Assembly: GCA_947498705.1 (NCBI GenBank)
Contig: CANMLW010000008.1
Coordinates: forward strand, 1-64,000
Direction: 5' to 3'
DNA: 64,000 nucleotides
Source of the DNA: an uncultured Aquimarina sp.
GTDB lineage: Bacteria > Bacteroidota > Bacteroidia > Flavobacteriales > Flavobacteriaceae
A program made the position numbers and the translations under genes. Under the pieces are notes generated by a model. That model was not told the origin of the DNA. It worked only from the letters and a program-made list of their open reading frames with translations, and ran no database searches. Shown here piece by piece: positions 1 through 64,000 of the stretch; position 1 is the stretch's first letter, and each line of letters begins with the position of its first letter.

Positions 1-88
1 TTTCTACTTGAGCAACTACTGACAATTTAAAGCCTAAATTGTAATCGCATTGAGTACGTTTTTTCCGTTGTTCTTCTAAATGTTTCAT
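1..88 (-). CDS. IS3-family transposase OrfA, N-terminus (cut by window edge)
   Basis: Only the first 29 codons are present, read leftward from an ATG at 88-86. The peptide contains RKKRTQCDYNLGFKLSVV and then AQVE, which matches the N-terminus I know from Bacteroidota IS3-group OrfA proteins, where this stretch begins the helix-turn-helix DNA-binding region. OrfA is normally joined to a DDE-type OrfB by programmed frameshifting; that part lies outside the window. The 41 bases upstream of the ATG read like an IS terminus. Family assignment rests on recognition of the N-terminal motif only. Confidence 0.7.
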   Translation of the reverse strand, partial: MKHLEEQRKKRTQCDYNLGFKLSVVAQVE

Positions 89-129
89 AAATAAGTCGAT
101 TTTGTGTCAACTTATTTCAGGACAAGACA
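89..129. mobile_element. Terminal segment of the IS3-type element
   Basis: Read on the minus strand, this segment begins TGTCTTGTCCTG and continues into a TTGACAC stretch just before the OrfA start. That is the arrangement of an IS3-group left end (inverted repeat, promoter, OrfA). The outer boundary at 129 is inferred from the TGTC start; the other end and the target duplication are outside the window and cannot be checked. Confidence 0.5.
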
Positions 130-132
130 ATC

Positions 133-178
133 ATAATAAAAAAGCCGTACGATCTTAATTGTACGGCTTTTTTATTAT
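133..178. terminator. Perfect 18-bp hairpin, bidirectional terminator
   Basis: The arms at 133-150 and 161-178 are exact reverse complements with a 10-base loop. The core is GCCGTAC/GTACGGC and the flanks are A-rich and T-rich, so it can stop transcription both ways. It lies about 130 bases downstream of the minus-strand gene ending at 310 and directly beside the IS end. The same core stem recurs in the palindrome after guaB. Confidence 0.8.
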
Positions 179-309
179 AGCTTTAGTTTTGTATTTGATA
201 TTAATTTAAAAAAGTAATTTGTCTTTTGTATTGTAAAACACACACAATTGAACGCAGATACATCTAATTTATACCAATATTATAGCGTGAAAATTGTTGT
301 AAAAAGATG

Positions 310-771
310 TTATATACCGGTAGTTTTTTCTTTCCCTTCCTTACTTAAAGCAAAACTTTTACTTCGGGTCATTTTCCTTATAAAACTAACTTTTCTAAAT
401 CGCAGTGCGGTCCAATCTTCATCAATAGATACTTGAGTGACGGGCTCTAAATTATAATCTCCCAGAACACCCCAGCCATGATCTCGGGTAATTACTGTAG
501 TGTACTTTTTAGAACTCTTTTTAGGAAAAGCAAACCATAATACTGCATCACCAACAAGTTTGGGATACACCGTTTCAATTCGATTTTCTATTTGTTTCTT
601 TTCCGTAACAAAAACAAGGGCAAAATCAACTTCAGATACCTGAATTAATGATTCTTTAATCTGCACATCTTTTAAACAATCTAATTCTTTGCAAAAACCC
701 TCGGGTTCATTAAGAATCAGAATTTCATCTAATGAAGGGGGAAGTTGTAATTTTTTAAAAAGAGGAGTCAT
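310..771 (-). CDS. Small conserved hypothetical protein (DUF3052-like?)
   Basis: A 153-aa soluble protein with no signal peptide or membrane segment. The central part has the alternating beta pattern of a small alpha/beta domain (VDFALVFVTEK, then VLWFAFPKK), and the C-terminus is basic (RKVSFIRKMTRSKS). The sequence reminds me of DUF3052-type Bacteroidota proteins with a conserved W-x-A-x-R-F-R segment (DWTALRFRK here), but I cannot confirm the family. It stands alone between the IS edge and htpG. The start ATG at 771 is the first in frame. Function unknown. Confidence 0.7.
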   Translation of the reverse strand: MTPLFKKLQLPPSLDEILILNEPEGFCKELDCLKDVQIKESLIQVSEVDFALVFVTEKKQIENRIETVYPKLVGDAVLWFAFPKKSSKKYTTVITRDHGWGVLGDYNLEPVTQVSIDEDWTALRFRKVSFIRKMTRSKSFALSKEGKEKTTGI

Positions 772-994
772 AAGAATATGTTTTGCGGTCTCTTAAAGAT
801 ACAAAAAAATCTGATTAAATTCAATTTTTAAGGATGGTAACTTAACCAGATTGTATTCCTATTTAATATGTTTTTACAATGTTAGTTAGGAGTATGATTG
901 GTTTATACTGGGTATTCTATTGTTTTTTACAGATTGTAACTTTTAAAAATAACTTATTGTTATTCGGGTGGTAGTCAGCAAAAATCATAAAACT

Positions 995-1026
995 AAAACC
1001 GCTTCATGAATATGAAGCGGTTTTAA
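995..1026 (-). terminator. Terminator of htpG
   Basis: Hairpin with arms AAAACCGCTTCAT and ATGAAGCGGTTTT lying 25 bases past the htpG stop codon. On the minus strand the stem is followed by a T run. Confidence 0.8.
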
Positions 1027-1049
1027 ACTATTGTCCTTATTGATGAGAT

Positions 1050-2936
1050 CTATTTGATCATTTCGTAGCTACGTTTAATAAAGGATGTTAACTCTTCTCC
1101 TTTCAATAAGTTTTGAGAAAGTCTGGCTAAATCCAAAGATTGCTTAATCAAACGTTCTTTTTTCTTATCGGTTTTAGAATTAAAGATTTCTCCAATCAGT
1201 TCATGATTGGTGTTAACAATAAGATTGTACATCTCTGGCATATTACCAAACATATTCATTCCGCCTCCACCGGTTTGTTGCATTTCTTTCATTCTTCGCA
1301 TAAACTCGGGTTGTGTAATAATAAAAGGAGATGCCCCACTATCCATAGCTTCTAATTGAACCGTATACTTATCAGTTGGGATCACTTTCTCTAGATCGGT
1401 TTTTAGAGTTTCTTTTTCCTCATCAGAAAGTTTAGAGATTGTTTCTTCGTCCTTTTTGATTAGATTGTCAATATGATCGCCATCTACACGTACAAAAGAT
1501 ATATTTTCTTTAGTAGTTTCTAGTTTTTGGATTAAATGCGAAACAATAGGAGAATCTAATAGTAATACTTCGTATCCTTTATCTTTTGCAGTCGTAATAT
1601 ATGAATGTTGCTCATCTTTATTAGAAGCATAAAGAACGATTAATTTACCATCCTTATCAGTTTGAGAATCTTTAATCTTTTCTTGTAATTCTTCAAACGT
1701 AAAATAAGTATCATCTACGGTAGGGTACAATGTGAATTTGTCAGCTTTTTCGTAGAATTTATCTTCAGATAACATTCCATACTCAATAACTACTTTAATG
1801 TCGTTCCATTTCTTTTCAAAATCCTCTCGGTCATTTTTGAATATAGAATTTAGTTTGTCAGCTACCTTTCTAGTAATATAACTAGAGATCTTTTTGACAG
1901 CGCCATCGGCTTGTAAATAAGAACGAGAAACATTTAGTGGGATATCAGGAGAATCTATAACACCACGTAACATGGTTAAAAATTCGGGTACGATACCTTC
2001 GACATTGTCAGTTACAAATACCTGATTTTGGTATAATTGTATTTTATCTTTTTGGATATTCATATCCTGACCTAATTTAGGAAAATACAATATCCCGGTA
2101 AGGTTAAAAGGATAATCGACATTAAGATGAATGTTGAAAAGAGGTTCTTCAAATTGCATTGGATATAACTCCCTGTAGAAACCTTTATAATCTTCATCTT
2201 TTAGATCGGTTGGTTGTTTTGTCCAGGCAGGAGTAGGGTTATTGATAATATTATCTACTTCTTGCGTTGGTGCAGGATCTTCTTCCTTAGCTCCTTCTGG
2301 TTTTGGTAAAGTTTCTGTCTTTGTTCCGAATTTAATCGAAACAGGCATAAACTTATTATATTTTACTAAAAGCTCACTAATCCTGTTTTCTTCCAAAAAT
2401 TCTGCATCATCATCGCCAATATGTAAAATGATTTCTGTTCCTCTCTCTGTTTTGTCATGCGCTTCGAGCGTATAGGTAGGAGACCCGTCGCAAACCCAAT
2501 GTGCAGCAGGTTCATCTTTATATGATTTTGTAATTATTTCTACTTTATCTGCTACCATAAATGCAGAGTAAAAACCTAATCCAAAATGCCCGATAATACC
2601 AGAATCTTTAGCACTATCCTTATATTTTTCAAGAAATTCTTCTGCACCAGAAAAAGCAACTTGATTAATATATTTCTCAACCTCTTCGGCGGTCATTCCT
2701 AAACCTTGGTCGATAATATGTAATTGCTTTTTCTCTTTATCTATTTTTACTTCAATAGTTGGGTTACCATATGTAACATTGGTTTCGCCAATACTTGTTA
2801 AATGTTTTAGTTTTAAGGTTGCATCTGTTGCGTTAGAGATTAATTCTCTTAGAAAGATCTCATGATCAGAATACAAGAATTTTTTAATTAACGGAAAAAT
2901 GTTTTCTACAGATACATTAATATTTCCTGTTGCCAT
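1050..2936 (-). CDS. htpG: Molecular chaperone HtpG (bacterial Hsp90)
   Basis: A 628-aa cytosolic Hsp90, the usual bacterial length. The N-terminal ATPase domain (residues 1-220) carries the ATP-lid motifs: LRELISNATDA with the catalytic Glu and ATP-contacting Asn, DQGLGMT, and GHFGLGFYSAFMV. The middle domain (about 250-480) and C-terminal dimerisation domain follow, with a Met/Gly-rich stretch (GGGGMNMFGNM) near the end. It lacks the eukaryotic MEEVD tail. It assists folding under stress in an ATP-dependent dimer cycle. It is monocistronic, with a terminator just downstream. I found no clear heat-shock operator in the 327-base upstream gap. Confidence 0.97.
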   Translation of the reverse strand: MATGNINVSVENIFPLIKKFLYSDHEIFLRELISNATDATLKLKHLTSIGETNVTYGNPTIEVKIDKEKKQLHIIDQGLGMTAEEVEKYINQVAFSGAEEFLEKYKDSAKDSGIIGHFGLGFYSAFMVADKVEIITKSYKDEPAAHWVCDGSPTYTLEAHDKTERGTEIILHIGDDDAEFLEENRISELLVKYNKFMPVSIKFGTKTETLPKPEGAKEEDPAPTQEVDNIINNPTPAWTKQPTDLKDEDYKGFYRELYPMQFEEPLFNIHLNVDYPFNLTGILYFPKLGQDMNIQKDKIQLYQNQVFVTDNVEGIVPEFLTMLRGVIDSPDIPLNVSRSYLQADGAVKKISSYITRKVADKLNSIFKNDREDFEKKWNDIKVVIEYGMLSEDKFYEKADKFTLYPTVDDTYFTFEELQEKIKDSQTDKDGKLIVLYASNKDEQHSYITTAKDKGYEVLLLDSPIVSHLIQKLETTKENISFVRVDGDHIDNLIKKDEETISKLSDEEKETLKTDLEKVIPTDKYTVQLEAMDSGASPFIITQPEFMRRMKEMQQTGGGGMNMFGNMPEMYNLIVNTNHELIGEIFNSKTDKKKERLIKQSLDLARLSQNLLKGEELTSFIKRSYEMIK

Positions 2937-3263
2937 TTGGATACTATTTTATTAAATTATTTTATTGTCATGTTTATGATAGCATCTTTATTCAAAAAAA
3001 ATACCAATAACTATAATCTGCCAAACTGGCATTATTGATTAGCAAAAAAGTCAATTTTATAGTTGATCAGTAAAGTAATGAGATATTCTTACACAATATT
3101 TTGGAGTTTATAGGCAGTATCTTTTTGATTTTTTTTATAATTATCAGACTAACTGGTTGTTATGTGTGCATAGAATATAATACAACTTTCTTTTTTCAAA
3201 CAATGTAGAATATATATATTGTAGGAAATTTTTATTACAAAAAAATACACAATAATTAACCAT
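2937..3263. other. Intergenic region between divergent htpG and ketoacyl synthase
   Basis: AT-rich, 327 bases, no ORF of note. It must hold both divergent promoters, but I saw no clean TTTG/TAnnTTTG pair on either strand and no CIRCE-like repeat. Confidence 0.5.
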
Positions 3264-4271
3264 ATGTATACTTCAAAAATATCAGGATTAGGATATTATG
3301 TTCCTGAAAATATTGTAACGAATGATGACCTTTCTAAAGTAATGGATACTAATGATAAATGGATTCAAGAACGAACAGGGATAAAACAGCGACGTCATAT
3401 TAAAAAGGGAGATGGAAACAGTACTTCTATTATGGGAGCGAAAGCGGCCAAAATAGCAATAGAAAGAGCTTCATTGACCACCGATGATATAGAACTTATA
3501 ATTTTTGCAACACTTAGCCCAGACATGTATTTTCCTGGTGGGGGAGTTCAAGTGCAAGAAATATTACAGATGAAAACAGTACCAGCTTTGGATGTTCGTA
3601 ATCAATGTAGTGGGTTTGTATATGCTATATCTGTAGCAGATCAGTTTATCAAAACAGGTATGTATAAAAATATTCTGGTAATTGGAAGCGAAAACCATAG
3701 TGGTGGACTTGATATGACAACTCGCGGAAGAGGGGTTTCGGTTATTTTTGGTGATGGAGCAGGTGCAGCGGTATTAACAAGAAGTGAAAAAGAAGGATCT
3801 GGAATTTTATCAACCCATTTACATAGCGAAGGAGCTCACGCAAGAGAATTGTCACTAGAAGGGCCTAGTACAGGGCATTGGGTGCCAGAAATTATAGAAG
3901 AAAATCCACAAGAAAATATTCCTTATTATCCATACATGAATGGGCAATTTGTTTTTAAAAATGCAGTAGTGAGATTCTCTGAAGTTATCAATGAAGGATT
4001 ACAGGCTAATAATTTGACAGCTCAGGATATTGACATGTTGATACCTCATCAGGCAAACTTAAGAATATCACAGTTTATCCAGAAAAAGTTTAAGTTATCA
4101 GATGATCAGGTGTTTAATAATATCCAGAAATATGGAAATACTACAGCAGCTTCGATCCCGATAGCACTTACAGAAGCATGGGAACAAGGAAATATCAAGG
4201 AAGGTGATCTTGTCGTTTTGGCGGCTTTTGGGAGTGGATTTACTTGGGGGAGTGCAATTATTAAGTGGTAG
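3264..4271 (+). CDS. 3-oxoacyl-ACP synthase III family protein (FabH-like)
   Basis: A 335-aa thiolase-fold condensing enzyme. The catalytic triad is visible: Cys115 in RNQCSGF, His262 in IPHQAN and Asn292 in KYGNTTAAS. GDGAGAAVL and the C-terminal GSGFTWGSAII are also typical. FabH condenses an acyl-CoA starter with malonyl-ACP to begin fatty acid synthesis. The housekeeping fabH usually sits beside plsX and rpmF; this gene is alone, so it may be a second KAS III paralogue with a different starter specificity or a role in a secondary lipid. Start at the first ATG after a long AT-rich leader; a terminator follows. Confidence 0.9.
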   Translation: MYTSKISGLGYYVPENIVTNDDLSKVMDTNDKWIQERTGIKQRRHIKKGDGNSTSIMGAKAAKIAIERASLTTDDIELIIFATLSPDMYFPGGGVQVQEILQMKTVPALDVRNQCSGFVYAISVADQFIKTGMYKNILVIGSENHSGGLDMTTRGRGVSVIFGDGAGAAVLTRSEKEGSGILSTHLHSEGAHARELSLEGPSTGHWVPEIIEENPQENIPYYPYMNGQFVFKNAVVRFSEVINEGLQANNLTAQDIDMLIPHQANLRISQFIQKKFKLSDDQVFNNIQKYGNTTAASIPIALTEAWEQGNIKEGDLVVLAAFGSGFTWGSAIIKW

Positions 4272-4312
4272 TATAAAAAAGCAAATATATTTATCGTTGG
4301 TATATAAAAAGT

Positions 4313-4340
4313 AAAACGCGAAGCAGAAGCTTCGCGTTTT
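4313..4340. terminator. Terminator after the ketoacyl synthase gene
   Basis: Hairpin AAAACGCGAAGC / GCTTCGCGTTTT with a three- to four-base loop, about 40 bases past the stop. It is flanked by A and T runs and could also stop the convergent gene ending at 4539. Confidence 0.85.
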
Positions 4341-4538
4341 GTATTGCATAATTCGGTCATCAATTTTTTTAAAGGCTAATTCAAATAAATCACAACCATA
4401 ACTATAACAATAAACGATTCAAATTGTGAAGTGTTACAGAATTTTATTGTTTTTCACAATTTTTTAACTTTAACGGGATTCCAAATTAATTTTTCATACT
4501 TTTTTGTCATAAAAATACTTTTGTTGTTAGTACTGCTT

Positions 4539-6902
4539 TTATAATAATCCTCCTCCAGATTTTTCATTTTTATCTCTACGTTTTCTAGATATCTTTCTAT
4601 TTTTCCCACTTCCAAATCGATATGACAAACCTAAGAACACAGTTTGTGTTTCTCCTTGAAACTGACCATGTTGTACAAAAGGTGTATCCCCCGAAAATCT
4701 AAATCGCATGGTGTTAAAAATATCATTAAAATTAATACTAGCAGTTCCTTTTCCTTTCATGAAGTTGTAACGTGCTCCAGTATTAACAAAATAAAAAGGC
4801 TTAATATTAAACTGTATCCCATCTTGCTGCCCTCTATAAAATCCGAATACCTGAAAAGTTAGGTTTTTAGTAGCTTTTAGACTGTTGTTAATTCTAAAAT
4901 TATAGACAACAGCATCTACTTCTTTATTAATATTTTCTACAACACCTTTTTGAGTTTGACCATAAAGATCAAAACTTGCATTTATACTCCACCATTTAGC
5001 AACTTTATAATTGCTGGATAATTCGATTCCGTAAGCAGAATTATTTTTAAAATTATCAAAAGTTAATATTTGCCCTTCTTCTACATCTGGATTTTCGAGA
5101 AGTACTCGACTTATCTCATCAGTAATAATTCTATAGAAAACACCACCTGTTATAGACCCTTTTTTTAATTTACGAGTATAATTTGTTTCAATAGAACTGG
5201 TAAATTGAGGATCTAAGCTTGGGTTACCAATAGAAATAATTCTAGGGGTACTCCATTCTCTAATAGGGTTTACCTGTCCTAATCCAGGCCGATCTATTCT
5301 TCTACTATAACTAAGCTGATAACTATTCTTTTCACTAGGGTTATAGGTTAAATAACCAGAGGGGTATATTGTAAAAATATCATCTTCGAATACTTTTTCT
5401 CCATTAAAAATGGCTTCCACTTCATAGTTTTCGAAACGTGCGCCCAATTGATACGACCACTTTTCAAAATTTTGACCATAGGTACCATAGAATGAATGAA
5501 TATTCCTGTCATAACTATAAACAGAGTTAGAGAATAAAGTAGATCGGTAATCATTATCTGTTCTTCTTAAACGTGTTTCATATCCAAGTTCTAATTTGGT
5601 TTTTTCTGATAATGGGTTGACATAATCTAGGTTGATAGTAGTATTTTTACGTTCATTGTTGATAAGGTCAGTATAGTTTGATAAAGTTCCGTTTATAAAT
5701 GAAAAATCGTCATTACTATCACTTTCAAAAATGTTATAATCTACTTCTAATTCTATATTATGTCCCTCTTTTTTGAAATCGTGTTTAAAATCAAAATTGT
5801 ATGTATTACCTATATTGTCACCATCACTTATTAGGTTTTGGGTTAGATTATCCTGAGAGTTGTTAAGGAAAATGATATCTGTGGTTCCATTGGTAATACC
5901 GTCAAATAAGTTTTGATTAGTATATACAGAAATAGTGTTTTTATCATCTATATAATAATCAAGACCTACTTTAAAAAGATGTGACTTGTTATTGTCTAAA
6001 AAACTAAAATTCTGTCTGGAATTTTCATCATCTCTTTGTACATAACCTCCATTTAATCTTTTATTAATATTATTACCATAATTACCATAAACATTGATTT
6101 TTCCGGCTCGGTAATTAAGATCTATAGAACTATTAAATCTTGCGTTTTTATCAAAATTAAGTCCTAAGTTAATATTCCCATTAAAACCAATATTACTATT
6201 CTTGTGAAGAATAATATTAATGATACCGCTCATCCCTTCTGGATTATACTTGGCCGAAGGATTGGTGATTAATTCAATTTTTTTTATGGAAGTTGAAGGA
6301 ATTTGCTTGAGCAATTGAGTAGCATCGATATTGGTTGGTTTGCCATCAATAAGAATGCGTACATTTTGATTACCTCTTAAGGCAATATTACCATCCTGAT
6401 CCACATTTACAGATGGGATATTGTTCATTATTTCTGAAGCACTACCTCCTGTGGTTGTTAAATCTTTACCAACATTAATAACTTTACGATCGATTTTTTG
6501 CTCTATCGTTGTACGTTCGGCAATAACAGTTACATCATCAAGGGCTTCTGCCGTTTCTTCTAATGAAATAATACCGATATTGATATCTTTTGTCTTTCTT
6601 GAAATTTCTATAGGTTGCGAATAAGTTTTGTATCCTATAAATTGTATTTGTAAAGTATAGCTTCCTTTAGGAACATCAGAGATAATAAAATCTCCTTTTT
6701 CGGTACTGATGCCCCCACTCACAATTTTATCAGCACCATCATGAATTGAAATGGTTGCATAGGGGATGGGTTCTTTTAAGTTTTTGTCGATAATTTTTCC
6801 TTGTATGCTACCGACGACAATATTACTACTAGGTTGTGCAAAAATAAAAGAGCACCTAAATAATAATAAGGATAACATAACTCTACATAAGATAGTCCTC
6901 AT
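4539..6902 (-). CDS. TonB-dependent receptor / outer-membrane beta-barrel protein
   Basis: A 787-aa outer-membrane protein. Residues 1-22 form a signal peptide ending in FAQ. Residues about 32-115 are a carboxypeptidase-regulatory-like beta-sandwich (GKIIDKNLKEPIPYATISI). A plug-like region follows (about 125-235) with IPSVNVDQDGNIALRGNQ and MSGIINIIL. The rest is a long barrel rich in alternating Asn/Tyr/aromatic strands, of the OMP_b-brl_2 type. Such proteins import substrates using TonB energy or act as surface proteins; the substrate is not evident. It has no SusD partner or neighbouring uptake gene. The C-terminus is unusually basic (KNRKISRKRRDKNEKSGGG). Confidence 0.88.
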   Translation of the reverse strand: MRTILCRVMLSLLLFRCSFIFAQPSSNIVVGSIQGKIIDKNLKEPIPYATISIHDGADKIVSGGISTEKGDFIISDVPKGSYTLQIQFIGYKTYSQPIEISRKTKDINIGIISLEETAEALDDVTVIAERTTIEQKIDRKVINVGKDLTTTGGSASEIMNNIPSVNVDQDGNIALRGNQNVRILIDGKPTNIDATQLLKQIPSTSIKKIELITNPSAKYNPEGMSGIINIILHKNSNIGFNGNINLGLNFDKNARFNSSIDLNYRAGKINVYGNYGNNINKRLNGGYVQRDDENSRQNFSFLDNNKSHLFKVGLDYYIDDKNTISVYTNQNLFDGITNGTTDIIFLNNSQDNLTQNLISDGDNIGNTYNFDFKHDFKKEGHNIELEVDYNIFESDSNDDFSFINGTLSNYTDLINNERKNTTINLDYVNPLSEKTKLELGYETRLRRTDNDYRSTLFSNSVYSYDRNIHSFYGTYGQNFEKWSYQLGARFENYEVEAIFNGEKVFEDDIFTIYPSGYLTYNPSEKNSYQLSYSRRIDRPGLGQVNPIREWSTPRIISIGNPSLDPQFTSSIETNYTRKLKKGSITGGVFYRIITDEISRVLLENPDVEEGQILTFDNFKNNSAYGIELSSNYKVAKWWSINASFDLYGQTQKGVVENINKEVDAVVYNFRINNSLKATKNLTFQVFGFYRGQQDGIQFNIKPFYFVNTGARYNFMKGKGTASINFNDIFNTMRFRFSGDTPFVQHGQFQGETQTVFLGLSYRFGSGKNRKISRKRRDKNEKSGGGLL

Positions 6903-7466
6903 TTGATCGTTTATTTGATTGATGTTTGATGTGTACTACAAAAGCAGTACATTAAAAATGTTAAACATGTTGATTAGGCATGTTAGGAAATATGACGAGT
7001 AGTCGTTTATAATGTTACAAATTATAGTACTTTTAACATTTAATTAAGAAAAATCAATAATGAAATCAAATAATGTATGTAAATTTATGTTAATAGTTGT
7101 ACATTAAACTACACAAAGGAACTATCCAAATATATTTCGGCTTAAATATATAATAAACTTTGTTTAGTAGTTCTTAAAAAGATCAAAAAAAAGTATTTTT
7201 TTTGGATGATTTTAAAAAGAGGCCGATAATTGAGGATATTTTTTTGTTGGGATACTTTTTAAATTTACTTTTCCTTAGAGAATCGTGTTGAAAATAGAAG
7301 TTAATTCACTATTTTTAAAAATAACATAGACCATCTTAATGCAAAAAGGGAGAAGATTAAAACATTTTATCGTGTTTAAAGCCAGCTTTATAAAATAGTA
7401 ATTAGTACTTGTTTGAACGATGGTATTGTATCAAGTATTATACTAAAAGTTGGTTAAAAATTGGCT
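6903..7466. other. Long intergenic region between divergent OMP and sensor kinase
   Basis: About 560 bases, very AT-rich, with no ORF that looks coding on either strand. It must hold two divergent promoters. I saw no clean consensus promoter, repeat or stable hairpin. Confidence 0.5.
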
Positions 7467-9659
7467 ATGAGAAGAAAAAGAATAGTAGTTGTTTTAATAT
7501 ACTTTATTGGATATATATCAAGTGTTGCTCAATCCTATGAAATAAGCAAGGATAGTGTAAATAATATAATTGTAGAGTCCTTTAAAATTATTAGTGAGGG
7601 TGAATATAGTAAGGCTCATGAGCAACTTAGTTTTGCTTTAGAATACGGAAAAAGACATCGCAATGATTCTATAGTAGGAGATGTTTATAATTGCCTAGGA
7701 AGTTTGTTTAGAAGTATGGGGGATTTTGACAATGCGAGTAAGTATTATGCATTGTCTAAGAAAGCATTGATAAAGGCAAACTATAAATCTTATCTAATTT
7801 ACCACTATAATAATGTTGGTAATTTATACAATGATAAAAAAGATTATGTAAATGCAGAGAAGAATTTGAAACAAGCTCGAAACCTTGCATTAGAGCTTAA
7901 TGATTCTTTTAAAGCAATATGGCCAACTTCTAATATTGCAGAAATTAAGTATAATTTAGGAGATTATGAGAATGCATATTTCTATTTATTAGAGACAATA
8001 AAACTGTATGAACCAGATACCATACAGCAACCAGATATTATTATAAGTACTTATAGATATTTAGGTAATATTTATTCAAAGTTTGGAGAGCCAGAAAAAG
8101 CCATCCAGAATTTTGCGAAAGCAAAAGAAATTGCTTTAGCGCATGATTCATACTCAAAACTGATTTTGATAGAAAAAGATAAAGCTATTTTGTTTGATGA
8201 ACTTAATCAACCAGAGAATGCGAAAAAAGCGATGGCCGATCAGATAAAGTTTCTTGAAAAGAACTTTGAAAATCAACAAAGCCTAATTAAAGAGCAAAAT
8301 CAATTAGAACGAGATTTGTTTGAAAAAGAAAGTAGTTTGGTGCTAACCAGAGCATTAAATAAAAGTCAGGAAGAATCTTTACAAAAAATAAAATATTTTG
8401 CATTAGCGTTACTAGCCTTGTTTTTTATAACCATTAGTGTGGTAGTGTTATTATATAAGTCTAATAAAAATCGTTTAAATTTAAACAATAGCCTAAAAGT
8501 AAAAAACAAGGAGCTACTAGATGCCAAAGAAAAGACAGAATATGCCGCACAATTAAAAACTAATTTCTTTTCTACAATCAGTCATGAGTTGCGTACCCCT
8601 CTTTATGCTGTTACCGGCATAACCGATATATTGATTGATGAAAACCCTAAAAAGAACCAAGTCCATTACCTAAATGCATTAAAGTCTTCTGGTGAACATT
8701 TACTCTCTTTGATTAATAATATTCTTCAAATTAACAGGTACGATGCCAATAAAATAGAACTAAATGTTATAGAATTTAATATTGAAGAAATCATTAATAA
8801 TTTAAAAAATGCGTTGAGTTATTTGAAAAAAGAAAATAACAATCGCATTCATATAAGTGTTGATAATGATATTCCGAAAAAGTTAAAAGGCGATTCTATA
8901 AAGTTATCTCAGATCATAATAAACCTTTTAGGAAATGCTTTAAAATTTACTGAAAACGGAAATATATGGCTAACTGTAAACCGTGTTGGTGTTGAACAAA
9001 ATCGAGAAAATGAAGTTACTCTTAAGATTAATATTAAAGACGACGGTATTGGTATTTCTAAGCAAATGCAAAGTAGAATTTTTGAAGATTTTTACCAGGA
9101 ATCAATTCAGCTTAACCGCAACTATGAAGGGGCTGGTCTAGGATTAGCAATTGTAAAACGTTTGCTAAACGCTATGGGGAGCGAAATTATGGTTGATAGT
9201 AATCCAAATGAAGGTGCAAGTTTTTCTTTTGTTATTAAGTTCGAATGTGAGCCAGAAATTACACAAGCTCAAATAATTGATGAGGACCTCATTAACCTTA
9301 AAAATAAAACGGTATTAGTGGTAGATGATAATGCAATTAATCAAATGATAACAAGGCGCATCTTAGAAACTAAAAATGCAGATGTGGTTGTTATTGATAA
9401 TGGATTCGATGCAATTGAGTTGGTTGAAAATCAAAATTTTGATATTATACTTATGGATATTCATATGCCCAAAATGAATGGGTATGAGACGACAAAAAAA
9501 ATACGAGATTTTAATACCGAAACACCTATCATTGCTCTAACTGCTGTTGATCTTAGTGAAAATAGAGAAAAAATTAGTGCCTCTGGAATGAATGGGGTTA
9601 TATCTAAGCCTTTTCAACTGGATCACTTTTATATAGAACTTAATAAATTTATTAGTTAA
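7467..9659 (+). CDS. TPR-containing hybrid sensor histidine kinase / response regulator
   Basis: A 730-aa protein when started at ATG 7467; an in-frame TTG two codons earlier is less likely. Order: signal peptide ending VAQ, a TPR array in the periplasm (about 30-260, repeats such as YVNAEKNLKQARNLAL), a coiled segment, a membrane helix at about 309-331, HisKA with the phospho-acceptor His373 in FSTISHELRTPL, HATPase (NLLGNALKFTENG; GAGLGLAIVKRLL), and a C-terminal receiver with phospho-acceptor Asp664 in MDIHMPKMNG. There is no DNA-binding output domain and no adjacent regulator, so phosphate is probably passed to a distant partner. Monocistronic with its own terminator. Confidence 0.95.
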   Translation: MRRKRIVVVLIYFIGYISSVAQSYEISKDSVNNIIVESFKIISEGEYSKAHEQLSFALEYGKRHRNDSIVGDVYNCLGSLFRSMGDFDNASKYYALSKKALIKANYKSYLIYHYNNVGNLYNDKKDYVNAEKNLKQARNLALELNDSFKAIWPTSNIAEIKYNLGDYENAYFYLLETIKLYEPDTIQQPDIIISTYRYLGNIYSKFGEPEKAIQNFAKAKEIALAHDSYSKLILIEKDKAILFDELNQPENAKKAMADQIKFLEKNFENQQSLIKEQNQLERDLFEKESSLVLTRALNKSQEESLQKIKYFALALLALFFITISVVVLLYKSNKNRLNLNNSLKVKNKELLDAKEKTEYAAQLKTNFFSTISHELRTPLYAVTGITDILIDENPKKNQVHYLNALKSSGEHLLSLINNILQINRYDANKIELNVIEFNIEEIINNLKNALSYLKKENNNRIHISVDNDIPKKLKGDSIKLSQIIINLLGNALKFTENGNIWLTVNRVGVEQNRENEVTLKINIKDDGIGISKQMQSRIFEDFYQESIQLNRNYEGAGLGLAIVKRLLNAMGSEIMVDSNPNEGASFSFVIKFECEPEITQAQIIDEDLINLKNKTVLVVDDNAINQMITRRILETKNADVVVIDNGFDAIELVENQNFDIILMDIHMPKMNGYETTKKIRDFNTETPIIALTAVDLSENREKISASGMNGVISKPFQLDHFYIELNKFIS

Positions 9660-9973
9660 GTACGGCTATTTTTTTAAAGCCTTTTGAAATAAGGACATAA
9701 AAGTAAAATCAAAAACCGCCTTTGTACACAAAGGCGGTTTTTTGTAATAATCAAATAATAACACTAACCATCAATTTTGAAAAATTTGATTATTACTCAA
9801 GTAACTAACTAAATCTATGAAAAATTATATCTTTTTCTACTCATAAGACGTCATCTTTAAAACTGTGTTACATTAGTATTTTCTTTTTAACACTTTTAAA
9901 GCTATTTTTAACGTTTTAGGAATGATGATATCATTATAACTTTATAATTTGTCATTCATAATTTGTAAATGAT
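9660..9973. other. Intergenic region after the hybrid kinase
   Basis: 314 bases. It holds the kinase terminator at 9711-9743 and then AT-rich sequence. Just before the next gene, TATAATTTG-type stretches around 9940-9965 approach the Bacteroidota -7 consensus but do not match it exactly. Confidence 0.5.
9711..9743 (+). terminator. Terminator of the hybrid kinase gene
   Basis: Perfect 14-bp stem (AAAAACCGCCTTTG / CAAAGGCGGTTTTT) with loop TACA, followed by T residues, about 50 bases after the stop. Confidence 0.9.
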
Positions 9974-10336
9974 ATGAGTAAAAAAACCGTTGTTGTTGGT
10001 GCCTCTACCAAAACAGATAGATATTCGAACAGAGCTATTCACAGATTAGTAAGTTATAATCATCCTGTCGTGGCGATAGGAGTAATGAAAGGAGAAGTTG
10101 CAGGGGTTCCGATTCAAAAAGGATATAAGGTAGATGATCAAATAGATACCGTTACCATGTATATACATCCTTTACGACAACCACCCGTTTATGATGATAT
10201 TATCAATTTAAAGCCCAAAAGAGTTATTTTTAATCCAGGCACAGAAAACCCAGAGTTTTTTCAAAAGCTTAAAGATGTTGGTATCAAAGTAGAAATAGCA
10301 TGTACACTAGTTCTACTTTCTACGAATCAATATTAG
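9974..10336 (+). CDS. CoA-binding domain protein (YccU-like)
   Basis: A 120-aa cytosolic Rossmann-fold protein. The N-terminus [17 protein letters not shown] is the nucleotide/CoA-binding loop of the CoA_binding_2 family, and [12 protein letters not shown] with the closing [10 protein letters not shown]-like segment ([11 protein letters not shown]) completes the domain. Members bind CoA; the physiological role is not established. Its 3' end overlaps that of the convergent symporter gene by 24 bases, so the two transcripts are antisense there. Confidence 0.85.
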
Positions 10337-11806
10337 GCCTAAAAATGTTAAAAGACCATTAATAATCAGTATCTCAAAACCAATTTGGTAATATAATTCT
10401 GATGCAATTTTTTCAGAAGTACTCCAAGAGTTTTCTGTAGAAAAATAAACATATAACTGAGAAGCTAGATTTATCAAAATAGATAAAATTACCGAAGTCA
10501 TGCTGATAATGGGAACAAGTTTATCTTTCACCTTAAATTTGGTGAATAACCCTAAAGCATATAAACCTAGTAATGGTCCATAAGTAAAACCTGCAAATTT
10601 AAAAAGCTTCATTATTACACTTTCATCTTGAATGATATATTTAAAAGCTATAATCACTATAACTAAAATAATAGAGAAAAGAACATGAATTTTTTTCCTA
10701 ACTTTTTCTTGATCTCCTGGAGTGTATTTTTTTTCAATATCAAGTATATCGATACTAAAAGATGTTGTCAAAGAGGTTAAGGCACTATCTGCACTACTGT
10801 ATGCTGCTGCAATCAACCCTAAAATAAAAAAGATAGCAATTCCATACCCTAGATCACTTTGAGTAGCAATGGCTGGAAAAAGCTGATCTTTTTGAGCGTC
10901 GATACCGTGTTGTGAAGCATATATTGTTAATAGAAGGCCAAGACTTAAAAAAATAAAATTTACAATGGTAAGCACTATGGTAAATGAAAATATATTTTTT
11001 TGAGCATCCTTTAAGTTTCTGCAAGTAAGGTTTTTTTGCATCATATCCTGATCTAGTCCTGTCATTACAATGGCAAAAAACGCTCCCGAGAAAAATTGTT
11101 TCCAAAAGGAGTTGACACTTTTAATATCGTCAAAAAAGAACATTTTAGAAAGGTCGCTGTCCAAAACATAACCAAATAAATTAGACGCTGTAATACCAAG
11201 ATCAGCGGCAACATAATATACCGCTACACCAACTGCAATCAGCATGAACAAGGTTTGTAACGTATCAGTCCATACAATAGTTTTAATTCCTGACTTGAAA
11301 GTATATAACCAGATTAATAAAATCGTAATAATAACGGTAACCCAAAAAGGCACACCTAGCGCATCAAAGAGAATCGTCTGTAATACATTGGCAACAAGAA
11401 ATAGCCTAAAACTAGCTCCAATGACCCTGGATAGTATGAAAAAAGAAGCCCCCGTTTTATAAGAGTACGTGCCAAAACGTTTTTCTAAATAGGTATATAT
11501 AGAGGTAAGGTTAAGTTTATAATATAAAGGCAATAATATGGTGCCGATCACAATATAACCTATAATATAGCCTAAAACCACTTGCATATAACTAAATTGT
11601 GAATCCTTTACCCATCCTGGAACTGATATAAATGTTACGCCACTTAAAGAGGCTCCTATCATACCAAAAGCTACTACATACCAAGGAGATTGTCTGTTGG
11701 CCTTAAAAAATGTATCATTGTTAGCATTTTTACCTGTAAAATATGAGATTAAAAGAAGAACCCCGAAATATGCTGCAATAAGAAGCAGGATGTGTAATGG
11801 TTGCAT
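10313..11806 (-). CDS. Sodium:solute symporter family protein
   Basis: A 497-aa integral membrane protein with about 13 hydrophobic helices, matching the SSS family (SGLT/PutP fold) in length. Family signs include the N-terminal [18 protein letters not shown], the [15 protein letters not shown] helix, the [14 protein letters not shown] segment and [17 protein letters not shown] near residue 335, which resembles the Na+-site region. It would take up an unknown organic solute using a sodium gradient, which suits a marine organism. The substrate cannot be read from sequence. It is the last gene of a leftward run beginning at lnt. Confidence 0.92.
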
Positions 11807-11868
11807 GAATTTTGGTTAAAATGAATTACCAAAGTACAATTTTTTGATAAAAATTGAATCAAATTGTG

Positions 11869-12435
11869 TTATAACCTAATTACAAAATGTTCTTTTACCT
11901 GTTCTTGTCTAATAAATACGAACCCTAGCCAATAAGTGTCTATAGTAACCGTTACACTAGGATGCTTTTTAATCATATTCCAGATGGTTACATTCTCTTT
12001 GGTTTGGTGTATTTTGTTACATAATAGTAAAGAATCATTATGAGTTTTAGAGAATAAGGTGTCAAGTTCGATAGATACACATTGTGATACATCCAGATAT
12101 ATTAGATCATAGTTGCTTTTATCTATTTTGCGAGAAATTGTAACTTGATTATTAAGTGAGATAATTTGTTGAATAAGATGAGGTGTATTTTCTAATAGTA
12201 AAACATTTTTATATCTTAAATAAGATAGTAATCGATCCAATAGGGTTAGGTGTTTGTAGTTAAGAGATGGTTTGTTTTGTTGTTTATAAATCGATTTGAT
12301 AAGAGAATAAGACGCTTTTTTTTTACGATTGTAGAAACATTTGGTAACCAAAGAATATACAAAAGGTGAGTGTACCCCATGTTGATTGGTTGATTTGATC
12401 AGAAATCTGAAATATTCCTTAATTCGAAATAGCAT
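11869..12435 (-). CDS. Degenerate class I SAM methyltransferase-like protein
   Basis: A 188-aa soluble protein. The N-terminus (FLIKSTNQHGVHSPFVYSLV) and C-terminus (TIDTYWLGFVFIRQEQVKEHFVIRL) are those of a Bacteroidota methyltransferase family that is usually longer. In this copy the SAM-binding region is shortened: the expected E-x-G-x-x-x-G loop is replaced by LLLENTPHLIQ, and several strands appear to be missing. It probably keeps the fold but may not bind SAM. It lies 15 bases after the ABC-F gene and is likely co-transcribed with it. Confidence 0.7.
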   Translation of the reverse strand: MLFRIKEYFRFLIKSTNQHGVHSPFVYSLVTKCFYNRKKKASYSLIKSIYKQQNKPSLNYKHLTLLDRLLSYLRYKNVLLLENTPHLIQQIISLNNQVTISRKIDKSNYDLIYLDVSQCVSIELDTLFSKTHNDSLLLCNKIHQTKENVTIWNMIKKHPSVTVTIDTYWLGFVFIRQEQVKEHFVIRL

Positions 12436-12450
12436 ATATTTTAATTGAAA

Positions 12451-14319
12451 TTAACCTTCCATCTTTTCAGAAAGTTCTAACCATCTCATTTCATTATCTT
12501 CGATATCTTGTATAATCTTCTGAAGCTTCTGTGACTCTTCATTAATTTTATCGCCTTCCAGATCTCCTTGGGCAAATAGGTTTTCAATTTCTTTTTTTCG
12601 AAGCTCTAATTTTTTAAGATCTCGCTCAATTCTATTAAACTCTTTTTGCTCATTATAGGATAGAGCGGTTTTATTATCTTTTTTCCATGAGTTTTTAACC
12701 TTTGGCTCTGTAAGAGTTTCTATTTTGACTTCAGGCTCTTTGCTACTTTCATAAATTCGATAGTCTGTATAATTACCAGGAAAATCTTGTATGACTCCTT
12801 TGCCTTTAAAAACAAATAGGTGATCTACAATTTTATCCATAAAATATCGATCGTGTGAAACCACCATCAAACATCCTGGAAAATCCAACAAAAAGTTTTC
12901 GAGTACATTTAAAGTAACAATATCGAGGTCGTTAGTAGGTTCATCGAGAATTAAAAAGTTAGGATTTTGAATTAAAACGGTGCACAAATAAAGCCTTTTT
13001 CGTTCCCCACCACTAAGTTTTTCTACAAAATCATATTGTTTTTTGCGATCAAAAAGAAAACGTTCTAATAATTGCTGAGCAGAGATTTGTCTGCCTTTTT
13101 TTAGCGGAATATAATCTCCAAACTCTCGTATTACTTCGATTACCTTTTGCCCTTCCTTAATTGTAATGCCTTTTTGGGTGTAATACCCAAATTTGATGGT
13201 GTCACCGATAACAATTTTACCGTGATCGGGGGTAGTTGCACCGGTAATCATATTTAAAAAAGTAGATTTTCCTGTACCATTTTTACCAATAATACCAACA
13301 CGCTCTCCTTTTTTGAAGACATATTCGAATTTATCTAATAGTAGAAGATCATTATAACTTTTAGAAATTTTATGAAGCTCGAGTATTTTACTACCCATAC
13401 GTTCCATATTAATTTCGAGTTGTACTTCATGATCATTACGGCGTTTGTGTGCTCGTTCTTTGATTTCATAGAAATCATCGATCCTGGATTTAGATTTGGT
13501 AGTACGAGCTTTTGGCTGCCTTCGCATCCAGTCTAGTTCCTTTTTATAAAGTTGTTTTGCCTTTTCCGTAGTAATTTGCTCATTAGCAATTCTTGCCTCT
13601 TTATTGTTCAAATAGTACGCATAATTCCCTTTGTAGCTATAGAGTTGACCGTTCTCTAATTCTACGATTTCATTACATACATTTTCAAGAAAATAACGGT
13701 CATGAGTGACCATAAATAGTGTAAAGTTTTCTTTTGCAAAATACTCTTCTAACCATTCGATCATTTCTAAATCCAAATGGTTGGTAGGCTCATCCAGATA
13801 TAGTAATTCGGGTTTGCTTAATAAAATATTAGCAAGTGCAAGACGTTTTTTTTGTCCTCCGGATAGGTCACTTACTTTTTTACTTAGATCATCTAGCTTT
13901 AGTTTAAAGAGAATTTGTTTGTATTGTGTTTCAAAGTCCCAGGCATTATTGGCATCCATTTGTTCAAATGCATGTTGGTAAGCTTCTGTATCTTCTGGGT
14001 TTTGCAGTGCTTTTTCATACGTATCAATTACCCGAAGTATTTCATTGTCTGATGCAAAGATGGTTTGCTCAATGGTAAGATTGGGGTCTAAATTTGGTTC
14101 TTGCGGTAGGAATGCTACTTTTAAGTTTTTACGATAAACGACTTGACCTTCATCGGGCTCTTCGTCACCTGCAATAATATTTAGAAGCGATGTTTTTCCA
14201 GTTCCGTTTTTGGCTACAAAACCAATTTTTTGGCCTTCATTAATACCGAAAGAGATACCCTTAAAGAGAATACGTTCTCCAAAGGATTTTGCTATATTTT
14301 CTACTGATACGTAATTCAC
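12451..14319 (-). CDS. ABC-F family ATPase (Uup-like)
   Basis: A 622-aa cytosolic protein with two ABC ATPase domains and no membrane segments. Walker A motifs are GFVAKNGTGKTSLLN (about 32-46) and GIIGKNGTGKSTFLN (about 341-355); signature motifs are LSGGQKKR and LSGGERKR; Walker B/His-switch segments are LLYLDEPTNHLD and LILDEPTNDLD. An interdomain linker and a C-terminal charged coiled coil (about 555-620) match Uup/Rup proteins. ABC-F proteins act on the ribosome or, for Uup, on DNA transposon excision and ribosome assembly. Antibiotic-resistance function is not indicated. Confidence 0.93.
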   Translation of the reverse strand: MNYVSVENIAKSFGERILFKGISFGINEGQKIGFVAKNGTGKTSLLNIIAGDEEPDEGQVVYRKNLKVAFLPQEPNLDPNLTIEQTIFASDNEILRVIDTYEKALQNPEDTEAYQHAFEQMDANNAWDFETQYKQILFKLKLDDLSKKVSDLSGGQKKRLALANILLSKPELLYLDEPTNHLDLEMIEWLEEYFAKENFTLFMVTHDRYFLENVCNEIVELENGQLYSYKGNYAYYLNNKEARIANEQITTEKAKQLYKKELDWMRRQPKARTTKSKSRIDDFYEIKERAHKRRNDHEVQLEINMERMGSKILELHKISKSYNDLLLLDKFEYVFKKGERVGIIGKNGTGKSTFLNMITGATTPDHGKIVIGDTIKFGYYTQKGITIKEGQKVIEVIREFGDYIPLKKGRQISAQQLLERFLFDRKKQYDFVEKLSGGERKRLYLCTVLIQNPNFLILDEPTNDLDIVTLNVLENFLLDFPGCLMVVSHDRYFMDKIVDHLFVFKGKGVIQDFPGNYTDYRIYESSKEPEVKIETLTEPKVKNSWKKDNKTALSYNEQKEFNRIERDLKKLELRKKEIENLFAQGDLEGDKINEESQKLQKIIQDIEDNEMRWLELSEKMEG

Positions 14320-14409
14320 AATTTTATATAAAGACGTAAAGGTACAAGGTTTCTAGGTTAGATAGAAACAAAGTTTTAAAGAAACTTTATTTGTAAGAAT
14401 AAACAGTAT

Positions 14410-15987
14410 TTAATGATTCCTTCGCCGTGTTATCGTGAAAAGAAAAATACCAATAGACAGAAAAACAGCAATTCTGGCCAAATAGTTTCCTGCTTTTACA
14501 TAGAAAGTTACTTTGTCATTTGTGATAAGTGTACCTTTTAATACTCCTTGTTTTTCATAACCAAGAGATGAGGTAATATTTCCGGTTTGATCTATAATGG
14601 CAGAAATTCCTGTATTGGCACTACGGGCGATACTTCTGCGAGTTTCTATTGCTCTAAGCTTAGCAAATGATAGGTGCTGTTGGTGTCCTTGCGTATTTCC
14701 CCACCACGCATCGTTAGTAATAATTGCTAAAAAGTCTGCATTATTTCTAATGTAGCCCGTTACAAACTCACCATAAATACTTTCATAGCAAATTAAAGGA
14801 GCAATCCCCACATCATCCTTACTAAAAAATACTTCTCTGTCTTCTTGAGTAGTTTTTTTGGCAACGGTACCACCAAGGTCTATCATGGCATCTCCAAGAA
14901 TTGGTTTAAGAACACTTTGATACGGGAAATTTTCTACTCCTACAACCAACTTTGATTTATGGTATAATTCATTGTTGCCATCGGGGCTAACAAAAAAAGC
15001 AGAGTTGTAATCATCATAAAAAACATTTTCTTTATAAATGTTAGTTTGTTTACGTATCCTTTTGGGGTCGTTAAATACGTCAATAAGCGATATCCCGGAT
15101 AAGAAATTTGCATTAGGGTATGATGTTAATATTTTTTGAGCAGTTTTCTTGGCGATCGAATTAGAAAAATTAGTTAATCTATTATTATCTGCAAACACTG
15201 TTTCTGGAGCAATAATAAAATCTGTTGAAGAGGTAGCGGCTTTTTGAGTCAATGATGTTAATAAGGTACCAATACGATCATCGCTAGTATTGTATTTTTC
15301 TGTATAAGGGTTGATATTAGGTTGTAGAATGACAACTTCTATAGTTTTGCCTTTTTCTGTATAAGTTTTTAATAGAATAATAGAAATCAGGATAGGAATT
15401 AAGATTATTAACCCATTACGAAGTATCGATCGATATAGTATAGATTTATCTTTATGTTCGATAAATAGTAATATACTTTTATATATTCCAATATTTACAA
15501 CCCAAACCCAAAGAGTTCCTCCAAAAGTACCCGTATATTCATACCATTGTATCCAAGAAGTGAAGTTTGCAAATCCGTTACCTAAGTTTAACCAGGGCCA
15601 TGATACTTGCCATTGCAAATGAAAATATTCAAAGGCCATCCAAAAGCAAATCAAAAATAGACTTGCAATAGAAAAAGTTGCTCTTTTTGCTACGATATGG
15701 TATATCAAAAAAACGATAGTCATTAATAGACTGTTAACAAGCACTGCAATCCACATGCCGATTGGAGTAGAATTATAAATCCACCAAGTGGTTATGATAT
15801 TCCATACGAAAAATGAAGTGTATGCAAGTCCAAAAAGATTGGTTTTACTGTATCTATTATAGCGAATGCTATGTTCTACTACTAATAAAGGGACAAATCC
15901 AAAAAATAAGAATAATGGGAAACCATATGTTGGCCAACTTATGGCGAGTAACAATCCGGTCAGGATAGCAAACAGAATGTTTTTCAT
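14410..15987 (-). CDS. lnt: Apolipoprotein N-acyltransferase
   Basis: A 525-aa inner-membrane enzyme that adds the third acyl chain to lipoproteins. The first ~205 residues form several membrane helices. The nitrilase-like periplasmic domain follows, with the catalytic triad Glu262 (IIAPETVF), Lys344 (LYHKSKLV) and Cys400 (PLICYESIYG). A final helix near 500-520 closes the protein. Length is typical. It stands about 90 bases upstream of the ABC-F gene on the same strand and is divergent from pssA, so lipoprotein and phospholipid synthesis genes share one intergenic region. Confidence 0.95.
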   Translation of the reverse strand: MKNILFAILTGLLLAISWPTYGFPLFLFFGFVPLLVVEHSIRYNRYSKTNLFGLAYTSFFVWNIITTWWIYNSTPIGMWIAVLVNSLLMTIVFLIYHIVAKRATFSIASLFLICFWMAFEYFHLQWQVSWPWLNLGNGFANFTSWIQWYEYTGTFGGTLWVWVVNIGIYKSILLFIEHKDKSILYRSILRNGLIILIPILISIILLKTYTEKGKTIEVVILQPNINPYTEKYNTSDDRIGTLLTSLTQKAATSSTDFIIAPETVFADNNRLTNFSNSIAKKTAQKILTSYPNANFLSGISLIDVFNDPKRIRKQTNIYKENVFYDDYNSAFFVSPDGNNELYHKSKLVVGVENFPYQSVLKPILGDAMIDLGGTVAKKTTQEDREVFFSKDDVGIAPLICYESIYGEFVTGYIRNNADFLAIITNDAWWGNTQGHQQHLSFAKLRAIETRRSIARSANTGISAIIDQTGNITSSLGYEKQGVLKGTLITNDKVTFYVKAGNYLARIAVFLSIGIFLFTITRRRNH

Positions 15988-16147
15988 AAATAGTTGTATA
16001 ATCGCTATATAATAATAACGAAATTAAACTTATTTGGTTACAAAAAATAAAATTGAATGCTTCTTTTTTGTTAAGCTTAGATACTGTTATTTTAAAACTA
16101 TGTTAGTAGACTCGAATAGTTTATTATTTTTACAAAAAATCAAATTT

Positions 16148-16915
16148 ATGTCTATCAAAAAGCATGTTCCTAATTTTATTACTTTGCTCAATCTTTTTTG
16201 TGGCTCTATTGCTGTTATTTTTGCAGTACAAGGACATTTACAACTTGCTGCTCTTTTTGTGTTACTGGGGATAGGTTTTGATTTTTTTGATGGTTTGGCA
16301 GCCCGTATATTAGATGTTAGGAGTGAATTAGGATTGCAGCTCGATTCATTGGCAGATATGGTAACTAGTGGGGTGGTGCCAGGAATTGTAATGTACCAAT
16401 TGCTTACACAAGTTTTTGGGAAACCATTTTATGTGGTTTCTAGCTCCTGGAATTCTGAAGAAGCTTTGTCTGATTCTTGGATATCTTATTTGCCTTTATT
16501 AGGATTGTTAATTACACTAGCTTCGGCATATCGATTGGCTAAATTTAATATTGATACACGTCAAACTACATCATTTATAGGATTGCCAACCCCTGCAAAT
16601 ACTTTACTGATAATTAGCTTGCCGCTCATACTCATTTATCAGCAAGAAGCATGGATTCATGAAATTATTCTTAATAGATGGTTTTTGATAGGACTAACAC
16701 TATTAAGTTGTTATTTATTGAATGCAGAAATTAGCTTATTTGCTTTAAAATTTAAAACCTGGAGTTTTTCAGAGAATAAAATACGGTACATATTTTTATT
16801 ACTTACAATTGTTCTATTGATATTTTTAAAATTTGTTGCCATTCCTTGTGTTATTTTACTTTATATAGTATTATCATTAATATTTGGTGATAAGTATAAA
16901 AAAAAGCAGGACTAG
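16148..16915 (+). CDS. pssA: CDP-diacylglycerol--serine O-phosphatidyltransferase
   Basis: Makes phosphatidylserine, precursor of phosphatidylethanolamine. The CDP-alcohol phosphotransferase signature is present: DFFDGLAARILD followed by SELGLQLDSLADM (pattern D-G-x2-A-R-x8-G-x3-D). Multiple membrane helices run through the 255 residues. I chose ATG 16148 (MSIKKHVPNFITLLNL) because homologues begin there; the longer in-frame start at 16034 would add 38 residues of low-complexity, intergenic-like sequence. The stop codon lies inside a hairpin. Confidence 0.93.
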   Translation: MSIKKHVPNFITLLNLFCGSIAVIFAVQGHLQLAALFVLLGIGFDFFDGLAARILDVRSELGLQLDSLADMVTSGVVPGIVMYQLLTQVFGKPFYVVSSSWNSEEALSDSWISYLPLLGLLITLASAYRLAKFNIDTRQTTSFIGLPTPANTLLIISLPLILIYQQEAWIHEIILNRWFLIGLTLLSCYLLNAEISLFALKFKTWSFSENKIRYIFLLLTIVLLIFLKFVAIPCVILLYIVLSLIFGDKYKKKQD

Positions 16916-16925
16916 CCTGCTTCTT
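16900..16925 (-). terminator. Terminator overlapping the pssA stop, best oriented for the minus strand
   Basis: Stem AAGCAGG / CCTGCTT with a five-base loop. On the minus strand it is followed by eight T residues, so it fits as the terminator of the small peptide gene ending at 16958. On the plus strand the tail is not T-rich. Confidence 0.65.
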
Positions 16926-16957
16926 GTTCTAAAAGTTTGCTCGCATTTTAAGACTGT

Positions 16958-17110
16958 CTAACCGCAAACAGAAGATCCTACTATACAGCATGGGTGTTGT
17001 AGGTTTTGACTTAAACTACAATCGATATACCAATTACCAGCGTTGATTTCTCGTTGTTGTTGCTTTTCTAAAATCTGAACTTCCTGTAAGTTTAAAATAC
17101 TTCGTAACAT
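16958..17110 (-). CDS. 50-aa leader-peptide-like (bacteriocin/RiPP-type) small protein
   Basis: Short gene found by reading the minus strand between pssA and the TetR gene. The peptide starts MLRSILNLQEVQILEKQQQ and continues REINAG before a Cys-containing C-terminus (NWYIDCSLSQNL..., CCIVGSSVCG), with Cys at 31, 41, 42 and 49. Bacteroidota small peptides exported by Cys-protease ABC transporters share this form: a short hydrophilic leader with L-x-K-x-E-Q-x-x-I-N-G-G, then a Cys-rich core. Here the usual GG is AG. No modification or export gene is adjacent. A T-tailed hairpin follows the stop. Coding status and function are inferred from form only. Confidence 0.6.
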   Translation of the reverse strand: MLRSILNLQEVQILEKQQQREINAGNWYIDCSLSQNLQHPCCIVGSSVCG

Positions 17111-17405
17111 AGTTTAAAAGGTTTAATGTGAATACTACTTTAAATTGGATGTTATTAAAGATAAATCATATCGATTATATAGGAAACATAAATATTTGAT
17201 TTGTAATTAAAATTATGATATTCTGAATTTTAAGGTTTTTAAACTGTTTTTTGTTAGGAGAGTTTATTAATAAACATCGAAATCACATTTTAATAAATAA
17301 TAACTCATGAGTTAATAAGAAAACTTTTAAATGTAAATATATTTTGTTTAACAAAAATGCAATTCAGTAAAACATTTTGTATTTTTGTATATAGATATAT
17401 GAGTT
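17111..17405. other. Intergenic region between the small peptide and the TetR operon
   Basis: 295 AT-rich bases holding the promoters of both divergent genes. A TATTTTTG element at 17380-17387, 18 bases before the TetR gene, matches the Bacteroidota -7 box; a clear TTTG at the right distance is lacking. No SD is seen for the peptide gene. Confidence 0.5.
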
Positions 17406-18059
17406 ATGAAAAAAAAACATAAAATCACTTCAGAAAAGATTATAGAGTTGTATATGAACGATGTACTGCTTTTATCAGAACCTCATTCATCCGTCTATGC
17501 TTTTGCAAAGCGACATGATTTTGAGGAGTCCGAATTTTATCAACATTTCAGTAGTTTTGAAAATATTGAGAAATTTATTTTTGCTTCTTTTTGTGATCAA
17601 GCCATTATTTTGCTCGAGCAGTCTAAGGAATATATTGATTTTAATGAAAAGCAAAAATTGTTAAGTTTTTATTATACTTTTTTTGAAATACTTTCTGCAA
17701 ATAGATCGTATGTGGTAACGTTTCTTCAAAAACATAGAAGTAAACTAAAATCTTTAAAATCTCTTTCTAGGTTAAAAGAGTCTTATCTAAGTTTTGTTGA
17801 TGGTTTGGATCTAGAGAAAATAGATTTTAAAAAAGAAAGATTTAATAGTATTCAAGATAAGGGTTTTAAGGAGGCAGCATGGGTTCAATTACTGGTTGTG
17901 TTAGAGTTTTGGTTAAATGATGAATCTAAAGGATTTGAGAAAACCGATATTTTTATTGAAAAATCGATTCGAGCTACGTTTGATTTAATTAGCATAGCTC
18001 CCATCAAAAGTGTTGTGGATTTAGTAAAGTTTGTGTGGAAAGAAAAAATGAATGTATGA
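17406..18059 (+). CDS. TetR family transcriptional regulator
   Basis: A 217-aa regulator. Residues about 8-60 form the TetR DNA-binding helix-turn-helix (TSEKIIELYMND, then SSVYAFAKRHDFEESEFYQHFSSFENIEKFI), where the Y-x-H-F segment is the family's recognition helix end. The remaining all-helical part is the ligand-binding domain; the ligand is unknown. It heads an operon with an ABC1 kinase and a flavin reductase, overlapping or abutting the next gene, so it probably controls its own operon. Confidence 0.88.
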   Translation: MKKKHKITSEKIIELYMNDVLLLSEPHSSVYAFAKRHDFEESEFYQHFSSFENIEKFIFASFCDQAIILLEQSKEYIDFNEKQKLLSFYYTFFEILSANRSYVVTFLQKHRSKLKSLKSLSRLKESYLSFVDGLDLEKIDFKKERFNSIQDKGFKEAAWVQLLVVLEFWLNDESKGFEKTDIFIEKSIRATFDLISIAPIKSVVDLVKFVWKEKMNV

Positions 18060-19383
18060 TATGAAATCAATTAATAAAATTCCTACGTCAAAAATAGAAA
18101 GAGCTTCTAAATTAATTTCTACTGGTCTGAAAGTTGGTGTGAATTATGCTAAATACTACGGTGATACGGTTGTGAAATCTAAAGAGAAAGCAAAAGAGAA
18201 TCTTAATGAAGCTAATGCAGATGATATTTATAATGGCCTTAAAACATTGAAAGGTTCTGCATTAAAAGTGGCTCAAATGTTAAGTATGGAAAAAAATATA
18301 CTTCCAAGAGCTTATGTAGAAAAATTTTCGTTAGCACAATTTTCTGTACCTCCATTATCCGCTCCTCTTGTGATAAAAACATTCAAAAAGTATTTTAATA
18401 AAGTACCTACTGAAGTATTTGATACTTTTTCGACAGAATCTGTTAACGCGGCTAGTATAGGGCAGGTTCATAAAGCAACAAAAGAAGGAAGACAGCTTGC
18501 TGTTAAAATTCAATATCCAGGAGTAGCAGAAAGCATATCGTCAGATCTTGCTCTTGTTAAACCAATAGCAATTAAAATGTTTAATATTAAAGGAAAAGGA
18601 TCTGATGAATATTTTAAAGAAGTAGAAGACAAACTAATTGAAGAGACTAATTATGATCTTGAATTGGAGCAAAGTATAGAGATAATTGAAAAATGTAAAA
18701 ATATAGAAGGACTAAAATTTCCTAATTATTACCCAAAATATTCTTCAAATAGGATATTAACTATGGATTGGATGGATGGTGTGCATCTTTCTGAGTTTAC
18801 AGCGCGAAATAAAAGTATAGAGAAGGCAAATCAAATAGGACAATCATTATGGGATTTTTATATGTTCCAAATTCATATTCTTAAAAAAGTGCATGCAGAT
18901 CCACATCCTGGTAATTTCCTGGTATCTGATACCAATGAATTAATCGTTATTGATTTTGGTTGCATGAAACAAATTCCTAATGAATTCTATGTACCTTATT
19001 TTGAGCTTGCAGAAAGAGAAAATATCAATGATTCAAAGTTTTTTGAAAAAAAATTGTATGAATTAGAAATTTTAAGAAATGATGATTCTCCTTACGAAAA
19101 GAAATTTTTTAATGATCTATTTTATGAAATGCTGTCATTATTTACAAAACCATTTCAAGAGGAAGTTTTTGATTTTTCAGATGAAGTTTTCTATAAAAAA
19201 ATAGCTGATTTAGGGCAGAAATATGCCAAAAGTTCAGAAATAAAAAAAATGAATGGAAATAGAGGGTCTAAACATTTTATTTACATGAATAGAACCTTTT
19301 TTGGATTGTATAATTTGATGCACGATTTAAAATCTACCAGTATCAAGATTAATAATTTTAAGAGTATAGGGAATGCATTTTAA
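18052..19383 (+). CDS. ABC1/AarF (UbiB/COQ8-like) atypical kinase
   Basis: A 443-aa protein-kinase-like ATPase of the UbiB family. Visible motifs are LKGSALKVAQML near residues 67-77 (the KxGQ region), NAASIGQVH (the Ala-rich nucleotide loop), AVKIQYPG with the ATP-binding Lys, VHADPHPGNF and VIDFG. The KxGQ motif reads KVAQ here, a Gly-to-Ala change. Family members support isoprenoid quinone synthesis or lipid homeostasis. The start may be 18052 (8-base overlap with the TetR gene) or ATG 18061. The downstream flavin reductase overlaps its end. Confidence 0.9.
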   Translation: MYDMKSINKIPTSKIERASKLISTGLKVGVNYAKYYGDTVVKSKEKAKENLNEANADDIYNGLKTLKGSALKVAQMLSMEKNILPRAYVEKFSLAQFSVPPLSAPLVIKTFKKYFNKVPTEVFDTFSTESVNAASIGQVHKATKEGRQLAVKIQYPGVAESISSDLALVKPIAIKMFNIKGKGSDEYFKEVEDKLIEETNYDLELEQSIEIIEKCKNIEGLKFPNYYPKYSSNRILTMDWMDGVHLSEFTARNKSIEKANQIGQSLWDFYMFQIHILKKVHADPHPGNFLVSDTNELIVIDFGCMKQIPNEFYVPYFELAERENINDSKFFEKKLYELEILRNDDSPYEKKFFNDLFYEMLSLFTKPFQEEVFDFSDEVFYKKIADLGQKYAKSSEIKKMNGNRGSKHFIYMNRTFFGLYNLMHDLKSTSIKINNFKSIGNAF

Positions 19384-19984
19384 TCGAAAGAAAATTGATT
19401 CATTAGATCATTTATATAAAATCAATTTAATAAATAGTATATCAGGTTTTAAATCGGCTAACCTTATTGGGACAAGATCTTTAACAGGAGTCACAAATGT
19501 TGCTGTTTTTAGTTCGGTTACGCACTATGGATCGGCTCCTCCTATTCTTGGTTTTGTGTTACGACCAACTACGGTGGTAAGAAACACTTATGATAATATT
19601 AAAGAAACAGGACTTTTTACTATTAATCATATTTACAAAGGGATAATTGAAGATGCTCATCATACATCGGCTAAGTATACTTCTGAAATTTCAGAATTTG
19701 ATAAAACGTTATTAGAGGAGAGTTATCTAAATGATTTTTATGCTCCTTTCGTTAAAGGGTCTCCTGTAAAAATGGCAATGAAATATCTTGAAGAGTATCA
19801 TATCAAAGCAAATGGTACCATTTTACTTTTAGGTGAAGTTTTAGATCTGTATGTAGAGGATATTTTGGTAGAAGAAGATGGTTTTGTTAATTTGGAAAAA
19901 GGCAATATAGCAGCTATTAATGGACTTGATGGGTATGTAACCCCCAAGCTTTATTCGAGATTAGCTTATCAAAGGCCAAAATAA
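19373..19984 (+). CDS. Flavin reductase family protein (FMN-binding split barrel)
   Basis: A 203-aa cytosolic protein of the flavoredoxin/flavin reductase-like family. The N-terminal half has the FMN-binding pattern GTRSLTGVTNVAVFSSVTHYGSAPPILGFVLRP (only part shown here is typical: TNVAVFSSV then PPILGFVLRP) and RNTYDNIKETGLFTINHI. It likely binds FMN and transfers electrons to a partner. It overlaps the ABC1 kinase gene by 11 bases and ends 10 bases from a convergent FMN reductase gene, so two flavin proteins sit end to end. Confidence 0.87.
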   Translation: MHFNRKKIDSLDHLYKINLINSISGFKSANLIGTRSLTGVTNVAVFSSVTHYGSAPPILGFVLRPTTVVRNTYDNIKETGLFTINHIYKGIIEDAHHTSAKYTSEISEFDKTLLEESYLNDFYAPFVKGSPVKMAMKYLEEYHIKANGTILLLGEVLDLYVEDILVEEDGFVNLEKGNIAAINGLDGYVTPKLYSRLAYQRPK

Positions 19985-19994
19985 GAGTTTTGCA

Positions 19995-20648
19995 TTATTG
20001 TCCAAAAGGGTGTATTTTGGATAAAGAAACTAATTCACTGCGAACTTCTTTCAATTTGTTAGCATAAATAATTAGGCTCTCTATCCCTGTTACCAATCTA
20101 GATTGAACCTGAGAAAATCTATGGTTATCTTTTGGAGACCAGTCATTTTTTAAAAAATCTTCTACGTTAGAGATTATTGTATGTAATGGTGTCCATGTTA
20201 AATGACTGTTTTTAGCTGCATATCCTTTTAAAAGAGAAATAGGGTAGGTTCCTCCACCAGATGCAGAAACTCCTACAATAAACCCTGGTTTATGACCAAG
20301 AGGCAATCCTTGAGCAGAACCATAGGCACATAGTAATAGTAAGTTTACAAGGGCAGGAGGGATCATACCTCCCCATTCTGGAACTACAAATATGGCAGCA
20401 TCACATGCATAAAGTCGATCAAGTACTTCTTTTTTGTCTTTATCCATTAATACATTGTCGTTTTCACGACCATATCCATAGTGATCTAATAAGAATGGAT
20501 GCAATGATAAATCTAAAATAGAAGAAGATAAGTTTGAGATAGCTTTTAAAACGTTTTTTTGAATGTATTTAGAAACTTCTAAACTTTTAGAATCATCTCG
20601 TTGACTACAATTAATAACTAAGATATCTAGTTTTGTTTCGATCTTCAT
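19995..20648 (-). CDS. NAD(P)H-dependent FMN reductase family protein
   Basis: A 217-aa flavodoxin-like protein. The N-terminus LDILVINCSQRDDSKSLEV is the phosphate-binding loop and VVPEWGGMIPPALVNLLLLC corresponds to the P-E-Y-N-G-S-I-P-x-x-L-K-N segment that contacts FMN in this family. It would reduce FMN or quinone-like acceptors with NAD(P)H. Transcribed toward the flavin reductase gene and separate from the lptB operon, which begins upstream on the same strand. Confidence 0.85.
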   Translation of the reverse strand: MKIETKLDILVINCSQRDDSKSLEVSKYIQKNVLKAISNLSSSILDLSLHPFLLDHYGYGRENDNVLMDKDKKEVLDRLYACDAAIFVVPEWGGMIPPALVNLLLLCAYGSAQGLPLGHKPGFIVGVSASGGGTYPISLLKGYAAKNSHLTWTPLHTIISNVEDFLKNDWSPKDNHRFSQVQSRLVTGIESLIIYANKLKEVRSELVSLSKIHPFGQ

Positions 20649-20709
20649 AAGGATTAAATAACACTATTAATCTAGTGTTTTTTCTATAAAAAGAAAATAT
20701 AAAAAATGT

Positions 20710-21450
20710 CTAGAAGCTAAGTTTTTTCTTTCTCAACTCAAAGTTTTGACCTAAGTATACTTTACGTACCATCTCATCTTCTGCTAGTTCTTCTGGTATT
20801 CCTGCTTTAAGGATGCTACCTTCAAACATAAGGTAAGTTCTGTCTGTTATGGCTAGTGTTTCCTGTACGTTGTGATCTGTAATTAAAATCCCTATATTTT
20901 TGTTTTTTAACTGCGCTACAATACGTTGTATGTCCTCTACAGCAACCGGATCAACTCCTGCAAAAGGCTCATCCAGAAGTATAAAATTAGGATCTGTTGC
21001 CAGGGCTCGCGCAATTTCTGTACGACGTCGTTCCCCACCACTTAATAAGTCTCCTCTGTTTTTACGAATATGCCCCAGGCCAAACTCTTCTATAAGTGCT
21101 TCCATTTTATGAAGTTGTTCTTTTTTAGAAAGCTTGGTAAGTTGTAGCACACTCAAAATATTATCCTCGATACTAAGTTTTCTGAAAACAGAAGCTTCTT
21201 GCGCCAAATAACCGATACCATTTTGAGCTCTTTTATACATGGGATATTTTGTAATATCGGTATTGTCTAAGGTGATTTTTCCTCCATTTGGTTTAACCAA
21301 CCCAACAATCATATAAAAAGATGTGGTTTTTCCTGCTCCATTTGGTCCTAAAAGCCCGACGATCTCCCCTTGATTAACTTCTAAAGAGATTCCTTTTACT
21401 ACTTTTCTTCCTTTATAGGCTTTTATTAAATTTTCTGCTTGTAATTTCAT
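20710..21450 (-). CDS. lptB: LPS export ABC transporter ATP-binding protein
   Basis: A 246-aa ABC ATPase that powers the Lpt bridge taking lipopolysaccharide from inner to outer membrane. Motifs: Walker [11 protein letters not shown] (about 34-43), signature LSGGERRR, Walker [14 protein letters not shown] and the switch His in ITDHNV. FAGVDP and GERRR are characteristic of LptB. It ends an envelope operon kdsD-tatC-CMD-lptB in which kdsD supplies Kdo for LPS, which supports the assignment. Confidence 0.95.
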
Positions 21451-21533
21451 ATCAGAATGACTTCTTTGCTGTTGAGGTGTTGCTATTTTGGATCGGTAAA
21501 TTTACATTATTCTTTTTAACCTTGATGCCAGGT

Positions 21534-21884
21534 TTAATTGGTTTTTGCTTCTAATGCATCCCAAAATTCATAAGCACGTCTCAAATGCGGTATTACAATA
21601 GTTCCTCCCACTAGTGTTGCAATACTTAAAGCTTCGACTACTTCATCCTTAGATAACCCTTCTTTATGGCAAGTTTCCAGATGGTAGCGAACACAATCAT
21701 CACAACGTAAAACAGCAGAAGCTACCAAGCCCAATAATTCTTTGGTTTTGACATCCAAAGCTCCCTCGGTAAAGGCATTGGTATCCAGATTAAAAATTCT
21801 TTTGATTACTTTGTTGTTATCTTCAAGAATACGAGAATTCATTTTTTCTCTATAGGCATTAAATTCTTCTACGATTGTGCTCAT
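21534..21884 (-). CDS. Carboxymuconolactone decarboxylase family protein (AhpD-like)
   Basis: A 116-aa all-helical protein. It has the CxxC-x3-H pattern of the AhpD/CMD fold (LRCDDCVRYHLETCHKEGLSKDEVVEAL), suggesting a thiol-based redox or peroxidase-related role rather than lactone decarboxylation. It overlaps tatC by four bases (ATGA), so translation is coupled within the envelope operon. Confidence 0.87.
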   Translation of the reverse strand: MSTIVEEFNAYREKMNSRILEDNNKVIKRIFNLDTNAFTEGALDVKTKELLGLVASAVLRCDDCVRYHLETCHKEGLSKDEVVEALSIATLVGGTIVIPHLRRAYEFWDALEAKTN

Positions 21885-22717
21885 TTAGAAAGTTTTTGTA
21901 GTTTTTTATTTTCTTTTTTAATAACTGCTTTCGAAATAAAGATACTTACTTCATATAATACAAGAACGGGAATTGCAACAATAACCTGACTTGCTATATC
22001 AGGAGGTGTAATAATAGCAGAAAGGATTAATACGATAACCAAAGCAAATTTTCGATATTTTCTTAAAAACTCAGGGGTTACTAAACCTACTTTGGTAAGA
22101 AAAAACATAATCACCGGGAGTTCGAAAATAAGACCACATGCAATTACAGAGGCCCTTACCAAGGCAATATAACTGTCTATGTCGAATTCGTTAAGTACTT
22201 CTTTGCTTACCTGATATCCTCCTAGAAAATTAATGGACAAAGGGGTAATTACATAATACCCAAAAAGAACACCTAGAAAGAATAAAAAAGAACATACAAG
22301 GATAAAACCTTTAGAGTATTTTCTTTCTTTATCATACATGGCAGGAGCAATAAATTTCCAAAATTCATAGATCACATAAGGAAAAGCAATAATAAACCCA
22401 GCAGTTATAGAAGTCCATATATGAACAGAAAATTGCCCCGCAACTTTTCTGCTTTGTACACTAAAAGGCAACTCTTTAAAACAAAGTCCATCATCAAACC
22501 CCATTAGTTTTGATATATGACACAATCCTCTATAAGTAGGGAAATCTGGTTTTTTAGGCCCGAAAATGATAATGTCAAAAATGAACTCTTTAGCTATAAA
22601 TGCAGCTGTAGCAGCAATAAGCACAGCAACGGTGGCTCTAATTAGATGCCAGCGTAATTCTTCCAGATGATCCAGAAAAGACATTGATTGCGGATCTTTA
22701 TTTGTGCCTGTTGCCAT
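21881..22717 (-). CDS. tatC: Sec-independent (Tat) protein translocase subunit TatC
   Basis: A 278-aa membrane protein with six predicted helices. The N-terminus MSFLDHLEELRWHLIRA is the classic TatC opening that binds twin-arginine signals, and FIAPAMYDKERKY and PDIASQVIVAIPVLVLYEV are family segments. An insertion near residues 50-80 (KKPDFPTYRGLCHISKLMGF) is typical of Bacteroidota TatC. No tatA/B is adjacent. Its start codon overlaps the kdsD stop by one base. Confidence 0.95.
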   Translation of the reverse strand: MATGTNKDPQSMSFLDHLEELRWHLIRATVAVLIAATAAFIAKEFIFDIIIFGPKKPDFPTYRGLCHISKLMGFDDGLCFKELPFSVQSRKVAGQFSVHIWTSITAGFIIAFPYVIYEFWKFIAPAMYDKERKYSKGFILVCSFLFFLGVLFGYYVITPLSINFLGGYQVSKEVLNEFDIDSYIALVRASVIACGLIFELPVIMFFLTKVGLVTPEFLRKYRKFALVIVLILSAIITPPDIASQVIVAIPVLVLYEVSIFISKAVIKKENKKLQKLSK

Positions 22718-23685
22718 TATATAATACCTTCTTTCATTAAATCATGGATGTGTAAAAAGCCTGCATATTTACCATTTTCTTCGGCTAATAATTGTGAAAT
22801 AGAATATTCTTCCAGTTTTTCAAGCGCGTCAATTGCCATAGCATTGTTGTCAATACTTTTTGGATGGGGTGACATTATATCTTTAGCAGTTAATCCATCA
22901 AAAGAAGCCGTGTTTGTTGTAAGCATTCTACGAAGATCTCCATCTGTAATTATACCCTGTATAACTCCATTTTCGGTCACTGCTGTAGCTCCAAGTCTTT
23001 TTTCTGTCATTTCTACAATAACTGTATTAATATTAGAATCTGGAGACACTTCTGGTTTTTCATTTCTAGCCGTAATATCACTTACACGTAGATATAATTT
23101 TTTCCCTAAGGCACCTCCTGGATGGTATTTTGCAAAATCACGACTCGAGAATCCTTGCAAATGAAGTAAACAAACAGCAATAGCATCTCCAATAACCAAC
23201 TGTGCTGTGGTACTTGTTGTAGGAGCTAAGTTGTTGGGGCATGCTTCTTTTTCTACATAGGCATGAAGTGTAAAATCGGCCTCCTGTCCAAGAAAAGAAT
23301 CTTTGTTGGCAGTAATACCGATCAACGTATTTTTAAAATTTTTGATCAGAGGCACCAGAACTTTAATTTCAGGAGTGTTACCGCTTTTAGAGATACAAAT
23401 AACAATATCATCTTCCAAAATGGTACCTAAATCACCATGAATAGCATCTGCAGCATGCATAAATACGGCAGGAGTGCCAGTAGAGTTCATTGTGGCCACA
23501 ATTTTGGTAGCAATTATAGCACTTTTACCAATACCGGTTATGATTACTCTACCTTTAGAGTTATGTATGGTTTCAATAGCTTTAGAAAACTCATCGTCAA
23601 TAAGTTCTTCTAGATATGCAATTGCACGAGCTTCTTCAGCAATTGTTTTTTTGGCATAGGCCATTATAGTTTCTTGGGTGTTCAA
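22717..23685 (-). CDS. kdsD: D-arabinose 5-phosphate isomerase (KpsF/GutQ family)
   Basis: A 322-aa enzyme converting ribulose 5-phosphate to arabinose 5-phosphate for Kdo synthesis. An N-terminal SIS domain (GIGKSAIIATKIVATMNSTG, then HGDLG and ISKSGNTPE) is followed by two CBS domains (about 205-322). Length and order match KdsD. It leads the operon with tatC, a CMD protein and lptB. A TACCTTTG -7 box lies about 55 bases upstream. Confidence 0.94.
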   Translation of the reverse strand: MNTQETIMAYAKKTIAEEARAIAYLEELIDDEFSKAIETIHNSKGRVIITGIGKSAIIATKIVATMNSTGTPAVFMHAADAIHGDLGTILEDDIVICISKSGNTPEIKVLVPLIKNFKNTLIGITANKDSFLGQEADFTLHAYVEKEACPNNLAPTTSTTAQLVIGDAIAVCLLHLQGFSSRDFAKYHPGGALGKKLYLRVSDITARNEKPEVSPDSNINTVIVEMTEKRLGATAVTENGVIQGIITDGDLRRMLTTNTASFDGLTAKDIMSPHPKSIDNNAMAIDALEKLEEYSISQLLAEENGKYAGFLHIHDLMKEGII

Positions 23686-23740
23686 AATTTAATAATTTTG
23701 TGTGTTATTTAATTAAAGATTTTATTATCTTTAATATGCG

Positions 23741-23748
23741 CAAAGGTA
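23741..23748 (-). promoter_or_regulatory. -7 promoter element of the kdsD operon
   Basis: On the minus strand the bases read TACCTTTGC, a perfect match to the Bacteroidota TAnnTTTG box. Transcription would begin near 23735, about 50 bases before the kdsD start. No clear TTTG -33 box is visible. Confidence 0.55.
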
Positions 23749-23808
23749 TGCAATACCTAATTAATTTTAAATAGTCATAAAAAAAAGCATTTAAAGTTCT
23801 GCTTTGCT

Positions 23809-23816
23809 TATATTTG
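23809..23816 (+). promoter_or_regulatory. -7 promoter element of recQ
   Basis: TATATTTG, matching the Bacteroidota -7 consensus, about 100 bases before the recQ ATG. A TTTA at about 23790 could be a weak -33 box. Confidence 0.45.
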
Positions 23817-23919
23817 ACATGTGAAATTAAAATGTAAAATGCACTAAATCTGTATTTGGGGAAATAGGTTTTGGTGTTAGAGATTCTTTATTTAATTGGA
23901 TATAAAAGTAAAAGGTTTA

Positions 23920-26124
23920 ATGAGTTTGAATGAAACTGACTTGCAAAGTGCATTAAAAACCCACTTTGGATTTAGTCAATTTAGAGGATTACAGGAAAAG
24001 GTAATACAAAGTATTCTTAACAAGCAAAATACTTTTGTGATAATGCCTACAGGAGGAGGAAAATCCCTATGTTATCAACTTCCTGCTTTGATGTGTAAAG
24101 GTACAGCGATCGTAGTGTCACCTTTGATTGCCTTGATGAAAAATCAAGTAGATGCAATTCGTGGTATTTCATCTATAGATGGAATAGCGCATGTGCTTAA
24201 TTCTTCCCTTAACAAATCTGAAGTTAAGAGAGTAAAGGAAGATATTATTAATGGAGTTACCAAACTTCTATATGTGGCTCCAGAATCATTAACTAAAGAA
24301 GAATATGTTGATTTTCTAAAATCTCAGGAAATTTCTTTTTTGGCAATTGATGAAGCGCATTGTATAAGTGAGTGGGGGCATGACTTTAGACCCGAATACA
24401 GAAATCTACGTAATATCATACAGCGAATTGGATCAGAGATACCAATTATAGGACTTACTGCAACTGCAACTCCCAAGGTACAAGAAGATATTCTTAAAAA
24501 TTTAGGCATGAGTAATGCCAATACATTTAAAGCATCTTTTAATCGACCTAATTTATTTTATGAAATACGCCCCAAGACAAAAAATGTAGATGCAGATATT
24601 ACTCGTTTTGTAAAACAAAATGGAGGAAAAAGCGGTATTATATACTGTCTAAGTAGAAAGAGAGTAGAAGAGTTAGCACAAACTTTAGAGGTAAATGGTG
24701 TAAAAGCAGTACCATATCATGCAGGTTTAGATGCTAAAACAAGAGCAAAACACCAAGACATGTTTTTGATGGAGGATGTAGATGTGGTGGTTGCTACAAT
24801 TGCTTTTGGAATGGGTATAGATAAACCAGATGTGCGTTTTGTTATCCATCATGATATGCCCAAAAGTATAGAGAGTTACTACCAGGAAACAGGTCGTGCA
24901 GGTCGTGATGGAGGAGAAGGACATTGTTTGGCGTACTATGCCTATAAAGATATCGAGAAACTAGAAAAGTTTATGAGCGGTAAACCTGTTGCAGAACAGG
25001 AAATTGGTCATGCACTTTTACAAGAAATAGTTGCTTTTGCAGAAACATCAATATCCAGAAGAAAATTTATACTTCATTATTTTGGAGAAGAGTTTGATGA
25101 CAAAAATGGGGAAGGTGCAGATATGGATGATAATGTGCGTAACCCAAAAAAGAAAATAGAAGCAAAAGATGAGGTAAAATTACTTCTTAAGGTAGTTTCC
25201 AAAACAGGAGAGATTTATAAATCAAAAGATTTGGTGAATACGCTGGTAGGAAAAAGTAATGCGCTCATTATTTCTCATAAAACACATGAACAACCATTTT
25301 TTGGTACAGGTAAAGATAGAGAAGATAAATACTGGATGGCGTTGGTTCGACAGGTATTAGTTTCTGGATACTTAAGAAAAGATATAGAGACCTATGGTGT
25401 AATTAGAATTACTAAGGCAGGAAAAGAGTTTATTGATAATCCTGTTAGTTTTATGATGACAGAAGATCATGTGTATGATGAGACAACAGATGATTCTATA
25501 ATTACCGCTGCAAAATCTGGCAATAAAGGAGGAAGCGATGATAAATTAGCAAGTATGCTAAGAGATCTACGCAAAAAAGTAGCAAAAAAGTTAGGTGTTC
25601 CTCCATTTGTGGTGTTTCAAGACCCATCGATCGATGATATGGCCTTGAAATATCCTATTTCTATGGAAGAACTCGGAAATGTTCATGGAGTAGGAGAAGG
25701 AAAAGCAAAAAAATACGGAAAAGAATTTGTCGCTCTCATAGGAAAGTATGTAGAAGAAAATGATATTATGAGGCCCGATGATTTTGTGGTTAAAAGTACA
25801 GGAGCCAATAGTGGACTTAAACTATACATCATACAAAATGTAGATCGTAAACTACCTCTTGATGATATAGCAGCGGCAAAAGGGATGGATATGACAGAGT
25901 TCATAAAAGAAATGGAGGCAATTGTATATAGTGGTACAAAACTTAATATAGATTATTGGGTAGATGAAGTTCTTGATGAAGATCAGCAAGAAGAGATCCA
26001 TGAATACTTTCTAGAAGCAGAAAATGATAAGATTGATGTTGCAATAGAAGAGTTTGATGGCGATTATGATGATGAAGAGCTACGTCTATATCGTATTAAA
26101 TTTATTAGCGAAGTAGCGAATTAG
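23920..26124 (+). CDS. recQ: ATP-dependent DNA helicase RecQ
   Basis: A 734-aa 3'-5' DNA helicase. Motifs: Walker A MPTGGGKSLCYQLPA, DEAH box LAIDEAHCISEWGHDFRPEY, motif III GLTATATP and motif VI QETGRAGRDG. An RQC-type Zn/winged-helix region follows (about 370-530), then an HRDC-like domain (LRKKVAKKLGVPPFVVFQD, about 555-640) and an acidic C-terminal tail region. I started at ATG 23920 (MSLNETDLQ) rather than the in-frame TTG at 23896, since the former matches the usual N-terminus. Involved in recombination and replication-fork repair. Confidence 0.96.
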   Translation: MSLNETDLQSALKTHFGFSQFRGLQEKVIQSILNKQNTFVIMPTGGGKSLCYQLPALMCKGTAIVVSPLIALMKNQVDAIRGISSIDGIAHVLNSSLNKSEVKRVKEDIINGVTKLLYVAPESLTKEEYVDFLKSQEISFLAIDEAHCISEWGHDFRPEYRNLRNIIQRIGSEIPIIGLTATATPKVQEDILKNLGMSNANTFKASFNRPNLFYEIRPKTKNVDADITRFVKQNGGKSGIIYCLSRKRVEELAQTLEVNGVKAVPYHAGLDAKTRAKHQDMFLMEDVDVVVATIAFGMGIDKPDVRFVIHHDMPKSIESYYQETGRAGRDGGEGHCLAYYAYKDIEKLEKFMSGKPVAEQEIGHALLQEIVAFAETSISRRKFILHYFGEEFDDKNGEGADMDDNVRNPKKKIEAKDEVKLLLKVVSKTGEIYKSKDLVNTLVGKSNALIISHKTHEQPFFGTGKDREDKYWMALVRQVLVSGYLRKDIETYGVIRITKAGKEFIDNPVSFMMTEDHVYDETTDDSIITAAKSGNKGGSDDKLASMLRDLRKKVAKKLGVPPFVVFQDPSIDDMALKYPISMEELGNVHGVGEGKAKKYGKEFVALIGKYVEENDIMRPDDFVVKSTGANSGLKLYIIQNVDRKLPLDDIAAAKGMDMTEFIKEMEAIVYSGTKLNIDYWVDEVLDEDQQEEIHEYFLEAENDKIDVAIEEFDGDYDDEELRLYRIKFISEVAN

Positions 26125-26159
26125 AGTTTAGAAAAACTTTATTTAGTAATAAAATAGTT

Positions 26160-26208
26160 CCGTTTCAAGTGTAAGTTTATAAGAGACTTAACTTGAAACG
26201 GTTTTTTT
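26160..26208 (+). terminator. Terminator of recQ
   Basis: Long hairpin: outer arms CCGTTTCAAGT and ACTTGAAACGG, inner GTAAGT/ACTTA pairing, followed by seven T residues. Confidence 0.85.
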
Positions 26209-26219
26209 ATTGCTATTTA

Positions 26220-27452
26220 TTATTTATTCCTATTACTTTTTGATAAACTGATAGTAAGAAAAAAGCTAGATGTCGAAAGTGTAGATTCAGAAAGAGCATC
26301 ACTTAAAGCTTCTCGTTTTGCTATGTTTTTATCGGTATATACTCGATATCCAACTTTAAAGCGACCTGCACCAAAGCCCCCTCCATAAAAATAATCTAAA
26401 GTAGTACTCTCTATACTATTAAAAATAGATTCTGTGCCTAAGTCTTGATCTACAGAAAGGCCTCCTTCAAAAAAGACTTCAAAATTAGAACTTAGGTAGA
26501 GATGAAACCTAGGGGCAAAGGCCACATTTATACTTTTAAAATTAAGCTCTGGGCCTTCTGCATCAGGATTTGCAAAATTTGTGTGTTTTGTAGAAAAAGA
26601 TCGATAAGTCGATTCTAAGAAGAAACTTAAATCTACTCCAAAAAACGGAATAAAAGTTTCTAAATAAATACCATACCTTGGTGCTAGAATATCATCATAA
26701 ATTAATGTTTCGGTAGGGTTAAGTTCTGATGGGTGAGAAAAACTAACAAAATCTAACGTACCAATTATACCAATTTTACTTTGATTAAATCTGGTTTTAA
26801 CCATGTATGCAATTTTTGCACCCCTACATTCATTATAGTCTTTAAAATATTTTTTTAAATCTTTTAAAGTATATTCAACCTCAGAAGGGTCTTGATTCTT
26901 ACATTTTAATGATTGTGCCAGTTGATCTCTAAATTGAGTGTTTTCTTTAGGAATTACTTTTTCTCCAACATCTTCTTCCAAATCTGGTACATAATAGGTT
27001 TTGTAAACCAATAATTCTGGATATGCAAATTTTCTATCGGTATAAAAAAAGCGATGTACATCATTTTTAGAATACTGATATAGTGTAGCTTCACTTTTAA
27101 GGATTAATCGTAGAAACACTTTTTTAAGTCTTAATCTCGGGTCTTTATCTTTACTTGATTTTCCTACAGTATCTCCTTGTAAATCAAAGGCCATAATGAA
27201 CCTTTTAAAAATATAATCTTGTCCTACACCAAACTCTTTGATATCTTCAATATTTTCTTTTTTAGGGCTCGAAGAAATTGTTTTTTTCCATTCAAATTCT
27301 GTCGGGTTGGTCTCCCAGGGCATTTTTTTAACAAGACATTCTGTTCGTTTACCGCTATTGTCAATAAAATAACCTGACTTATAGATACTTTGTGCGGTAG
27401 AGACAAATACAAATAATAGAAAAAAAGTTAATAAAGAGAGTCGTAATTTCAT
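26220..27452 (-). CDS. Hypothetical secreted/outer-membrane protein
   Basis: A 410-aa protein with a signal peptide (MKLRLSLLTFFLLFVFVSTAQ). The first half (about 22-200) begins SIYKSGYFIDNSGKRTECLV, a pattern I know from uncharacterised Bacteroidota proteins that describe a surface change or 'function unknown' domain. The second half (about 225-405) has alternating aromatic and small residues (GIIGTLDFVSFSH, RYGIYLETFIPFFGVDLSFFLEST, FGAGRFKVGYRVYT), as expected for an outer-membrane beta-barrel. I do not recognise a function. It ends close to the recQ terminator and is convergent with recQ. Confidence 0.7.
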   Translation of the reverse strand: MKLRLSLLTFFLLFVFVSTAQSIYKSGYFIDNSGKRTECLVKKMPWETNPTEFEWKKTISSSPKKENIEDIKEFGVGQDYIFKRFIMAFDLQGDTVGKSSKDKDPRLRLKKVFLRLILKSEATLYQYSKNDVHRFFYTDRKFAYPELLVYKTYYVPDLEEDVGEKVIPKENTQFRDQLAQSLKCKNQDPSEVEYTLKDLKKYFKDYNECRGAKIAYMVKTRFNQSKIGIIGTLDFVSFSHPSELNPTETLIYDDILAPRYGIYLETFIPFFGVDLSFFLESTYRSFSTKHTNFANPDAEGPELNFKSINVAFAPRFHLYLSSNFEVFFEGGLSVDQDLGTESIFNSIESTTLDYFYGGGFGAGRFKVGYRVYTDKNIAKREALSDALSESTLSTSSFFLTISLSKSNRNK

Positions 27453-27787
27453 TGCATAAACAAGTTTTAATTCGTCGATTTAGAAATGTGTGTAAATAAG
27501 ATAATGTGTTGTGAAAAATTTAGTAGTAGATTTCTGTTATGTTAACAAGAAAATCTTCAACCTTTCTATAACTTATTTATCACAACATTATTGCCTTTAG
27601 TAGGTAATTTTTTGAATTATAATTAATACAAATATCCCAGTATAGGATACATTTTGCAATAGATTGGGTAGAAATTTTACTTTTAAAAAGGTATTGATTT
27701 AAAAAGCTTGAGATAACTGTCTGTCAACAAGAGTCAATTAATTATCTTTGCAGCTTAAATGTTAAAAAACTTAATATATATATTACT
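27453..27787. other. Intergenic region upstream of the cyclophilin-FKBP gene
   Basis: 335 AT-rich bases holding two divergent promoters. For the rightward gene a TATCTTTG box is present at 27743-27750. No ORF, repeat or hairpin of note. Confidence 0.5.
27743..27750 (+). promoter_or_regulatory. -7 promoter element of the PPIase gene
   Basis: TATCTTTGC, a full match to TAnnTTTG, 38 bases before the ATG. No TTTG is seen at the expected -33 distance. Confidence 0.55.
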
Positions 27788-28720
27788 ATGGAAGAAGGAC
27801 TATACGCAAAATTTAGCACTTCAAAAGGGGCTATTTTAGTAAATTTAGAGTATAAAAAAACACCAGGTACAGTAGGAAATTTTGTTGGCTTGGCAGAAGG
27901 GAATATAGAAAATGAAGCTATTCCTCAAGGGAAACCATATTATAATGGGTTAAAATTCCATAGAGTTATTGCTGATTTTATGGTACAAGGTGGGGATCCA
28001 CAAGGTACTGGTGCTGGTGGCCCAGGGTATCAGTTTGACGACGAAATACATGCAGATTTAAAACATGATGGACCAGGAGTGTTATCAATGGCTAATGCAG
28101 GACCAGGAACAAACGGAAGTCAGTTCTTTATTACCCATGTAGAAACTTCATGGTTGGATGGTAAACATACTGTTTTTGGAAAAGTGGTAGAAGGACAGGA
28201 TGTTGTGAACGCTATAGAGCAGGGAGATGAAATAGAAACTATAGAAATTCAAAGGATTGGCGCAGATGCTGAAGCTTTTAATGCAGTAGAAACTTTTAGG
28301 AATTTTAATGGAGCTAAAGCAGAAAGAGAAGCGGCAGCAAAGAAAAAAGCAGAAGAATTGTTAGAAGAAGTAGCCGCAGGATTTGATAAAACTGAAAGTG
28401 GACTACGATATAAAGTATTTCAAAACGGTGATGGAGAAAAGGCAGAAAAAGGAAAAACAGTTTCTGTACACTATAAAGGAAGCCTTGTTGATGGTACTGT
28501 CTTTGATTCTTCTTATAAGCGGAATCAACCAATTGATTTTTCATTAGGAATTGGTCAGGTGATTTCTGGATGGGATGAAGGAATACAATTATTAAAAGTT
28601 GGAGATAAAGCAAGATTCGTCATTCCTCCACATCTTGGTTATGGTCAAAATGGAGCAGGGGGAGTTATTCCACCAAATGCAACATTAGTTTTTGATGTAG
28701 AACTAGTAGGAGTAAAGTAA
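27788..28720 (+). CDS. Dual peptidyl-prolyl isomerase: cyclophilin fused to FKBP
   Basis: A 310-aa cytosolic protein with two different proline isomerase folds. Residues about 1-160 are a cyclophilin: [15 protein letters not shown] with the catalytic Arg, [12 protein letters not shown] and [13 protein letters not shown] Lys/Glu/Ala-rich helical linker (about 165-200) leads to an FKBP domain (about 200-310): [33 protein letters not shown], and [10 protein letters not shown]. There is no signal peptide. Both active sites look intact. It would speed proline isomerisation during folding. Single gene with its own promoter and terminator. Confidence 0.95.
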
Positions 28721-28742
28721 GTATATTCACCATATATAGAAC

Positions 28743-28773
28743 AGCCTCAGAGATTTTTCTGAGGCTTTTTTTT
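28743..28773 (+). terminator. Terminator of the PPIase gene
   Basis: Stem AGCCTCAG / CTGAGGCT with an eight-base loop, followed by eight T residues. Confidence 0.88.
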
Positions 28774-28964
28774 GGAGTGAAAAGAACATGTTACAGTAAA
28801 AAAGAAATGTTGATGGTAAAAATAATAACAAAATAATGACTATAACTTTACTGCTTATGTAACCTTTTAGATTCATTCTAAATTTGTTAAATATCTGTAA
28901 TACCTCTACTTGAAAGTATTTTTTGTTTATATTTTGATCAAAATACAACCCCCCGAAGATCAAG

Positions 28965-29762
28965 ATGAGACGAAAAATAATTTTTTACTGGATTTTATGT
29001 AATGGGATTTATGCAGTTTTTGGACAAGAAGAAAGTGATGTTTTGGCCCAAATCAATGATCAAATAGAAATCATAGATAGTTATACAGAGTTGGAGACAT
29101 TTTATCTTGATTCTGAAGAATTTCTTGATAAAATGGTCGATCATGGAGCCGAGCTTAATGGTTATTATGAACATGAACGGCTAAAAAAAATTACCCGAAA
29201 GATAGGTACTCAAGTTGCTGATATTGTAACTGTGTTTTATTTTTGGAATGATCAGTTAATTCATGTGAATTATAAACAACGACCCTATTTAGAAAAACTA
29301 AATGAAAACGGTCAAAGGATTATGGATTATTCCAAAATGTATACAAAATACGAGTCTAATCATTATTTTAAAAACCGAAAAGAAGTAAAAAAGAAGGTGG
29401 TCGGAAAATCGCTGGATAGAATTACTCCTGAAAAGAATTTTGTTAAATATGCAGAAAAAATGAAAGCATTATTAGACAATAAGTTTTATAATAAGGACAT
29501 GTATGATGCATTGCAAGGTAAATGGAGATTTATTGAAAGTGAAGGCGATTATATACTTTTTGAAGGAACCGTACGATTTAATTTTTACGACGGTCGATTT
29601 GCAAACCGCTTAAAAACAAGAATAGAAGACGGGGTTATGATTTGTTTTTTTCCTATGGATGATCGAATTTATCGATATAAGATTGATAGTATTACCGATC
29701 AGGAATTAATGTTAATAGATCTTTCTTCAAAAGAAGAGTTTAGATACACAAAAGTCGAATAA
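28965..29762 (+). CDS. Hypothetical secreted protein
   Basis: A 265-aa protein with a signal peptide (RRKIIFYWILCNGIYAVFGQ). The rest is hydrophilic, mixed helix and strand: an acidic helical part (IEIIDSYTELETFYLDSEEFLDKMVD), a basic stretch (KNRKEVKKKVV), and a beta-rich C-terminal third with a lipocalin-like LQGKWRFIESEGDYILFEGTVRF start. I do not recognise the family. It lies 8 bases upstream of the YfiT-like gene and is probably co-transcribed with it. A TATATTTTG stretch some 35 bases upstream resembles but does not match the -7 box. Confidence 0.65.
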   Translation: MRRKIIFYWILCNGIYAVFGQEESDVLAQINDQIEIIDSYTELETFYLDSEEFLDKMVDHGAELNGYYEHERLKKITRKIGTQVADIVTVFYFWNDQLIHVNYKQRPYLEKLNENGQRIMDYSKMYTKYESNHYFKNRKEVKKKVVGKSLDRITPEKNFVKYAEKMKALLDNKFYNKDMYDALQGKWRFIESEGDYILFEGTVRFNFYDGRFANRLKTRIEDGVMICFFPMDDRIYRYKIDSITDQELMLIDLSSKEEFRYTKVE

Positions 29763-29770
29763 TTATAGTT

Positions 29771-30295
29771 ATGAATGCAAGATATCCTATAGGGCAATTT
29801 GAGTGCCCCAAAATTATTTCTGATACTCATATCAAGCAATGGATAAAAGATATAGAAGAATTACCGGTAAAACTTAATGAATTAGTGTCTGGATTTACTT
29901 CTTTGCAGTTAGAAACCTCTTATAGGGAAGGAGGGTGGACCGCTAGACAGGTGATTCATCATATACACGATAGCCATCATAATGGTTATATAAGATTTAA
30001 ATGGGGTATGACAGAAGATAAACCCATGATTAAAGCGTATAATGAACAGTTATGGGCAGAATTGTTTGACACAAAATCTGCGCCAATAGAGCTTTCCTTA
30101 GACCTAATAAAAGCATTGCATGCAAAATGGGTATATTTTTTAAAAGGATTATCTGCAGATGACCTTAAGCGAGAGTTTATTCATCCAGAAGGTAATGTTT
30201 CTATTTCGTTAGGAGAAGATATTGGTATCTATGCATGGCATGGTAATCATCATCTGGCACATTTACAACTTATTCCTAAGCTAACTATCGTATAG
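29771..30295 (+). CDS. YfiT/BstA-like metal-dependent enzyme (DinB fold)
   Basis: A 174-aa four-helix DinB-like protein. The N-terminus YPIGQF and the metal ligands fit the Bacillus YfiT type: a His in RQVIHHIHDSHH (probably His66) and H160-x3-H164 in WHGNHHLAH. YfiT homologues bind a divalent metal; BstA transfers bacillithiol to electrophiles, and related proteins are annotated as metal-dependent hydrolases. Which thiol is used here is unknown. Follows the preceding secreted-protein gene closely, and is convergent with the thioredoxin-like gene. Confidence 0.88.
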   Translation: MNARYPIGQFECPKIISDTHIKQWIKDIEELPVKLNELVSGFTSLQLETSYREGGWTARQVIHHIHDSHHNGYIRFKWGMTEDKPMIKAYNEQLWAELFDTKSAPIELSLDLIKALHAKWVYFLKGLSADDLKREFIHPEGNVSISLGEDIGIYAWHGNHHLAHLQLIPKLTIV

Positions 30296-30334
30296 GTTTA
30301 TCAATATATTTGTTTCCAGATAAAGAAGGTTTAC

Positions 30335-30892
30335 TTATTCCTTCCATTTGATGTTACACCCAATACTAGGTTTTTGATCTTCAGAAACTGTAGCATTTCT
30401 TAGGACAGCATCTAATGCCTGCCTAAGATCACGTCCATTAACAGGGATACCATTACCAGGTCGGGAATCGTCTAATTGTCCTCTGTATATCAATTTTAAC
30501 TCTGCGTCAAATAGGTAAAAATCTGGAGTGCAAGCTGCATCGTATTTTTTTGCTATTTCTTGTGATTCATCAAATAAATAAGGGAAAGTGTAATTGTTTT
30601 TACGAGCAATTTTCCACATTTCTTTAGGGGCATCTTGTGGGTATTTTTCAACATCATTACTGCTTATTGCAACAAAACCAAACCCCTGTACACGGTAATC
30701 ATTTGCAATGCGAACAATCTCTTCATTTACATGAATTACAAAAGGACAATGATTGCAAATAAACATGACCACCGTACCTTTTTCACCCTTTATATTTTGT
30801 AAACCAACAGGGTCATTAGTAACCGAGTCTATAAGAGTAAAATCGGGCGCGATTGTGCCAAGAGGTAACATATTTGAAGGAGTACGTGCCAT
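30335..30892 (-). CDS. Thioredoxin-like (AhpC/TSA-redoxin) family protein
   Basis: A 185-aa thioredoxin-fold protein. The redox pair Cys46-x-x-Cys49 lies in FICNHCPFVIHVNEE, a signature of a peroxiredoxin-like subfamily, followed by VAISSNDVEKYPQD and a conserved CTPDFYLFD (cis-Pro) segment. It has no signal peptide, so it acts in the cytosol. The substrate is unknown. Typical length for the subfamily. Confidence 0.9.
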   Translation of the reverse strand: MARTPSNMLPLGTIAPDFTLIDSVTNDPVGLQNIKGEKGTVVMFICNHCPFVIHVNEEIVRIANDYRVQGFGFVAISSNDVEKYPQDAPKEMWKIARKNNYTFPYLFDESQEIAKKYDAACTPDFYLFDAELKLIYRGQLDDSRPGNGIPVNGRDLRQALDAVLRNATVSEDQKPSIGCNIKWKE

Positions 30893-31236
30893 AATGTATG
30901 TAATATTTAAAAAGGTTTCAAATTACGATTTTATACTATATAAGTCTAATAAAAACTATTTAAGTTACATCTGTTTTTGAGTTATTTGAGTCTCATAGAT
31001 TTAAAAGAATCTTTAGTATCTTATTCTGGGTGTTAAAAAGCCTATTAATCGTATTTTATCATCTTTAATCAATAGATTTATCAGATCATGTTAAATTAAA
31101 AGCAATACAACTTACACATCTTTTAAGCTTCTTTGGAAAGGAGACTTGAATTGAAACCCTTCTTTTGAAGAAAGGTTAGGATAGGTGTTTCATTTGAAAA
31201 AGTAGGACTAAATTGTAGCATACAAAAAAGACGAAA
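30893..31236. other. Intergenic region upstream of the MEST-like hydrolase
   Basis: 344 AT-rich bases between divergent genes. An imperfect inverted repeat sits at about 31155-31178 (AACCCTTCTTT / GAAGAAAGGTT), about 60 bases before the hydrolase ATG; it could be an operator but nothing else supports that. No ORF of note. Confidence 0.4.
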
Positions 31237-32100
31237 ATGAAGTTAGCAACATGGAAAAACTCAGGAACATACTATTCGTATAAAAACTATCAAATATTCT
31301 ATAAAGAATCGGGAGTGGGGGATCCTTTGCTATTAGTGCATGGTTTTCCTACTTCATCATGGGATTGGAATAAGATGTGGGATTCGTTATGCAAAAAATA
31401 TAAGGTGTATACTATAGATATGTTAGGTTATGGCTTTTCTTCCAAACCAGTAAACCATTCCTATTCGATATTTTCTCAAGTAGATTTGTGGGAAGCTTTT
31501 TTGAAAGAGAAAGGAATAAGTTCTTTTCATATCATGGCACACGATTATGGTGATACTGTGGTACAGGAAATGTTAGCACGTTATAAAGAAATTTCTGATT
31601 ACCCATTTGATATTAAGTCGGTATGCTTTTTGAATGGAGGGATGTTTCCAGAAACCAATTTTCCAACAATAACTCAAAAGCTTCTGCTAACGCCTTTAGG
31701 TGGTTTTTTAAAGTTTTTTATGGGAAGAAATACTCTGGCAAAAAACTTTAGAAAAATTTTCGGAAAAAATACCCAGGCCACCGAACAGGAAATAGATGAG
31801 TTTTGGGAAACTATAGCATATAATTCAGGCAAAGATGTAATACCTAAGGTAATACAATACCTAAAAGAAAGAAATCAATACAAAATTAGGTGGAGAGAAG
31901 CTATTCAATATACAGATATACCTAAAATATTGATAAACGGGGGTGCCGATCCAATTTCGGGTAAACATATGGCAGTGTTTTACAAAGAGATTGTTCCTAA
32001 TGCTAGGGTTGTAATTCTGGATGATATTGGTCATTACCCACAAACCGAAGCACCTAATGAAGTACTACTGTATTACTATAAATTTCGTGAAGAAGTATAG
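31237..32100 (+). CDS. MEST/PEG1-like alpha/beta hydrolase
   Basis: A 287-aa alpha/beta hydrolase. The oxyanion segment is VHGFPTSSWDW (His35-Gly36), the nucleophile elbow is HDYGDTVVQE with Asp103 as likely nucleophile, and the catalytic His is His266 in DIGHYPQTE. Asp nucleophiles are found in haloalkane dehalogenases and epoxide hydrolases. The segments HDYGDTVVQE, SVCFLNGGMFPET and LDDIGHYPQ recall the animal MEST (PEG1) proteins more than generic lipases. The substrate is unknown. Two bases separate its stop from the convergent peptidase gene. Confidence 0.88.
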   Translation: MKLATWKNSGTYYSYKNYQIFYKESGVGDPLLLVHGFPTSSWDWNKMWDSLCKKYKVYTIDMLGYGFSSKPVNHSYSIFSQVDLWEAFLKEKGISSFHIMAHDYGDTVVQEMLARYKEISDYPFDIKSVCFLNGGMFPETNFPTITQKLLLTPLGGFLKFFMGRNTLAKNFRKIFGKNTQATEQEIDEFWETIAYNSGKDVIPKVIQYLKERNQYKIRWREAIQYTDIPKILINGGADPISGKHMAVFYKEIVPNARVVILDDIGHYPQTEAPNEVLLYYYKFREEV

Positions 32101-32102
32101 TT

Positions 32103-34616
32103 TTACATATGATTGCCAAAGAAAATGGCATTCATAAGGAGTTTGTTAGTACCATACCAAAAAGCTCTGAAATTAGTATTGTCTGTAAACAGGATAACGT
32201 CTCCTTTACCAAAATTTGCATGTTTAAAAGGAATCGTGCCTGATAATGAATCCAGATTTTTTTGACTAATATATCCGCTTAGTAATGATTTTTTGGTATA
32301 CCTAATGGGGTTGTTATAACTTTGTTTATCGGGTTTGATAAATAAAGCAGTACTTCTAAACAATGAAATTTTGTTGTTCGGATATCCGAAATTTATAGGA
32401 TGTGAACGATCCGTTTCTGCTTCAAAAATAGCTCCCCCGATTACTTCTGCGCCATAGAAGTTTTGTTTCTGTTCAAAAGATATGTTTTTTGCTACAACGC
32501 TGGGTTTGGCAAATTCTATATTCATGAACTCATTGTTTTTAAAAAAATGAGCCATGTTTTTATACCCAATAAGAGTCCCGCCATTACGCCCCCATGTTTT
32601 TAGTCTATCTGCTTTTCCTTTGTCCAGACCTGGTCTGCGACCATTGGGCAATATGATATGAGTATACTTAGATAAATCAGTTCTATACAAATTATCAGTA
32701 GTTAATTTTGTAATAGGGATATCATATCGTTGATCCATAAGGTGCCATATTTCTCCAGCGTCATATGGAGTAACTCCATTACCAGTAAATAAGCCTATTT
32801 TAGGAAGCGATAACGGTCTAAAACTGTTGCTTCCAAGATCAATCCCTTGCGTAAGCCCAGAGTGCACTCCTGTAATATCAATGTGATTGTCAACGCTTAA
32901 TTTTTGAAGTAAAATATGCAGTTCTTTTGGTGGTAATACCTGGTTTTTTACGGGAATTAAAATAGTGCCATAGTCATATTTGTTTTGATCGATAGAAAAT
33001 GATTTCAAACTAACTTTTGCTCGTAGCCCTTTTTTTAGGATTTGATACAAAACCTTTGGACTATAATATTCGTGCCATTCCATTAGATATGCATAATTAC
33101 TTTTTGAGACTGATGGAGGTTTTCTGAATTCAAGATCCGATATTTCGGCTCCGATATGTGAAGCAGTAGCATTTTCTATATAATCGAGATTAAAAGCTAA
33201 GGGGAAAGTCCATGCAGAGACATCATAAAATAAGCTATCTTTAAAGGTTGTTCTTTTTTCGAATATGGCTTTTAATAATTTTTTTTGACGTTGATCTTTA
33301 GGAACTACATAGCTATATGCTTTTTTAAATGTTTTTCCTTGTAGTGTAACATCTTTAGTTAGTTTGTGTAATTTGATCTGATGTCTTTTTAGAATTTCTG
33401 CCAAGTGATAAGCAGATGCTGCATCTTTTTTATTACCAAAAATATAGGCTTCTTTAGTATTGGGTTTTTGAGTATTACCATAGAAATCTCTTTTGTAGAC
33501 TAACAGTTCTTTGCGCAGTGATTTTGCAGCTTTTAAAGTAGAAAGTACAGTATTAAATTGATTTTTTATAGTAAAAGGAAAAGTAAGTACCCCATTGATG
33601 GTTTGTTGGGCATGACCTCTAGAGCTTGCTTGTTCAAACAAAATACCGATACCGCCATTAATATCAGGAAAAGTAGACCCTTTGCCGTAATAAAAGTCGT
33701 CAAAACTCTCTTCGCTATAGTATAGCGAACCTATCGAGTCTAGTGCTTTTGCATGGTAAAGACTAATCTTTTTTGTTAGTTCTTGATTTAATTTAGGGAT
33801 CAAGGGATGTGCTCTGGATGCTATTCCTGGTTGAAAAAAGAAAGTGCTGTTTGAGCCCATTTCATGGTGATCTGTTAAGATATTAGGATACCACTGGTGA
33901 TATGTTTTAATTCTTGCTCTTGATTCGGGTAATTGTGCTGGTAACCAATCTCGATTCATATCAAACCAATAATGATTCGTTCTTCCTCCTGGCCAAACTT
34001 CGTCATACTCTCGATCTTGTGGGTCTGTGCTAATATTTTTGCTTTTATTGGTGTTTGCCCAGTATGAAAACCGTTGTAAGCCATCTGGATTAAACGAAGG
34101 ATCGAATAAAATGACAATATTGTCTAGAAGATGATCAATTTGCGGGCCTTGAGCAGCGGCAAGATAATATGCAGCAATTAATGCGGCATTAGAACCACTG
34201 GGTTCATTACCGTGAATAGAAAAACCGTTATACACTACAGCTGGTAGATTGTCTATGTTTATTTGAGACGCATTACTTTTGGTTAATCCCAGGTGCATTT
34301 TTTGTATTTCTTGAATATTTTGATGATTTTTTTCTGAAGTAATGGTTAATAGTAATAAAGGGCGATCTTCAAAAGTCTTACCTCTATCTTCTATTGTAAT
34401 TCTAGAAGATGAATTGGCAAGAGCCTTCATATAATTCACAAGTTTGTCATGAGATACATGCCATTTGCCAGGAACATAACCTAATACACTTTGAGGGGTA
34501 GGGATATTGGTATCATAGGTTACATCTTTTGGGAGATAATAGTCCAATGATACATTGTTTTGTGAAAAAAAAAGAAAACTCTGAAGTATAAAAACAAGTG
34601 TAAAAGTATATCTCAT
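32103..34616 (-). CDS. Secreted M14 family zinc carboxypeptidase
   Basis: An 837-aa protein with a signal peptide ending FFSQN. The N-terminal catalytic domain carries the zinc ligands His135-x2-Glu138 in SIHGNEPSG and a downstream DHHEMGSNSTFFF that includes the third ligand region; the general base Glu is probably in LFEQASSRGH. The C-terminal half (about 500-837) lacks similarity to the peptidase and contains GLFTGNGVTPYDAGEIWHLMDQR, which resembles a class I glutamine-amidotransferase-like fold seen in other Bacteroidota M14 proteins. It probably digests external protein or peptides. Standalone gene. Confidence 0.9.
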   Translation of the reverse strand: MRYTFTLVFILQSFLFFSQNNVSLDYYLPKDVTYDTNIPTPQSVLGYVPGKWHVSHDKLVNYMKALANSSSRITIEDRGKTFEDRPLLLLTITSEKNHQNIQEIQKMHLGLTKSNASQINIDNLPAVVYNGFSIHGNEPSGSNAALIAAYYLAAAQGPQIDHLLDNIVILFDPSFNPDGLQRFSYWANTNKSKNISTDPQDREYDEVWPGGRTNHYWFDMNRDWLPAQLPESRARIKTYHQWYPNILTDHHEMGSNSTFFFQPGIASRAHPLIPKLNQELTKKISLYHAKALDSIGSLYYSEESFDDFYYGKGSTFPDINGGIGILFEQASSRGHAQQTINGVLTFPFTIKNQFNTVLSTLKAAKSLRKELLVYKRDFYGNTQKPNTKEAYIFGNKKDAASAYHLAEILKRHQIKLHKLTKDVTLQGKTFKKAYSYVVPKDQRQKKLLKAIFEKRTTFKDSLFYDVSAWTFPLAFNLDYIENATASHIGAEISDLEFRKPPSVSKSNYAYLMEWHEYYSPKVLYQILKKGLRAKVSLKSFSIDQNKYDYGTILIPVKNQVLPPKELHILLQKLSVDNHIDITGVHSGLTQGIDLGSNSFRPLSLPKIGLFTGNGVTPYDAGEIWHLMDQRYDIPITKLTTDNLYRTDLSKYTHIILPNGRRPGLDKGKADRLKTWGRNGGTLIGYKNMAHFFKNNEFMNIEFAKPSVVAKNISFEQKQNFYGAEVIGGAIFEAETDRSHPINFGYPNNKISLFRSTALFIKPDKQSYNNPIRYTKKSLLSGYISQKNLDSLSGTIPFKHANFGKGDVILFTDNTNFRAFWYGTNKLLMNAIFFGNHM

Positions 34617-34830
34617 ATTGGTTATTTGTTGTATTCCAAAATCGAACTAATTTCAGTCGTGTCTGGCTATAACTTATGCGTTATTATTATAACTAAAGGA
34701 GATCAATATAAAGAAAAGGATCTCGGTAAGAGAAAGGGTTTACATAAATTTAACTATGTTATGCGTTTGAGCCTAAAATGAGATCTAACGTAGAAAATAA
34801 ATGTAGGAGTGAGTATTTATTATAATGAGG

Positions 34831-34860
34831 AAATAAAAAAGCCGCTTTAAAAAGCGGCTT
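34831..34860 (-). terminator. Terminator of the DUF3276 gene
   Basis: Stem AAGCCGCTTT / AAAGCGGCTT, about 27 bases past the stop at 34887. On the minus strand it is followed by a T-rich run. Confidence 0.85.
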
Positions 34861-34886
34861 GTATTATGAATTAGATTTTTATCTAA

Positions 34887-35279
34887 TTAAATATCATCAA
34901 AGCTAACATCTGTAAAACTTTCTGTAGATGCTCCAACTTCTTCTGCATTACTTGCTACGTAAGAACTATCATCATAAGATTTCTGAAAATCTTTTTGATG
35001 TCTTTCGCTTATAACTTCTTCTCCTTTTTCTTCGACTATAAAATTAGTCATTTCATTTAAGATTTCTGTAAAGCCAGTAAAGTCCTCTTTGTATAGATAG
35101 ATCTTGTGTTTCTTATAGTGAAAAGATCCGTCATCGTTAGTGAATTTTTTACTTTCAGTTATTGTTAGATAGTAATCTCCTGCTTTTGTTGCCCGTACAT
35201 CAAAGAAATATGTTCTTCTTCCTGCTCGTAAAACTTTTGAGAAAATTTCTTCCTTATCCATCATTTCATGATCACTCAT
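34887..35279 (-). CDS. DUF3276 family (PUR-alpha-like) nucleic-acid-binding protein
   Basis: A 130-aa protein. The segment KEEIFSKVLRAGRRTYFFDVRATKAGDYYLTITESKK (part shown: AGRRTYFFDVRATK, DYYLTITESKK) is the single PUR repeat of Bacteroidota DUF3276 proteins; homologues bind single-stranded nucleic acid. The C-terminal 35 residues are Ser/Asp/Glu-rich and look disordered. Single gene with a terminator; function in the cell not established. Confidence 0.92.
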   Translation of the reverse strand: MSDHEMMDKEEIFSKVLRAGRRTYFFDVRATKAGDYYLTITESKKFTNDDGSFHYKKHKIYLYKEDFTGFTEILNEMTNFIVEEKGEEVISERHQKDFQKSYDDSSYVASNAEEVGASTESFTDVSFDDI

Positions 35280-35358
35280 AATCCTTATGTATTAAATTAA
35301 TTAATATGTTATGATGGTTTCAAAAGTCCAAAAAAAATGTTAACCGAACAAAAAAAAC

Positions 35359-37116
35359 TTATATTTCTTTTTCGCTAAGTTGTTTTAAATAGAGTTCTTG
35401 ATAATAACCTTTTTTGTTTATTAGTTGATAATGAGTGCCTTGCTGGATTATTTTTCCTTCGTCAAGGACCATAATTTTATTCGCATTTTTGATGGTAGAT
35501 ACACGATGACTTACAATAAAAGTGGTTTTATTTTTAGATATTGCGGTAAGATTGTTTAATATTTCTTCTTCGGTTTCGGTGTCTACAGCAGATAAACAAT
35601 CATCAAAAAGTAATATCGATGGGTCTTTTATAATAGCTCTGGCGATAGAAACTCGTTGTTTTTGTCCTCCAGAAAGAGTTACACCCCGTTCACCAAGTAC
35701 AGTGTCATATCCATTACTAAAATCTATAATGTTATTATGTACAACGGCATTTTTGGATGTTTCAATAACTTCGTTTTCTGTGGCATCTTTCTTACCAAAC
35801 TTTATATTGTTTCTAATAGAGTCACTAAATAAGAATGCATCTTGAGGAACATATCCTATGTTTTTTCTCAAATCGGTAAGGTTAAGGTTTTTGATAGAAG
35901 TTTGGTCAATTTGTACTTCACCAGAAGACACATCGTAAAGTCTTCCTATCAAATCAAGTATTGTTGATTTTCCCGAACCTGTTTTTCCTAGAATACCTAT
36001 AGTTTCTCCATTATTAACCTCAAAAGAAATATTCTTTAAAGCAGTGATGTTGGTATCGTCATAGGTAAAAGAAACGTTCTTAAAAATAATATCACCATTA
36101 ATTGGTGTGTTTTGTGTAACTGTATTGGTGATTTCTGGCTTTTGACTTAAGAATTCATTAATTCTTACTTGAGATGCTTCTGCCTGTTGAACTATAGAGC
36201 TAACCCATCCTACCGTTGCAACTGGCCAAGTAAGCATGTTTACAAATATGATAAATTCAACAATCACACCAAGATCCTTGATGGTGCCATCTATAAATTG
36301 TTTTCCGCCGATATAAATTACAAGAATATTACTACATCCTATTAATAAAACCATTAGCGGAAAAAACAGTGCCTGTACTTTAGCCAGGTCAAGATTTTTG
36401 TCTTTACTGGTATTTGATAATTCAGAAAACTCTGTATGAACTTGTTGGTTGATGTTATACGATTTTACAACCATGATTCCGCTAAAAGTTTCCTGAGTAA
36501 ATGTAGTTAGCTTTGACAAGAATTCTTGTACAACAGTACTTCGTCTATGAATAGCAACACTTAACTTATAGATAGATACAGAAAGTATTGGCAGAGGGGC
36601 TACCGTATAAAGGGTAAGTTCTGGTGCAATGCTTATCATATATCCAATTACAACTATAAACAAGGTAAGAGTATTTACGCTATACATAATCGCTGGGCCA
36701 ACATACATTCTTACTTTTGATACATCTTCACTAATGCGATTCATAAGGTCTCCAGTTCTATTTTTCTTATAAAAATTAAGAGACAGTTTTTCATAATGCT
36801 CAAAAACTTCGTTCTTTAAATCAAACTCTATAAAACGAGAAACTACAATAAATGTTTGACGCATTAAAAAAGTAAATAATGCAGAAATAAGTAATGCGCC
36901 TGCAATAAGAAGGATATTGGTAATAAGGCCACTTTTGACATCAGCAATATCTGTAATATCTTTATTAATATACTGTTCTACAACATCTACAGAATCACCT
37001 ACTAAAGTAGGTACTATTGTTGCAAAAACTCGAGCAATTATTGTAATAATTAACCCAATAATTAAGCGATATTTATATTTTAAAAAGTATTTATTTAAAT
37101 GACTTAGTGCACGCAT
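35359..37116 (-). CDS. ABC transporter, fused permease/ATPase (MsbA-like exporter)
   Basis: A 585-aa half-transporter. Six membrane helices occupy about 1-320. The ATPase domain follows with Walker A GILGKTGSGKSTIL (about 373), signature LSGGQKQR, Walker B SILLFDDCLSAVD and switch His in VSHRV. Type IV exporters of this kind form homodimers or heterodimers and move lipids or drugs outward. The Walker B Glu is Cys here (LLFDDCLSAVD), which in heterodimeric exporters marks a degenerate site, so a partner gene elsewhere is possible. Confidence 0.93.
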   Translation of the reverse strand: MRALSHLNKYFLKYKYRLIIGLIITIIARVFATIVPTLVGDSVDVVEQYINKDITDIADVKSGLITNILLIAGALLISALFTFLMRQTFIVVSRFIEFDLKNEVFEHYEKLSLNFYKKNRTGDLMNRISEDVSKVRMYVGPAIMYSVNTLTLFIVVIGYMISIAPELTLYTVAPLPILSVSIYKLSVAIHRRSTVVQEFLSKLTTFTQETFSGIMVVKSYNINQQVHTEFSELSNTSKDKNLDLAKVQALFFPLMVLLIGCSNILVIYIGGKQFIDGTIKDLGVIVEFIIFVNMLTWPVATVGWVSSIVQQAEASQVRINEFLSQKPEITNTVTQNTPINGDIIFKNVSFTYDDTNITALKNISFEVNNGETIGILGKTGSGKSTILDLIGRLYDVSSGEVQIDQTSIKNLNLTDLRKNIGYVPQDAFLFSDSIRNNIKFGKKDATENEVIETSKNAVVHNNIIDFSNGYDTVLGERGVTLSGGQKQRVSIARAIIKDPSILLFDDCLSAVDTETEEEILNNLTAISKNKTTFIVSHRVSTIKNANKIMVLDEGKIIQQGTHYQLINKKGYYQELYLKQLSEKEI

Positions 37117-37255
37117 ATAAAGCTTGTGTTTTAAACTCTTTTTATTTGTAAATTCGCAAAATTTAACTGTTTTTAAATAGAAATTAATAAAAACATGCTA
37201 TTTTAGCATCCTAATTTTGAATATAATATAATTCTATTTTAAAAAAAATCACACC

Positions 37256-38353
37256 ATGATAACCGAAGTTTTTACTGCAAATCAACTAAAAAAAGAAGCC
37301 CCTGTATTTGGTCAATTATCTTTTGATGATCATGAACAAGTTGTTTTTTGCCAGGACAAAGATACAGGATTGAAGGCAATTATTGGCGTGCATAACACAA
37401 TTTTAGGACCTGCATTAGGAGGGACAAGAATGTATGATTATGCAACCGAATGGGATGCTCTTAATGATGTGTTAAGGTTGTCAAGAGGGATGACTTATAA
37501 AGCTGCTATCACCGGTCTAAATTTAGGAGGAGGAAAAGCAGTTATTGTGGGAGACCCTAAAAAAATAAAAACTCCAGAGCTTATGAGAAGGTTTGGTAGG
37601 TTTGTAGATTCCTTAGGTGGTAAATACTATACAGCAGAAGATGTAGGAATGGAAACTTCTGATATGGATACAGTTCGAGAAGTTACTCCTTATGTAACAG
37701 GAATTTCTGAATCTAAAGGTGGGGCTGGTAACCCTTCACCGGTTACCGCACACGGAGTATATATGGGTATGAAAGCTGCTACCAGATTTACATACGGTAA
37801 CGATACTTTGGATGGGAAACGAATTTTGATTCAGGGAATCGGTCACGTAGGAGAGGAATTGGTGAGATTGACTTCTGAAGAAGGGGCAAAAGTTATTATT
37901 AGTGATATTAATGAGGAACGACTAGAGGTTGTTAGTGCAAAATATGGTGTTGATATATATAAAGGAGATGACCTTTATGCAGAAGCAGCTGATATTTATG
38001 CTCCTTGTGCCTTAGGAGCCACTATAAACGATGAAACAGTACATAAACTTCAAGTTAAAATAATTGCGGGAGCAGCAAACAATCAATTGGCGAATGAAAA
38101 TGTTCATGGCGCTATGTTGCAAAAACGTGGAATTGTTTATGCTCCAGACTTTTTGATCAATGCAGGCGGTATCATAAATGTGTTCGCAGAGATCGAAGGT
38201 TATGGTAGAGAACAAATACTAACAAAAACTGCTAATATTTATGATACGACATTGGATATTTTAAATAAGGCAAAAGCAACTAATGTAACTACAAACGAAG
38301 CAGCAATCAGTATAGCAGAGGATAGGATTGCATCTAGAAAAAAAGAAAAATAA
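37256..38353 (+). CDS. Leucine/valine/phenylalanine-type dehydrogenase
   Basis: A 365-aa amino acid dehydrogenase of the Glu/Leu/Phe/Val family. The catalytic Lys lies in GLNLGGGKAVIVGDP, the catalytic Asp region in AEDVGM, and the Rossmann NAD site in LIQGIGHVGEEL. Leucine dehydrogenases have about this length. It deaminates a branched amino acid to its keto acid with NAD. An HMG-CoA lyase for leucine breakdown lies 7 kb further on. Divergent from the ABC exporter. Confidence 0.93.
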   Translation: MITEVFTANQLKKEAPVFGQLSFDDHEQVVFCQDKDTGLKAIIGVHNTILGPALGGTRMYDYATEWDALNDVLRLSRGMTYKAAITGLNLGGGKAVIVGDPKKIKTPELMRRFGRFVDSLGGKYYTAEDVGMETSDMDTVREVTPYVTGISESKGGAGNPSPVTAHGVYMGMKAATRFTYGNDTLDGKRILIQGIGHVGEELVRLTSEEGAKVIISDINEERLEVVSAKYGVDIYKGDDLYAEAADIYAPCALGATINDETVHKLQVKIIAGAANNQLANENVHGAMLQKRGIVYAPDFLINAGGIINVFAEIEGYGREQILTKTANIYDTTLDILNKAKATNVTTNEAAISIAEDRIASRKKEK

Positions 38354-38469
38354 TCAAACCCTAAGATTGCAATGTGTAGTTTTTTAGGATAGTATATTGT
38401 TCAAAAAAAATAATTAGTCATTGCCTTATAAAAAAAGTAGTTTTAAGAGAGGTGGATTAAAAATAATAG

Positions 38470-38477
38470 TATTTTTG
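38470..38477 (+). promoter_or_regulatory. -7 promoter element of the nusB operon
   Basis: TATTTTTGC, matching TAnnTTTG, about 60 bases before the nusB start. No -33 TTTG is evident. Confidence 0.45.
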
Positions 38478-38538
38478 CAAGGCAAAAGTCAAAATATACT
38501 TTTGTTATTTTTAAACATTAAGTTCTTTGTAATTTTCT

Positions 38539-39483
38539 ATGTTAACCAGAAGACATATTAGAGTAAAAGTAATGCAGTCCCTCTATTCGATAGAGCAGAC
38601 GCAAAGTGATAATATAAATAAAGAAGAGAAGTTTCTACTTTATAGTATAGACCAGATGTACGAGTTGTTTCTTATCAACCTGCAACTTTTGGTAGAGATT
38701 AGAAAACGAGCAGAAGACTTTATGTCAAAAAGCCAAAAAAAATATTTGGCTACTTCAGAAGAAAAAAATCCGAATACCAAATTTATAGATAACGAAGTGC
38801 TGTTGTTGTTAGAAAACAACCTTCAGCTTAAAGAAGAAATTGGTGCCAAGAAATTAAATTGTTGGGAACTGGATGATGAATACGTAGCGTTGCTATGGAA
38901 TGAAATTAAGGATAGTGATTTGTATACTTCGTATATGAGTACACGATTGAGTTCATTTGGAGAAGATAAAGACTTTATTTTAGAGGTATTTAAAGAGATT
39001 ATTGCCCCTAATGATAAGTTTTATGAATATATAGAGGATAAAAAATTAACATGGGTAGATGATTTACCATTGGTAAATACTTCTATAGTTAAAATGATTC
39101 GTAAGTTAAAACCATCTCATAATGAGAATATGGTATTGCCCAAGTTATATAAAGATGCAGATGATAAAAAGTTTGCAATAGATGTCTTTAGGAAAACAGC
39201 TTTAAACGGTGTAGAGTTTTCTAAAGAAATAGACGGAAGAACTCCTAATTGGGATCAGGATCGTATTGCAGAATTGGATAAAGCGATTGTGAAAATGGCG
39301 ATATGTGAGTTTGTAAAATTCCCTTCAATCCCTGTAAAAGTAACAATTAACGAATATTTAGAAATTGCCAAAGAGTATAGTACGCCTAAAAGTAGTATTT
39401 TTATCAACGGAATTTTGGATAAAATATCTAAGGAATACAAAGAAAACGGCAAATTAAACAAAGTAGGGCGTGGACTTATGTAG
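38539..39483 (+). CDS. nusB: Transcription antitermination factor NusB (long Bacteroidota form)
   Basis: A 314-aa protein, about twice the usual NusB length; Bacteroidota NusB proteins are typically about 300 aa. The N-terminus LTRRHIRVKVMQSLYSIEQ and C-terminal NusB fold (about 175-300, ILELDKAIVKMAICEF-like segment, KVTINEYLEIAKEYSTPKSSIFINGILDKI) are recognisable. It aids rRNA transcription with NusE/S10. The order nusB-DUF1573-yajC is a conserved Bacteroidota arrangement. Confidence 0.92.
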   Translation: MLTRRHIRVKVMQSLYSIEQTQSDNINKEEKFLLYSIDQMYELFLINLQLLVEIRKRAEDFMSKSQKKYLATSEEKNPNTKFIDNEVLLLLENNLQLKEEIGAKKLNCWELDDEYVALLWNEIKDSDLYTSYMSTRLSSFGEDKDFILEVFKEIIAPNDKFYEYIEDKKLTWVDDLPLVNTSIVKMIRKLKPSHNENMVLPKLYKDADDKKFAIDVFRKTALNGVEFSKEIDGRTPNWDQDRIAELDKAIVKMAICEFVKFPSIPVKVTINEYLEIAKEYSTPKSSIFINGILDKISKEYKENGKLNKVGRGLM

Positions 39484-39534
39484 TTTTAGAAAAAATAGTA
39501 TTTTTATCCCTTTAAATAATTAAAAACTCAAGTA

Positions 39535-40020
39535 ATGAAAAAAGGAATTTTAATTTTAGCCGGAGTTTTGGCAATGACAGTAATGTCTTGTAAAGAGAAT
39601 GCGGCAGAAAAAGTTAAAGAAGAAAATGTAGAAATAGCTGCAGATCGTGATGCAAAAAATGCAGATTTCCCAGTAATGACTTTTGCTGAGACTGAGCACG
39701 ATTTTGGAACTATTAATGAAGGAGACGTAGTAGAGCACAAATTCTCATTTACCAACACTGGTAAAGCACCATTGGTAATTGTAAGTGCAAAGGGTAGTTG
39801 TGGTTGTACAGTGCCAGAATGGCCAAAAGAGCCAATCGCACCTGGTGCTACAGGAGAGATGTTAGTAAAGTTCAACTCTAACGGAAAGCCAAACCAGCAA
39901 ACAAAGCAAGTAACAATTTCTGCTAATACAGAAGCTGGAAAAGAAATTATTAAGATAAAAGCTATGGTTACTCCAAAAGCTAAACCAGCTGCAGCAGACG
40001 GAGCACCAACTAGCAAATAA
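39535..40020 (+). CDS. DUF1573 domain lipoprotein
   Basis: A 161-aa protein with a lipoprotein signal (AGVLAMTVMSC, lipid Cys at 19). The DUF1573 domain (about 45-140) has the typical HDFGTINEGDVVEHKFSFTNTG start and the GSCGCTVPEWP Cys pair, and is an immunoglobulin-like beta-sandwich. A Lys/Ala/Pro tail follows. Lies between nusB and yajC, with 50- and 5-base gaps. Function not established. Confidence 0.9.
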   Translation: MKKGILILAGVLAMTVMSCKENAAEKVKEENVEIAADRDAKNADFPVMTFAETEHDFGTINEGDVVEHKFSFTNTGKAPLVIVSAKGSCGCTVPEWPKEPIAPGATGEMLVKFNSNGKPNQQTKQVTISANTEAGKEIIKIKAMVTPKAKPAAADGAPTSK

Positions 40021-40025
40021 TATAT

Positions 40026-40325
40026 ATGGAACAATTTTTAGGAGGACAACTCCCCTTTTTTATATTAATATTTGTGGTCATGTATTTTTTTATGATACGT
40101 CCGCAAATGCAAAAAGCAAAAAAGGAGAAAAAGTTTGCTGAAGATTTAAAAAAAGGAGATCGTGTAGTTACAAAAAGTGGCCTTCATGGTAAAGTTTTTG
40201 ACTTCAGTGAAAAAAATAATGCAATTGTTATTGAAACAGGAGCAGGTAAATTAACTTTTGATAAATCTGCAATTTCTTTAGAAATGAGCCAAAAGTTAAA
40301 TGCACCAGCAGATGTGAAAAAATAA
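40026..40325 (+). CDS. yajC: Preprotein translocase subunit YajC
   Basis: A 99-aa membrane protein: one N-terminal helix (FFILIFVVMYFFMIRPQ) followed by the conserved RPQMQKAKKEKKFAEDLKKGDRVVTKSGLHG domain, shown in part (RPQMQKAKK, LKKGDRVVTKSG). It associates with SecDF and the Sec machinery. Five bases after the DUF1573 gene, so co-transcribed. A bidirectional terminator follows. Confidence 0.95.
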   Translation: MEQFLGGQLPFFILIFVVMYFFMIRPQMQKAKKEKKFAEDLKKGDRVVTKSGLHGKVFDFSEKNNAIVIETGAGKLTFDKSAISLEMSQKLNAPADVKK

Positions 40326-40341
40326 CAAACGTATAATCAAC

Positions 40342-40380
40342 AAAAAAAAGCGATAAGATTTATTTCTTATCGCTTTTTTT
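40342..40380. terminator. Bidirectional terminator between yajC and the MscS gene
   Basis: Perfect 16-bp stem (AAAAAAAGCGATAAGA / TCTTATCGCTTTTTTT) with a six-base loop; T runs on both strands suit both convergent genes. Confidence 0.9.
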
Positions 40381-40396
40381 GTACCACTAATACGAG

Positions 40397-41275
40397 TTAC
40401 GACTTCATCGTTACAATTCGTTGTGGTAAGGGGGCATCGTAATTAGCTTTCCCTAAAGCTTCAACGATTTTTTGCCTGGTATCCCAATATACATCCCAAT
40501 AAGTTTCGCAGGTAGAATAGGGTAGTGCTAGAAGTTCAACTCCATTAGCCCCTAGGTTATTAACTGCTACTCTGGGAGCTGGATTTTGTAAAACGTTTTG
40601 ATCAGATTTCATTACATCCATTACTATTTGCTTAGCTTTTTCTATATCTGTACCGTATTGAATAGCAAAAGGCATATCAACTCTTAGGTTACCGATAGTG
40701 GTAAGATTTGTAATTGTTCCTGCAGTAATAGCTCCGTTTGGTATAATTTCTGTTTTGTTCTGAAATGTTTCCAGAACCGTTACAAATACAGAGATTTCTT
40801 TTACAAAGCCAAGCTTGCCATCTGTTTCGATAAGATCCCCTACTTTAAAAGGTCTAAATATAAGTAGCATTACACCTGCAGCCATATGACCTAGAGAACC
40901 ATTAAATGCGCCACCTATAGCCAATCCAACCGCAGCTAGTAAGGCTGCAAAAGTTGCTGTAGGAATGCCTACAATACCAGCTATAGAAATAAATAAAAGT
41001 ACTTTTAATAAAAAACCAGCTAAGGTTACTAAAAAAGGTTTTAAAGTTGGGTCTAAGTTGGATTTGTTAAAAGCTTTTTTGATAGCTTTCATAACCATTT
41101 TTACAATCCATAGTCCAATGATAAGAGCGACAATACCGCCAACAATTTTTAATCCATATTGACCAACACCTTCTTGTATTGAACCCAAAAAACCGCTAAG
41201 TGATCCTAAGATTGTTTCTCCGGTTTCTGAAGCAGAAGTTGCTGCAGCTGTCCCTGCTTTTTCTAACGTTTGCAT
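40397..41275 (-). CDS. Mechanosensitive ion channel (MscS family)
   Basis: A 292-aa inner-membrane protein. Three helices in the first ~140 residues lead to the pore helix with the small-residue pattern ATFAALLAAVGLAIGGAFNGSLGHMAAGVMLLI (partly shown: GLAIGGAFNGSLGH). The beta domain with FKVGDLIETDGKLGFVKEI follows, then the cytoplasmic alpha/beta vestibule. It would open under hypo-osmotic shock. Length matches the small MscS type. Confidence 0.93.
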   Translation of the reverse strand: MQTLEKAGTAAATSASETGETILGSLSGFLGSIQEGVGQYGLKIVGGIVALIIGLWIVKMVMKAIKKAFNKSNLDPTLKPFLVTLAGFLLKVLLFISIAGIVGIPTATFAALLAAVGLAIGGAFNGSLGHMAAGVMLLIFRPFKVGDLIETDGKLGFVKEISVFVTVLETFQNKTEIIPNGAITAGTITNLTTIGNLRVDMPFAIQYGTDIEKAKQIVMDVMKSDQNVLQNPAPRVAVNNLGANGVELLALPYSTCETYWDVYWDTRQKIVEALGKANYDAPLPQRIVTMKS

Positions 41276-41462
41276 GATAAGAGTTTTAAAATTTAAGTGA
41301 TTAAATAGTTTTATATATCATTAATAAATGATATCACATAAATTTACTTTTATCCTAAAATTTGCTTCAAAATGATTTGATGATAAATACCTAAAATCGG
41401 TTAAAGTGAAAAAAAATCGATGATTAGAAAAATAGAGGCGTTTAAAGGGGAGTAGGAGAATT

Positions 41463-41513
41463 AAAAAAAACCATAAAACAATCTAACTGAATATTTAGAT
41501 TGTTTTATGGTTT
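41463..41513 (-). terminator. Terminator of pepT
   Basis: Perfect 19-bp stem (arms 41468-41486 and 41495-41513, starting AAACCATAAAACAATC) with an eight-base loop, followed by eight T residues on the minus strand. Confidence 0.88.
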
Positions 41514-41546
41514 AAGGTTGTATCTTAAAAAAGATAAAAATCTTTT

Positions 41547-42791
41547 TTAATTATTTTGCTCAGCCGTTAGTTCTGCTATCTTCACAATTACTTCTGTGGC
41601 TTTGATCATCGTCTCTACCGGCACAAATTCATATCTACCGTGAAAGTTATGTCCACCAGCAAATATATTTGGGCAAGGAAGTCCCATATAACTTAATTGC
41701 GATCCGTCTGTACCTCCTCGTATTGGTTTTATAAGAGGTTTGATATCAAGTGATTTCATAGCGTCTTCTGCAATATCGACAATATGCATAACTTCTTTTA
41801 CTTTTTCACCCATATTGTAGTATTGATCTTTGATTTCTACGGTAACTGCATCATTTCCTCCGTATTTCTCATTAAGCTCTTTGGCAAGGTTGGCTACTAC
41901 TTCTTTTCTAGCTTTAAATTGCTCTTTGTCAAAATCTCTAATAATATACTTTAATACGGTTTCCTGTACTTTTCCAGTCACGCTATTTAGGTGGTAAAAA
42001 CCTTCACGACCACTTGTCTGCTCTGGAGTTTCTGTTCTAGGTAATGAATTGATAAAGTCTTGTGCCATATACATACTGTTTACAAGTTTACCTTTGGCAT
42101 ATCCAGGATGAACAATTCGTCCTTTTATAGTAACTACAGCGCTGGCTGCATTAAAACTTTCATATTCTAATTCTCCTATTTGACTACCATCCATAGTATA
42201 GGCCCATTCTGCACCAAATTTTTTGACATCAAATTTATGTGCACCACGTCCAATTTCTTCATCAGGAGTAAAACCAACACGAATTTTTCCGTGCTTAATT
42301 TCTGGATGTTTGACCAAATACTCCATAGCCGATACAATTTCTGTTACTCCGGCTTTGTCATCGGCTCCTAATAATGTAGTGCCGTCTGTAGTGATGATTG
42401 TTTGTCCTTTGTAATTTTTTAGCGTTTCAAAATAATCAGGAGAAAGTACAATATTTTGCGCAGCATTTAGTATGATATCTTTTCCATCATAGTTTTCCAC
42501 TATTTGAGGTTTTACATTGGCTCCTGTAAAATCTGGACTCGTGTCAAAATGTGCAATAAACCCAATAGTAGGAACTTTGTGATCAACATTAGAAGGTAAC
42601 GTACCCATTACATATGCATTTTCATCAATAGAAACCTCTTCTAAACCAATTTCTTCTAGTTCTTCAGCTAGTTTTCTGGCCAAATCCCATTGTTTTTCTG
42701 TACTTGGAGTAGTGTCGCTATTTGGGTCACTTTCTGTATCAATAGTCACATAACTGGTGAATCGATCTATGATATGTTGTTTTGAAATCAT
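41547..42791 (-). CDS. pepT: Peptidase T (tripeptidase, M20B)
   Basis: A 414-aa cytosolic aminotripeptidase with two zinc ions. Metal-site motifs are [12 protein letters not shown] (His/Asp), [13 protein letters not shown] (bridging Asp), [10 protein letters not shown] (catalytic Glu pair), and the final His in [12 protein letters not shown]. Length is standard. Its promoter (minus-strand TATTTTTG at 42820-42827) is back-to-back with that of pyrD. Confidence 0.95.
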
Positions 42792-42819
42792 AACAATAAA
42801 TATTTATATCTAAAGAATC

Positions 42820-42827
42820 CAAAAATA
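42820..42827 (-). promoter_or_regulatory. -7 promoter element of pepT
   Basis: On the minus strand TATTTTTG, 29 bases before the pepT ATG. No obvious -33 box. Confidence 0.45.
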
Positions 42828-42853
42828 CACTTTTATTAGAACCTAGTATAACT

Positions 42854-42861
42854 TATTTTTG
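42854..42861 (+). promoter_or_regulatory. -7 promoter element of the pyrD operon
   Basis: TATTTTTGC, 20 bases before the pyrD ATG, with TTTT at 42831-42834 as a weak -33 box at 19 bases. The divergent pepT box is about 30 bases away. Confidence 0.5.
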
Positions 42862-42881
42862 CAAATGTAAAAACACATATA

Positions 42882-43907
42882 ATGTACACATTCCTAATAC
42901 GGCCATTGTTATTTATGTTTGACCCAGAAAAGGTTCATCATTTTACATTTAGAGCCGTACGATTACTATCTAGGATACCTTTTGTTGCTCCAATTTTTAG
43001 AGCGATGTATCAAATTAATAACCCAAAATTAGAAAGAGAAGTTCTTGGTTTAAAGTTTAAAAATCCAGTAGGTTTGGCTGCCGGATTTGATAAAAATGCA
43101 GTACTTTTTAATGAACTAGCTAATTTTGGATTTGGATTTGTCGAGATTGGAACAGTAACTCCCAGAGGACAGGAAGGTAATCCAAAAAAACGGTTGTTTA
43201 GACTTAAAGAAGACCAGGGAATTATAAATCGAATGGGGTTTAATAATAAAGGACTAGAGGCTGTTATAAACCAACTTAAAAGAAACAAAGGAAAAATAAT
43301 AATTGGAGGTAATATTGGTAAAAATACTGATACAAAACCAGAAAATTATACGGCAGATTATCTAACGTGTTTTAATGCCTTGCATCCATATGTAGATTAT
43401 TTCGTTTTAAACGTAAGTTGCCCTAATGTAGGGAGTCATGCCAAATTGAATGATAAAGACTATTTGATTGAGCTAATACAGGCGGTGCAAAAGGCTAATA
43501 AAGCATTTGATACAGAAAAACCAATAGTGCTAAAAATTGCCCCTGATTTAAATACAAATCAACTAGACGAAATTATAGAATTGGTAAATGAAACCAATTT
43601 AGACGGAGTAATAGCAAGTAATACTTCTGTAGATAGAGAAGGACTAAAAACTTCGAAAAATAGATTAGAGGCAATTGGTAACGGAGGACTTAGTGGACAA
43701 CCTATTAAAGACAGAAGCACACAAGTAATAAAATATTTATCAGAGAAAAGTAACAAAGCGTTTCCAATTATTGGGGTAGGTGGTATTCATAGTGCCAAAG
43801 ATGCTGTAGAAAAATTAGAAGCCGGAGCAAGCCTGGTGCAGATATATACGGGCTTTATCTATAAAGGCCCTGCATTGATTAAGCAAATCAATAAAGCTTT
43901 ATTGTAA
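42882..43907 (+). CDS. pyrD: Dihydroorotate dehydrogenase (quinone), class 2
   Basis: A 341-aa membrane-associated flavoenzyme of pyrimidine synthesis. FMN and substrate motifs: [29 protein letters not shown] (Ser catalytic base in class 2), [16 protein letters not shown] and [11 protein letters not shown]. The N-terminal helices ([19 protein letters not shown]) are the quinone-tunnel/membrane-contact extension of class 2. It heads a tightly packed operon with a LysE exporter, an HMG-CoA lyase and a haem-binding protein. Confidence 0.96.
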
Positions 43908-43918
43908 AATCTAACTTC

Positions 43919-44545
43919 ATGAACTATGAAATCCTATATACTTTTGTTGTAACGACTTCTTTATTGGCGTTGTCACCAGGTCCTGATAATATATTTGTAT
44001 TGACACAGGGGATGGTGAATGGGAAAAAATTTGGATTATCAGTGGTTGTAGGATTGACAGTTGGATGTTTGGTACATACTACATTGGTAGCTTTTGGAGT
44101 CTCTGCTATTATAAAACAGAGTGATATTCTTTTCTTTGTTATTAAGCTTTTCGGAGCCTTGTATCTTTTCTTTTTGGCTTATAAAGTATATAAAAGTAGT
44201 GCCTCTATAGATTTATCTGCAGATAACGTGCCTCAAAAAAGCTTGTGGAGTTTATGTAAACAAGGGTTTATAATGAATGTTTTAAATCCCAAAGTATCCA
44301 TATTTTTTTTAGCATTTTTTCCAGGTTTTCTGTTTAGTAAAACATTAAGTAGCGTTGTTCAGTTTTATGTTTTAGGGTTTTTGTTTATGGCTGTTTCTTT
44401 TGTTGTTTTTGGGATGATCGCTGTTCTGGCAGGTTCTATTTCCGAATATTTAAAAACAAATGATAAAATAGGCGTTGTATTAAAATGGACGCAGATTATT
44501 GTGTTTATAGGGATTGGAGTTTTCATTCTTTTTTCTGAAAAATAA
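43919..44545 (+). CDS. LysE/RhtB family amino acid exporter
   Basis: A 208-aa protein with six membrane helices. The family pattern SLLALSPGPDNIFVLTQGMVNGKKFGLSVVVGLTVGC (partly shown: LSPGPDNIFV, NGKKFGLSV) occurs at the N-terminus, and NVLNPKVSIFFLAFFPGF in the middle is a second LysE landmark. It would export an amino acid; the substrate is unknown. Second gene of the pyrD operon, 11 bases after pyrD. Confidence 0.92.
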   Translation: MNYEILYTFVVTTSLLALSPGPDNIFVLTQGMVNGKKFGLSVVVGLTVGCLVHTTLVAFGVSAIIKQSDILFFVIKLFGALYLFFLAYKVYKSSASIDLSADNVPQKSLWSLCKQGFIMNVLNPKVSIFFLAFFPGFLFSKTLSSVVQFYVLGFLFMAVSFVVFGMIAVLAGSISEYLKTNDKIGVVLKWTQIIVFIGIGVFILFSEK

Positions 44546-44583
44546 TTATACTTTTATAATCATAATTGAATACCCTCTCTATA

Positions 44584-45450
44584 ATGATTGAAAACATAAA
44601 AATTATTGAATGTCCAAGGGATGCCATGCAAGGTATTAAAGAGTTTATCCCTACCGAGAAAAAGGTTCAGTATATTCAATCATTATTACGTTGCGGTTTT
44701 GATACTATAGATTTTGGAAGCTTTGTTTCGCCAAAAGCAATACCACAAATGGTCGATACTGCTCAGGTATTATCGCAATTAGACCTTTCGGATACAAAGA
44801 GTAAACTGTTGGCTATAATTGCTAATGTGAGGGGAGCAAACGATGCCGCAAAATACGAAGCTATTCGATATTTGGGATATCCTTTTTCGATTTCAGAAAA
44901 TTTTCAAATGCGTAATACGCATAAAACCATTGCAGAGTCGGTAGCAACATTACAAGAGATTTTGAGTATTGCAGATAAGGTAAATAAGGAAGTAGTTGCG
45001 TATTTATCTATGGGATTTGGAAACCCATACGGTGACCCGTGGAGTGTAGAGATTGTTGGTGAGTGGACAGAGAAACTTAGTAAAATGGGAGTAAAAATTC
45101 TTTCATTGTCTGATACGGTAGGTACCTCTACACCAGAGATTATAGATTATTTGTTTTCTAATCTAATTCCTGCTTATCCTAAGATAGAGTTTGGAGCACA
45201 TTTGCATACCACCCCTACAAGCTGGTTCGAAAAAGTAGATGCATCTTATAAAGCTGGGTGTAGAAGATTTGATGGAGCTATACAAGGATTTGGAGGGTGC
45301 CCTATGGCAAAAGATGAACTTACAGGTAATATGCCTACAGAACGGATGATTTCTTATTTTACAACCGTAAATGCAGATACAAATATTAGAACATTAAGTT
45401 TTGAATCTGCACATAATGAGGCTACCAAAATATTTTCGAATTATCATTGA
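44584..45450 (+). CDS. Hydroxymethylglutaryl-CoA lyase
   Basis: A 288-aa TIM-barrel enzyme splitting HMG-CoA into acetoacetate and acetyl-CoA, the last step of leucine breakdown. Motifs: IECPRDAMQGIKEF (Arg/Asp and catalytic region), GSFVSPKAIPQM, LSDTVGTSTPE, the metal-ligand HLHTTP, and the active Cys in FGGCPMA. The start ATG 44584 is preferred over the in-frame TTG 44566. The P-R-D-A-M-Q form differs slightly from P-R-D-G-L-Q in animals. It fits with the leucine-type dehydrogenase earlier in the window. Confidence 0.93.
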   Translation: MIENIKIIECPRDAMQGIKEFIPTEKKVQYIQSLLRCGFDTIDFGSFVSPKAIPQMVDTAQVLSQLDLSDTKSKLLAIIANVRGANDAAKYEAIRYLGYPFSISENFQMRNTHKTIAESVATLQEILSIADKVNKEVVAYLSMGFGNPYGDPWSVEIVGEWTEKLSKMGVKILSLSDTVGTSTPEIIDYLFSNLIPAYPKIEFGAHLHTTPTSWFEKVDASYKAGCRRFDGAIQGFGGCPMAKDELTGNMPTERMISYFTTVNADTNIRTLSFESAHNEATKIFSNYH

Positions 45451-45466
45451 TCTTTAAAAATAAAAA

Positions 45467-45928
45467 ATGAAAAAAAACTTTAAAATTGTGGGTGTTGTTT
45501 TAGTATTGATATTGTTAGTATTACAATTTATCAGGTCAGAAAAAAATGAGCAAGGGTATAAGTCAATAGCTAATTTTGAAGAAGAAACACAGCCTAGTGT
45601 GGCGGTAAAAAAGATACTAGAAAGTAAATGTTATGACTGTCACAGTAACCATACCGTTTATCCTTGGTATGCAGAGGTAGCGCCATTTTCATTTTGGATT
45701 GCGCATCATGTAGAAGAAGGTAAAGAACATTTTAATGTTTCTAATTGGAAACAATTTGATGTAAAAAAGAAAGATCATAAGCTAGAGGAGTTAATTGAGG
45801 AAGTAGAAGAAAAAGAAATGCCACTTTCTTCGTATACATGGCTTCATGGGGATCTTGAAGAAGATGAGAAAACAGCATTAATTAATTGGGCCAAAGAGGT
45901 GAGATTAAAATACACCGCTGATAATTAA
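45467..45928 (+). CDS. Haem-binding domain protein (membrane-anchored, CxxCH)
   Basis: A 153-aa protein with an N-terminal membrane anchor (FKIVGVVLVLILLVLQFI) and a periplasmic part carrying a single c-type haem motif CYDCHSNHTVYPWYAEVAP. This is the Haem_bd family pattern (CxxCHSN-x-T-x-Y-P-W-Y). It likely carries electrons or binds haem in the periplasm; the partner is unknown. Last gene of the pyrD operon, 16 bases after HMG-CoA lyase. Confidence 0.9.
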   Translation: MKKNFKIVGVVLVLILLVLQFIRSEKNEQGYKSIANFEEETQPSVAVKKILESKCYDCHSNHTVYPWYAEVAPFSFWIAHHVEEGKEHFNVSNWKQFDVKKKDHKLEELIEEVEEKEMPLSSYTWLHGDLEEDEKTALINWAKEVRLKYTADN

Positions 45929-46059
45929 TGATTGTCTCATAAGGGATGTTAATACTTGTCTTATATACTTTGCATGGTATAAAATAAGTGGTTAAAAACA
46001 ATCTATGTTTATGTAATTGTTAAGTTTGTTAATTTTATTTAGATTTAGTTCAAATAAAG

Positions 46060-46090
46060 TTTGCTAAATAAATTTAGATAAATATATTTG
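46060..46090 (+). promoter_or_regulatory. Promoter of the DUF4856 gene (iron-block start)
   Basis: TTTG at 46060-46063, 19 bases, then TATATTTG at 46083-46090: an ideal Bacteroidota promoter, 46 bases before the ATG. Flanking ATTTAGAT-type repeats (around 46040 and 46073) might bind a regulator, but no standard Fur box is seen. Confidence 0.7.
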
Positions 46091-46136
46091 CATCAATATT
46101 TGATAGTTATTTATATTAAGTCTAAATTAAAAGATA

Positions 46137-47390
46137 ATGAAAATTAATCACCTAGCAAAAATTATATGTGTATCGGGAGTCTTTGTACTAGGAGCATGTT
46201 CTTCTGACGATGACTCGTCTCCAACTACGACTACCATAGATGAACCTACAAACTATGTTTTTGAACGTAACGGAGAAACTACAGTTAGTTTTGGAGGGCA
46301 AACAACCAGAATCGCAATGGCAGAAGTAATTGTTAGCAAGCTAAAAGAAAATACGCTTGCAGATGCCGAAACTGTAATTGATGCAATGTTTGATCATAAA
46401 GAAGGAGCGACAGATTTTGATGATGCAGATTTAAATGCATCTAGTAAGAGTGTAAGAAGTAAAACGGCTGCTTCTAGAGATTTTTTCTCTGATAATGCAA
46501 CAGATGCAGCAACAATCAAAGGTGATTTCGATGGTTGGATTGAGGGCCAGGTAAATGATGTGTTCCCTAACTGGGCTATAGAAGCAAAGGCAGGAACTGC
46601 TGGATTTATACAAGAAGCAGGAGGAGGATCTACAAGATATGTAAATGCAGAAGGATTAGAACTGAACCAGGCATTTGCAAAAGGTTTGATAGGAGGATTA
46701 ATGACCGATCAAATGTTAAACAATTATTTAGGAAAAGACGTACTTGATGAGGCAACTAATAAAACAGATAATGATAGCGGTACTGTAGCAGATGGTAAGA
46801 ATTATACCACCATGGAGCACAAGTGGGATGAAGCTTATGGTTATTTGTTTGGGGCAGCTCCAGATGGATCTAAACCATTAGCAAGCATAGGTTCGGGATC
46901 TGACCAAAAAGGTGATGATTCATTTTTAAGTAAATACCTGGACAGAGTAAATGATGATTCAGATTTTAACGGGATTGCAGATGATATCTATAAAGCTTTT
47001 AAATTAGGTAGAGCGGCAATTGTTGCCAAGGATTATACAGTTAGAGACGCTCAGGCAGCGATTATCAGAGAAAAAGTATCTCAGATTATTGCGATAAGAG
47101 CAATTTATTACCTACAACAAGGAAAGAATGCATTAGAAGCTGGAACCATAGATTATGCAAGTGCTTTTCATGATTTATCAGAAGGTTATGGGTTTATATA
47201 TAGTTTACAATTTACTAGAAAACCAGATAGCAAAGCTCCTTATTTTACCAAAACAGAGGTTGATGGATTTATTAATCAGTTAATGGGAGCTACAAATGGA
47301 TTATGGAGTGTTACTCCTGCAACACTACAGCAGATTTCAGATGATATTGCAGCTAAGTTTAGTTTTACTGTAGATCAGGCAGGTAGCTAA
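46137..47390 (+). CDS. DUF4856 lipoprotein
   Basis: A 417-aa lipoprotein. The signal ends VLGACSSDDDSS: the lipid Cys is followed by an acidic patch, the kind of signal that sends lipoproteins to the cell surface in Bacteroidota. The remainder is largely helical with repeated segments (LNQAFAKGLIGGLMTDQML, HKWDEAYGYLFGAAPDG). DUF4856 proteins are regularly paired with imelysin and TonB receptors, suggesting a role in iron or haem capture. First gene of the block, with its own terminator before the imelysin gene. Confidence 0.88.
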   Translation: MKINHLAKIICVSGVFVLGACSSDDDSSPTTTTIDEPTNYVFERNGETTVSFGGQTTRIAMAEVIVSKLKENTLADAETVIDAMFDHKEGATDFDDADLNASSKSVRSKTAASRDFFSDNATDAATIKGDFDGWIEGQVNDVFPNWAIEAKAGTAGFIQEAGGGSTRYVNAEGLELNQAFAKGLIGGLMTDQMLNNYLGKDVLDEATNKTDNDSGTVADGKNYTTMEHKWDEAYGYLFGAAPDGSKPLASIGSGSDQKGDDSFLSKYLDRVNDDSDFNGIADDIYKAFKLGRAAIVAKDYTVRDAQAAIIREKVSQIIAIRAIYYLQQGKNALEAGTIDYASAFHDLSEGYGFIYSLQFTRKPDSKAPYFTKTEVDGFINQLMGATNGLWSVTPATLQQISDDIAAKFSFTVDQAGS

Positions 47391-47412
47391 TAATGCTAAA
47401 GTGTTAAATGAT

Positions 47413-47455
47413 AAAAAAAGAGGTGGAAAATAGGATAGTTTTCACCTCTTTTTTT
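47413..47455 (+). terminator. Terminator/attenuator between the DUF4856 and imelysin genes
   Basis: Stem AAAAAAAGAGGTG / CACCTCTTTTTTT, extended by GAAAA/TTTT pairing with one bulged G, ending in T residues. A new -7 box overlaps its end. Confidence 0.85.
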
Positions 47456-47462
47456 ACATTTG
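47455..47462 (+). promoter_or_regulatory. -7 promoter element before the imelysin gene
   Basis: TACATTTGC, matching TAnnTTTG, directly after the terminator stem and about 32 bases before the imelysin ATG. It suggests separate expression of imelysin from the upstream lipoprotein. No -33 TTTG at the right distance. Confidence 0.5.
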
Positions 47463-47493
47463 CAGAAATTTATTAAGAATAAATAAAAATAAA

Positions 47494-48609
47494 ATGAAGA
47501 GGTTCTTACTTTCAATTATTGTGCTATCACTTCTTATAGGTAGTTGTTCTTCTGATAATGAGACAACTAATGATACAACAGATAGCTTTGATAGGAAAGC
47601 ATTGTTAGAAAATGTTGCAGATAATATCATTATACCATCTTATCAGGCTTTTTTAACAGATATGAAAGCGCTTAATACTGCTACTTCAGATTTTGTTACT
47701 ACCACCGATGAAGCTAATTTGGTTTCACTTAGAAATTCGTGGTCAAAAGCTTATACATCCTGGCAGACAGTAAGTATGTTCGAGATAGGTAAAGCAGAAG
47801 AGATATCTTTCAGGAATTTTATGAATGTGTATCCCGTAAATGCTGCTAATATTGATGAAAATATAACTTCAGGATCGTATGATCTTTCAACAATTTCTCA
47901 GCAAGACGAACAAGGTTTTGGAGCATTAGATTATTTGCTGAATGGATTGGAAACTTCTGATACCAATATTGTAGCTATCTATAAGAGTACTATAAATGGT
48001 GCTAATTATAAAAACTATTTAACAGATGTTGTTGCCAGCATGGAGAATCTAACAACTCAGGTAGTAAATGATTGGACTAGTGGATATAGAGACGCTTTTA
48101 TAGCCAATGGCGGCTCATCGGCGACAAGTTCTCTAGACAAGCTGGTAAATGATTATATTTTTCATTACGAAAAACATCTTCGTGCAGGTAAAATAGGAAT
48201 ACCTGCTGGAGTGTTTTCTGGATCTCCTTTAGATGATAAAGTAGAGGCGTTTTATAAAAAAGACTTGTCAAAAAGCCTTTTTTATGCCAACCTCAATGCT
48301 ATGCAGGATTTCTTTAATGGTAAGAAATTTGGTGCTAGTACAACTGGTGAAAGTCTAAAAACATACTTAGATTTCTTAAATACGATCAAAGACGGGACAG
48401 ATTTAGGAAAACTTATCAATGACCAGTTTATTACAGCAAGAACCACGGCAGCAAATTTAAGTGATGATTTTTCTTCACAAGTAAAATCAAATAACACATT
48501 GATGCTTACAACTTATGATGAATTGCAAAAGAATGTGGTGTTTCTTAAGGTGGATATGCTGCAAGCAATTTCTGTAAATGTAGATTATGTAGATGCAGAT
48601 GGAGACTAA
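47494..48609 (+). CDS. Imelysin family lipoprotein
   Basis: A 371-aa lipoprotein; signal LLIGSCSSDNETTN, again with acidic residues after the lipid Cys. The helical imelysin/IrpA fold is recognisable: a first bundle with LRNSWSKAYTSWQTVSMFEIG, then GFGALDYLLNGLE and ending in a second bundle. Canonical imelysins carry G-x-H-x-x-E; here the corresponding piece is GFGALDYL, which lacks the His. Imelysins bind iron or haem at the cell surface. The acidic residues may still bind metal, so iron binding is inferred. Confidence 0.87.
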   Translation: MKRFLLSIIVLSLLIGSCSSDNETTNDTTDSFDRKALLENVADNIIIPSYQAFLTDMKALNTATSDFVTTTDEANLVSLRNSWSKAYTSWQTVSMFEIGKAEEISFRNFMNVYPVNAANIDENITSGSYDLSTISQQDEQGFGALDYLLNGLETSDTNIVAIYKSTINGANYKNYLTDVVASMENLTTQVVNDWTSGYRDAFIANGGSSATSSLDKLVNDYIFHYEKHLRAGKIGIPAGVFSGSPLDDKVEAFYKKDLSKSLFYANLNAMQDFFNGKKFGASTTGESLKTYLDFLNTIKDGTDLGKLINDQFITARTTAANLSDDFSSQVKSNNTLMLTTYDELQKNVVFLKVDMLQAISVNVDYVDADGD

Positions 48610-48624
48610 AAAGTTTCTCTATAG

Positions 48625-49986
48625 ATGATTACAAAACTAAACGAATATCTAAAGAAAAATACGGAGGCTGCACCACTTGCAGTCTTTCGTATTTTTTTTG
48701 GAATCATGATGCTTCTTAGCATTATTCGTTTTTGGAGTATGGGATGGATAGATAAACTATATATTCAGCCCAAATTCTTTTTTTCTTATTACATATTTGA
48801 TTTTATTAAGCCAATAGGAGGCTATACTTACCTCATTTTTTTTGTATGTGGACTTTCTGCCATTTTTGTAACTGTAGGCTATAAGTATAGAGTTGCTATC
48901 ATTACTTTCTTTCTAAGTTTTACCTATATAGAGTTAATGGATAAGACCACATATCTTAATCATTATTACTTTATAAGTATTCTTAGTTTTTTACTTATTT
49001 TTTTACCAGCAAATACTTATTATTCATTAGATGCTAAAAGAAAAAAAGATAGTTGCCAAAAGATTCCAGCCTGGACTATCGATTCGATAAAATTGCTGTT
49101 AGGGATCGTATACTTTTATGCGGGATTGGCTAAATTAAACTCTGACTGGTTGTTACGGGCAATGCCATTAAAAATCTGGTTACCGTCTAAATATGATATT
49201 CCTTTTTTAGGTGAATTAATGCAGCAGGAATGGATACATTATGCGTTTAGTTATGCCGGAGCGTTATATGACTTGATGATTCCGTTTTTGTTGTTGTATA
49301 AAAGAACAAGAGCTGTAGCTTTTGTAGCTGTGATAGTTTTTCATGTTTTAACAAGAGTACTTTTTCCTATTGGGATGTTTCCTTACATAATGATTGTAAG
49401 TGCATTGATCTTTTTTGATGCTAAAGTTCATCATAAAATTTTGAGATATATATCTAAGATTTTTCGTGTTAAAAAAGCAAAATTTGATACCAATCAAACA
49501 CTACAAGCTACTTCAAATTCTTATAAAATCGTTCAGAAAATAATAGGGCTGTTTTTTATAATTCAATTACTTTTGCCGTTTCGATATTTATGCTATCCTG
49601 GAGAATTGTTTTGGACAGAAGAAGGATATCGATTTTCTTGGCGAGTAATGCTTATGGAAAAAGCGGGATACGCTAATTTTAAGATTGTAAATAAAGAAAC
49701 AGGTCAAAGGTTTTATGTCAATAATGACGATTTTCTTACACCTTTTCAACAAAAACAGATGGCTACGCAGCCTGATTTTATATTAGAATATGCACATTAC
49801 TTAAAAAAACATTTTGAGAATCAGGGGCATCAAAATGTTCAGGTATTTGTAGAGAGTTATGTGGCACTTAACGGAAGATTAAGCACACAATATATAGATC
49901 CAAATGTGGATCTGGGGGAACAAAAAGAATCGTTAAAACATAAAATGTGGATTATTCCATTTAAAGATGAAATTAAGGGATTATAA
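48625..49986 (+). CDS. HTTM domain (vitamin K-dependent carboxylase-like) membrane protein
   Basis: A 453-aa protein. About ten hydrophobic helices fill residues 1-275 (HTTM domain), followed by a soluble C-terminal region. Segments similar to vertebrate gamma-glutamyl carboxylase are LMDKTTYLNHYYF (His113, cf. GGCX His160), VYFYAGLAKLNSDW (Lys170, aligned with catalytic Lys218) and FHVLTRVLFPIGMFPY (His240). The conserved Lys suggests catalytic capacity, but the bacterial reaction is unproven. Fifteen bases after the imelysin gene and overlapping the TonB receptor gene by 20 bases, so it belongs to the operon. Confidence 0.9.
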   Translation: MITKLNEYLKKNTEAAPLAVFRIFFGIMMLLSIIRFWSMGWIDKLYIQPKFFFSYYIFDFIKPIGGYTYLIFFVCGLSAIFVTVGYKYRVAIITFFLSFTYIELMDKTTYLNHYYFISILSFLLIFLPANTYYSLDAKRKKDSCQKIPAWTIDSIKLLLGIVYFYAGLAKLNSDWLLRAMPLKIWLPSKYDIPFLGELMQQEWIHYAFSYAGALYDLMIPFLLLYKRTRAVAFVAVIVFHVLTRVLFPIGMFPYIMIVSALIFFDAKVHHKILRYISKIFRVKKAKFDTNQTLQATSNSYKIVQKIIGLFFIIQLLLPFRYLCYPGELFWTEEGYRFSWRVMLMEKAGYANFKIVNKETGQRFYVNNDDFLTPFQQKQMATQPDFILEYAHYLKKHFENQGHQNVQVFVESYVALNGRLSTQYIDPNVDLGEQKESLKHKMWIIPFKDEIKGL

Positions 49987-52438
49987 AGTTATTATATTTT
50001 TTTTACTAACAACTGCACTTACTTCTGCTCAGTATACTATTAATGGGATAGTAACAGACCAGAATAGTCAAGCAATTAGTGGGGCAGAAGTGTATAATCG
50101 AAATACTGGGCAACAAGCAATTACAGATGGTACAGGAAGTTTTGAGTTTACTAATTTGAAAAAAGGACAATACCTTATTGTTGCTTTTAGTTTGGATCAT
50201 AAAATACAAGAAAAACAAGTAGATCTTAACGAAAGTACCAAGGTGAGCTTTGTTTTGAAACCGTTGGGAGAAGAGTTGTCAGAAGTACTAATAATACAAA
50301 GAAAAGAGCGTATTTCTGGATTAAAGAGGTTAAAGCCAGTAGAGGGAACGGCTATATATGCCGGCAAGAAAAGCGAGGTAGTTTTGATGGAGAATGCATT
50401 AGGGAATCTGGCATCTAATAATGCACGTCAAATATATGCTCAAGTAGCGGGTCTAAATATTTATGAAAATAGTGTTGGAGGGTTACAACTTAATATAGGA
50501 GGTAGAGGCCTGGACCCAAATAGAACAGCAAATTTTAATACAAGGCAAAATGGGTACGATATAAGTGCAGATGTTTTAGGATATCCCGAGAGTTATTATA
50601 CACCGCCGGCAGAAGCTTTGAGCGAAATACAAGTAGTGAGAGGTGCCGCTTCTTTACAGTACGGGACACAGTTTGGTGGGTTGTTAAATTTTAAAATGAA
50701 ACAGCCTAATCCAGATAAGAAAATAGAGTTGGTGTCACGTCAGACATTGGGATCGTATAATCTATTTACAAGCTTTAATAGCTTAAGCGGTACCATAGAT
50801 AAGTTTAGCTATTATACTTATTTTAATTATAAAAAAGGCGATGGTTTTAGACCTAATTCAGATTTTGATTCTAAAAATGCGTATGCACATGTTGGATATC
50901 AATTTTCGAATACAACAAAGCTTATAGGTGAGTTTACTTATTTAAAATATTTAGCAAAACAACCCGGAGGATTAACCGATACTCAATTTGATACTGATCC
51001 GGATGTTAGTAATCGAACTCGAAACTGGTTTGAGGTAGATTGGAAATTGTTTTCATTAAAACTAGAACATGCTTTTTCTGAAAAAACAGATTTTAGTTTA
51101 AATCTATTTGGTTTGGATGCCTCTAGAAGTGCACTTGGCTTTAGAGGGCTACCAGAAGACCTTAATTCTAACCCAATAACAGTTCCTGATGAAACCGATA
51201 CCGATGGTAATTTTATAACTCCTCGAGATTTGATCGTAGGAAATTTTAAGAATTTTGGAGTCGAAGCCCGTTTATTAAGTCGTTATAATCTCATGGGGAA
51301 AGAATCGGTATTTTTGATAGGATCGAAATATTATCAGGCAAATAATGATGCAAGACAAGGACCAGGAAGCTTAGGGACAGATGCTAATTTTAATTTCCAA
51401 AATGAAACATTTCCTGGATATGCTAACCAATCTACTTTTGATTTTCCTAATCTTAATTTAGCAGTGTTTGGAGAAAATATTTTTACGATAACCGATAAAT
51501 TATCAATCACACCTGGAATACGATTTGAATATATTAAGACAGAAACAGATGGTGAATATAATAATGTGGTTTTTGATAATGCAGGAAATCCAATAAGTAA
51601 TACAACAGAAACAGATGACAGGATTTTTGAGAGATCTTTTGCCCTTTTAGGAATCGGTTCTAGTTATAAAATAACCAATAGCACAGAAGCTTATATAAAT
51701 GTTTCGCAGAACTATAGATCTGTTACCTTTAGTGATATACGTATTGTTAATCCAACTTTTGTGATACGCCCAGACATTGACGATGAAAAAGGGTATACAG
51801 CAGATATTGGGGTAAGAGGTAAAATAAAAGGAATACTTTCCTATGATATCAGTGTTTTTGGATTGTGGTATGATAATCGAATAGGAGAGGTTTTTAATGA
51901 TAGAGCACAAAGAGTACGTGGTAATATTGGAGATGCTTTTATTTATGGTGTCGAAAGTTATGTGAACTGGAATATCGCAAATTCTTTTTTCCCTAATGAT
52001 ACTAATTATGTATTAAATACTTTTGTGAATACTGCGATTACAGAATCTGAATATACTAGGTCTGAAAGGGTAGGGATAAAAGGAAATAAGGTGGAGTTTA
52101 TTCCTTTGATAAATTTAAAAACAGGACTTGGTTTTGGGTATAAAAATCTTTTGGGTAATATACAGTTCACGCATTTATCAGAACAATTCACAGAAGTAAC
52201 CAATGCAGATAGGGGATCTACTGGCAGTAAAGAAGAAGGGACCTTGGGTAAAATACCGGTATATAACATATTAGATATTTCATTATCCTATACCTATAAA
52301 AACTTTAAATTAGAAACAGGAATAAATAACCTTTTGGATGAAAGCTACTTTACACAACGTGCTACAGGATACCCTGGACCAGGAATCATACCATCAGATC
52401 CATTAACTTGGTATACGACACTACAATTTAAATGGTAA
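49967..52438 (+). CDS. TonB-dependent receptor, ferric-citrate (FecA)-like
   Basis: An 823-aa outer-membrane importer. Signal peptide ends TALTSAQ. A carboxypeptidase-regulatory-like domain (INGIVTDQNSQAISGAEV, about 25-105) precedes the plug (about 140-245), with LQLNIGGRGLDPNRT and EIQVVRGAASLQYGTQFGGLLNF. The barrel ends in the expected aromatic LQFKW. The plug resembles Fe(3+)-dicitrate receptors. Neighbouring DUF4856, imelysin and HTTM genes, with ferritin next, support a role in iron uptake. Overlaps the HTTM gene by 20 bases. Confidence 0.92.
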   Translation: MKLRDYKVIIFFLLTTALTSAQYTINGIVTDQNSQAISGAEVYNRNTGQQAITDGTGSFEFTNLKKGQYLIVAFSLDHKIQEKQVDLNESTKVSFVLKPLGEELSEVLIIQRKERISGLKRLKPVEGTAIYAGKKSEVVLMENALGNLASNNARQIYAQVAGLNIYENSVGGLQLNIGGRGLDPNRTANFNTRQNGYDISADVLGYPESYYTPPAEALSEIQVVRGAASLQYGTQFGGLLNFKMKQPNPDKKIELVSRQTLGSYNLFTSFNSLSGTIDKFSYYTYFNYKKGDGFRPNSDFDSKNAYAHVGYQFSNTTKLIGEFTYLKYLAKQPGGLTDTQFDTDPDVSNRTRNWFEVDWKLFSLKLEHAFSEKTDFSLNLFGLDASRSALGFRGLPEDLNSNPITVPDETDTDGNFITPRDLIVGNFKNFGVEARLLSRYNLMGKESVFLIGSKYYQANNDARQGPGSLGTDANFNFQNETFPGYANQSTFDFPNLNLAVFGENIFTITDKLSITPGIRFEYIKTETDGEYNNVVFDNAGNPISNTTETDDRIFERSFALLGIGSSYKITNSTEAYINVSQNYRSVTFSDIRIVNPTFVIRPDIDDEKGYTADIGVRGKIKGILSYDISVFGLWYDNRIGEVFNDRAQRVRGNIGDAFIYGVESYVNWNIANSFFPNDTNYVLNTFVNTAITESEYTRSERVGIKGNKVEFIPLINLKTGLGFGYKNLLGNIQFTHLSEQFTEVTNADRGSTGSKEEGTLGKIPVYNILDISLSYTYKNFKLETGINNLLDESYFTQRATGYPGPGIIPSDPLTWYTTLQFKW

Positions 52439-52621
52439 TAAGATATTTGTTGATGAGGTAAATACTTAATTCTAAAGTTAATTGGTTACAAGTGTGATTT
52501 TTTGAAAATAAATTTATTAGCTCAGTTTGATTATAAATTGTTTTAAAACAAGTTTAAATAGCTATTAAAATTTATAATTTGTGTATTTTAGTTCTTTATC
52601 AAAAAAATGTAAAAGTCAGAT

Positions 52622-53119
52622 ATGATACCAGAAATAGAAAAGCTATTAAATGATCAGATAACCTATGAAGCAACTGCTTCTGCACAATACCTTTCTATGG
52701 CTTGTTGGGCAGACGTTAACGGCTATAATGGGGTGGCAGAATTTTTTTATACGCAATCTGAAGAGGAGCGTGTACATATGACCAAGTTGGTGAAATTTAT
52801 AAACGAAAGAAGTGGAGCAGCAGTAATCCCTGCAATAGATAAACCTAGAGATGATTTTAAATCATTGCTAGAGTTGTTTGAAATATTTCTGGAGAGTGAA
52901 GAGTTTGTGACAGCAAAAATTAATAATATCATTTATGAGTGCCTGCAACATAAGGATTATAATGTACATAACTTTATGCAGTGGTATGTGGCAGAACAAT
53001 TAGAAGAAGAAGCTACAGCTCGTACTCTGTTGGATAAATTAAAGATTATAGGAGGAGATAAATCTGGACATTATTTGTTTGATAGAGATATTAGTACTTT
53101 TCAGGCACCAGAAGAATAA
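52622..53119 (+). CDS. ftnA: Ferritin (iron storage)
   Basis: A 165-aa non-haem ferritin. Ferroxidase residues are visible: Glu16 in QITYEATAS, Glu49-x2-His52 in SEEERVHM, and downstream acidic residues and Gln in WYVAEQLEEEATA. Length and four-helix pattern are standard. Forms a 24-subunit shell that oxidises and stores iron. Its upstream TATAATTTG is near the -7 consensus but has one extra base. It follows the iron-uptake block and ends in a hairpin. Confidence 0.95.
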   Translation: MIPEIEKLLNDQITYEATASAQYLSMACWADVNGYNGVAEFFYTQSEEERVHMTKLVKFINERSGAAVIPAIDKPRDDFKSLLELFEIFLESEEFVTAKINNIIYECLQHKDYNVHNFMQWYVAEQLEEEATARTLLDKLKIIGGDKSGHYLFDRDISTFQAPEE

Positions 53120-53160
53120 GCTACTACTAAGTGCTTGTTAATAAGTGATTAAAATAAAAT

Positions 53161-53190
53161 AAAAGATTCCTTTGTTGGGAATCTTTTTTT
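53161..53190 (+). terminator. Terminator of ferritin
   Basis: Stem AAAGATTCC / GGAATCTTT with a seven-base loop, followed by T residues. Its loop contains the TTTG that can serve as the -33 box of the next gene. Confidence 0.85.
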
Positions 53191-53199
53191 TATATTTTT
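53170..53199 (+). promoter_or_regulatory. Promoter of the small Cys/Lys-rich peptide gene
   Basis: TTTG at 53170-53173, 18 bases, then TATTTTTGC at 53192. The -33 box lies in the loop of the ferritin terminator, so terminator and promoter overlap. Confidence 0.65.
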
Positions 53200-53231
53200 G
53201 CACTTTATTTAGATTCAATAAGAATAAAGTA

Positions 53232-53375
53232 ATGCAAAATATTCAAGCTCCATCGGTATATACTTCTTGTATGATTATGAACTGCGAAATTGCTTGTGGT
53301 GGAAAAAAGAAGAAGTGCTGTAAAAAGTATAAGAAGAAAGGTAAAACAAATTGCAAAAAATGCCCTAAACTTTAA
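53232..53375 (+). CDS. 47-aa Cys/Lys-rich small protein
   Basis: A 47-aa peptide starting MQNIQAPSVYTSCMIMNC. It has seven cysteines (13, 18, 22, 29, 30, 41, 44) and about 18 lysines, with the core CGGKKKKCCKKYKKKG and a CKKCPK end. I chose this ATG because the promoter box ends at 53199; a longer in-frame start at 53172 would begin upstream of the transcription start. Similar tiny Cys/Lys-rich proteins occur in other flavobacteria. The Cys pairs could bind Zn, Cu or Fe-S, or the peptide could bind nucleic acid through its lysines; both are inference. It is next to ferritin. Confidence 0.75.
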   Translation: MQNIQAPSVYTSCMIMNCEIACGGKKKKCCKKYKKKGKTNCKKCPKL

Positions 53376-53951
53376 AATAGTTATATTACTATTTTATCCT
53401 TTCTATTAAAAAAGTGAATGTGTTTGCAAACCGATCCACCTTTTCTACTAATAAACACGCACACTTATTTAAATTTTATTCTAATTCTTGCCGCCATACT
53501 ATCTGGTTAGGATAATAATTCGTTACATAAACACTGTGTTATATTCGTTCTGATTTGAATTTACTGATAGGAGGAAATATGTTTGATTACAAAGGAAAAC
53601 ATGTCTTTTTATTAAGTAAGTCGTAGTTAGAAATGGTATTGCTTTAGTAGATAATGTTATTTATAACGATAAAATGAAGATTATATAAAGTTAAGATGTG
53701 TATTTTTCTTTAGTAGTAAAATCAATGTTTTATAAAAGAAATGAAAATATAGAATAGGAGGTTGAAAACCTTGAAACTTCAAGTATATAGGACTCTTTGA
53801 GGTTGTTTTTGAAATTTAAATGTCTATGATAATGATTGTAACCATTAGGAGATATTCATGAAATTATTAACCAAAAAAAGAACTATGCGTAAATAGTATA
53901 TCCGGTAAAGCTAAAAAATCATTAAATTTAACCTATTAAAACATACAAGTT
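53376..53951. other. Long intergenic region with a possible gene remnant
   Basis: 576 AT-rich bases without a clear gene. A short ORF starting ATG 53579 (MFDYKGKHVFLLSKS) is preceded by GAGG and followed after a frame break by GIALVDN..., a pattern faintly like a decayed short-chain dehydrogenase N-terminus. Nothing else recognisable. Confidence 0.4.
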
Positions 53952-54341
53952 ATGCGAGCCAAACATAATATTATCGTCATTAGTATTCTAGCTTTCGTAT
54001 TTGCTGGATTTAAAAGTACACCAAATCATCCTCAAAATACCGTAGATCATTTTAATTCTTCTTTTCAAGACACCAAGGAAAAATTAATTGGTAAATGGAT
54101 TATGGATGGAGACCCCGATACTTATATAGAATTAAATGCTGATGGAACCGCACTAGAAAAATCTATAGGAGATCCTCTAAAAAGATATTGGTCTATCAAA
54201 GATAATTCTCTTTGCTTAAAAGCTACTCCAAATCAAGGAGGAACAGAAATATGTTTAGCGTTTAAACTAAACATGAACACACTTATTCTAACAATGAATG
54301 GAATGAAACTTCATTATGTTAGATATAATTTGACAGAGTAA
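53952..54341 (+). CDS. Small secreted lipocalin-like hypothetical protein
   Basis: A 129-aa protein with an N-terminal signal-like helix (NIIVISILAFVFAGF). From about residue 45 the pattern LIGKWIMDGDPDTYIELNADGTALE and YWSIKDNSLCL matches the lipocalin-like beta-sheet proteins common in Bacteroidota. No partner gene is adjacent. Function unknown. Confidence 0.6.
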   Translation: MRAKHNIIVISILAFVFAGFKSTPNHPQNTVDHFNSSFQDTKEKLIGKWIMDGDPDTYIELNADGTALEKSIGDPLKRYWSIKDNSLCLKATPNQGGTEICLAFKLNMNTLILTMNGMKLHYVRYNLTE

Positions 54342-54388
54342 CCTTTAGTTAGTTTTTCTTAAGTGTAAGGAAGAAAAAGATTGGGTTA

Positions 54389-54417
54389 TTTGTTTTGTAA
54401 GATAAATCTTATATTTG
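54389..54417 (+). promoter_or_regulatory. Consensus promoter of the candidate sRNA
   Basis: TTTG at 54389-54392, 17 bases, TATATTTGC at 54410. This is one of the two best Bacteroidota-type promoter matches in the window. The region it reads into has no ORF. Confidence 0.65.
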
Positions 54418-54423
54418 CGCCTT

Positions 54424-54502
54424 AGTTGTAATTGTATTCTTTTATAACTAAACGTAAACCACCTTTAAGCGGGGTAGATAGTGATATCTACCCCGTTTTT
54501 TC
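54424..54502 (+). ncRNA. Candidate small RNA of about 75-80 nt
   Basis: The predicted transcript starts about 7 bases after the -7 box and ends at an intrinsic terminator. No start codon with an open frame lies inside it. It is separate from both neighbours: 83 bases after one stop, and 230 bases before the convergent gene ending at 54734. Family unknown; an untranslated remnant is also possible. Confidence 0.5.
54469..54502 (+). terminator. Terminator of the candidate sRNA
   Basis: GC-rich stem CGGGGTAGA / TCTACCCCG with an eight-base loop, followed by six T residues. It is more GC-rich than the surroundings. Confidence 0.85.
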
Positions 54503-54733
54503 AAAATTGATTTTTTGTAGTCTTTTAAGTTAGTTATGGTCTAAAAGAAAAAGTATTCAAAAGATCTGAAAAAAACTGTGGATACCATTTCACAAGTACA
54601 CTTCCACTATCACCAGATTGCGAACCAATTACATTTTTCACAATTTGTATTTTTATAGAACTCTCATTACTGGTTGGCCCATGTACTTATTGAGAGAGTA
54701 GAGGTATTTTAGTCTTTTCAGATCTTCTGGATA

Positions 54734-55069
54734 CTATGCAGCAAGCTCCCCAATGCCTACCGTTTCTTTGCCTGTTTCTATAGCGCCCCATTTAGATTTT
54801 GTATTAAATTTTATAGATACAGGACTTTCGTTTTTAAGGGTTTCAAGAATATGCTGTAATTCGGCCTCATGAAAATAAATAGCGAGAGTGGTATTACTAT
54901 ATTGCCTGTTTTGTGGTAAGGTCTTTCCGTCTTTAATAATACCAAGATACCCAAGAATTTTTTGATCATTTCCATATAGGTACAAAAAACCAATTTGATA
55001 TCCACCTCCACCAGCATAATTGCTGACAATTTGTAAACTATAACTTTCTATTTTATGAGAAACCAACAT
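54734..55069 (-). CDS. Hypothetical small protein
   Basis: A 111-aa soluble protein without signal peptide or membrane segment. It has a Gly-rich stretch (SNYAGGGGYQIGFLYLYG) and beta-like segments (LGYLGIIKDGK, TLAIYFHEAELQHIL). I do not recognise the family. Coding is supported by an uninterrupted frame of this length with normal composition. Standalone; no promoter identified. Confidence 0.55.
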   Translation of the reverse strand: MLVSHKIESYSLQIVSNYAGGGGYQIGFLYLYGNDQKILGYLGIIKDGKTLPQNRQYSNTTLAIYFHEAELQHILETLKNESPVSIKFNTKSKWGAIETGKETVGIGELAA

Positions 55070-55393
55070 CTGTCAATATGGTGTTTGAATTAATTTGTTT
55101 GTTTTGTTATTTCAAAAGTAGTGCATACAATAGTATTATAATAGAGGAAAAACACCGATTTTGATAGGGGACATTCCCCCTTGACTCTTTTTGGGCCGTA
55201 TGATAGATGATATTATAGGTTGCAGTTTTTGGGTTTCTTGTTAAAAACAATTTTTGTGTTATTTTCTGAATTAGAAAGCTTTTATGTATGAAAAAATAGT
55301 TTAACATAGTTTTATTACTAAATAAACGCCAGTCCATCGGGTATTCTGTAAAAAATAAACGTATATTTGCACGCAATTAAATTTTTAATTGCT
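55070..55393. other. Intergenic region upstream of guaB
   Basis: 324 bases between divergent genes. It contains a short GC-rich inverted repeat (GGGGACATTCCCC, about 55167-55179) within otherwise AT-rich DNA and a TATATTTG box at 55362-55369. An 89-codon minus-strand frame here does not look coding. Confidence 0.5.
55362..55369 (+). promoter_or_regulatory. -7 promoter element of guaB
   Basis: TATATTTGC, 24 bases before ATG 55394. Its position shows that the longer in-frame start at 55367 cannot be translated. No clear -33 TTTG. Confidence 0.6.
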
Positions 55394-56869
55394 ATGACTG
55401 CACATGATTCCAAAATCGTTGGAGAAGGTTTAACCTATGACGATGTTCTTTTAGTCCCTTCGTATTCTGAAATACTTCCTAGAGAAGTAAGTATACAAGC
55501 CAAGTTTACAAGAAATATAACACTTAATGTTCCTATAGTTTCTGCCGCAATGGATACAGTGACAGAAAGTAGAATGGCAATTGCTATGGCTCAGGAAGGA
55601 TGTATAGGAGTATTACATAAAAACATGACTATCGAAGAGCAAGCAATCAAAGTGCGTAAAGTTAAACGTGCAGAGAGTGGTATGATTATCGACCCGGTAA
55701 CGTTGCCATTAGATGCCAAAGTGATTGATGCCAAAAATAATATGAGAGAACATAGCATTGGTGGGATACCAATTGTTGATGACAATCGTAAATTGATTGG
55801 TATTGTTACTAATAGAGATCTTCGTTTCGAGAAAAATGATCAACGACCTATTTCAGAAGTTATGACCAGTGAAAACCTGGTAACAGTAGGAGAAGGTACA
55901 TCATTGCAACAAGCAGAAGTTATTTTGCAAGATAATAAAATAGAAAAGTTACCTGTTGTTGATAAAGAGAATACATTGGTTGGTTTAATCACCTTTAGAG
56001 ATATTACAAAACTAACTCTAAAACCAATGGCTAATAAGGATCGTTTAGGACGTCTTCGTGTTGCAGCGGCTATAGGAGTTACCGGTGATGCTGTTGATAG
56101 AGCCCAAGCACTGGTTGATGCAGGAGTTGATGCTGTTGTAATTGATACTGCACATGGACATACAAAAGGAGTGGTTGAGGTACTAAAGAACGTGAAATCC
56201 AAATTTCCAGAATTAGATGTGGTGGTTGGTAATATAGCAACGCCTGAAGCAGCAAAATACTTGGTAGAAGCAGGAGCAGATGCGGTAAAAGTAGGTATTG
56301 GACCAGGTTCTATTTGTACTACTAGAGTAGTTGCAGGAGTAGGGTTTCCTCAGTTTTCTGCAGTATTAGAGGTAGCAAATGCAATTAAAGGAACAGGAGT
56401 TCCTGTTATCGCAGATGGAGGAATTAGATATACAGGAGATATTCCTAAAGCAATTGCAGCAGGAGCCGATACTGTAATGTTAGGTTCTTTGTTGGCAGGA
56501 ACAAAAGAATCTCCTGGAGAAACAGTAATCTATGAAGGTAGAAAATTCAAAACCTATAGAGGTATGGGATCTGTAGAAGCTATGAAAAAAGGCTCAAAAG
56601 ATAGATATTTCCAGGATGTAGAAGATGATATTAAAAAATTGGTTCCAGAAGGAATTGTTGGACGTGTAGCATACAAAGGAGATTTGTTCGAAAGTATACA
56701 TCAATTCATAGGTGGATTGAGAGCAGGTATGGGATATTGTGGAGCCAAAGATATTGCAACACTTAAGGAAACAGGACGATTTGTAAAGATTACTGCAAGT
56801 GGAATAAACGAAAGTCACCCCCATGATGTTACGATAACCAAAGAAGCACCAAATTATAGTAGAAGATAA
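55394..56869 (+). CDS. guaB: IMP dehydrogenase
   Basis: A 491-aa enzyme making XMP from IMP for GTP synthesis. It has a TIM-barrel core with an inserted CBS pair (about 95-210). Catalytic Cys lies in [13 protein letters not shown], substrate residues in SAAMDTVT and [10 protein letters not shown], and the flap in [12 protein letters not shown]. The start at ATG 55394 gives the standard N-terminus [20 protein letters not shown], which I show in part. Single gene with a perfect palindromic terminator. Confidence 0.97.
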
Positions 56870-56886
56870 ATAAATACTCTATATAA

Positions 56887-56930
56887 TATACTAAAAGAGC
56901 CGTACAATATTGTACGGCTCTTTTAGTATA
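56887..56930. terminator. Perfect 44-nt palindromic terminator (guaB / ompH)
   Basis: Two 22-base arms (56887-56908 and 56909-56930) that are exact reverse complements with no intervening spacer. T and A runs on both sides make it bidirectional, serving guaB and the convergent OmpH gene. Its core GCCGTACAAT/ATTGTACGGC resembles that of the hairpin at 133-178. Confidence 0.85.
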
Positions 56931-56947
56931 CTGATAATTCTTTGTTC

Positions 56948-57466
56948 TTATTTTTTCACTTCTTCAACCTTAATACCTAGTTTGGTCATTACAGTTTTTG
57001 TAAGGTCATAGTTAGGATCAATATAAGCTAGACCACTATTACTAATGGTAAACACCTGTGTGTATTTTTCGGCTTTAGCAATCTCTTCCAGAGCTTTTCC
57101 GATTTTTTGATACAATGGTTGTAATAGTTTATTTTGCTCTATTTGAACCAATTGAGTTCCGTTTTGACGAAATTTTGCTATTTCTTGTTCTAAAGCAATA
57201 ATTTCTTCTTGCTTAGTTTTTTTCATAGGCTCTGTAAAGCTCGTTACTTTCTCTTGGTACTCTTTTACTTTGGCCTGGTATGCATCAACCTTTATTTTAA
57301 GTTCTGCTTCAAGTTTTGCATTATAAGCCTTTAAATCTTCTTGGGCTTTTGGTAACTCGGGCATTTTAGAAAGAATGAACTCTGTGTCTATTGTTCCTGT
57401 TTTTGATTGTGCGTTTACCTGAAAACTTACTACTAATATAAGAAGTGTAATTATAATCTTTCTCAT
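56948..57466 (-). CDS. OmpH/Skp family periplasmic chaperone
   Basis: A 172-aa protein with a signal peptide ending VNAQSKTG. Residues about 30-130 form a long Lys/Glu-rich coiled coil (LKAYNAKLEAELKIKVDAY, QEEIIALEQEIAKFR), with beta segments at both ends (TGTIDTEFILSKMPEL and YTQVFTISNSGLAYIDP), the trimeric Skp 'jellyfish' plan. It holds unfolded outer-membrane proteins in the periplasm. It stands near three parvulin-type proteins with the same general task. Confidence 0.92.
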   Translation of the reverse strand: MRKIIITLLILVVSFQVNAQSKTGTIDTEFILSKMPELPKAQEDLKAYNAKLEAELKIKVDAYQAKVKEYQEKVTSFTEPMKKTKQEEIIALEQEIAKFRQNGTQLVQIEQNKLLQPLYQKIGKALEEIAKAEKYTQVFTISNSGLAYIDPNYDLTKTVMTKLGIKVEEVKK

Positions 57467-57486
57467 GTGATTTATTTTGTTTTTTA

Positions 57487-57494
57487 CAAATATA
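57487..57494 (-). promoter_or_regulatory. -7 promoter element of the OmpH gene
   Basis: On the minus strand TATATTTG, about 21 bases before the ATG. No -33 TTTG at the right spacing. Confidence 0.5.
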
Positions 57495-57540
57495 TAAGGT
57501 CTAAGACAATATGCATGCCATGAATTATGTTTTTTGTAAT

Positions 57541-57780
57541 CTATTGTTCAAAAAGTTGACCTCTATGTGGTTTTAAAGCATCGCGCACACCCTTCATTTC
57601 AGAGTCCGTAACAATCATATAAGCTATGCTATGTACATCAGATAATTCTTGAACTCCTGTGAGATTCAACGATAATTTTTTTATTGAAATGTACTCTTTG
57701 AGGTGTATTTCATGATGTAACGCAGTTTGATGTCCTGAGGGCCCTCTAAAATCCCAGATAAGTTTTAGTTTTCGTTCCAA
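57541..57780 (-). CDS. Small conserved hypothetical protein
   Basis: A 79-aa soluble protein with a distinctive LIWDFRGPSGHQTALHHEIHL N-terminal half (shown in part: LIWDFRGPSG, ALHHEIHLKEY) and no signal peptide. I believe homologues occur in other Bacteroidota, but I cannot name a family or function. It lies between ompH and the parvulin operon, with no terminator between it and ompH. Confidence 0.6.
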   Translation of the reverse strand: MERKLKLIWDFRGPSGHQTALHHEIHLKEYISIKKLSLNLTGVQELSDVHSIAYMIVTDSEMKGVRDALKPHRGQLFEQ

Positions 57781-57918
57781 AATATTATTCTTTTAAATGA
57801 GGTTAGTTGTCAAAATTATGATAAATTGTATTGTATAAAAAGTGATATAAGAAGTATTACATTTTTTTTGTTTTTATAGATCGTAAAGTGATTTAGTTTG
57901 TGTTTTTTGAATATATCT

Positions 57919-58023
57919 ATGAAATATAAGATTGTACCTACAGAAGATATCATAAAAATTTCTAAAACAAATACTATAAGCGGTATTTGTTTCGTTACTA
58001 CAGGAGCTTGTAAAACATTATAA
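57919..58023 (+). CDS. Possible 34-aa peptide (uncertain)
   Basis: ATG 57919 opens an ORF of 34 codons: MKYKIVPTEDIIKISKTNT, then ISGICFVTTGACKTL. The form is a charged N-terminal part, a Ser-Gly, then a short Thr/Cys-containing end, like precursors of modified peptides. A frame this long can occur by chance in AT-rich DNA, no -7 box is clear, and its 3' end overlaps the next promoter. Confidence 0.25.
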   Translation: MKYKIVPTEDIIKISKTNTISGICFVTTGACKTL

Positions 58024-58037
58024 TATTATTATTTTTG
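58008..58037 (+). promoter_or_regulatory. Promoter of the parvulin/MoxR operon
   Basis: TTG at 58008-58010, 19 bases, TATTTTTG at 58030-58037. Transcription would begin near 58044, which rules out the longer in-frame start at 58035. Confidence 0.6.
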
Positions 58038-58067
58038 TCCGGTTTTGGACCTTATCAAATAAAAATC

Positions 58068-60020
58068 ATGCACACGAAATCATTATTGCTTATTTTAGGA
58101 AGTTTTCTTTTTTCATTTCTACATGCACAGGAAAAAAAAGAAGTATTGTTTACGATAGATGAATCACCCGTGTATATGTCAGAATTTAAACGGGTATATC
58201 TAAAAAATATAGATTTGGTAAAAGATGATGCGCAAAAAGATGTAGATAAGTACCTGGATCTGTATATTAATTATAAATTAAAACTTAAAGAAGCAAAACG
58301 GTTAGGGTTAGATAAAAAAGATACGTATCTAAGAGAATTAGAGGGGTATAAAAAACAGTTGTCAAAAGGATATCTTACCGATACCCAAACTTCAGAAGCA
58401 TTAGTAAAAGAATCCTATGAGCGATCAAAAGAGCAAATTAATGCAAGTCATATTTTGATAAGAGTTACTCCCAATGCTACTCCGCAAGATACCCTTAAGG
58501 CATATCAGGAAATTGTAGATATTAAAAATAAAATTGATCAGGGTGAACCTTTTGAGATGTTAGCAAAAACGTTTAGTCAAGATCCATCGGCTGCACAAAA
58601 TAAAGGAAACTTAGGGTGGTTTTCTGTGTTTAGAATGGTATACCCTTTTGAAAGTGCAGCATATAATACCAAAATAGGAGAGGTTTCTGCTCCTTTTAGA
58701 ACCCAATTTGGTTATCATATTGTAAAGGTTAATGAAAAACAAAAAAAGCTAGGAGAAGTAACGGTAGCTCATATTATGGTGGCTATAAATGATAAACGTA
58801 CTTCTGAAGCTGCAGAAAATAGAATCAAAGAGATTCAACAACAACTAAAACAAGGAGTTTCTTTTGCTTCTTTGGCAAAGCAATATAGTGATGATCCCAG
58901 TACAGCTATAGATGGTGGGAAAATTAGACGTTTTGCGCAGGGAGCACTTAATTCTAAGAAGTTTGAAGAAACAGCATTTTCATTAAAGGAAAGAGATGAA
59001 TTATCATTACCCATTCAAACCAAATTTGGGTGGCATATTATTCAGCTTATAGAAAAGCATTTACCAAGAACTTTTGAAGAACAAAGAGCAGAGCTAACTC
59101 AAAAAGTAGAAAGAGATAGTCGTTCAAAGTTGGTAACCACTTCTTTTATAAACTCACTTAAAGAAAAGTATACCCTGGATAAAAATGAAAAGGCAATTTC
59201 TTTCTTTAAGACTGCTGTGCCGTCTAACTTTTTTGAGTCATCATGGGATTTTCGAAAAGAAAAACAAATGAAAAAAGAGATTTTCGCGCTCAAGAAAAAA
59301 AAGTATTTGTACAATGACTTTGCAGAGTTTTTAGATGCTAATAAGCGTAATAAGGAGCCTAATGAAGATATATCGGCTTATATAGATAGGATGTATACCA
59401 AATTCGAATCTTCAACCTTATTAAAATATTATGAAGAACACCTCGAAGAAGATAATTCGGATTATGCAAATATTCTTGAAGAATATAGAGATGGGTTATT
59501 GCTGTTTGATCTTATGGAATCTAAAATTTGGAATGTTTCAAAAACAGATTCGATTGGCCTTAAAAAGTACTATGAAAGCCAAAAAGAAAAATACGCTCAA
59601 GATGAAACTTATAAAATAGTGAAAGCCTCTTCGTCAAAATCTGAAGCGATTGATAAAGTGCAGCAGTTGTTGTTAAAAAGTAAATCTGTTGATGAGATTA
59701 AAAGAGAAATAAATAGTAATAGTGCTGTGGTACTTTTTTCTGAGGAAAGCTTAATAAAAGGCGATACCACATTACCTAAAGATTTTTTGGCAGAAAAAGG
59801 AAAGATGACCATAACAGAAGAAGAAAATTTTAGAACTTTGATAATGGTAAAAGAAGTATTACCTTCTAGAATTAAAACTTTTGAAGAAACTAAAGGAGCT
59901 GTAATAAATGATTTTCAAGAAAGTATAGAAAATCAATGGCTTGATGCTCTAAAAGTAAAGTACTCTGTAGAAGTGAATGATAAAACACTTAAAAGAGTTA
60001 AAAAAGAATTATCTATATAA
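58068..60020 (+). CDS. Secreted peptidyl-prolyl isomerase with two parvulin domains
   Basis: A 650-aa protein from ATG 58068, with a signal peptide ending FLHAQ. Two parvulin domains are visible: one starting INASHILIRVTP (about 120-220) with GNLGWFSVFRMVYPFE, and one starting VTVAHIMVAIND (about 235-330) with GGKIRRFAQG and FGWHIIQL. The long helical C-terminal half, to residue 650, is the folding-chaperone part. It probably helps outer-membrane protein folding. First gene of an operon with a related lipoprotein, a SurA and a MoxR ATPase. Confidence 0.9.
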   Translation: MHTKSLLLILGSFLFSFLHAQEKKEVLFTIDESPVYMSEFKRVYLKNIDLVKDDAQKDVDKYLDLYINYKLKLKEAKRLGLDKKDTYLRELEGYKKQLSKGYLTDTQTSEALVKESYERSKEQINASHILIRVTPNATPQDTLKAYQEIVDIKNKIDQGEPFEMLAKTFSQDPSAAQNKGNLGWFSVFRMVYPFESAAYNTKIGEVSAPFRTQFGYHIVKVNEKQKKLGEVTVAHIMVAINDKRTSEAAENRIKEIQQQLKQGVSFASLAKQYSDDPSTAIDGGKIRRFAQGALNSKKFEETAFSLKERDELSLPIQTKFGWHIIQLIEKHLPRTFEEQRAELTQKVERDSRSKLVTTSFINSLKEKYTLDKNEKAISFFKTAVPSNFFESSWDFRKEKQMKKEIFALKKKKYLYNDFAEFLDANKRNKEPNEDISAYIDRMYTKFESSTLLKYYEEHLEEDNSDYANILEEYRDGLLLFDLMESKIWNVSKTDSIGLKKYYESQKEKYAQDETYKIVKASSSKSEAIDKVQQLLLKSKSVDEIKREINSNSAVVLFSEESLIKGDTTLPKDFLAEKGKMTITEEENFRTLIMVKEVLPSRIKTFEETKGAVINDFQESIENQWLDALKVKYSVEVNDKTLKRVKKELSI

Positions 60021-60110
60021 ATGAAACAAACAATAACAAGCTTTTTGATACATACCAATAATGATTCTTTGGCAGGTTCCATGTGACATTTAAAACAATC
60101 GTATAAACAC

Positions 60111-60959
60111 ATGAAATATTATATCGCACTATTGTTATTATCTATAATCGTCTCTTGTCAGAACTTTAAAGGACAAATGGATAAGGAAGTAGTGGCAAGA
60201 GTTAATAATACCTATCTCTATAAAGAAGATTTAAAGGATATAGTTCCTCAAAATACTCCAAAAAAAGATAGCGCCAGTATTGTAGCAAATTATATAAACA
60301 CTTGGGCTACTCAACAGTTATTTATATATCAGGCAAAACTCAACCTTTCCGAAGCAGAAATTAGAGCGTTTGATGATTTGGTAGAGAGTTATCAAAGCAC
60401 ACTTTATGTCAATGCATATAAGAATGCTGTGATCAATAAATCTATTAATATGGAGATTAAACAGGAGGATTTTGAATCATATTATGATCAAAATTTAAAA
60501 AATTTTAATCTCAATGAGGAATTAGTAAAATTACGTTACTTACATTTGCCATCAAATTATAAAAATATAATTGCAACGAAGAGACAATTGGATCGTTTTA
60601 AAGAAGAGGATGTTGAAGAATTAATGGATAAAAAATTGGATTATCTAGGATATTCTTTTAATGATTCTGTTTGGGTAAAGTTAAGTCAGGTAGTAAATAA
60701 AATACCGATTTTAAAAACACAACCAAAAACAAAATTTCTTGAAAAAGGTAAGTATACCCAATTGCAAGATTCGAGTGGATTATATATGATTAAAGTAATG
60801 GATTTGTTAAGATTAAATGAAACAGCGCCATTAGAATATATAAAGCCCACTATTAGACAGATTATATTGAATAAGAGAAAGTTGGAGTTGATAAAAAAAA
60901 TAGAAAAAGACATTACAAGAGATGCAGTTGAGAACAAACAATTTGAGGTTTATGAATAA
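60111..60959 (+). CDS. SurA-like lipoprotein without a clear parvulin domain
   Basis: A 282-aa lipoprotein with lipid Cys16 in LLSIIVSCQNFKG. The N-terminal part (VVARVNNTYLYKEDLKDIV) and following helices resemble the SurA chaperone domain, but I cannot find the parvulin signature (no H-I-L-x-x and no G-G-D-L-G-W-type segment). It may be a chaperone-only relative. Ninety bases after the first parvulin gene and overlapping the SurA start (ATGAATAA overlap). Confidence 0.78.
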   Translation: MKYYIALLLLSIIVSCQNFKGQMDKEVVARVNNTYLYKEDLKDIVPQNTPKKDSASIVANYINTWATQQLFIYQAKLNLSEAEIRAFDDLVESYQSTLYVNAYKNAVINKSINMEIKQEDFESYYDQNLKNFNLNEELVKLRYLHLPSNYKNIIATKRQLDRFKEEDVEELMDKKLDYLGYSFNDSVWVKLSQVVNKIPILKTQPKTKFLEKGKYTQLQDSSGLYMIKVMDLLRLNETAPLEYIKPTIRQIILNKRKLELIKKIEKDITRDAVENKQFEVYE

Positions 60960-62412
60960 AACTACTATACTATGTGCCCTGTTTTTACTTAATATAGGTG
61001 CACAATTTTATGCACAGGAGATTATTGAAGAAGTAACTCAGGATTCTACACAAATTAAAGAAATAGCCAAGGTTAATGATAGCATAGTAGAGGCAAAGCC
61101 TATTAAAAAGGAACCATTTCAGAGATTAAAGATTGATGGTGTGGCTGCTGTAATAGGTGAAAATGTGATTTTAGGAAGCGATATTGAGGTTGCATATAAG
61201 CAATTGATTAGTGAAGGAGTTTCTACAACAGATGTGAGTCGTTGTGAACTTGCAGGTAGTTTGTTTGAAAATAAGTTATACGCCCATCATGCTGTTCAGG
61301 ATAGTGTTGAGGTAAGAGATGTAGAAATAAGCTCTATGGTAGATCAGCAGTTAAATTATATGACTAATGAGTTGGGAAGCTTAGAGAAAGTATTAAAGTT
61401 TTATAAGAAAGACGATTTAGCAGAATTTAAGAAAGAACTGTTCGAAATTAATAAAGCAAACCGTCTGTCAGAACTTATGCGTACTAAGATCGTTGAAGCA
61501 GTAGAGGTTACTCCAGATGAAGTACGAGAATTCTTTGATGAAATTCCTGAAGACGAAAGACCTCTTTTTGGAGCAGAAATAGAAATGGCTCAAATTGTAA
61601 TAGAACCAGAAATACCAAAAGAAGAGGAGCAAAAAGTAATCGATAGATTAAATCAGTTTCGAGAAGATATTGTGGAGAATGGTAGTAGTTTTGCCACCAA
61701 AGCGGTATTGTATTCTCAAGATCCAGGATCAAAATCAACAGGTGGTAAGTATACAATGGATCGTAAAACTCCTTTTGCTAGAGAGTTTAAAGACATAGCC
61801 TTTAGTTTACAAGAAGGAGAGGTAAGTGAACCTTTTAAGACGGATTTTGGTTGGCATTTATTGAAGGTGGATAAGATAAGAGGAGAAGAAATAGATGTGC
61901 GTCATATTTTGTTAATTCCAGAAGTAACCAGAGAGACAGTTATAGAAGCTAAAAAATTAATTGATTCATTACGTTCAAGTATAGTGTCAGGTAGTATAGA
62001 GTTTAAAGAGGCTGCCAGACAGTTTAGTCATGAAAAAGAAACGAAAGAAGATGGAGGTCAGCTACTTAATCCAACAACAGGAGATACTCATTTTGAACTT
62101 ACAAAAATTGACCCTATATTGTATGATCAAGTGTCCAAGTTAAAAACAAATGAAGTTTCTTTGGTGATTCCTGATCAAGACCGTCAGGGTCGAAAAAAAT
62201 TCAAATTAATAACGGTACTTAATCGATATGATGAACATGTAGCAGACTATGCAAAAGATTACCTTAAAATACAAGAATTAGCTCTTAAGAAAAAGCAGAT
62301 TAATGCAATTCGAAAATGGCAAAATGAAAAAATAAAGGATACATATATAAAAGTAAACGGAGAATATAGAGACTGTGAATATAGTGGTAACTGGTTAAAA
62401 AAAGTTAAATAA
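60952..62412 (+). CDS. surA: Periplasmic chaperone SurA (peptidyl-prolyl isomerase)
   Basis: A 486-aa protein from ATG 60952 with a signal peptide ending FYAQE. The SurA N-terminal chaperone domain (IDGVAAVIGENVILGSDIEV) is followed by two parvulin-like domains (about 185-295, IEMAQIVIEPEIP... and about 300-405, DVRHILLIPEVT), each with the F-G-W-H/G-G segment (GGKYTMDRK; FGWHLLKV). It folds outer-membrane proteins. An upstream in-frame ATG at 60922 is unlikely because it would overlap the preceding gene by 38 bases. Followed immediately by moxR. Confidence 0.92.
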   Translation: MNKTTILCALFLLNIGAQFYAQEIIEEVTQDSTQIKEIAKVNDSIVEAKPIKKEPFQRLKIDGVAAVIGENVILGSDIEVAYKQLISEGVSTTDVSRCELAGSLFENKLYAHHAVQDSVEVRDVEISSMVDQQLNYMTNELGSLEKVLKFYKKDDLAEFKKELFEINKANRLSELMRTKIVEAVEVTPDEVREFFDEIPEDERPLFGAEIEMAQIVIEPEIPKEEEQKVIDRLNQFREDIVENGSSFATKAVLYSQDPGSKSTGGKYTMDRKTPFAREFKDIAFSLQEGEVSEPFKTDFGWHLLKVDKIRGEEIDVRHILLIPEVTRETVIEAKKLIDSLRSSIVSGSIEFKEAARQFSHEKETKEDGGQLLNPTTGDTHFELTKIDPILYDQVSKLKTNEVSLVIPDQDRQGRKKFKLITVLNRYDEHVADYAKDYLKIQELALKKKQINAIRKWQNEKIKDTYIKVNGEYRDCEYSGNWLKKVK

Positions 62413-62413
62413 T

Positions 62414-63370
62414 ATGTCAGACGACGTAGCGGCTATTGAGAGGCTTGTAAAGAAGCACTCAGAACTTAAAAAAGAAATTTCTAAAGTAATTATTGGCCAG
62501 GAAAAAGTTATCGATCAGATACTTCTTTCTATTTTTTCAGGAGGTCATGCATTATTAATCGGTGTCCCAGGTTTGGCCAAAACGTTGATGGTTAATACCA
62601 TTTCTCAGGCTTTAGGACTTGATTTTAAAAGAATACAGTTTACACCAGATTTGATGCCAAGTGATATATTAGGTAGTGAAATCCTGGATGAGACAAGACA
62701 TTTTAAGTTTATTAAAGGCCCTATTTTTTCTAACATAATTTTGGCAGATGAGATAAATAGAACTCCTCCAAAGACCCAGGCGGCACTTTTAGAAGCTATG
62801 CAAGAACGAGCTGTGACAGTTGCGGGGCATCATTATAAGTTAGATCTTCCATATTTTGTTTTGGCGACTCAAAACCCAATAGAACAAGAAGGTACATATC
62901 CTTTGCCAGAAGCTCAATTGGATCGTTTTATGTTTGCAATAGAATTAAAATATCCTAGTTTTCAAGAAGAAGTAGAAGTAGTAAAAAGTACAACTACCGA
63001 TGTAACAACAAAGGTAAATGCACTATTTACAGCACAAGAAATTATAGATTTTCAGCACCTTGTAAGACGAATTCCTGTTGCTGATAATGTGGTTGAATAT
63101 GCGGTTGGTTTGGTTGGAAAAACAAGACCCAATGGAGAATTTGCTACAGAACTGGTAAATAATTATATTGATTGGGGAGCAGGACCAAGAGCTTCTCAAA
63201 ACTTAATACTAGCAGCCAAATCCAATGCAGCAATTCGAGGTAAGTTTTCACCAGATATAGAAGATGTTCAGGCTGTTGCTATGGGAATACTAAGGCATAG
63301 GATGATCAAAAATTATAAAGCTGAGGCAGAAAATATAAGTATAGAAGAAATAATTAAAAGCTTGTTTTAA
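62414..63370 (+). CDS. MoxR family AAA+ ATPase
   Basis: A 318-aa ATPase. Walker A is GVPGLAKTLMV (about 51-61), Walker B ILADEINRTPPKTQAALLEAMQE (shown in part: ILADEINRTPP), and sensor motifs are ATQNPIEQEGTYPLPEAQLDRF. MoxR proteins act as chaperones that activate metal- or cofactor-containing enzymes, usually beside a DUF58 protein. Here no DUF58 gene follows; instead a strong terminator ends the operon. It starts one base after the surA stop, a conserved neighbour order in Bacteroidota. Confidence 0.92.
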   Translation: MSDDVAAIERLVKKHSELKKEISKVIIGQEKVIDQILLSIFSGGHALLIGVPGLAKTLMVNTISQALGLDFKRIQFTPDLMPSDILGSEILDETRHFKFIKGPIFSNIILADEINRTPPKTQAALLEAMQERAVTVAGHHYKLDLPYFVLATQNPIEQEGTYPLPEAQLDRFMFAIELKYPSFQEEVEVVKSTTTDVTTKVNALFTAQEIIDFQHLVRRIPVADNVVEYAVGLVGKTRPNGEFATELVNNYIDWGAGPRASQNLILAAKSNAAIRGKFSPDIEDVQAVAMGILRHRMIKNYKAEAENISIEEIIKSLF

Positions 63371-63415
63371 AAATGGTTTAGATTATTTTTTAAATTAAAA
63401 GTACATAATGCATAC

Positions 63416-63468
63416 AAGTGCTGGTATTTTATCCAAAATGTTTGAGGGTAAAATACCAGCACTTTTTT
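63416..63468 (+). terminator. Terminator of the parvulin/MoxR operon
   Basis: Stem AAGTGCTGGTATTTTA / TAAAATACCAGCACTT, 16 bp, with a loop of about 17 bases, followed by T residues. Confidence 0.88.
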
Positions 63469-63560
63469 ATTTCTAAAAGAAGATTAAACCATTTTAAAAA
63501 ATTAGGGTCATATATATAGAACGTTCTAAAATGATATAGATAATTTTTTAAAAAGAAGAC

Positions 63561-63974
63561 ATGAAAAATATAATAATGAGCATTTTTATTTTATGCGTAA
63601 GCATTGTATCTGCTCAACATCAATCAAAAGAAGAAAGACAATCTCATAGAAAACAAAAAAAAGAGTTTTTTCAGAGTTTATCAGAAAGCCAAAAAAACAA
63701 GCTAAAAGACTTAAAAGAGTTGAAAATTAGGCATCGAAAAGAGTTTAAGCAAACATTTACTAAAGAACAATTGTCGATAGTTAATAATGAAGATTTATCC
63801 CGAAAAGGAAAGCGAAAAGCTTTAAAGCCAACTTTTAATGAACGACAGAAAAAGATGAAAAAAGGACATAGAGAACAAATGAAAATAGAAAGAGAAAAGT
63901 TTAAGTCTACTTTGAATGAAGAACAATTAAAGTTATTTGAAGAGTTTCATAAAAGAAAAGAAATGAAAAAATAA
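63561..63974 (+). CDS. Small basic secreted helical protein (Spy/CpxP-like?)
   Basis: A 137-aa protein with a signal peptide (NIIMSIFILCVSIVSAQ). The mature part is very basic and helical, with repeated F/L-x-x-x-Q motifs (FTKEQL, LNEEQL, SESQKN). These resemble the LTxxQ repeats of Spy/CpxP periplasmic chaperones, but the match is loose. It may bind envelope proteins; this is inference. Standalone at the end of the window. Confidence 0.65.
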   Translation: MKNIIMSIFILCVSIVSAQHQSKEERQSHRKQKKEFFQSLSESQKNKLKDLKELKIRHRKEFKQTFTKEQLSIVNNEDLSRKGKRKALKPTFNERQKKMKKGHREQMKIEREKFKSTLNEEQLKLFEEFHKRKEMKK

Positions 63975-64000
63975 GTAAATCATAGAATAGTGATTTTATG

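Follow-up and report, generated by a model that had tools for sequence, protein, structure and literature searches.

A solitary four-cysteine leader peptide gene of Aquimarina as candidate substrate of a C39-like/VKOR/thioredoxin fusion acting in trans

The DNA analyzed here is a stretch of 64,000 nucleotides (the window) on contig 8 (C8) of an uncultured Aquimarina genome of 5.08 Mb in 88 contigs. Its minus strand carries, at positions 16958-17110, a small gene for the peptide MLRSILNLQEVQILEKQQQREINAGNWYIDCSLSQNLQHPCCIVGSSVCG, which is composed of a leader and a core with cysteines at residues 31, 41, 42, and 49 and a HPCC motif. The locus comprises the following features:

16958..17110, minus strand: precursor peptide gene, 50 codons plus TAG, defined by the open reading frame and the ortholog alignment
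17036..17110, minus strand: leader, residues 1-25, MLRSILNLQEVQILEKQQQREINAG, a member of the MLKNILNLxxVxxLxKxxQxSINGG family (alignment A2)
16961..17035, minus strand: core, residues 26-50, NWYIDCSLSQNLQHPCCIVGSSVCG, with four Cys; against the ortholog, 6.5 nonsynonymous differences fall on about 60 sites
16901..16925, minus strand: intrinsic terminator-like hairpin with a T tail; it lies 32 bases past the stop codon and overlaps the convergent pssA-like gene at its 3' end
17112..17163, minus strand: upstream stretch, candidate 5' UTR/promoter region, aligning weakly with the DNA upstream of the ortholog

The coordinates, strand, length of 50 residues plus TAG, leader, and cysteine positions are all as the first-pass annotation had given them. 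Its T-tailed hairpin after the stop codon is also borne out, by a site of 10 pairs at 16925-16901 on the minus strand; terminator-like sites number two in 16800-17420 (one per strand, from the same hairpin) versus 0.1 expected in shuffled sequence. The fold energy of this hairpin is unexceptional (z -0.75), and the ortholog locus (L002, see below) has its own GCGAG...CTCGC downstream of the gene, as read by eye. A sigma-70 promoter scan was uninformative, with 3 sites versus 4.6 expected. Naming them by eye, we take the neighbors to be a convergent pssA-like gene and a TetR-like regulator. Within the window, four genes (17406-20648) separate the peptide gene from an lptB-like gene (20710-21450); by eye, these are presumably a TetR-like regulator, an AarF/UbiB-like kinase, and flavin reductase-like and NADPH-FMN reductase-like genes. 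In Aquimarina genome G051 (L002), the lptB-like gene directly adjoins the peptide gene, and hence the 17406-20648 block has been either inserted or lost.

The ortholog of the peptide in G051 (E 4.3e-21; 69% identical in the search and 68% in alignment A1) has the same pssA-like gene as its neighbor and retains all four cysteines. By approximate site counts, 17 differences between the two genes fall on 28.5 synonymous sites and 20 on 121.5 nonsynonymous sites, a contrast with a Fisher p of 6e-6 on rounded counts, and the pair bears the signature of purifying selection. The reading frame is confirmed as a genuine gene, above chance. The core is not significantly more conserved than the leader (6.5/60 versus 13.5/61 nonsynonymous differences, p 0.22).

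Searches of Pfam and NCBIfam with the window peptide gave no match, and a single-peptide scan of the named genomes found no relative, so a leader profile was used. A peptide search at E <= 1 returned matches in 48 of 91 relatives. The profile (A2) derives from 27 leaders chosen within Aquimarina itself; the window leader, being one of these 27 rows, matches it at E 2.6e-13 in its own genome. In the alignments, the common leader MLKNILNLxxVxxLxKxxQxSINGG heads cores that share little but cysteines. Matches to A2 at E <= 0.01 occur in 44 of the 52 genus genomes, at 1 to 51 per genome, with 12 copies of the family in the source genome. Across the Flavobacteriaceae, at E <= 0.001, the leader is present in at least 40 of 397 genomes and 32 of 237 genera, counts that are lower bounds given that part of the candidates was scored. 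The first-pass annotation had made its reading depend on conserved homologues of this leader in other flavobacterial genomes, and these exist at both ranks. It had also described a leader followed by a Cys-rich core, with AG in place of GG, and this holds. Among 133 unique long-leader peptides, a regular expression assigned the cut dipeptide as GG in 97, AG in 13, GA in 7, GS in 4, SG in 3, and HG in 1, leaving 8 without assignment; AG, carried by 13 of the 133, is therefore a regular minor variant.

A second, shorter leader type, MKKSILNLGKALNKxEQKxINGG, is found in the Tenacibaculum loci listed. Some cores, such as CQPTLIECRSDRDCCSGRCG...C in L007, may resemble inhibitor cystine knots in their cysteine spacing. 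Tandem arrays of precursors are also seen. In L098 (9618-11270), four precursors whose leaders are nearly identical but whose six-Cys cores differ lie on the same strand as a fusion of the kind described below (7557-9143) and upstream of it, and this array looks to have arisen by duplication and core diversification. L017 (1255-1953) and L005 (1426-2064) each contain three tandem leader peptides that carry, close to the C terminus, HPCC or H(Y/F)CC, motifs that recall the HPCC of the window core; no fusion is present within the 3 kb examined around these two arrays.

Cysteines are nearly confined to the cores, at 821 of 6480 core residues versus 1 of 3700 leader residues, and they occur in even numbers. 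Dereplication at 50% core identity gave 164 peptides, of which the 160 with two or more cysteines entered the parity test (peptides with 0 or 1, that is, 4 of the 164 dereplicated and 8 of the 276 unique ones, were omitted). The number is even in 138 of these 160 (binomial p 5e-22). Both this test and the locus counts below cover peptides that have a stop codon, are at most 140 residues long, and reach a leader score of 14. Parity is seen in 47 of 50 peptides whose loci were retrieved on other grounds than the fusion, some of which nevertheless adjoin one, and in 91 of 110 from fusion loci; long-leader peptides taken alone give 63 of 78. Pairing of cysteines is what disulfide bonding predicts, and we infer that thioether rings follow no such rule; the parity therefore favors disulfides over thioethers. 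The window core, with four cysteines, fits the paired pattern of disulfide-bonded exported peptides.

A search for C39 domains returned, beside transporters, reading frames of about 520 to 590 residues with weak C39 matches that also match VKOR. Three such fusions are encoded in the source genome (C22:17958-19574, C1:1379964-1381631, and C6:200885-202516). In all three, Pfam identifies VKOR and Thioredoxin_4; in two it gives a sub-threshold C39 match, and the N-terminal domain of the third was found by profile A5 (E 2.6e-7). The protein is about 530 residues in size, and the four cysteines of VKOR and the CxxC of the thioredoxin are invariant in 44 fusion sequences. Bacterial VKOR-thioredoxin fusions combine a four-cysteine VKOR and a thioredoxin CxxC in one chain. 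Unlike these, the present proteins have an additional N-terminal C39-like domain and a tie to one leader family.

The N-terminal domain, predicted alone (pLDDT 81.9, pTM 0.71), matched the peptidase domains of PCAT1 and ComA in Foldseek (E 1e-5 to 7e-5). VIA-align placed it on PCAT1 with Z 13.2 (3.2 Å over 125 residues), on the LahT protease-leader complex 6mpz with Z 12.9 (3.0 Å over 120 residues), and on the C39-like domain of HlyB, 3zua, with Z 10.7 (3.6 Å over 121 residues). PCAT1, LahT, and ComA together span Z 12.2-13.2, and other papain-fold chains follow close behind the C39 entries (9l5u, Z 11.5; 8ssm, Z 10.6). The domain has no conserved cysteine: within the first 125 residues, 35 of the 44 sequences lack Cys altogether, and even in the column richest in it Cys occurs in 8 of 44. 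A histidine, His33, is kept in 42 of 44. Because a C39 fold is combined with the lack of a conserved cysteine, this is probably a leader-binding, non-cleaving C39-like domain. The full-length model has a pTM of 0.56, and its first 50 Foldseek entries are all thioredoxin-fold proteins; the VKOR identity rests on Pfam and the invariant cysteines.

Across the phylum, profile A5 matches in at least 44 of 395 genomes and 15 of 171 genera, lower bounds from scoring part of the candidates; a few of the matches are partial and lie in PCAT-looking reading frames of 716 to 737 residues. One contig titled as an Oligoflexales metagenome-assembled genome (L168) carries a fusion and leader peptides typical of Flavobacteriaceae, reflecting either a binning error or transfer. 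Weak C39 matches in short stand-alone reading frames (164 to 178 residues) recur across several Aquimarina genomes (G026:C1:1775502, G033:C4:326508, G014:C1:976013, and G018:C1:421386).

Leader and fusion genes often lie close together. In 24 of 35 family genomes, the nearest leader and VKOR matches are within 5 kb of each other, against 0.52 expected under uniform placement in 4 Mb, and the distances in those genomes are 0.84-1.6 kb. The 35 are the genomes with both parts and listed places (G306 and G480 left out of 37), and the comparison uses the long-leader profile alone with leader places among the matches listed. The named fusion loci examined were the 80 best among 195 relatives, each searched up to 6 kb on either side. 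Leader peptides with a score of at least 14 occur in 60 of them: 25 of 41 in Aquimarina, 13 of 13 in Tenacibaculum, 5 of 5 in Dokdonia, 3 of 6 in Kordia, and others besides, with both the window-type long leader and the shorter type represented. The remaining 20 of 80 have no leader peptide within that distance. All 198 leader peptides of the fusion loci share the strand of the fusion, and at least 160 lie downstream, a lower bound with downstream defined as beyond the fixed coordinate 7000.

Presence of the leader and of VKOR agrees in all 52 genus genomes, the same 8 lacking both. In an rpoB tree rooted at the midpoint, from which G013 and G021 are missing for want of an rpoB match (G021 being the eighth absence), all seven placed absence genomes form one clade, and hence the agreement amounts to one joint loss or gain. 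Independent losses within the genus were considered as support and rejected on the same clade. The association across the family is broader evidence: taking the leader and VKOR searches as covering the same 397 genomes, VKOR occurs in 37 of 40 leader-positive versus 25 of 357 leader-negative genomes, as raw counts that ignore kinship. Genomes without a match were listed in part, and the numbers of genomes with VKOR are minimum values. Of the 62 such genomes, 3 fall under the Pfam cut-off, and matches were counted as VKOR as such, the other two domains of the fusion having been checked for part of them. Three leader-positive genomes (G118, G159, and G352) have no VKOR match, and G159 has two strong leader matches.

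The window gene itself is solitary, adjoining neither a fusion nor PCAT genes. The first-pass annotation had noted that no modification or export gene lies in the window, and this holds among the matches listed, since no C39 or VKOR place is on contig 8. The source genome has six C39 matches, of which the five listed are on contigs C1, C1, C2, C7, and C9, and its VKOR places are on C1, C22, and C6. The match on contig 7 (L086:9450-11654) has C39, ABC membrane, and ATPase domains; by eye, its Cys and His motifs are those expected of a peptidase-containing ABC transporter (PCAT), and it forms a PCAT-HlyD pair beside which there is no fusion. Fusion, PCAT, and HlyD genes lie head to tail as an operon in L092 and L093, and the PCAT on contig 7 is 91% identical to that of L093. 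The C39 ABC transporter that the annotation had proposed to look for in the same genome is thus present, and its suggestion that genes elsewhere might process the peptide finds support in the fusions on C1, C22, and C6 and the PCAT-HlyD pair on contig 7.

Because the leader is shared, the oxidase carries a dead C39 domain, the PCAT carries its motifs, and the cysteine numbers are even, we propose leader-guided oxidation followed by PCAT export. The window gene would then encode the precursor of an exported, disulfide-bonded peptide. The fusion would oxidize this peptide and the PCAT would cut and export it, all in trans, and we consider this account likely. The 25-residue leader would act like a C39-type recognition and export signal common to many scattered precursors; as it departs from the textbook motif, we refrain from classing it with the canonical double-glycine leaders. 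In the fusion, the C39-like domain, catalytically dead, would hold the reduced precursor by the leader, and the VKOR module, a quinone-linked disulfide generator, and the DsbA-like thioredoxin module would make the disulfides of the core. The PCAT and its HlyD adaptor would cut after Ala24-Gly25 and export a 25-residue peptide with two disulfides. Contig 1 or 22 (or 6) could supply the fusion, and contig 7 the PCAT-HlyD pair. The gene and its family, purifying selection, the cysteine parity, the position of long-leader relatives beside the fusion, the domains of the fusion, and the occurrence of both machines in the source genome are observed. Oxidation by the fusion, the order of oxidation and cleavage, and the use of this PCAT are the parts of the route that we infer. 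Against it, three leader-positive genomes lack a VKOR match, 20 of the 80 fusion loci show no leader peptide nearby, and the leader of the window peptide, through Gln at -7 and its Ala-Gly end, departs from known C39 substrates.

Some of these observations would fit another arrangement, in which a PCAT exports and cleaves the peptide, disulfides form spontaneously or through general Dsb enzymes, and the fusion serves adjacent peptides only. The solitary position of the window gene, the genomes with a leader and no VKOR, and the other C39 transporters in the source genome all agree with it, but solitary and fusion-adjacent long-leader peptides have one leader type, and leader and VKOR are present or absent together; we regard it as unlikely. 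We find it improbable that the product is a lanthipeptide or other thioether peptide modified in trans by LanB/LanC or a radical SAM enzyme. The core does contain Ser and Cys, and the source genome has three LanC matches, including C1:857101-858216 near GG peptides with another leader. These matches are on C1 and C9, with none on C8, however, and six leader-positive genomes have no LanC match (G003, G008, G011, G024, G028, and G039), one of them with 31 leader copies. Even cysteine numbers would not be expected of thioethers, and long-leader relatives adjoin a disulfide oxidase. Lanthionine is hence disfavored by the distribution of LanC, the lanthionine-synthesis family searched. Of the earlier interpretation, the leader, the Cys-rich core, the AG end, and distant processing genes stand; lanthionine-type processing is not supported, since six leader-positive genomes lack LanC and the cysteine parity fits disulfides, and the fusion was not among the partners it had named. 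The region C1:832000-858000 (L087 and L088) encodes GG peptides of another leader type, e.g., KKLNLxKxNIxxLxxxxGG, together with two C39 ABC transporters, whose partners look HlyD-like by eye, and the LanC-like gene at C1:857101-858216, and probably represents lanthipeptide clusters separate from the leader family of the window.

Four cysteines including a CC pair might also suit a cytoplasmic metal-binding or redox peptide with the leader as a structural helix. The near Cys-free leader common to unrelated cores, the GG-like ends, and relatives beside a PCAT-linked oxidase fit export instead, and such a function seems very improbable. Damaged-looking copies in the source genome raise the question of whether a mobile bacteriocin family has left the gene behind as a decaying or non-coding remnant: L037 has five cysteines versus six in its paralogs L036 and L038, and L041 stops shortly past the leader, without Cys. 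The L037 paralog (1384-1572) has Tyr in place of one Cys and is perhaps a decaying copy. The window gene, in contrast, changes far faster at synonymous sites relative to its ortholog and keeps all four cysteines, which makes a remnant barely credible.

A cysteine-rich exported peptide with a GG-type leader and a thiol oxidoreductase is of a known kind. Bacteroidetocins, as described by Coyne et al. (2019; PMC6671954), are Bacteroidota GG-leader peptides with four cysteines and a C39 ABC transporter that act against Bacteroidales; deletion of the thiol oxidoreductase gene attenuates their activity, and that account reports no immunity gene found. By description, they share with the window peptide the GG-type leader, four cysteines, C39 transporter, and thiol oxidoreductase. 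Their leaders are given as 15 to 16 residues long (PMC6671954), versus 25 in the window peptide, and they are encoded in one transporter-adjacent cluster of four genes, in which the five-TM protein and the oxidoreductase each have a gene of their own, in contrast to the scattered precursors and single fusion here; the window gene has neither that leader length nor that setting. As bacteroidetocins act on Bacteroidales and partly lose activity without the oxidoreductase gene, an antagonistic, bacteriocin-like product is our leading guess by analogy, a tentative one that we place somewhat short of even.

C39 substrates, in the account of PMC6363468, typically end in Gly-Gly/Ala/Ser and have hydrophobic residues at -12, -7, and -4. 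The window leader shares with LahT, ComA, and PCAT1 substrates the hydrophobic -12 (Leu14) and -4 (Ile22) and small residues at the cut site. It differs from C39/PCAT substrates in having Gln19 in place of Leu at -7 and an Ala-Gly end. A C39 ABC transporter is present in the genome. LahT tolerates neither Lys nor Asp for Leu at -7, Gln being unmentioned there (PMC6363468); within A2, Gln19 is conserved at 90% or more. In type I systems, a C39-like domain recruits and tethers the substrate (PMC6363468). The HlyB-type C39-like domain (PDB 3zua) and the N-terminal domain of the fusion both have the C39 fold without the catalytic Cys, the former fused to an ABC transporter and the latter to VKOR-thioredoxin. 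NCBIfam NF047792 (CCPGW putative bacteriocin) matches the peptide of one relative, L003, weakly and below its cut-off (E 0.012, 15.6 bits, cut-off 80). In the literature searched, by title and start of abstract, neither a C39-like/VKOR/thioredoxin fusion nor the leader family is described, nor is a fused, leader-binding VKOR-thioredoxin enzyme that serves many scattered precursors; absence from print is not claimed.

For the family as a whole, the fusion may be a leader-directed disulfide oxidase that serves in trans up to about 50 fast-diversifying, partly knottin-like peptide genes per genome, new cores needing the leader only, a generalization to which we give even chances. If the fusion grips the tag and joins the cysteines, the maturation of solitary copies such as the window gene would be accounted for, and many solitary small genes in marine Flavobacteriaceae without an adjacent modification gene would acquire a function. 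It would also be new for disulfide formation to be guided through recognition of a leader and not through general periplasmic enzymes, and tag and enzyme could be used to produce disulfide-rich peptides in bacteria. The processing of orphan GG peptides would thereby become a question directly testable by knockout and mass spectrometry.
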